A stretch of DNA of 32,469 nucleotides, from IMG/VR virus record IMGVR_UViG_3300009788_003935, positions 1-32,469 of that record, one strand, 5' to 3'. A program made the position numbers and the translations under genes. Of the stretch, positions 1-32,469 are shown one piece after another; the stretch's first letter is position 1, and each line of letters starts with the position of its first letter. This DNA comes from a virus. The notes beneath the pieces were generated by a model. That model saw only the letters and a program-made list of their open reading frames with translations, was not told the origin of the DNA and ran no database searches.

Positions 1-227
1 AAACTTTGACGACCATTAACGACAACAATGTTTGGGGATTTATCCTCATATACCGCAGGCCAAAATGGTTCCCACTCAAAGGTTCGCTTTATCTTTCCTA
101 CATAGGGGCGAGCTACTTTTATCCATTCAAGATGATCAGTTGGTAACTGTAGTGTTGATGTTTGTTTTTTAGCTGGAGAGATTTGTTTTTCAATGTCTTC
201 TAACTTTTTTTCAAATGTAATTACCAA
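1..227 (-). CDS. terL: Terminase large subunit, N-terminal fragment (runs off the window)
   Basis: The packaging ATPase/nuclease that drives viral DNA into the procapsid. Reading the minus strand from a TTG at 227 gives about 75 residues, open to the window edge. The segment contains WEPFWPAVYEDKSP followed by NIVVVNGRQSF, which matches the start of the ATPase domain and the Arg-containing Walker A motif (GRQxxKS/T) of large terminases; the rest of the motif lies outside the window. TTG 227 is chosen because this frame is closed by a TAA at 260-258 and holds no other ATG, GTG or TTG in between. It begins 1 nt after the stop of the 98-residue gene, so the two are probably co-transcribed. They run opposite to the portal and capsid genes. 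The call rests on one motif and the neighbourhood. Confidence 0.72.
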   Translation of the reverse strand, partial: MVITFEKKLEDIEKQISPAKKQTSTLQLPTDHLEWIKVARPYVGKIKRTFEWEPFWPAVYEDKSPNIVVVNGRQS

Positions 228-228
228 C

Positions 229-525
229 TTATCGCCAGTTGTCTTTGTTGAATTTTTTTAGATCATCAGGTGATAGTCTTTGTAATTTCTTTTCAATAAC
301 TTCAAGTCTCTTTTCATGCCTATATGCTTTTGCAAGACTTGCATGTACTTGTGCAGTATATCCCAATGGACCTGAAATCTTTGCAAGATTATCAATTACT
401 TCAGTACTGGTATCTGGATTTTCTTTTGCATATTCTTTAAAACGTTTCAAATATTCTTCAAAGACTTGGCCTGTACCTTTGTACATTTTGTCAATAATTT
501 TATTTTCAGAGTCGGATTCACTCAT
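229..525 (-). CDS. Small gene before terL; possible terminase small subunit
   Basis: A 98-residue, charged, probably all-helical protein with no membrane segment. The first third is acidic, and the C-terminal third is Lys/Arg-rich with heptad-like spacing (around HEKRLEVIEKKLQRL), which could form a coiled coil. It is the first gene of the minus-strand unit and ends 1 nt before the large terminase start. Size, helicity and position suit a small terminase subunit, but I see no diagnostic DNA-binding motif. The ATG at 525 is supported by a promoter box whose 3' end lies 22 nt upstream. Alternative: an unrelated small early or packaging protein. Confidence 0.6.
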   Translation of the reverse strand: MSESDSENKIIDKMYKGTGQVFEEYLKRFKEYAKENPDTSTEVIDNLAKISGPLGYTAQVHASLAKAYRHEKRLEVIEKKLQRLSPDDLKKFNKDNWR

Positions 526-546
526 TAATTTTTAAAATTTTTTTAA

Positions 547-556
547 AATAAAGGTA
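547..556 (-). promoter_or_regulatory. Viral promoter box for the terminase unit
   Basis: TACCTTTATT read on the minus strand, with its 3' end 22 nt before the ATG at 525. Same element and spacing as the plus-strand boxes, which shows the signal is strand-specific and gene-linked. Confidence 0.75.
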
Positions 557-604
557 TTTTTTTTACAAAAATTTGCAGTAAGTTTTCTTAAAGTCTTAAA
601 GGAC

Positions 605-877
605 ATGTATTTATGGAATGAATTTAAAAAAAAAATTAGCAATGGAGAAAAACATTTGGCTACATGTCTAGGACATAGACAAGGAACTGGTTGTTATCAC
701 AGGTCGCGCTCAACTCAGAAGAGGGACAACTGGGAATTATGGCAATTATGCCACGAGTGCGCAAGAAAGATTCACCCTGAATTTTACAAGGGAAAAAAGA
801 ATCACGGAGTACGAAAAGTTTCAGGAACCCAATATAGTAAAGTACCATTTAACATAGAGGAAATGCCAACCTCCTAA
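605..877 (+). CDS. Small zinc-binding protein, function unknown
   Basis: A 90-residue protein with a possible metal site: C21, H24, C30, H32, then C49, C52 and H57 in LCHECARKIHPE. The CxxC plus His layout resembles a treble-clef or zinc-knuckle fold. I do not see a full HNH nuclease signature, although an HNH gene near the terminase would be ordinary for a tailed virus. ATG 605 is the first start of the frame; a purine-rich TTAAAGG lies just upstream. No canonical promoter box sits at the usual distance. Function is not recognised. Confidence 0.6.
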   Translation: MYLWNEFKKKISNGEKHLATCLGHRQGTGCYHRSRSTQKRDNWELWQLCHECARKIHPEFYKGKKNHGVRKVSGTQYSKVPFNIEEMPTS

Positions 878-888
878 TTTTTTAATAA

Positions 889-898
889 TACCTTTAAT
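889..898 (+). promoter_or_regulatory. Viral promoter box (NHL propeller gene)
   Basis: Exact consensus TACCTTTAAT, 3' end 22 nt before ATG 920. The centre lies about 27 nt upstream of the start codon, the geometry of an archaeal TATA box for a leaderless mRNA. Confidence 0.8.
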
Positions 899-919
899 TA
901 CAAAAATAATCTTTCACAT

Positions 920-1873
920 ATGGTTATTGTTGCTGGAAAAATGTACAGACCAACTGATGTTGTAGCTGATATTGCAACTAATTCTGTCTTTGTAGTGGAG
1001 CAGTTTAACCACAGAATTTCAAAATGGGATTATACAGATACAAATTATGATTTTACATTAGATGCTTCGTGGGGAAGTAATGGTGATGGTACTAGTGGAG
1101 TAGGTGCTCCAATTGGTGATGGGGGTCCAACTGACAATGCATTGTATCGTCCAACAGGTATTGTATTTGATGGTACTCGACTAGTTGTAACTGATACATT
1201 TCATAACAGAATTAGAACATTAGCTATAGCAGATGGTGCATTTATTGCTTCAACTGGACAAGGTGGTTCTGGTGATACAGACTTTTACCATCCAGCAGGA
1301 ATTGCAGTAAATGAGACTCCTGATACTCTATTTATTGCAGATGAGCTAAATCACAGAGTTTTACAATATAATCTTGGTAATACTCCTAGTTTTTTTGAAG
1401 TTCTTGATGATCCTTCTGTTACAACTGGTTTGAGTTTTGTTCGACCTCATGGAGTCACTTATGATGTGACAGACGATCTTTTTGATATCACTGATACTGC
1501 AAGAGGTATAATTAGTAGATACGAAGATGAAACTGGTGATTTTGTAGATCAACAAGGAACTCCTGGAACTGAAGGTATTGAAATGTTTTTCCCAGGAAGT
1601 GGAACAGGACTTTTAGGTGGTACCGCAACAACAGTATTTGCAGATACAAGAAATAATATTCTAAAAACCATAAATGCTAATCTTATTGCAAACACCACTG
1701 GTACTACTAGAGGAACAGGTAATGGTCAGCTTTACTATCCAGAGTCTGCATCTGCTTTTGTAGATGCTGCCACCAATTATGTTCTTGCAGCAAATACACT
1801 AAACAATAGAGTTGAAGCATACTCTAGTGCTACTGCTGCACTGACTTTTCAGGCAAACTTTGGTTCTCCATAA
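920..1873 (+). CDS. NHL-repeat beta-propeller protein
   Basis: A 317-residue protein built of about six NHL-type repeats. Typical units read RPTGIVFDG..LVVTDTFHNRI and HPAGIAVNE..LFIADELNHRV, with further copies opening with RPTDVV, RPHGVT, GTATTVF and YYPESAS. Each has a Pro-Gly turn followed by a strand ending in D/E..N.R, as is usual for NHL blades. The last two or three copies are degenerate. There is no signal peptide or membrane helix, so it is likely made in the cytoplasm and assembled into virions. NHL propellers commonly bind proteins or glycans; a head fibre, decoration or receptor-binding role is inference from its place directly before the portal. It has its own promoter box and is probably leaderless. 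Confidence 0.8.
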   Translation: MVIVAGKMYRPTDVVADIATNSVFVVEQFNHRISKWDYTDTNYDFTLDASWGSNGDGTSGVGAPIGDGGPTDNALYRPTGIVFDGTRLVVTDTFHNRIRTLAIADGAFIASTGQGGSGDTDFYHPAGIAVNETPDTLFIADELNHRVLQYNLGNTPSFFEVLDDPSVTTGLSFVRPHGVTYDVTDDLFDITDTARGIISRYEDETGDFVDQQGTPGTEGIEMFFPGSGTGLLGGTATTVFADTRNNILKTINANLIANTTGTTRGTGNGQLYYPESASAFVDAATNYVLAANTLNNRVEAYSSATAALTFQANFGSP

Positions 1874-1880
1874 ATCAATA

Positions 1881-1890
1881 TACCTTTAAT
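1881..1890 (+). promoter_or_regulatory. Viral promoter box (portal gene)
   Basis: Exact TACCTTTAAT, 3' end 22 nt before ATG 1912, followed by a T-run (1903-1910) just before the start codon. Confidence 0.8.
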
Positions 1891-1911
1891 CCAAGAAACA
1901 GCTTTTTTTTA

Positions 1912-3624
1912 ATGGGATTTGGTACTAGACTAAGAAATGGTTTAGCAAAGCTTCTTTCCAGTGAAACAGATGTCGTCAGACATCGCACAAACTCGCTGAA
2001 CCTAAACTTGGTTAAAGATACAATGAACAGCTCATTGTTATCTGAAATAGTGCCAGGTCTTTCTCAACCAATTTTTGGACCTGAAATTACAACCGTTGGA
2101 GCGTACAGTAGAGAAGGCTATACCAGTAGAACCTTTGATGTACCAACAGTTTCATTTAGAACACAAGCAGCAGCACTACAACAAGACGAAGATGTACAGC
2201 TTGCAATTAATGACTTGGCATCTAAAGTTACAGGAGGACAACACTACATCAAAGGAGATTCAGAAAGTTTTATTGAATACATGGAGGATTTTACAAAGAA
2301 CCTTCGCTTTGATACATTTGATACTGAACTAGTAAAGGAATTACTTTGGTATGGAAATTCTGTTTACAAACCTAGAATGGGGATTAGAAATGTTGAAAGA
2401 TTTTCTGATTTAATGCATATACCAATTTCATCTTTTGTGAGAATCTGGTGGGACAGACAAAGAGTTCCATACAAATTAGAATTTCGTGGAGCTGAATATC
2501 AAGGATATCATAATCCAGGCGAGGTTATGCATTTCAAATGGAATCCAGTTAATGCATCAGTCTTTGGTACGGGCTTTGGAATATCAGTTACTTCAACTAG
2601 AGACTTTACAATGCCATTATCTGGCGAGGATTCAGTTCAGGTACAATTACCATCAATGCTTGACAGAAAGTATTCTACTCAATTTCAAATGCAGATGGCA
2701 GAACAGCGTTACATTACAAGAAACGTTTGGATTGCAGATGGTGCATCAGCTGATCAAAGAGCAGTTCTTCAAGCAAGTATAGAGAATGCACAAATAGGAC
2801 AAGATATAATTTCAGGAACTAATGTTGAAGTAAAGGAATTAGGATCACAAGCTCGCAACTTTAACCCAGCTCAGTTTGCAGATATCACACAAGGCCCACT
2901 GTTTAAGGCATTAAATGACTTTAGAGGAAAACAAGCTGGAGAATCTACACATACATATGCTAATGCAGAACGTGCAGCTCTTTTAGATGAGATGGGACTT
3001 ACCGCATTTCCAATATCTGTACGAGAACAACTAAACGAATTACTCTTCAAGCCTTGGTATGATTCACATCCATTCTTTGATAGAAGCTACTATGACGGAA
3101 TGATTCCAGTTCCTTGGCATCTTACTCGCTTTGATTTGAACTTTGGACAAGTAGAGAAAAAAGATATTGCAGTCCAAGACATGATAAAACTAATTGAATT
3201 ATATCTGCAATCACCAATACCTAAAGACCCAAAACAAATCTTAAAATTATTCGAGCAAGCTGGATTGCCAATCGATGAAGATTATTTAGTTACAGTAGAT
3301 AATATTTACAATGATCCACACAATCAGTTTGCACTTGGTAATGCAGGAGGCAACTCAACATTAAACCAGGGAGGTGTTGAACAAACAGGAATAGTTTTTC
3401 CAAACAGAACCGCAGATGGACACTATCTCCCAACTGCTGATATTGGCGGTGAAAATATTCCTCCACAATTTAACAATCAAGTTATGGGTAGTCCTCCAAT
3501 GGATAATCCAATTTATGATTCTATGATGAGGGATGTACGTGGAACTGGCAATCCATTTGTGCCCTCAAAGTTTAGACAATCAAACCAATCACAGGATTTC
3601 AATTATGGGAGAGATTATGAATGA
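1912..3624 (+). CDS. Portal protein
   Basis: A 570-residue protein of the size and character of an HK97/SPP1-type portal, the ring at the unique capsid vertex through which DNA enters and leaves. Supporting features: a DEDVQLAINDLASKV segment near residue 90, the portal-like ELLWYGNSVYKP at about 142-153 (compare the LLxxGNxY motif of many portals), a central stretch rich in beta structure, and a C-terminal helical part ending in a low-complexity Asn/Gly/Pro tail. It is a soluble protein with no signal peptide. Context agrees: terminase on one side, protease, scaffold and capsid genes on the other. ATG 1912 is set by the promoter box. The stop overlaps the next ATG (ATGA). No frame problem seen. 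Confidence 0.82.
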   Translation: MGFGTRLRNGLAKLLSSETDVVRHRTNSLNLNLVKDTMNSSLLSEIVPGLSQPIFGPEITTVGAYSREGYTSRTFDVPTVSFRTQAAALQQDEDVQLAINDLASKVTGGQHYIKGDSESFIEYMEDFTKNLRFDTFDTELVKELLWYGNSVYKPRMGIRNVERFSDLMHIPISSFVRIWWDRQRVPYKLEFRGAEYQGYHNPGEVMHFKWNPVNASVFGTGFGISVTSTRDFTMPLSGEDSVQVQLPSMLDRKYSTQFQMQMAEQRYITRNVWIADGASADQRAVLQASIENAQIGQDIISGTNVEVKELGSQARNFNPAQFADITQGPLFKALNDFRGKQAGESTHTYANAERAALLDEMGLTAFPISVREQLNELLFKPWYDSHPFFDRSYYDGMIPVPWHLTRFDLNFGQVEKKDIAVQDMIKLIELYLQSPIPKDPKQILKLFEQAGLPIDEDYLVTVDNIYNDPHNQFALGNAGGNSTLNQGGVEQTGIVFPNRTADGHYLPTADIGGENIPPQFNNQVMGSPPMDNPIYDSMMRDVRGTGNPFVPSKFRQSNQSQDFNYGRDYE

Positions 3625-3860
3625 TTGATGGTACAACAGGTGATGGCAACTTTACATGGACTGGAGCTAGTACAACTAGTGGAAATTTTACATTAAATAC
3701 AGCAGTTACAGATACTTTCACATTTAGTGTAAATGGAACGTCCTACCAGCCTGTAATTCCTGACAAAAACTGGATGCCCTATAGATTTTTTGAATATGAT
3801 CCAAAATGGCACAAAAAATATGCACGATACAAGATTCAAATTAGTACAATGTGGGATTAA
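3621..3860 (+). CDS. Small protein coupled to the portal gene, unknown
   Basis: A 79-residue protein translated through an ATGA overlap with the portal stop; a GGGAG tract just upstream can serve as ribosome-binding site. The first half is a Thr/Gly/Asn-rich beta-type sequence (FTWTGASTTSGNFTLN), the second half is aromatic and basic (PYRFFEYDPKWHKKYARYK). It could be a small head accessory or a portal-associated protein. No family is recognised. Confidence 0.6.
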   Translation: MIDGTTGDGNFTWTGASTTSGNFTLNTAVTDTFTFSVNGTSYQPVIPDKNWMPYRFFEYDPKWHKKYARYKIQISTMWD

Positions 3861-3897
3861 GACGATCATCACAAAAAAGAACACATCATCCATTAAG

Positions 3898-3906
3898 CTT
3901 ATAAAG
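3898..3906 (+). promoter_or_regulatory. Host-like TATA element before the S-layer gene
   Basis: CTTATAAAG, centred about 31 nt before ATG 3933, predicts a leader of about 5 nt. It replaces the TACCTTTAAT box used elsewhere; a looser candidate, CTTTAAG at 3911-3917, is too close to the start to fit the rule. Confidence 0.4.
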
Positions 3907-3932
3907 AAATCTTTAAGAAAATAACTAATAAC

Positions 3933-6900
3933 ATGAATAACGAAATACAACGAAAAATAACTAGTCTAACACTCATGACAATAATGTTAGCTGGCGGTAT
4001 GACTATTGCATTTCCAGGAATGGAACCTGCATCTGCTGCCAACCCTAACTTGATTGTCTCCGCAACCACCTTTGGTGGACCAATGATTGTAGAAGTAGTA
4101 ATTGATGACGAAAGCTACCGAGATGATACTAACGAGTCTATGCCAAGCGTTACCGTTGATGGTCACGATTTGGTTGTAGCTCAAGGATCTGACGGTAGTT
4201 GGTATGGTTACTTTGTTGATTCAAACATGGCAAAAATAGCTGACGAAGCAAATACAGGTTTTGAGTTTGGTATAATACCAACTAACAATACCAGTGTTCT
4301 TGGTGCTAATCATGCCTTCTTTGATTCTAATGTAACTGTCTACGCTCCTGGTACATTATCTCCTAACGAGATTACTGTATTGAAAAATCCACGAACATTA
4401 GATACTAACACTGGTGCTAATAATGATGGACAGATTAAAGTTCAACCTGGTCAATGGCCTTTCATTCAAGCAATTGAGTTTACAGATAATTCAAAGATCA
4501 AGGTCGTTTATCGATCAGGAACTGATCAAACTCAAGTCATAACATATGACGAGAATATGGATGATTTTGCATCATACAGTACTGATAGAACTACATATCC
4601 ACATGGAGCAAACGTTCACCTTGTAATTGATGATATGCAACTAAACATTGACCCAACTGATGAAGATGTTTGGACATTTGATATTACAGGTAATCAAAAC
4701 TCCTACTATGGAAACTCAATCAATGCAACTACACCAGCATTACAAAATGCATTAAAGTATGGTGATAACGGCTTTTTGGATATCACAAAAAATGGTATCC
4801 TTGGAACTGTTAAAAACAATGATTCATTATTCCCAAATTCACTTCCTATTGCTAATTTGTTGACAGTCGAAGAAGATTTTCCAAACACTGGTAAATTTGA
4901 AAACACTGATGCTGCAAATGATGCAAACTTGAAAACTACGGATAACCTAAAAATTCGTGGCGATAGTGGAATCCTTGATTATAATGATGAACGTAGAAGC
5001 ATCCTAGTCGACTTCTTTACTGGTTCAATAAGCATGGATATGGCATCCATTGATCAAGATTGGAGTTCTGGTGAGAAACTCACTGTAACTGTTACTGATG
5101 AAGATCAAAATGTCAATACCAAGGTAGATGATGACTTTAGTGTCTCAGATCCTACAATATTTGAAATTCCTGCATTGAAGATTGGTTCTCCAATTAGTAT
5201 TGATGATAAAACTGTTCTAAGTGCGCCAACTGGAGTTACAATTGCTCAATTGGAGTTACAAAATACATCACTCCAAAATGAGATTGACATAGCAACTACA
5301 AACCAAACATCTTTTAGTAATTGGCTTGGATTAAACCAAACCTCTACAGATGTACAACAAGGAGTAGTTAATCAAGCTCAGGCAAATATCCTGGATGACA
5401 TCACAAATAATAATGGTACAAACGTGCCAGCTCTTCAGGCTCTATTAGTTCAAGCACAAACCGAGTTAACAGCAAATCAAACAAGTGTCAATACATCACA
5501 ATTAGGTGTTAATCAATTGAGTAGTATTATTACTAGTAATACTCTTTTGATTGCTACCAATCTAAGTGCTATTGCACAAGGATTTGATGGAACAATTCTC
5601 GCAAAAATATTCTTTGATGAATTTAGTAGCAGATTAATTGCTAATGCTAATAACCTTAGTACTGGTGTAGTTCATGTCAACTACCCAAAAACTATTGATG
5701 ATCTTCAAACATTCATCAATGGAACTAATGTCTACAGCTTTATCAATTATGATGTAAGCTCATTAAAGGCTGAGAACGTCAAGATTTCACTTTATGACGG
5801 TACAACAACACTTGAAATCGCAAGTGGTGATAAAGGATTTGATCAGTTGAATGCAACTGCAATCCAATCCCTTGCCAACAATGTACCTCTTACAGTGATT
5901 ATTGACTTTACCTCAGCAACATTAGATGGTAATTATGCCATTGTAATGGACTTTATGAGATATGCAGGTGAGGAAGGAAGAATTAATGATGCAATCTACA
6001 GATATGAAGCAGAAGAAACCACATTAAGTAGTGGAATCTATACTGGTACAATTGAATATACAATGCTCAATCAGATTAACATCTTTGATGTGACAACATT
6101 TTCTGGACTGGAAACCATTGGTGACCAGTTAGAAATTATTGTCCATGAGGATTTAACTGATGAAGATGCAGTAGAGTTAATCTACAATGATATCAACAAA
6201 CCAGGACAAAGAAAGCAAATCTCTGCTCAGACTGAAGCTCCAACACAATCTGCTAGAATATCATTTAATGATGATAACTACAAAGTAGGAGACACTGTAA
6301 CTATAACACTTGAAGATTCTGATTTGAATTCTGACAGTGAAACAGTAGATATTTACACTGTAGTACAAGATAATGTAATCGGTATTAACAATAATACTAG
6401 AGCATTCATGCTTGATATCACATTTAATGATCAAAGATGGGTAGATTGTAAAGATACTGATGGTGATCAAGTAGATGGTCTATTTGGTCCTATGAGCAGT
6501 ATTGTTGAAACCAGTCGAGATTCAGGAATATTCACTACTACATTCCAGGTTCCAAAAGAATTCTGTGAAACAAGTGGTGATACATTCATTGTTTCATCTG
6601 TAACAGGAAATGATATTGAAGTAAACTATCTTGACTTTAGAGACGCATCTGGTGAAGACATTGAAATAGGCGATTCTGCTGGAATTAGAGCCCATACTGG
6701 TTCTGTTTCCTTTGATAGAACTGTCTATCCAATACCATTTGGTAGTCCAAGTGAAGCAACTGATATAACATCAGCATCATACTTCCCAGTTCACGCTACT
6801 TCTGTTCCAAGAGGACAAGAAACCACAGCAGGATTATATCTAGCTAATGGTGACTTGACAATTCACGTAAGAGTCAATGATCCAGACTATGATCTCTCTG

Positions 6901-8843
6901 AAAGTGGTGAGGATAAAATTGCCGAAGACACTTCTAATGGCCCAATCAAAGTCTCTGTTATAAGAGGCTCAGACGCATTATTGCTGGGAACAGCAGGCGC
7001 AGCCGTTGCAAGTGGCGATAAGATTACCATCTCTTCTACTGTAGATAAAGGAGTTACACGAGAATTTGGTCCAATGACTGAAGTTTCTCCTGATTCTGGA
7101 ATCTTTGAGCTTGATCTACCTATCAGATATACTGATGGTCCTTCTAGCTCAACTTGTCCAGCAAGTGTTACTTCTTCACTAGAGCATATTAAGAGAGATC
7201 TTGGAGCTGACAATAGTAACAAGTTTTGTATCCTACAAGGAGATATTCTCCAAGTAGAATACACTGATCCAACTGATGCATCAGGTGATAGAAATACTGT
7301 CACAGACTCTGCTACATTTGATCTAAGAAATGGTGTATTGCAATCCGACAAATCCGTATACATAATTGGATCTGACATGATCTTAACCCTCATTGAACCA
7401 GACTTAGATTTGGACAATGACCAGGCTGAGACCTATGACTTGGACTTGATTGAATGGGACTCTGATGCAGCAACCACTACTATGGGCAACCTTGGTGGTG
7501 CAGATAATGCAGCAGCCTTTGATCCAGAACCATCAGCATTCAGAGAAACAGGTGACTCTACTGGAATCTTCCAGATTGTTATCGAGATTCCTGAATCTCT
7601 AAGCAATGATACCCTTGAAAGAGGTGAAGAAATTGTCTTAGAATATACTGATTGGGGTCCATCAGGAGCTGATTATGTAGGTGATGAAGATGAAGATGTC
7701 AATGTGACAATCTTTACTTCAAACTTCGGAGCAACAATTGAGCTTGACCAAAAAGTATACACATGGACTGATAAAGTCTACATTACTGTCGTCGCACCAG
7801 ATCACAATTTCGATGGTGATTTAGTTGATGAAATTGGAAATACTGAGAAAGACCCAATAAAGGTCTCAACTCGTGGTTCTGATATTGACAACTATAAACT
7901 CGTCGAAACTGGAACTGATACTGGTATCTTCACTGGTGAAGTAATCCTTACTGGATTCCTTTCACATGATGCAGATGGCGATGGTGATACTAAAGACGCA
8001 TCAGGTGCTAAATCACTTAACGGTGGTGGACCAACTGATGGGCTCTTACCAGCTGATGATGATGACGGACTTACTGTCTCCTTTGAATTCTCAGAGGATG
8101 AAACTGTAGTCGGTTCAGCACTAATCAGATGGAATATAGGAGAAGTCCAGTGGCTTGAAGCAAGCTATCCAGCCAGTGGTACAGGTGTTGTTAGAGTAAT
8201 TGACCCAGATATGAACTTAAATCCAGAAGCAGTCGACAACTATGATGTCGATGTGTGGTCTGACTCCGATGCTGGAGGTATTGACCTTACTGTAACTGAG
8301 ACTAATGAGGCAACTGGAATATTCGAAGGTACTGTGTTCTTCACAGTTACTGACGAATCTTCTGGCCACAGACTCAGAGTCGCAGAAGGTGACACTGTCA
8401 CCGCAGAATATGAGGACAATACACTTCCAGATCCGTACACAACCGCAGATGAACTTGATGTTACTGCCACTACACTAATTGGCACTTTGGTACCACCTCT
8501 TGAGAGGGTACCAGCATCAAACTTGCGAACCGTTGATGCATTCGGTAACAGCTTAGATGCTGTATCCGTTGATCAACAGGTACAAATCAGTGCTGACTTA
8601 GCAAACGGTCAGGACAGAGAGCAAGCATTTGCATATTTGGTACAGATCCAAGATGGCGATGGTGTTACAGTCTCACTAGCATGGATTTCAGGTACAATAA
8701 CAAGTGGTCAATCATTCAGCCCAGCATTATCATGGATTCCAACTGCAAGTGGTAGCTACACAGCAACCGCATTTGTATGGGAATCAGTAGATAATCCAAC
8801 GGCATTATCACCACCAGTTAGTACAACTGTAAGTGTAAGTTAG
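3933..8843 (+). CDS. Nitrosopumilus-type S-layer protein (virus-encoded)
   Basis: A 1,636-residue secreted protein with no internal stop. Residues 1-36 form a signal peptide: basic start, hydrophobic core, AGGMTIAFPGMEPASAA with cleavage likely after Ala35 or Ala36. The start of the mature protein (NPNLIVSATTFGGPMIVEV) is what I know from the main S-layer protein of Nitrosopumilus, which forms the cell-covering lattice. The rest is a chain of acidic Ig-like domains, with a recurring E(T/V)-x(2-4)-(S/T)GIF edge motif near residues 858, 1049, 1205, 1324 and 1456. Asp/Asn loops suggest bound calcium; many N-x-S/T sequons suggest glycosylation; four Cys are visible in the chain. Residues about 433-552 form a Gln/Asn/Leu-rich, heptad-like region that may be a helical insert. 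The C-terminus ends in a beta-domain without a membrane anchor. Viral genes flank it on both sides. Confidence 0.88.
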   Translation: MNNEIQRKITSLTLMTIMLAGGMTIAFPGMEPASAANPNLIVSATTFGGPMIVEVVIDDESYRDDTNESMPSVTVDGHDLVVAQGSDGSWYGYFVDSNMAKIADEANTGFEFGIIPTNNTSVLGANHAFFDSNVTVYAPGTLSPNEITVLKNPRTLDTNTGANNDGQIKVQPGQWPFIQAIEFTDNSKIKVVYRSGTDQTQVITYDENMDDFASYSTDRTTYPHGANVHLVIDDMQLNIDPTDEDVWTFDITGNQNSYYGNSINATTPALQNALKYGDNGFLDITKNGILGTVKNNDSLFPNSLPIANLLTVEEDFPNTGKFENTDAANDANLKTTDNLKIRGDSGILDYNDERRSILVDFFTGSISMDMASIDQDWSSGEKLTVTVTDEDQNVNTKVDDDFSVSDPTIFEIPALKIGSPISIDDKTVLSAPTGVTIAQLELQNTSLQNEIDIATTNQTSFSNWLGLNQTSTDVQQGVVNQAQANILDDITNNNGTNVPALQALLVQAQTELTANQTSVNTSQLGVNQLSSIITSNTLLIATNLSAIAQGFDGTILAKIFFDEFSSRLIANANNLSTGVVHVNYPKTIDDLQTFINGTNVYSFINYDVSSLKAENVKISLYDGTTTLEIASGDKGFDQLNATAIQSLANNVPLTVIIDFTSATLDGNYAIVMDFMRYAGEEGRINDAIYRYEAEETTLSSGIYTGTIEYTMLNQINIFDVTTFSGLETIGDQLEIIVHEDLTDEDAVELIYNDINKPGQRKQISAQTEAPTQSARISFNDDNYKVGDTVTITLEDSDLNSDSETVDIYTVVQDNVIGINNNTRAFMLDITFNDQRWVDCKDTDGDQVDGLFGPMSSIVETSRDSGIFTTTFQVPKEFCETSGDTFIVSSVTGNDIEVNYLDFRDASGEDIEIGDSAGIRAHTGSVSFDRTVYPIPFGSPSEATDITSASYFPVHATSVPRGQETTAGLYLANGDLTIHVRVNDPDYDLSESGEDKIAEDTSNGPIKVSVIRGSDALLLGTAGAAVASGDKITISSTVDKGVTREFGPMTEVSPDSGIFELDLPIRYTDGPSSSTCPASVTSSLEHIKRDLGADNSNKFCILQGDILQVEYTDPTDASGDRNTVTDSATFDLRNGVLQSDKSVYIIGSDMILTLIEPDLDLDNDQAETYDLDLIEWDSDAATTTMGNLGGADNAAAFDPEPSAFRETGDSTGIFQIVIEIPESLSNDTLERGEEIVLEYTDWGPSGADYVGDEDEDVNVTIFTSNFGATIELDQKVYTWTDKVYITVVAPDHNFDGDLVDEIGNTEKDPIKVSTRGSDIDNYKLVETGTDTGIFTGEVILTGFLSHDADGDGDTKDASGAKSLNGGGPTDGLLPADDDDGLTVSFEFSEDETVVGSALIRWNIGEVQWLEASYPASGTGVVRVIDPDMNLNPEAVDNYDVDVWSDSDAGGIDLTVTETNEATGIFEGTVFFTVTDESSGHRLRVAEGDTVTAEYEDNTLPDPYTTADELDVTATTLIGTLVPPLERVPASNLRTVDAFGNSLDAVSVDQQVQISADLANGQDREQAFAYLVQIQDGDGVTVSLAWISGTITSGQSFSPALSWIPTASGSYTATAFVWESVDNPTALSPPVSTTVSVS
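5227..5585 (+). other. Coiled-coil-like insert in the S-layer protein
   Basis: Residues about 433-552 change from acidic beta-domain sequence to Gln/Asn/Leu/Ile-rich sequence with heptad-like spacing (IAQLELQNTSLQNEI, ALQALLVQAQTEL, LGVNQLSSIITSN). This suggests a helical hairpin or stalk. Whether host homologues carry the same segment cannot be decided here. Confidence 0.45.
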
Positions 8844-8856
8844 AAACTAGTTCACA

Positions 8857-8878
8857 TTTCCCCTTTTTTCTTTTTTTT
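8857..8878 (+). terminator. T-rich terminator after the S-layer gene
   Basis: A pyrimidine tract with runs of six and eight T, starting 13 nt after the S-layer stop. Archaeal transcription ends at such T-tracts without a hairpin. It lies directly before the next ATG, so that gene needs read-through or its own promoter. Confidence 0.55.
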
Positions 8879-8881
8879 AAA

Positions 8882-9253
8882 ATGTCAAATACCTATACTG
8901 CTACACGACAATCATACTATCAAAAAAATAAAAAACTAATTAAAAAAAAGAGAAAACAAAATTATCAAAAAAATATCCTCAAAGAAAGACAAAATGCTCT
9001 TAATAGACATTCCAAAAACAAAGAAAGAAATAATTTTACCAGTCTTGTAAATTATTATGTAAATGATACAAAACTAAACAAAAAAAGACAAGAACGAAGA
9101 GAACCAAAACGACAACCAAATGTCAAATGTTTAATGTGTAAAAATAAATTTCATACCAAAAAAAATCCTTATGCAAAATTATCAAAAAACAAACCCCAGT
9201 GTCCAAAATGTGGTGATCGAATAATTATATTTATTAAATTAAATTTTTCTTAA
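8882..9253 (+). CDS. Very basic protein with C-terminal zinc ribbon
   Basis: A 123-residue protein extremely rich in Lys, Asn, Gln and Arg over its first 80 residues (KKLIKKKRKQNYQKN), then a four-cysteine zinc ribbon: C83-x2-C86 and C107-x2-C110 (CLMC, CPKC). The likely role is nucleic-acid binding; a regulator or DNA-packaging helper is possible. It follows the S-layer gene by 38 nt and has no box at the normal distance. Its AT-rich, A-heavy codon use differs from the flanking structural genes. The 3' end overlaps by 15 nt the end of a convergent small gene. No family is recognised. Confidence 0.55.
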   Translation: MSNTYTATRQSYYQKNKKLIKKKRKQNYQKNILKERQNALNRHSKNKERNNFTSLVNYYVNDTKLNKKRQERREPKRQPNVKCLMCKNKFHTKKNPYAKLSKNKPQCPKCGDRIIIFIKLNFS

Positions 9254-9397
9254 CAATCTCTTAATTGACTGAAATCTTATTTTTATCTTTAAGATAATGC
9301 CCAAGATTACACCGCTCATAGCATGTAGCAAAATATCTTCTATTCTAAACTCCATGTTCTGCAACTCGTTTACAACATATGACCAGAAATCATCCAT
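9239..9397 (-). CDS. 52-residue membrane protein, antisense between two plus-strand genes
   Basis: The minus strand encodes 52 residues beginning MDDFWSYVVNELQNMEF. There is an amphipathic, acidic N-terminal helix, a hydrophobic span of about 18 residues (ILLHAMSGVILGIILKI) and a strongly basic tail (RFQSIKRLLRKI). The composition is that of a real small membrane protein with a positive-inside tail, not of random frame. A box-like TACTTAAAAA (9429-9420) ends 23 nt before the ATG, close to the spacing of the other viral promoters. The gene converges on the zinc-ribbon gene with a 15-nt overlap. A holin-like or envelope-directed role is possible but unproven. Confidence 0.55.
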   Translation of the reverse strand: MDDFWSYVVNELQNMEFRIEDILLHAMSGVILGIILKIKIRFQSIKRLLRKI

Positions 9398-9419
9398 TAC
9401 ATATTACAAGTAAGTTGTT

Positions 9420-9429
9420 TTTTTAAGTA
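9420..9429 (-). promoter_or_regulatory. Weak viral-type promoter box (52-residue gene)
   Basis: TACTTAAAAA on the minus strand, 3' end 23 nt before ATG 9397. A degenerate match to TACCTTTAAT; position supports it more than sequence. Confidence 0.35.
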
Positions 9430-9440
9430 TGAAAACAATA

Positions 9441-9450
9441 TACCTTTAAT
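9441..9450 (+). promoter_or_regulatory. Viral promoter box (head maturation unit)
   Basis: Exact TACCTTTAAT, 3' end 21 nt before the GTG at 9471; this spacing supports the GTG start. Confidence 0.78.
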
Positions 9451-9470
9451 TTAGAAACACAATTTTTCTT

Positions 9471-9836
9471 GTGCCTGAAAAATTAGATAGGTGTGTAGCT
9501 GATGTAAAAGCAAAGGGTGGAGCAGATAATCCTTGGGCAGTATGTAATGCATCTATTGGAAAAGAAGATGCTAAAGAAGAAAACAAAAAGACAAAAAATG
9601 AAATTAATGAAGCTATTATCCGTGAAAAAATTAACGCAAATAGACAGGTTCCAGTTTTTAATCCTCCAATTACAAATCGAGATGTAAAACCAAAAATCGA
9701 CAAAACAACAAAAGGCATTGGCGGTCAGGTGGGAAAAATTGACAGTTCTGCAAACACAAATAACATGACAACAGATCTGTGGAAAAAAATTCTTGATTCA
9801 CAGTTGAGGCGAAATGTCAAAGAGCCAAGATACTAG
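9471..9836 (+). CDS. Small Cys-motif head-region protein
   Basis: A 121-residue protein starting with GTG. Residues 1-30 hold the pattern LDRCVADVKAKGGADNPWAVCNASIG, two cysteines around an NPWAVC core. I know this C-V-x(n)-NP-(W/Y)-AVC motif from many tailed-virus genes near the prohead protease and portal, where it often sits as a short separate protein or N-terminal extension. The rest is Lys/Asn-rich and probably disordered, with a polar C-terminal helix. The last 23 nt overlap the start of the protease fusion, implying coupled translation. Function of the motif is unknown to me. Confidence 0.65.
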   Translation: MPEKLDRCVADVKAKGGADNPWAVCNASIGKEDAKEENKKTKNEINEAIIREKINANRQVPVFNPPITNRDVKPKIDKTTKGIGGQVGKIDSSANTNNMTTDLWKKILDSQLRRNVKEPRY

Positions 9837-11772
9837 AGAATCATTATGTGGTAACTGCAAACACTTTGTTGCAGGCGGTCTTTGTGAACTAGTAAAGGGA
9901 CAGATAAAGGCAAAAGACACATGTGATTTACACGCATATGGTTCCCCACAACCAATTGATACAAAAGTAGAACCAAAATACAACAAGCTAGAGGTAAACT
10001 ACAAACCAGGATTTATGGTAGAGACTGTATCTACTATAACAACTGGAGATGTTGCACAAAAAGCAATCCAGATGGAACACGATTTGTTATCTCGTGGAAT
10101 TCCTGAAGAAGAAGTGCATAGAGCAGTAATTGAATATTTCTCGCAACGTGAACCGCCATTTGCACAAAGCTGGCCTGGACCCGTAACAGGAACAGACATT
10201 GCAGGTAGAGTAAACAATGTAAAAGTTGTTGCAACAAGAGAACCGACAACTAACTTTGATGGACTACCAGAAGATGTACAACCATACCCAACACCAAACA
10301 AATCGTCATATGGAATTGGTAGCTCATCGCAGCCATACCAATCATTTTTTAGCCCAGATCCAAATAGTGTTGGCTCACTGTCTAATGTTTATGATGTACT
10401 AAACCCTCCATACCCATACGAGTCTGCATCAGCATCTGCAAACTGGTTGGGAACAGCATCTGATCTAAATTCTGAACCATCAATGCATGGAGAATACGGA
10501 TTCAATGTCGCAAAAGCAATTCCTGAATGGCGTTACAACATAGAAGACTCTCAAGTTTATCCACCAAAAATACCTGACATTATAATTCCACCAAGCGGTA
10601 CAAATCCACTAGCTGAAGCAAAAAAAGAAAAAGATGACACAAAAAAACTGCGTGATCTTTTATTAAAATGGGCTTTGCTGTTAGGAGGAGCAGCAGGAAT
10701 CGGTGTCATCATAAAAAACTATCTGGATTCAGGAGTTGATGACAAGCTACCAGAAAAACCACTAGAGATATTTGCAGAGTATCAATATCACGGACATGAT
10801 TCAGATGATGACTGTACTCCATACAATGGAAAAAGATTCAATCTATTAGAAACTCACAACAGACCAGTAATTCCAAGTGAAAATCTAGGATATACAACTA
10901 CACATCCAAACTGCAAATGCACATGGAAGATAGCACCTGATTATAAGGGTGCAGGAAATTCCCTTACAAGAAAAGAAGAGTCAGAGATTCATGGAATAGA
11001 AAGTCATATTGATAATGCATCAAAAGACGGCACACTACACACTGTAAAAAAAGACGGCACACTATCTGACAAAACCAGAAAAACAAATCCAATAAAAGAA
11101 ATTTGTGCATGTAATACTATACAGTTACCGCCAATTCGTCTTAATTTACCTAAATCTAAATTATCAAAAAAGACCTTACAGGAAAGCATTGCAAATCTTC
11201 GCACAGAATTTGATTGGCTGACTGATGATTATGTGACAAAGGCACGAGAGCTAGCTGCTGATTCTGGAGGGAAACTATACCTAGTACGAGCAGCAGGTGA
11301 ATCCATCACAGACCACAGAAGTGAAGGTGAACCATACAGAAGAAAACTATCAACTGATGAACTAAACTCTATGACTCGAACAGCGATTGGAAAAAATATG
11401 GATATCAATCACCAACCAGAATACGAAACAGATGCAACTATACTGGATGCAGAGTTTGACAAACATAGAAAAGAGATACAGATGTTAGTAATAGAGCGAG
11501 ATCCTCAGATAAATAATGCAATTGAAGATAAAAAAATTACAGCAGTATCAATTAACGGAGGTATGCCACGTTCTGAAACTATTGAACCATGTGATCATGA
11601 CTGTACTGATAGCTGTGAGCTTTGTGTTGTACCAAAAGGTGTAGTGTTGGGAGAAATTGACGGGATAGGAATGACATGGGTTGTAACTGATCCTAGAGGA
11701 TTGTATTGGAACGGTCACTTTGTTTCATCAGCTGAACCTGGAATTAAATTTACAAAAATTGAAACTCTGTAA
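9814..11772 (+). CDS. Fusion: minor head protein (Mu gpF-like) plus prohead protease
   Basis: A 652-residue multidomain protein. The N-terminus has a metal-site candidate: C12, C15, C24, C37, H40. Residues 50-270 are a Pro/Ser/Tyr-rich linker, and 282-304 form a hydrophobic Gly/Ala/Leu helix. Residues about 320-375 carry the minor-head signature ending in HPNCKCTW (H364, C367, C369), as in Mu gpF-like morphogenesis proteins. Residues about 480-610 look like a prohead protease of the assemblin/S78 type: His in INHQP (H533) and Ser in AVSINGG (S579) are the candidate catalytic pair. A late Cys cluster (C593, H595, C597, C601, C604) is unusual. Start ATG 9814 has GAGG upstream. It would cleave scaffold and capsid delta regions during maturation. 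Protease assignment is by pattern and position. Confidence 0.68.
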   Translation: MSKSQDTRESLCGNCKHFVAGGLCELVKGQIKAKDTCDLHAYGSPQPIDTKVEPKYNKLEVNYKPGFMVETVSTITTGDVAQKAIQMEHDLLSRGIPEEEVHRAVIEYFSQREPPFAQSWPGPVTGTDIAGRVNNVKVVATREPTTNFDGLPEDVQPYPTPNKSSYGIGSSSQPYQSFFSPDPNSVGSLSNVYDVLNPPYPYESASASANWLGTASDLNSEPSMHGEYGFNVAKAIPEWRYNIEDSQVYPPKIPDIIIPPSGTNPLAEAKKEKDDTKKLRDLLLKWALLLGGAAGIGVIIKNYLDSGVDDKLPEKPLEIFAEYQYHGHDSDDDCTPYNGKRFNLLETHNRPVIPSENLGYTTTHPNCKCTWKIAPDYKGAGNSLTRKEESEIHGIESHIDNASKDGTLHTVKKDGTLSDKTRKTNPIKEICACNTIQLPPIRLNLPKSKLSKKTLQESIANLRTEFDWLTDDYVTKARELAADSGGKLYLVRAAGESITDHRSEGEPYRRKLSTDELNSMTRTAIGKNMDINHQPEYETDATILDAEFDKHRKEIQMLVIERDPQINNAIEDKKITAVSINGGMPRSETIEPCDHDCTDSCELCVVPKGVVLGEIDGIGMTWVVTDPRGLYWNGHFVSSAEPGIKFTKIETL

Positions 11773-11870
11773 AATTAAAATCACAAAAAGTTTTTCTAGT
11801 AATTAATTTGCAACATCATCATTAAAGTATTATTACAATTTTTTTCATTAAACTTTTCTTAAATCCAAAA

Positions 11871-11880
11871 TACCCTTAAA
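11871..11880 (+). promoter_or_regulatory. Viral promoter box (scaffold gene)
   Basis: TACCCTTAAA, 3' end 22 nt before the TTG at 11902. The 98-nt gap after the protease gene is AT-rich with several T-runs that may terminate the previous transcript. Confidence 0.68.
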
Positions 11881-11901
11881 CATAATTAACACCAATAATT
11901 A

Positions 11902-13002
11902 TTGAAACTAATTAAGAAATTACAAGAGTGCGCTACTATGGGACAAGCAGACCCAATTCTTACAAGACTTGGAGCAGGCCCTGCTGTTAAAAAATTAGTA
12001 GAGACTGCACTTGCATTATCAAGCTCACAAGATCCTCAACAAAGAAATCATGCTTATTCATTTATGGAATCAGCCATCAAAGAATTAGAAGATGATCAAG
12101 GAAACCAAGCAGATGCTGGTCTTGGACCTAATGTCGATGATGGTATTGCAGCACCTAAACTAACTGAACAAGATGATGATGATGACAAAAAATTAAACGA
12201 ACAAGATGATGATAAAAAATTAAACGAACAAGATAATGATAAAAATGAGCATAAACTACACGAAGAAGTTTTAGATAATCACAATAACGGACCAAGAGAA
12301 GATGGTTCAGAACAATCAACTGATAATGTAGCACCATATGCAGGTCAAGGAGTTGACACCACCAATGGTGAGAAACCAATGCAGGATATGGATGCTACTG
12401 TAAACCAATGGAGCGAGACTAACGGTATGCCTCCTAATGGAAATGGTGGAATGAATGGTGGAATGCCTGGAAACGGTGGCATGATTATGCCTGAATTACC
12501 TCCAGAACAATACATGAATGGAGCAGCAGGACTTGCACCTGATATTGCCCGTGAAATGGGTGTGGGAATGCCTGCACCACCACCAATGGATACTAACCAA
12601 ATGATGAGACAGATGCAATATACTGTCCAGCAAGAGATGAAAAAATATCACAATAAAGTTGTAAGCCCATTACATAGAATTATCTCTCAACAAAAAGAGG
12701 CACTTGTAAAGCAGAAAAACGCAATAAAGCAACTCTCAATTGAAATAAGAGAAACTAAAACTAGCAGTGGAAATCTAAAACTTGATTTGGATGTACTAAG
12801 AGAAAATGCAACTGCAAAGTTTAGAGAAACAACAACAGACCCAGCACTGCAAGGATTTAGAACTGCTAATGAACAATCACAAATAGTGACAGGGGTTCAA
12901 CCAGTTCCAAACTATCAAAGACACAAGATTGCAGCAGCAAGATCTGAAATTGAAAACATGGATAAAATGCTAAACAGCCAAAGAAATCCATTGTACAACT
13001 AG
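11902..13002 (+). CDS. Probable capsid scaffolding protein
   Basis: A 366-residue protein starting with TTG (set by the promoter box). Layout: a helical N-terminal region to about 70; a highly acidic stretch with three copies of a KKLNEQDDD-type unit (about 90-115); a Gly/Met/Asn/Pro-rich flexible part (about 170-215); a C-terminal coiled-coil-like helix (about 235-310, KYHNKVVSPLHRIISQQ and QLSIEIRETK); and a basic C-terminal tail. Low complexity, charge, long helices and a location between the protease and decoration/capsid genes are the hallmarks of a scaffold that fills the procapsid and is then cleaved. There is no sequence match I can name, so the call is from architecture and synteny. 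Confidence 0.6.
   Translation: MKLIKKLQECATMGQADPILTRLGAGPAVKKLVETALALSSSQDPQQRNHAYSFMESAIKELEDDQGNQADAGLGPNVDDGIAAPKLTEQDDDDDKKLNEQDDDKKLNEQDNDKNEHKLHEEVLDNHNNGPREDGSEQSTDNVAPYAGQGVDTTNGEKPMQDMDATVNQWSETNGMPPNGNGGMNGGMPGNGGMIMPELPPEQYMNGAAGLAPDIAREMGVGMPAPPPMDTNQMMRQMQYTVQQEMKKYHNKVVSPLHRIISQQKEALVKQKNAIKQLSIEIRETKTSSGNLKLDLDVLRENATAKFRETTTDPALQGFRTANEQSQIVTGVQPVPNYQRHKIAAARSEIENMDKMLNSQRNPLYN
12163..12246 (+). repeat. In-frame acidic tandem repeat in the scaffold gene
   Basis: About three copies of a unit of about 27-30 nt, each including AA(A/C)GAACAAGAT(A/G)ATGAT-like sequence, encode (K)LxEQDDD(D)K. Repeat number could vary by slippage. Confidence 0.7.
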
Positions 13003-13141
13003 ATTTAAAAAATTTTAATTTTTGTAAATGAAATTTTATTTTTTGTTATTACTTTACAATAATTTTTTATCATTAAATTTTAAAAAATTATTTTTCTAAA
13101 AAATAAATTGTGAATTATAATTTATAGGTATTATCCCAACT
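13003..13141 (+). other. AT-rich intergenic region with T-runs
   Basis: About 140 nt of nearly pure A/T between the scaffold and decoration genes, with several T-runs (for example 13016-13023 and 13035-13043). No ORF is seen. It probably holds the scaffold-unit terminator; the high A/T content would also ease promoter opening for the capsid genes. Confidence 0.45.
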
Positions 13142-13151
13142 TACCTTTAAG
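13142..13151 (+). promoter_or_regulatory. Viral promoter box (decoration/capsid unit)
   Basis: TACCTTTAAG, 3' end 22 nt before the TTG at 13173. Confidence 0.75.
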
Positions 13152-13172
13152 CCGAATCGATATTATCTTTCA

Positions 13173-13664
13173 TTGACTAATCAATTTCAAGGACTACACA
13201 GAGGACCAATTGATCACAATGCAAGTTCTGTAATTAATTCAATTGCAAATGAAGCAATCACAATGGGTTCAGTTGTAACTTTGGTTACACCTATTATAAG
13301 TTCTGAAATTTTACCAAGAGTAGAAGAAGGCGATGCTGCTGCTGATGTAGGATATGGAATTGCAGTAGGTGGTGATACTGACGGAATTTATGGAGATGGA
13401 AGTGCAGCTACTGATGATAGTACAAGAGCAACTGCAAGTGCAGGTCAAGGAGTTGTTGTAGTAACACAAGGCAGATGTCCTGCAAGAGTTGATGCTACGG
13501 CAGCCATTGCAATAGGAGCTCCATTAAGTGCAAGTGCTACAGCAGGAGTTTTAGAATTAGCCGATGCTGCTACTGATGTTATTATCGCAAGGGCATTACA
13601 AGTAATCGCTTCAGGTACTGACATAATCGCAGTTGATGTTCAAAGAGAGGGGTTGTTTACTTAG
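13173..13664 (+). CDS. Capsid decoration (head-stabilising) protein, DUF2190-like
   Basis: A 163-residue, Ala/Gly/Val/Asp-rich beta protein starting with TTG. The course of short strands (ITMGSVVTL, GYGIAVGGDTDGIYGDG, GQGVVVVTQGRCPARVDA, IAIGAPLSASATAGVLELA, IIARALQVIASG) resembles the DUF2190-type decoration proteins that sit on HK97-type capsids, where the order G-x-V, G-I-A-V, A-G-x-P-L and A-R-A-L-Q is typical. The gene ends immediately before the major capsid ATG, the usual place for such proteins. One cysteine; no signal peptide. The fold call is from sequence pattern and synteny. Confidence 0.68.
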   Translation: MTNQFQGLHRGPIDHNASSVINSIANEAITMGSVVTLVTPIISSEILPRVEEGDAAADVGYGIAVGGDTDGIYGDGSAATDDSTRATASAGQGVVVVTQGRCPARVDATAAIAIGAPLSASATAGVLELADAATDVIIARALQVIASGTDIIAVDVQREGLFT

Positions 13665-14870
13665 ATGGCAACCTCTAGACCAAAACACAACAGGCAATCT
13701 ATTTTACAATTAAAAGAAATGGCTCATGTCCAAGAAGCACTCTTGGCTAGTGCAGAAGCACAGCAAAGAGCAGGAAAGCCATTTGATATATTCAGACCAA
13801 TCAGAGAAACACCACTTTCAGTATTCTTTGATAGGGCTAATCCTAACGGATTTGAGGAAGGAAAACTAAATCCAAACTTACCAACAATTTGGAAGCATCG
13901 CTATGGAATCAGAATAGGTGATGAGGCCAGAGGTAACATGAGAATTGCAGGAAAGGAACTCAAAGAAACTGTCTCTGTTCCAAACTCACTATCTGCATTA
14001 AAGATTGCAGATGAGATACTAGAGGGAGCAGAACCTTGGAGCGACTGGAAACAATATGCCAGACTCATAGATATGGATAGTCCAAAAGTTAACGTCCCAC
14101 TTACAAAATATACCGACACAGTTGGTGGTGATCCTAGTAGCCAAAAAGGATTAGACATCTATACTGAAGCAGGCGGAATTCCTCCAGCAATTGGCGGAAA
14201 AGTGACCACAGTAGAACTTGATACAAGTGGTACAAACAATTCTTTCCGTGGAACTATCTCTGTGAATAGAAATGATGTAAAAGACAATAATTTCTTATCC
14301 GTTGAGCAATCGCTGAAGAACGCTGGTAACGAGTTTTACTTTATGGTTGGTAAAAAGATCATTGATGTTTTAGTTGATAGTACCGTAGTTCCAACAGCTA
14401 CCAAAGCTGCACTTGCAAATGCAACTCCAGTTCAAGAAGAACTAGAAGCACTAGTTGAAGTTATTCGTTCAAGATTCCCAGGAACACAAAGGAATCGTGC
14501 AGATACAATGTTTATGAATCCATCAGATGCAGCACTAACTGTAAAGACTGCATCCACTGGTGGTTTCTATCCGTTCTTTAACAGATTTGAGTTAGGACCA
14601 ACTGATGATACAGATGTAATTAATAATTCAGGACTAGCACAATCACTTGGACTCAGAGCAGTCTGGGAGACACCACAGATTGAAGCAGGAACTGTAATTA
14701 TTACGAAAAGAGATATCGCAGAAGTCGTTGGTTTACGGGAAGATCTTACAATTGAAAATTTTGATCTTTCTGTTGGTGGCCTTTATCAAAGCGATTTGGT
14801 AATACGAATAGATGTACAAGAGGCCCATAGTGATGTTGGGGCATTCAAAATCACCTCATACGATGTTTAA
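13665..14870 (+). CDS. Major capsid protein, HK97 fold
   Basis: A 401-residue protein directly abutting the decoration gene (TAG-ATG), with a purine-rich GAGAGGGG about 15 nt upstream. Features that fit an HK97-fold capsid protein: a helical N-terminal arm (LKEMAHVQEALLASAEAQQRA), an E-loop-like basic and Gly segment around residues 60-120, a long spine-like helix near FLSVEQSLKNAGNEFYFMVGKK, A-domain-type sequence MFMNPSDAALTV, and a beta-rich end VGLREDLTIENFD. Length is in the usual range, and scaffold and protease genes stand upstream. It would form the icosahedral shell. No clear delta-domain cleavage site can be named. Confidence 0.78.
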   Translation: MATSRPKHNRQSILQLKEMAHVQEALLASAEAQQRAGKPFDIFRPIRETPLSVFFDRANPNGFEEGKLNPNLPTIWKHRYGIRIGDEARGNMRIAGKELKETVSVPNSLSALKIADEILEGAEPWSDWKQYARLIDMDSPKVNVPLTKYTDTVGGDPSSQKGLDIYTEAGGIPPAIGGKVTTVELDTSGTNNSFRGTISVNRNDVKDNNFLSVEQSLKNAGNEFYFMVGKKIIDVLVDSTVVPTATKAALANATPVQEELEALVEVIRSRFPGTQRNRADTMFMNPSDAALTVKTASTGGFYPFFNRFELGPTDDTDVINNSGLAQSLGLRAVWETPQIEAGTVIITKRDIAEVVGLREDLTIENFDLSVGGLYQSDLVIRIDVQEAHSDVGAFKITSYDV

Positions 14871-14880
14871 TACCTTTATT
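14871..14880 (+). promoter_or_regulatory. Viral promoter box (zinc-finger gene)
   Basis: TACCTTTATT overlapping the end of the capsid gene's TAA; 3' end 21 nt before ATG 14901 but only 15 nt before the in-frame TTG 14895. This favours the ATG as start. Confidence 0.7.
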
Positions 14881-14900
14881 CTTTCTGTTCAACATTGAAT

Positions 14901-15179
14901 ATGACACAAGCTAAATGTCTCAAGTGTGGTGGTTCAGCTACTGCTGATACGTTTCAGCAAGCAAAAAATCTAATCAACCATGCAGTAGGATTATCTCGTG
15001 GAATAAAATGTGGGGCCAACTATAATGCGGTTCAAGAAATAAAATCTGAAGGAGTTGTTACAATGAAAAAACCAGAAACACTAAAACAAAAAGAACCTGA
15101 AACACCAACTGAATCAAACACTGAACCAAAATCATACACAAAAGAAAAGAAAACTAGTACTAGAAAAAGTAAAAATTAA
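14901..15179 (+). CDS. Small zinc-finger protein with charged tail
   Basis: A 92-residue protein from ATG 14901 (an in-frame TTG at 14895 is less likely given promoter spacing). The N-terminal 40 residues contain C6-x2-C9, H27 and C37 in a zinc-finger-like setting (KCLKCGG, GIKCGANY). The remainder is Lys/Glu/Thr/Pro-rich and probably disordered (KQKEPETPTESN). It stands alone between the capsid gene and small virion genes, with its own promoter. A DNA-binding or assembly role is possible; no family recognised. Confidence 0.6.
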   Translation: MTQAKCLKCGGSATADTFQQAKNLINHAVGLSRGIKCGANYNAVQEIKSEGVVTMKKPETLKQKEPETPTESNTEPKSYTKEKKTSTRKSKN

Positions 15180-15209
15180 AAAATTATTAAATGATTCTTA
15201 AATTCGTCA

Positions 15210-15219
15210 TACCTTTAAT
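15210..15219 (+). promoter_or_regulatory. Viral promoter box (accessory virion unit)
   Basis: Exact TACCTTTAAT. Its 3' end lies 19 nt before ATG 15238 and 22 nt before the next in-frame codon, TTG 15241; the common spacing favours TTG 15241 as the true leaderless start. Confidence 0.75.
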
Positions 15220-15237
15220 CTAAAATCATAATTTTTT

Positions 15238-15600
15238 ATGTTGACATCATCTATCTATCCAAGAGCTGCTACACTAAATGTAGATCCTGCTATGAATACT
15301 GATATTTTATCTTCTGATATTCCAATCATTTCTGATCTGGTAAAGCCTGGAGGTGGTGGAATTTTAAGATTATATTTTGCTTTTACTTTTGGTGCTTCAC
15401 CTGCTATTGTTACTATATTTAACAATGGAACTGCAAAAGGAACTCTTAATGCAGATAATGCTAACAGCATTATTACTGATGGATATTATCGATTTGAAAT
15501 TGATATAGAAACAGGTGATAACATAAATCTACGAGCAAATCAAAGCATAACAACTGCTACGAGTTTTTTTAGGGCACATCTAGTCCAGTTTGGAGCATGA
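15238..15600 (+). CDS. Small beta-rich virion protein, unknown
   Basis: A 120-residue beta protein (119 if translation starts at TTG 15241). Alternating strands such as GGILRLYFAFTFGASPAIVTIFNNG and GYYRFEIDIETGDNINLRAN give a sandwich-like pattern, as in capsid decoration or fibre-head domains. No cysteine, no membrane helix. First gene of a unit that continues through two coupled genes to the giant fibre protein. The function is inferred from this position only. Confidence 0.6.
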   Translation: MLTSSIYPRAATLNVDPAMNTDILSSDIPIISDLVKPGGGGILRLYFAFTFGASPAIVTIFNNGTAKGTLNADNANSIITDGYYRFEIDIETGDNINLRANQSITTATSFFRAHLVQFGA

Positions 15601-15603
15601 CAC

Positions 15604-15963
15604 TTGATTTATTCGCACAAGCCTCAGCGTTCAGGTAGAAGTATAACAGCCAACACAAACAATCCTCCACAGGATCCTCCTTCACCACCAAAAATTGATG
15701 ATGTTCCAAAAATTGTTGAAACTCCAATACCAATTGAAACTCCAATAGCTGAGATACCAGTTGTACCTGATGTATTCATTGAAGATTCTACACCTCCAGT
15801 TCTTGATGCAGTTATAGATGCAGTTATAGAAAAACCAGCAGTTAAGAAATCAATCAAGAAACCAACAAGAAAATCAATCAAGAAACCAGTAATTGAAAAA
15901 CCAGCAAAAGTATCTTGGATTAAACGTCTAATATCCAAACTTTTCTTTTGGAGGAAAAAATAA
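15604..15963 (+). CDS. Proline-rich linker protein with basic C-terminal helix
   Basis: A 119-residue protein starting with TTG 15604, 3 nt after the previous stop, with TTGGAG upstream. Three parts: an N-terminal tag PQRSGRSITANTNNPPQDPP; a Pro/Ile/Val/Glu-rich disordered middle (residues about 30-75); and a basic end with repeated KSIKKP units and a C-terminal amphipathic or membrane-active helix WIKRLISKLFFWRKK. The N-terminal tag is shared with the next gene, so both may dock to the same virion component. Stop and next start overlap (TAATG). Confidence 0.6.
   Translation: MIYSHKPQRSGRSITANTNNPPQDPPSPPKIDDVPKIVETPIPIETPIAEIPVVPDVFIEDSTPPVLDAVIDAVIEKPAVKKSIKKPTRKSIKKPVIEKPAKVSWIKRLISKLFFWRKK
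15950..15954 (+). promoter_or_regulatory. Shine-Dalgarno site deciding the 15963 start
   Basis: GGAGG, 8 nt before ATG 15963. It selects this ATG over the in-frame TTG at 15948, and shows that internal genes of units use ribosome-binding sites while first genes appear leaderless. Confidence 0.7.
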
Positions 15964-16166
15964 TGGTACGCTCTTTTTCTCCACAAGGAAGAAATACTAG
16001 TATTGTAACTAACACAAATTATCCTCCACAAGATTTTACGAGCTCATCAGGAGGTGGTGTTCCAACATTTGCTGATGAAGCATATGAAAATGGCGGTAAC
16101 AGAGGAAGTTCTGCGTATGTTTTTGGTGGGGACAAAGGCAAAGTAGATTATGAGGATGTGATTTAA
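15963..16166 (+). CDS. N-terminal piece of the giant fibre protein (or separate 67-residue protein)
   Basis: A 67-residue ORF with a strong ribosome-binding site. It begins FSPQGRNTSIVTNTNYPPQD, which repeats the tag of the preceding gene, then Gly/Ser/Asn-rich sequence to VDYEDVI and stop. The next frame is open at once and reads NISLPDRTPKEIRD with no ATG, GTG or TTG for about 350 nt. If one T of the TTT at 16162-16164 were absent, the two would join as DYEDVINISLPDRTPK, a natural sequence. So it is probably the true start of the following fibre protein, split by a +1 change; alternatively it is a separate small protein. Confidence 0.55.
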   Translation: MVRSFSPQGRNTSIVTNTNYPPQDFTSSSGGGVPTFADEAYENGGNRGSSAYVFGGDKGKVDYEDVI

Positions 16167-16167
16167 C

Positions 16168-18180
16168 ATATCACTTCCAGACAGAACACCAAAAGAGATT
16201 CGTGATAACTTAACTCCTGCTGCTGTTCCAATAAGGGGAGATATAGGACATGTCAGTAAATCCAATAATGAATCAGAAGGGGTTCTAGTAGAAGATCTTG
16301 CAAGAATACAAGGTGCAGCTCCAGTTTACAGTGCAAGTGCTACATACAAAGTAAATGATTTTGTAACACACTTAGGAGATCTTTACATCAATAATACAGC
16401 AGTTACATCTCCAGAAGCATTTGATCCTGCAAAATGGACATTAGTCACAACGTCTGCTAGCATTCTCAATGTTGCAAATTATTCAGCATCCCAGACTTAT
16501 ATCTTAAATGACTTGGTATTTGAAAGTGGTATTTTATACAAGAACATAACAGCAATTACAGTTGCTGAACCATTTGATTCTACAAAATGGGAAGTGATAA
16601 ATTTTGCAGACCTGTTTGCTAACGGAACTCCTGCCAATGACTCTGTAGTTTTGGCTCAAGAATTTGGTAGTTCTACATTTACACGACACAATGAAAGAGA
16701 CATATCAAGATTACAAAGTACCATTAATGAGTATAGCACTCTCTTAACGTATAATGTAGGTGACCAAGTAAGATCTAATGAAACAAATTTCAGAAATACT
16801 ACTGCCGTAACTGCTGGAGAAAACTTTGATAGTGTAAAATGGGCACCAATTGACAGTGCATTAAGTGTTGTACATGTAAATGACATATCACAATTCCCTG
16901 ATGCTACACCTGCAATATACACACATGTAGATGATAACGGACTAGGGGATGCACGATTTTTCTTTACACAACCTATATCATACACTAATGGACAGACAGC
17001 AAGTCTCACAAATGGTACAGTTCCAGCTTATGACGGAGTACACACCATAGACAAGACTCCTGCATTTCTAATCAAAAATTCAGCAACTATTGCAACTGGC
17101 GGTTCTTCTAGTAGGGGAGTAGCTGTAAACTCTGAAACAAATATAATTTGTGAAGCCAATTTTCTAGGTACTAACGTTACATTCACTAATGGTAATACAA
17201 ACCAGAAAATACAAGATACAACAGTTGGGACTGGTCCGCAGATGGTCGCAGTTGATGAAATTAATAATTTATTTTTTGTTACAAATCAAACTGGTGAATC
17301 AATTTCAGTTCTTGATGGTACAACCTTTGCTGTAACAGATACAATATCTTTAGAAGCTGGTGATCAACCTTTCGGCATTCAAGTTCTTAGAACTGGAACT
17401 AAATTTCATCTCTATGTTTCAATAACTAATACAGGTGAAATCAAAGTCTTTGATGCTGGCGGTGTTACTCCTACTTATCCACTAATTGCAACAATTAACC
17501 TAGTTGGAACTGGTCCTACAGAACTGGCTTTGAATACAAATGAAAATACTGGTTATGTTGTTGATTTTACTGATAACCTTCTAGAATCCTTTGATTTAGT
17601 TACAAATACATTACTGCCTGACTCTTTTACATTCCCTGGAGGTTCACAACCTGAAGGAATAGATGTAAACAAAACTACAGGTAAAATCTATGTTGGACTT
17701 TTTGGAACTGACAAATTAAACATATTTGAAAATGACCTTACCATATCCCCTGTTATTATTGATGTAGATTCTGGTCCCATCGGTGTAGTGGTAAATGAAA
17801 AATTTGATTTAGTTTTCATTTCTTCCCAAACAGCTAATCTCACATCAGTTCTTGATGGAAGGGATAATATAATAATACAAAAAATTACGGGAATCACTGG
17901 ATCTAGGGCTATCACACTAAACACAGCTTCTGATAGTGTCATAGTTGGTTCCATAACCACTACAAACACCACGATAATTAGTGTCAGTCCTACAAATGTA
18001 GCAAACCCCGATAATATTTTAACAGGTGTTGGTTCAGAACCAGGCGAACTTGCGATAAATGAGATAAATGGTAATTACTACGTATCTTTGTTTGATGCTG
18101 CAAAACTTAGAGTTTATGACGAATTTAATAATTTCACTAAGAAATTTCCATCAGTGCGTTTCCAACAGGTGTTGATATAG
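16168..18180 (+). CDS. Giant fibre protein, middle part: CBM-like repeats and YVTN propeller
   Basis: Open frame of 670 residues. The first canonical in-frame start is TTG 16513, but coding sequence clearly begins near 16162. Starting at 16168 would need an ATA codon, preceded by GGATGTGAT, an 8/9 match to an extended Shine-Dalgarno sequence; joining to the upstream ORF by a +1 shift is the alternative. Three tandem modules at about 16324-16446, 16480-16599 and 16732-16851 share the pattern Y-S-x(3)-TY-x-(V/L)-x-D-x-V...(F/L)Y-x-N-x-TA(V/I)T...FD-x-x-KW, like family 5/12 carbohydrate-binding modules of tail proteins. From about 17070 on, YVTN-type propeller blades follow (GTGPQMVAVDEINNLFFVTNQTGESISVLDG cut into shorter units). 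The frame ends in the middle of a blade. Confidence 0.68.
   Translation: MSLPDRTPKEIRDNLTPAAVPIRGDIGHVSKSNNESEGVLVEDLARIQGAAPVYSASATYKVNDFVTHLGDLYINNTAVTSPEAFDPAKWTLVTTSASILNVANYSASQTYILNDLVFESGILYKNITAITVAEPFDSTKWEVINFADLFANGTPANDSVVLAQEFGSSTFTRHNERDISRLQSTINEYSTLLTYNVGDQVRSNETNFRNTTAVTAGENFDSVKWAPIDSALSVVHVNDISQFPDATPAIYTHVDDNGLGDARFFFTQPISYTNGQTASLTNGTVPAYDGVHTIDKTPAFLIKNSATIATGGSSSRGVAVNSETNIICEANFLGTNVTFTNGNTNQKIQDTTVGTGPQMVAVDEINNLFFVTNQTGESISVLDGTTFAVTDTISLEAGDQPFGIQVLRTGTKFHLYVSITNTGEIKVFDAGGVTPTYPLIATINLVGTGPTELALNTNENTGYVVDFTDNLLESFDLVTNTLLPDSFTFPGGSQPEGIDVNKTTGKIYVGLFGTDKLNIFENDLTISPVIIDVDSGPIGVVVNEKFDLVFISSQTANLTSVLDGRDNIIIQKITGITGSRAITLNTASDSVIVGSITTTNTTIISVSPTNVANPDNILTGVGSEPGELAINEINGNYYVSLFDAAKLRVYDEFNNFTKKFPSVRFQQVLI
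18159..18164 (+). other. Apparent -1 frameshift within the fibre gene
   Basis: Sequence GTTTCCAACA at 18158-18167. The upstream frame reads TTC (18160-18162); one base back, TTT-CCA-ACA continues the propeller. Phe-tRNA can pair with both TTC and TTT. Either a lost C (CCC to CC), a sequencing error or a real -1 slip. Confidence 0.6.
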
Positions 18181-20717
18181 ATACTGCACTAAATAGGATT
18201 TTTGTTTCTGGTACAGGTTCAGATACTCTAGATGTTATTGATGGTAGTGATAATACCATTATTGGTTCTCCTTTAGGTACTGGTATAAACCCTCAAGATG
18301 TAGCAGTTCATTCAGCAGCAAGCATAGCACTTGTTGCTAACTTTAATGATGATGATGTTCGAGTATTTGACACTTTAACTTTATTGCAAATTGGTCTTGA
18401 TATTACTGTAGGAGATGAACCACAAGGTATTGGAATAAACAGAGTTTCCCAAAAAGCCTATGTTGCTAATCATGGTGGTAGTAGTATTTCTGTAATTGAT
18501 GTTGACTCTGGTTCTGGAACCTATCTCACTGTACTTTCTACAATTACTACAAGCATTCCAGCTAATCCATTAAAGGTTGCAGTAGATGAAACTCTAAACA
18601 GGGTTTATGTTACACATTCAGGTGGAACTGTCTCAATAATTAATGGTTCAACTGACGCATTTATCAGCTCATTAACTGTTGGTACTTCACCATTTGGAAT
18701 TACTGCCAATTCTCAAAGCAGTATGGTTTATGCTACAAACAGTGGAGCTGATACCATATCAGTAATTAATGGTACAGATGTTGCAGTAGTTGAGACGATA
18801 GCTGTAGGTGATCTTCCGTTTGGGATTGCAATACATCCATTCTCTCAAGTGTTAATTGTAACTAACGTAGACGATGATGACTTTACTGTGTTTAATCCAA
18901 ATACCTTTGATGTAACAGGGTTAACATTTACCACAAATGGTTCAGGTGATACACTACGAACTTTGGATAATAATACTGGATATTTCCTAAACATACCAGT
19001 TGCCTCAGATGTTGGTCGGGTACTTCCTCCTGATGCTAATATTCTAATTCATGCAGACTTTGCTTCAGTTAATAATATTACAATAACTGGAGGTGGAAAT
19101 ACGTTACTTAGTACATTAACTGGTGAGACGATGGCCAGTTTACAACTAAGAAATGTAGATCTCCTAGATGGTGGACCATTTGCTAACACAGCATTTGATC
19201 TTACAGGTACAAGCTCAGTTGCACCTAACATATCCATTGCATTTTTCACAGATATTTCAGTAGGTCTATTTGGTAATCTTGGTACATTAACAAACATTTT
19301 CAATCCTCAACTATTTCTAAACATGGTCCCCTTTGCTAGTGGACTTACACTGAATAATGCAGTAGTTAATGTCATTGGTGCATTGTACCAACCAGCTTTT
19401 CCAAGTGTGGATATTTTTACAATTAATAATCTGGAGGATACAGCTCAATTATCGACATTCATTAGTATTTCAACTCCAGTAATACCAAGCTCTAGTGTTT
19501 TTAATATCAATCCTGCAACTCCACTATCAAATAGTGTAGTAATTTCAGATAGCGGACCTGCTGGGGGTGGTGATTATTTCAAACTAGGAACAGAGGAAAC
19601 AGGTGCAATCACAGCATTTGCAGTTTCAGGTGGTAACACTGAAGTAACAAGTGCTTCACATGGATTAGTAGCAGGACAGTCACTAGAGATAAGTGAATCT
19701 ATAAACTATAACGGAAGATTTGCAATAGTTGGTACTCCTGGTGCTAATGATTTTGTTATCGCAAGAACATTTGTAGGAAATGATGCTGTAGGTAATTTTA
19801 CACAGGTAAAGGCAATTGAGACTTTTGCTGCAAACACTGCAACAGTTGGAACTGTAGATTCAACTGCTGATAATGGTGCATCAGGAACTACCGTAACTGA
19901 TACTGCACATGGTTTAGTAGATGGCACATCTGTTACAATTGCAGGTACTACAAGTTACAATGGCACATTTACAATCTTTAATGTAACTACCAATACCTTT
20001 GATATTGCAGTAGCCTTTGTAGGTGATGAGTCAGGAACATGGGTAGCAAATAAAACTACACTAACTGTAACTGCACATGGATTCTCAAACGGCACCCCTA
20101 TTCTAGTTGATGAGACAATAGATTATGACGGAGGATATTTGGTAGAAAGTATTACTGCCGACACACTTGTAATTAATACAATATTTGTAACTGATGAATC
20201 TACAGGCATAGTAACTGATGCCTCCCTTGATCAAAACGCACTAAATGTTTTGGTAAATACTGTAACAGGTGTAATTAACAGCAAGCCAAAAGCTAGTTCT
20301 TTTGTCAATGCTAATGCAACCTCATTTACACCTGGTTCTACTTTTGGTGATTTAACATTAGGTACAGTAGGTGATGCTGCAAATGAAGGAAGTGATAATG
20401 AACTATGGAGATTAACAGATGAGCTTACAGGCGAGATGGAGTATAGGGGATTAGAGCCATTCTCAGGATCTTTAATCTCATCAATTAGTGCCACATCTTC
20501 AGGTGGTGACCAAATCTTTAGATTCAGAGCAGTAAAGAACAGTGGCCCAATGGTTGATCAGATAGAAACAAGATTATCCATAGGAGGTGCCACACTAACC
20601 ACATCACTAATCGTACCTGTAACTGCAATTACAGGTGATAAGATAAGGATTCAGGTATTACGAGAGGCAGGGGGTAGCACCCTTGTAGTAGATGATTTGG
20701 CTACAGTAATTCAATAA
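18159..20717 (+). CDS. Giant fibre protein, C-terminal part: rest of YVTN propeller, HGL repeats, beta end domain
   Basis: The frame continues the propeller exactly where the previous one breaks: FPTGVDIDTALNRIFVSG, then GDEPQGIGINRVSQKAYVAN and TSPFGITANSQSSMVYATN. The first in-frame canonical start (TTG 18384) lies inside a blade, so this is not an independent gene. After the propeller (to about 18900) come a beta region, three repeats of the HGL-(V/x)-x-G-x-S...YNG type (about 19638-19733, 19884-19985, 20061-20150), known from many phage tail proteins, and a C-terminal beta domain with ELWRLTDELTGEMEYRGLEP. Joined with the two upstream pieces the protein would have about 1,584 residues. 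Likely a virion fibre for cell-surface glycans or S-layer. The stop at 20717 is followed by a new promoter. Confidence 0.68.
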   Translation, partial: FPTGVDIDTALNRIFVSGTGSDTLDVIDGSDNTIIGSPLGTGINPQDVAVHSAASIALVANFNDDDVRVFDTLTLLQIGLDITVGDEPQGIGINRVSQKAYVANHGGSSISVIDVDSGSGTYLTVLSTITTSIPANPLKVAVDETLNRVYVTHSGGTVSIINGSTDAFISSLTVGTSPFGITANSQSSMVYATNSGADTISVINGTDVAVVETIAVGDLPFGIAIHPFSQVLIVTNVDDDDFTVFNPNTFDVTGLTFTTNGSGDTLRTLDNNTGYFLNIPVASDVGRVLPPDANILIHADFASVNNITITGGGNTLLSTLTGETMASLQLRNVDLLDGGPFANTAFDLTGTSSVAPNISIAFFTDISVGLFGNLGTLTNIFNPQLFLNMVPFASGLTLNNAVVNVIGALYQPAFPSVDIFTINNLEDTAQLSTFISISTPVIPSSSVFNINPATPLSNSVVISDSGPAGGGDYFKLGTEETGAITAFAVSGGNTEVTSASHGLVAGQSLEISESINYNGRFAIVGTPGANDFVIARTFVGNDAVGNFTQVKAIETFAANTATVGTVDSTADNGASGTTVTDTAHGLVDGTSVTIAGTTSYNGTFTIFNVTTNTFDIAVAFVGDESGTWVANKTTLTVTAHGFSNGTPILVDETIDYDGGYLVESITADTLVINTIFVTDESTGIVTDASLDQNALNVLVNTVTGVINSKPKASSFVNANATSFTPGSTFGDLTLGTVGDAANEGSDNELWRLTDELTGEMEYRGLEPFSGSLISSISATSSGGDQIFRFRAVKNSGPMVDQIETRLSIGGATLTTSLIVPVTAITGDKIRIQVLREAGGSTLVVDDLATVIQ

Positions 20718-20753
20718 ATCTTATTACTTTGGGAGCCATAAAATATACAAAAA

Positions 20754-20763
20754 TACCTAAATT
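20754..20763 (+). promoter_or_regulatory. Viral promoter box (two-helix membrane protein)
   Basis: TACCTAAATT, 3' end 21 nt before GTG 20784; supports GTG over the out-of-frame ATG at 20774. Confidence 0.65.
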
Positions 20764-20783
20764 CTGATAAAGCATGATTTTGC

Positions 20784-21041
20784 GTGGCTGATAATTTAGT
20801 AACAATACTGGAAAAACTTACTACTAGAAACATTATCGCCTTGAGTGTTACTGCTACAGTCCTAATGGTAATATTGCAAATGACATTTGATGCAGAGGCA
20901 TTTGTTGTTATTATTAAAGAAAACGCAGAATGGGTAATTACAGGTGCTTTTATTTTTGGTGTACTTACTGCAAAATGGACTGATATTATACAGTTTTACT
21001 TTAGAAAACCACAAACAAAAGAATCCAAAGTAACAAGCTAA
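20784..21041 (+). CDS. Small two-helix membrane protein, holin-like
   Basis: An 85-residue protein starting with GTG. Two hydrophobic spans: about 18-34 (IIALSVTATVLMVILQM) and about 48-62 (WVITGAFIFGVLTAKW), separated by an acidic loop, with a Lys-rich C-terminus (RKPQTKESKVTS). Size, two spans and charged tail are like class II holins, and it is the only gene of its transcription unit. Archaeal viral holins are poorly defined, so a structural membrane protein or lysis-timing protein remain alternatives. No lysis enzyme is visible beside it. Confidence 0.58.
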   Translation: MADNLVTILEKLTTRNIIALSVTATVLMVILQMTFDAEAFVVIIKENAEWVITGAFIFGVLTAKWTDIIQFYFRKPQTKESKVTS

Positions 21042-21065
21042 ATTACCTCAAAAACGATTTAAAAA

Positions 21066-21075
21066 TACCTTTAAT
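21066..21075 (+). promoter_or_regulatory. Viral promoter box (connector/FN3 unit)
   Basis: Exact TACCTTTAAT, 3' end 21 nt before GTG 21096. Confidence 0.78.
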
Positions 21076-21095
21076 TTAAAAGCGTAAATTATTTC

Positions 21096-21506
21096 GTGTC
21101 CACTCCCAACCAAGTATTCTCTGATCTAAATGAGACTAAAGACTATCTTAACATTGCCCGAAGCAATAATGATTCCAATGAAAAAATAAACACCAATAGA
21201 AATTCAGCTGATAACTATGTTGTAAACCAATTAAGACTACACGCAACAGTACCCGTAACTGGAAGTGATGATGATCCAGAATTAACATCCTTATCCTCGC
21301 AACTAGCAGCATCGTATTTCAACCAGTTTCAAAACCCAATGAAAACAGAAATGATGGAGCTAGTCCGAGTAACAAAATTAGCCATTCAGGATTATATCAT
21401 GGAGACATATGGCAGAAAGAATCCTAGTGGGTTATCAGGAGCTGAAACTTTTGGAGCAACTTCTGGAATTACTGGGTTTACCAATAATAGTACGAGTAAT
21501 GTATAA
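21096..21506 (+). CDS. Probable head-tail connector protein
   Basis: A 136-residue mostly helical protein starting with GTG. Residues 30-110 follow the pattern of gp6/gp15-type adaptor proteins: a helix with ADNYVVNQLRLH, a Pro-Asp loop, then LTSLSSQLAASYFNQFQNP and a last long helix MMELVRVTKLAIQDYIMETYG. The C-terminal 25 residues are Gly/Ser/Thr/Asn-rich and flexible. In tailed viruses this protein docks below the portal. It opens a unit that continues, through a TAATG overlap, with the FN3 tail protein. The assignment rests on helix pattern and position only. Confidence 0.52.
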   Translation: MSTPNQVFSDLNETKDYLNIARSNNDSNEKINTNRNSADNYVVNQLRLHATVPVTGSDDDPELTSLSSQLAASYFNQFQNPMKTEMMELVRVTKLAIQDYIMETYGRKNPSGLSGAETFGATSGITGFTNNSTSNV

Positions 21507-22819
21507 TGGCAGTTCCAGGCGCTCCAACTAATTTATCAGCAGAAGCTACAAACACTACTGCTGCTGCATTACTTTGGACTACTCCAAGTGATAATGGTGG
21601 TTTTGGAATTTCAGGATACTTTATAGAAAGAGATCTCAATGATGCAGGTTTTGCTACTCTAGTAGCTGACACTGGAAATGCAAATGTGTCATTTATTGAT
21701 AGTACATTAACTGCCAGAGACAATGCTGTATATCGTGTCTCTGCAATAAATTTCGACGGTACAGGTCCTGCATCAAATGAGGCAAGCATGACTACTGCAA
21801 ATTCTGAATCTCAGATTCTACAGCAACAACTCTTTAACAACTGGTCATTAACTGGTGAGCTATCAAATGTTATAGTAGGTGACATGACAGAAGTAGTCCA
21901 GTTCTTTGACAGGCAACAAATTCCTGGAAACTTTTTTGCAAAGGCAGTTACAGTTCAAAAGATAAATCAGCTTGGAAATGAAAATGTTATAGAGCATCCA
22001 AAGTTCTTTGAGCAGTCTGACACCTTTGAGGTAACTTGTTTCTTGCAGGTAATAGATGGCGCCCAAGATGTGTTCTCTGTCTGGGTTGACTTGATGGATC
22101 AAATGACAGGCGAGGTCTCAAGAATTCTAAAAACTATATACTCACCATCAACTGATACTGGAGAATTTTTTAGTACCACCATAGGATGGACCAAAGACGA
22201 TACGTTTTTCCCTGATGATCCAATGCTGGTTCGAACTCTACAATTTACTCTGACTCGACTAGTTGGAGGAGAAGATGATGTGTTTTTGGGATATAAAGCA
22301 ATCTTGGCATTTAGTAGTATATTATCAAATGGAGACTCTCTTCCTACACAAAACTACCTTTACACCGAAGTAGAAAATATTCAAACAATTCAAGGATGGC
22401 GCAACTTGCCATACATCACAACTGACGCTATCTCTACTACTGCAATTCCAGTTTATTATAGAGGTGCATTTAGTGGGAGATTCTCCTGTATGATGTATCT
22501 AAGAAAAGCAGATATTACACCAACTACTTTAAATTCACTATCGCAGATATTTTTACCCCAAGCAAACGGAGAACTGGGGACAGTTGTATTTTTACAATCA
22601 AACCAAAATACCGAATCACCAATTGATGTTCTAACAGAATCCATTTCAGTAAATATCACAAATGTCGAAAAGGTATCAGAAACAGAACAACTAGTAAAAT
22701 ACTATCTGCGTGGAAATCTTACTGGACCAACTACTTCTGCTTTCCTTGGAACCATGCAGTATGAGGCAAGTGGTAAGATGATATATGAAGATGATTCAAC
22801 AGAAATGAGTTATGGATAA
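21506..22819 (+). CDS. Tail protein with N-terminal fibronectin type III domain
   Basis: A 437-residue protein. Residues 1-96 form a good FN3 domain: VPGAPTNLSAEATNTTA, LLWTTPSDNGGFGISGYFIERD, YRVSAINFDGTGPASNEAS. The following 340 residues are aromatic and beta-rich (DTFEVTCFLQVIDGAQDVFSV, LQFTLTRLVGG) without a known signature, ending in an acidic tail. FN3 domains occur often as surface-exposed add-ons of virion proteins and bind carbohydrates weakly. The ATG overlaps the connector's stop (TAATG). Position between connector and tail fibre suggests a neck or tail protein. Confidence 0.65.
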   Translation: MAVPGAPTNLSAEATNTTAAALLWTTPSDNGGFGISGYFIERDLNDAGFATLVADTGNANVSFIDSTLTARDNAVYRVSAINFDGTGPASNEASMTTANSESQILQQQLFNNWSLTGELSNVIVGDMTEVVQFFDRQQIPGNFFAKAVTVQKINQLGNENVIEHPKFFEQSDTFEVTCFLQVIDGAQDVFSVWVDLMDQMTGEVSRILKTIYSPSTDTGEFFSTTIGWTKDDTFFPDDPMLVRTLQFTLTRLVGGEDDVFLGYKAILAFSSILSNGDSLPTQNYLYTEVENIQTIQGWRNLPYITTDAISTTAIPVYYRGAFSGRFSCMMYLRKADITPTTLNSLSQIFLPQANGELGTVVFLQSNQNTESPIDVLTESISVNITNVEKVSETEQLVKYYLRGNLTGPTTSAFLGTMQYEASGKMIYEDDSTEMSYG

Positions 22820-22829
22820 TCTGACAAAA

Positions 22830-22839
22830 TACCTTAATT
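22830..22839 (+). promoter_or_regulatory. Viral promoter box (tail fibre gene)
   Basis: TACCTTAATT, 3' end 22 nt before ATG 22861. Confidence 0.7.
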
Positions 22840-22860
22840 GGTAAAAATCATTTTCAACCA

Positions 22861-25800
22861 ATGTCAGTTGATCAGCCGTGGAGTGATAGACCACTAAAAG
22901 CCACTCCAATTAATGCAGATGAACTAGTTATTCTAGATTCAGAAGATGGAAATGTGATTACTCAAAACAAGAGAGTTACTTTAGGAAGTTTACCTTCTAC
23001 AGGTGGAGAGGCAAATACAGCTAGTAATTCAGGAGGTGGAGAAGGACTTGTACAAACTAAATCTGGTGTGGATTTACCATTCAAATCATTAGAAGGAGAA
23101 ACTAGTAAAATAATTCTTACTCCAAATGTTAATACTGTAACATTTACTGTAGGAACAGATGTAGTAACAATTGATAAGGCAAATACTTTTGGTAACTTTA
23201 AACAGACATTTGCTGATAACCAATTTAACATTCAAAATCCAGCTACGACTGCTACTTATCAGTTTATAGCATCAGCAATTACCGCAGACCGCTCAGTTAC
23301 ATTGCCAGTGTTGGGTGCAAATGATACTTTTGTTTTTGAGAATCTTTTGCAAACACTAACTACCAAAACAATTGATGCAGCACTAAACACAATCTCAAAC
23401 ATTGATGAAACAATGCAGACTGTAAATACTGGGGCTGCCAATACTGTACTGACTTCAAATGGAGTTGGTGTTGCACCAACTTATCAACCTGGTGGAACAG
23501 GTGATGTAGTGGGACCAGCAGATGCAACTAATGAAGCCATTGCAAGATTTGACGAGACTACAGGAAAATTAATTCAAGATAGTATAATTACCATTGATGA
23601 TTTAGCAAATTTAGATAACATTCGATCTGCGGTATTTACTACACATACTAGTGGTCCAGGAACAGCTACAACTCATATTGCATTAGTAAATAACGACTTT
23701 CACCTCAATACAATTACTGGAAATAACATACAGATGTTGATAAATGGTGTTACTCAGTATAAATTTGATTCAACTTCTGCTGATTTTACAGGCAAAAATC
23801 TAACAATAGATAATGCTTTCATACAATTTACATCAATTTCACAACCTACAACAACAGGTAGTGATGCTGTAGGAAAACTATTCATGGATTCAGGAAACAA
23901 TCATCTCTCAATATTAAGAAATAATACAACTATAGATTTAGAAGTTGGAGGCATTACATCAATTAATGGCGATACAAATGCTGCTCAAACCCTTAATGGA
24001 ACTGCAAATAGAATAACTATTACAGATACAGGGGCAGGTTCACTAACTTTTGATACTGGATCAGATATTCCTACTCTGTCAGGAACTCAAACATTTACTG
24101 GAACAAATCTATGGACAGGAAATGACATCACAGTAACTCGTGTTAATAATGCAGCTCGTGTCAATGCTGTCGTATTTGATAATACTGGTGATCCTTTCAA
24201 AACTGGTATTTTTGATGGTGCTAGAGCAAGAGGAACACAGGCTTCTCCTAGTCCTGTTCAAGATAATGACCTTCTTACTAGTTTTTCTGCTAGAGGACAT
24301 GATGGTACAAGTTTTCAATTTGGTGGATTCATAGATATTACAGCAGCAGGACTATGGTCTGGTACAAGCACACCTTCAAAGATTCAATTCTTTACTACTC
24401 CTGTATCATCTACTACTGAGGTAGAAGTATTAGATATTGGATCAGATGGAACCCTTGACCTTTTAGGAAATGATCTAGTTAATGCACCGCATGACCATAC
24501 AAATGCTGCTGGAGGAGGTCAGCTATTATCTACTACTGCATTATCTGATACTGGAGACATTGCTTATCTAAACACTACAAATGCATACACAGCTGGAGTA
24601 AGACAAGACTTTTTGGGATTACTAGCTGGAACTTCAGGTCTTAATGTTGGTGGAATAGCTGGCAATCCAACAACGCAGGTGAATGGTGATATTTGGTTAA
24701 ACACATCATCTAATCAAATATTTGGACGAATCAATGGTGTAGATATAGATTTAGGTGCTGGCGGTGGTACTGGAATTACATCAATTAATGGCGATACAAA
24801 TGCTGCTCAAACCCTTAATGGAACTGCAAATAGAATAACTATTACAGATACAGGGGTAGGTTCACTAACTTTTGATACTGGAACAGATGTTGTTACTACT
24901 ACTGTTACAAATGTATACACCGCAGGAGCTAGACAAGACTTTTTGGGATTACTAGCTGGAACTTCAGGTCTTAATGTTGGTGGAATAGCTGGCAATCCAA
25001 CAACACAAGCTGATGGAGATATTTGGCTCAACACATCATCTAATCAAGTCTTTGCAAGAATTAATGGTGCAGATGTAGATTTAGGTGCAGGAGCTGCTGG
25101 TGGAGAAGTAAATACTGGTGCTAATGTAGGAACAGGAACAGGTTTAGTATTTCGTGATAAGACAGGTGTTACTTTAAATTTTAAAACATTACTTCAAGGC
25201 TCTAATATTACAATCACAAACAATGCAGATGATATTACAATTGCAGCTACTGGTGGAACAGGTGATGTAGTGGGACCCGCAGGTGCAACTGATGAAGCCC
25301 TTGCAAGATTTGACGAGACTACTGGAAAATTAATTAAAAATAGTATAATTACACTAGATGATCTAGCAAATCTATCTGCAATTCGAGCTTTAATCCCAAC
25401 TGCATCAGGTGTATTTCAAACAGCAGGTACAGCTTATTTCCAGTATGGCGATTCTGGTGCTGGTACAACAGACTTTGAATGGAATATTTTAACTGGAAAT
25501 AAATTTAGATATAAAATTCAGGGAACAACTGAATATCTATTTGATGCAACTGGTGCAATCTTTTCTGCTGGAAATAATCTTACAATTAATCCAAGTGGTG
25601 CATTGGGTTACATTGATATTGGTGAAATAACTACTCCAGCAAATCCTGCATCTGATTTTGGAAGACTGTACGTTGAAGATCTAGCAGCAGTTACCACCTT
25701 ATTTTTTAGAGATTCTGCTGGTACTGTTACAAATCTATTGGCTCCAAGTGGGGATGTTTTTGGTCCAGTAGGTGCAACTGATGAAGCCATTGCAAGATTT

Positions 25801-32469: not shown

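Follow-up and report, generated by a model that had tools for sequence, protein, structure and literature searches.

A Nitrosopumilus-type S-layer gene with a host-type switch and stop signal suggests that a virus alters the surface of the infected cell

An intact S-layer gene among viral structural genes

The window considered here, i.e. the whole stretch of 32,469 nucleotides that was analysed (IMG/VR record IMGVR_UViG_3300009788_003935), carries on its plus strand an uninterrupted ORF (3933-8843) of 1,636 amino acids, which is matched over its whole length by the S-layer protein of Nitrosopumilus maritimus (NmSLP, Nmar_1547; PDB 8c8k-8c8r; E = 0 in a phmmer search against the PDB). The two proteins have near-identical C-terminal stretches and share the N-terminal motif MNNEIxRKITSLTLMTIM. 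Residues 1-36 (3933-4040, plus strand) form a signal peptide, probably cleaved between ASAA and NPNL, with a mean identity of 72% to cellular signal peptides (vs 71% from cell to cell); NmSLP has been modelled from residue 37 on (PMC11153153). The uninterrupted frame, the conserved signal peptide, the full-length homology and the N-terminal fold (Z 36.7; see below) confirm what the preliminary description had claimed, namely an intact, full-length, secreted S-layer protein of the Nitrosopumilus type, and the same homology and fold contradict an origin as an unrelated adhesin. None of the four complete viral copies of the gene contains an internal stop, and pairwise dN/dS values of ~0.3-0.4, found for viral and cellular copies, indicate that the viral ones are under purifying selection. 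Neither the S-layer protein nor the capsid protein encoded at 13665-14870 had a homologue among INPHARED phages in tblastn searches, and the S-layer, portal-like and capsid proteins, each searched singly, had no Pfam or PHROGs match at E 0.01; Pfam matches to IL28A, CRIPT and XM1 gp53 fell under the curated cut-offs and were discarded.

The neighbouring genes, all on the plus strand, are viral. Upstream lies a portal-like gene (1912-3624), named from gene order, i.e. from its conserved position ahead of the protease/capsid block in relatives; its product had no significant match in the family libraries. Downstream follow a gene of the head morphogenesis/head maturation protease family (9814-11772), whose members in several relatives match the PHROGs of these two names down to 1.9e-6, and the gene for a major capsid protein of the HK97 fold (13665-14870). 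For the latter, the leading Foldseek matches were capsid-type, the first being that of the archaeal tailed virus HFTV1, and predicted viral structures also speak for the fold; the underlying AF2 model is poor (pLDDT 58), and its matches give the fold class only. The PHROG 'major head protein' was matched, with weak E-values, in 17 of 34 relatives. Portal and capsid profiles returned weak chance matches only from the PDB, and the capsid gene had no match in 250 Nitrosopumilaceae genomes. The S-layer gene had been placed between the genes for a portal and a prohead protease, of which the protease is borne out by its PHROG matches and the portal stays an assignment by gene order. The structural genes also include NHL-repeat and YNCE-like beta-propeller proteins (920-1873 and 18384-20717), which are perhaps receptor-binding.

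What sets this locus apart from its counterparts in related viruses? Eight close relatives (L084, L086, L088, L089, L090, L099, L121 and L132) have no S-layer gene here, and nothing larger than small ORFs separates their portal-like gene from the protease. Homology with five of these ends at ~3858, which is the end of a small ORF (3621-3860), and restarts at ~9437, at a viral box ahead of ORF 9471. Taken together, these observations point to an inserted block at approximately 3861-9436 (plus strand), composed of the S-layer gene, its control sequences and a small ORF (8882-9253, plus strand) adjoining it. This ORF encodes a basic protein of 123 amino acids with CxxC pairs, for which a search of 250 Nitrosopumilaceae genomes gave no convincing homologue; its homologue in contig L003 weakly matches Phage_zn_bind_2. 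A small zinc-binding-like ORF adjoins the S-layer gene in the window, L002, L003 and L004, i.e. in all contigs with downstream sequence present. No PF00589 integrase was found in 11 records, all of them possibly incomplete.

The order portal-like gene, S-layer gene, small ORF, ORF 9471-type gene, protease and capsid recurs in L003 (3300009788_000211) and L004 (3300028610_003302), one of which comes from another metagenome. A chimeric assembly, which the preliminary description had allowed for, is contradicted by these common junctions and looks very unlikely from the comparison with relatives; together with the viral neighbours and the HK97 capsid gene, the junctions also uphold the earlier view that the gene is not a simple host flank. 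S-layer genes in viral contigs were detectable by scanning with a conserved sub-region of the protein. Of 50 capsid-bearing contigs (the window and 49 related contigs found via the capsid protein), three carry the gene, and no S-layer match was present in the other 47, many of which are fragments. In a tree of portal, ORF 13173 and capsid, the three carriers fall within a five-member clade (100/99), and L004 is sister to L099, which has no S-layer gene, so that at least two gains or losses have to be assumed. The S-layer trait is thus rare and unstable in this virus group.

Control sequences of the S-layer gene

The window contains nine copies of the box ATACCTTWA, vs 0.85 expected, mostly 25-32 bases ahead of viral ORF starts, and this box is likely a viral promoter. 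Its copies lie at 549 (minus strand), 888, 1880, 9440, 14870, 15209, 21065, 22829 and 28051. The copy at the right-hand border of this block, ATACCTTTA (9440-9448, plus strand), stands ahead of ORF 9471. Viral boxes had been noted on both sides of the S-layer gene; those at 1880 and 9440 are real, but they belong to the flanking genes, and none precedes the S-layer gene itself.

What stands before it instead resembles a host promoter. With a matrix built from 30 cellular S-layer promoters, 3873-3932 (plus strand) was the sole strong promoter site in the window (z 7.4; runner-up 4.1), with 41 of 60 bases agreeing with the cellular consensus. This putative host-type promoter consists of a degenerate dyad (~3879-3892), a TATA-like TTATAAAG (3899-3906) and a leader ending in CTAATAAC that abuts the ATG. 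The dyad is better preserved in L004, L007 and others, and the same matrix ranked the S-layer promoter top in five of five other viral loci. Upstream of cellular S-layer genes of Nitrosopumilales (L009, L020, L025 and others) there is a near-invariant dyad (TGGACAATTCGTCCATTA), followed by a TATA element and a leader with CAATAAC directly before the ATG. Each of 61 genomes of the family has 0-2 occurrences of the dyad pattern, located at S-layer genes wherever positions could be compared, and the dyad is apparently an S-layer-specific control element in Nitrosopumilales.

A terminator-like 3' element of the cellular type, ACTAGTTCACATTTCCCCTTTTTTCTTTTTTTT (in outline ACTAGTTC...CTTTTTTTT), follows the gene at 8846-8878 (plus strand); its matrix score was 51.9, the next best site scoring -0.7. 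Because the S-layer gene keeps both the cellular promoter type and the 3' element, it would constitute a self-contained unit akin to a phage 'moron', as far as promoter and terminator-like element can be read from sequence. Like morons, the block lies between two structural genes, has its own promoter and 3' element and is absent from close relatives; unlike them, it occurs in an archaeal virus, its promoter and 3' element look like the host gene's own, and no integrase was found.

Conserved and divergent parts of the viral protein

Divergence from the cellular proteins is unevenly spread along the viral one. The membrane-proximal C-terminal part (aa 1121-1636; 7293-8840, plus strand) has a mean identity to cells of 82-90% (vs 78-88% from cell to cell), reaching 95% in places, whereas the N-terminal 669 residues are only 27-35% identical to cellular copies. 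Viral-to-cell mean identity is 34-36% for aa 37-430 (vs 46-53% from cell to cell) and 17% for aa 431-585 (vs 23%). General composition is of the cellular type, with 10.9% Asp and an acidic gradient (net charge of -9.1 to -14.1 per 100 residues, from N to C); the window copy has 19 N-glycosylation sequons, within a range of 8-25 across viral copies.

Modelled with AF2, aa 37-705 (pLDDT 82) superimpose on 8c8r with Z 36.7 and an rmsd of 2.7 over 544 residues, a fold match that covers the N-terminal 669 amino acids, the C-terminal part being matched by sequence. From the model and structure comparison, the beta-sandwich domain at aa 417-678 (5181-5966, plus strand) is taken to be domain 4, which points outwards in the N. 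maritimus lattice (PMC11153153). Within this putative domain 4 the model places a sequon-rich insert of four helices (aa 445-548; 5265-5576, plus strand), predicted at a low local pLDDT of ~50-66. In five of the six viral copies the insert region measures 122-403 amino acids, vs a median of 62 and a maximum of 108 in cells, and the viral insert regions bear 2-10 sequons; the one viral copy without the helical insert is that of L004. Structure matches of model region 381-642 include carbohydrate-binding modules at middling Z values of 5-7.

How does the viral protein compare with NmSLP as a whole? The two are alike in full-length homology, signal peptide, N-terminal domains, charge gradient and sequons, and related cellular S-layer genes have the same type of promoter and 3' element. 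The window copy differs in being virus-encoded and on a separate branch, in its more divergent outer domains with the predicted four-helix insert, and in having a small, virus-only gene behind it.

S-layer genes also occur in at least two virus lineages that are more distant. Contig L002 (3300028610_002655) contains an S-layer gene with the same downstream small ORF, along with terminase and tail-fibre matches; it showed no match to the portal and capsid genes of the window and has distant tail-module genes in common with it (30-44% identity), which argues for a distant lineage. L002 also encodes, at 237-896, a 219-residue protein built of 'KTTIFKH' repeats. L007 (LFLC01000054.1), filed in a bin of ammonia-oxidising archaea (AOA), has a gene for a terminase large subunit upstream of the S-layer gene and a viral-type primase; its S-layer protein exceeds 1,905 amino acids, with an insert region of 403. 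Nothing except the S-layer gene was detectably common to L007 and the window, and the L007 terminase had no match in 13 other virus records. L021, likewise from an AOA genome bin, measures 6.5 kb, and its S-layer protein groups with the viral copies. Both L007 and L021 look viral, the latter by its S-layer grouping.

Trees were built with six viral copies (the window, L002, L003, L004, L007 and L021); they are quick, unrooted SH-aLRT trees in which the position of L004 is only moderately supported. In the tree of 61 sequences, a supported branch (95, counting one long-branch sponge-symbiont sequence, L079, that fell among the viral copies) parts the viral copies from 54 cellular ones, a second cellular paralogue included. 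In trees of the two protein halves, from which L079 was left out, all six viral copies lie on one side, with a support of 92 for the C-terminal and 76 for the N-terminal half; the five copies without L004 reach 98 and 97, respectively. The viral copies thus appear to group apart from cellular ones in both halves, and the tree called for in the preliminary description puts the protein on a virus-side branch of the Nitrosopumilus-type family. AOA S-layer genes were also encountered in bins labelled Gammaproteobacteria, Nitrosomonas, Neomarinimicrobiota and Robiginitomaculum (L024, L025, L035, L041, L011), a probable case of bin contamination.

What a virus-made S-layer might do

Judging from the S-layer gene, the host of the virus is most likely one of the Nitrosopumilales. 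What would such a virus gain from an S-layer gene with a host-type switch and stop signal? The arrangement suggests that the virus alters the surface of the infected cell, and recoating of that cell fits the evidence. Host polymerase might read the retained S-layer promoter, which would make expression independent of the viral programme run from ATACCTTWA boxes. The product would then be exported and N-glycosylated by the host, and might enter the hexagonal lattice via its conserved membrane-proximal half, so that the host protein would be diluted or replaced by a version with different outer domains, which usually bear a helical, sequon-rich spire. Such a changed outer face could remove or hide an S-layer receptor from competing virions and from released sister virions, amounting to superinfection exclusion. 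A second, lesser option is that remodelling of the surface helps virions to leave. We rank replacement or masking of the receptor first because HFTV1 and HRTV-DL1, two tailed viruses of archaea, have the S-layer as their receptor (PMC9973310, PMC10544981), and by analogy with these haloarchaeal systems the S-layer of ammonia-oxidising archaea is likely a virus receptor as well. A caution is that HFTV1 itself shows no superinfection exclusion at attachment. Further points that weigh against this reading are the rarity and instability of the trait, the capsid gene without a match in Nitrosopumilaceae genomes, the L004 copy without helical insert, the low confidence of the modelled helices and the degenerate dyad of the window copy. 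On balance, we give an even chance to the proposal that block 3861-9436 derives from the host and forms a self-contained S-layer unit, which recoats the cell and blocks rival viruses. The wider proposal, to which we give slightly less than that, is that tailed viruses of ammonia oxidisers, in at least three distinct lineages, may possess an S-layer lineage of their own that keeps host-type control and the lattice-side half but has an outer face specific to viruses; infected cells would then wear a virus-made coat.

Receptor change is thereby placed ahead of upkeep of ammonium capture, aid to egress and decoration of particles. Upkeep, which we consider unlikely but the best of these alternatives, would have the virus supply S-layer protein during a slow infection, preserving ammonium capture and cell integrity while host transcription fails, as an auxiliary gene that leaves the receptor unchanged. 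The N. maritimus S-layer does concentrate ammonium, and binding is abolished when it is lost (PMC11153153). The Asp content, charge gradient, host-type promoter and conserved C-terminal part retained by the viral copy would suit this role, which, however, leaves unexplained why the outer domains diverge beyond the cell-to-cell level and why five of six viral copies carry an insert. It is also conceivable, albeit with a distinctly lower probability, that viral subunits weaken the lattice or widen its gaps for virion release. An S-layer hinders release, and packing could be upset by the insert and the diverged outer domains, but a lattice poison would need neither a full-length copy held under constraint nor a host promoter type in place of the viral box. 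Slightly more doubtful still is a role in the virion, where the protein might decorate the capsid or the tail, perhaps forming a layer that binds sugars or serves mimicry. The location among structural genes and the carbohydrate-binding-module matches speak for it; against it, most close relatives do without the gene, which has no viral box such as its neighbours have, and the signal peptide is conserved, yet tailed virions assemble in the cytoplasm. This secretion signal thus disfavours the particle role that had been suggested earlier. Finally, the C-terminal part so similar to that of cells and the host-type control elements could be read as an assembly chimera or as passing host DNA without a role, a reading made hardly credible by the two contigs with the same junctions, the virus-side branch in both half trees, the divergent N-terminal part and the purifying selection.

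Precedents for the preferred reading, i.e. recoating with a changed receptor, are few. In the part of PMC9004378 concerned with methylophage Melnitz, gene 23 is given as a putative S-layer-type protein with a postulated role in protection from superinfection. It resembles the present case in being an S-layer-type gene borne by a virus and in the role proposed for it, and differs, as far as that part goes, in its bacterial host and in being an annotation only, whereas the window protein matches a solved S-layer over its full length and comes with host-type control. A figure legend in PMC6563490 lists an S-layer protein on a thaumarchaeal cryptic integrated element, likewise a mobile element but, from that legend, integrated and not a tailed virus. 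In a literature search with incomplete preprint and subscription coverage, no report was found of a virus-encoded S-layer of ammonia oxidisers, nor of host-type control elements retained on an S-layer gene of a tailed virus.

Ammonia-oxidising archaea are nitrogen cyclers of global importance, and the S-layer is their ammonium sieve. If the recoating proposed here is true, viruses can remake the entire outer surface of their host, with consequences for superinfection, for ammonium uptake by infected cells and for how S-layer diversity evolves in the ocean; and, the differing outer domains now being named, the receptor question becomes testable.
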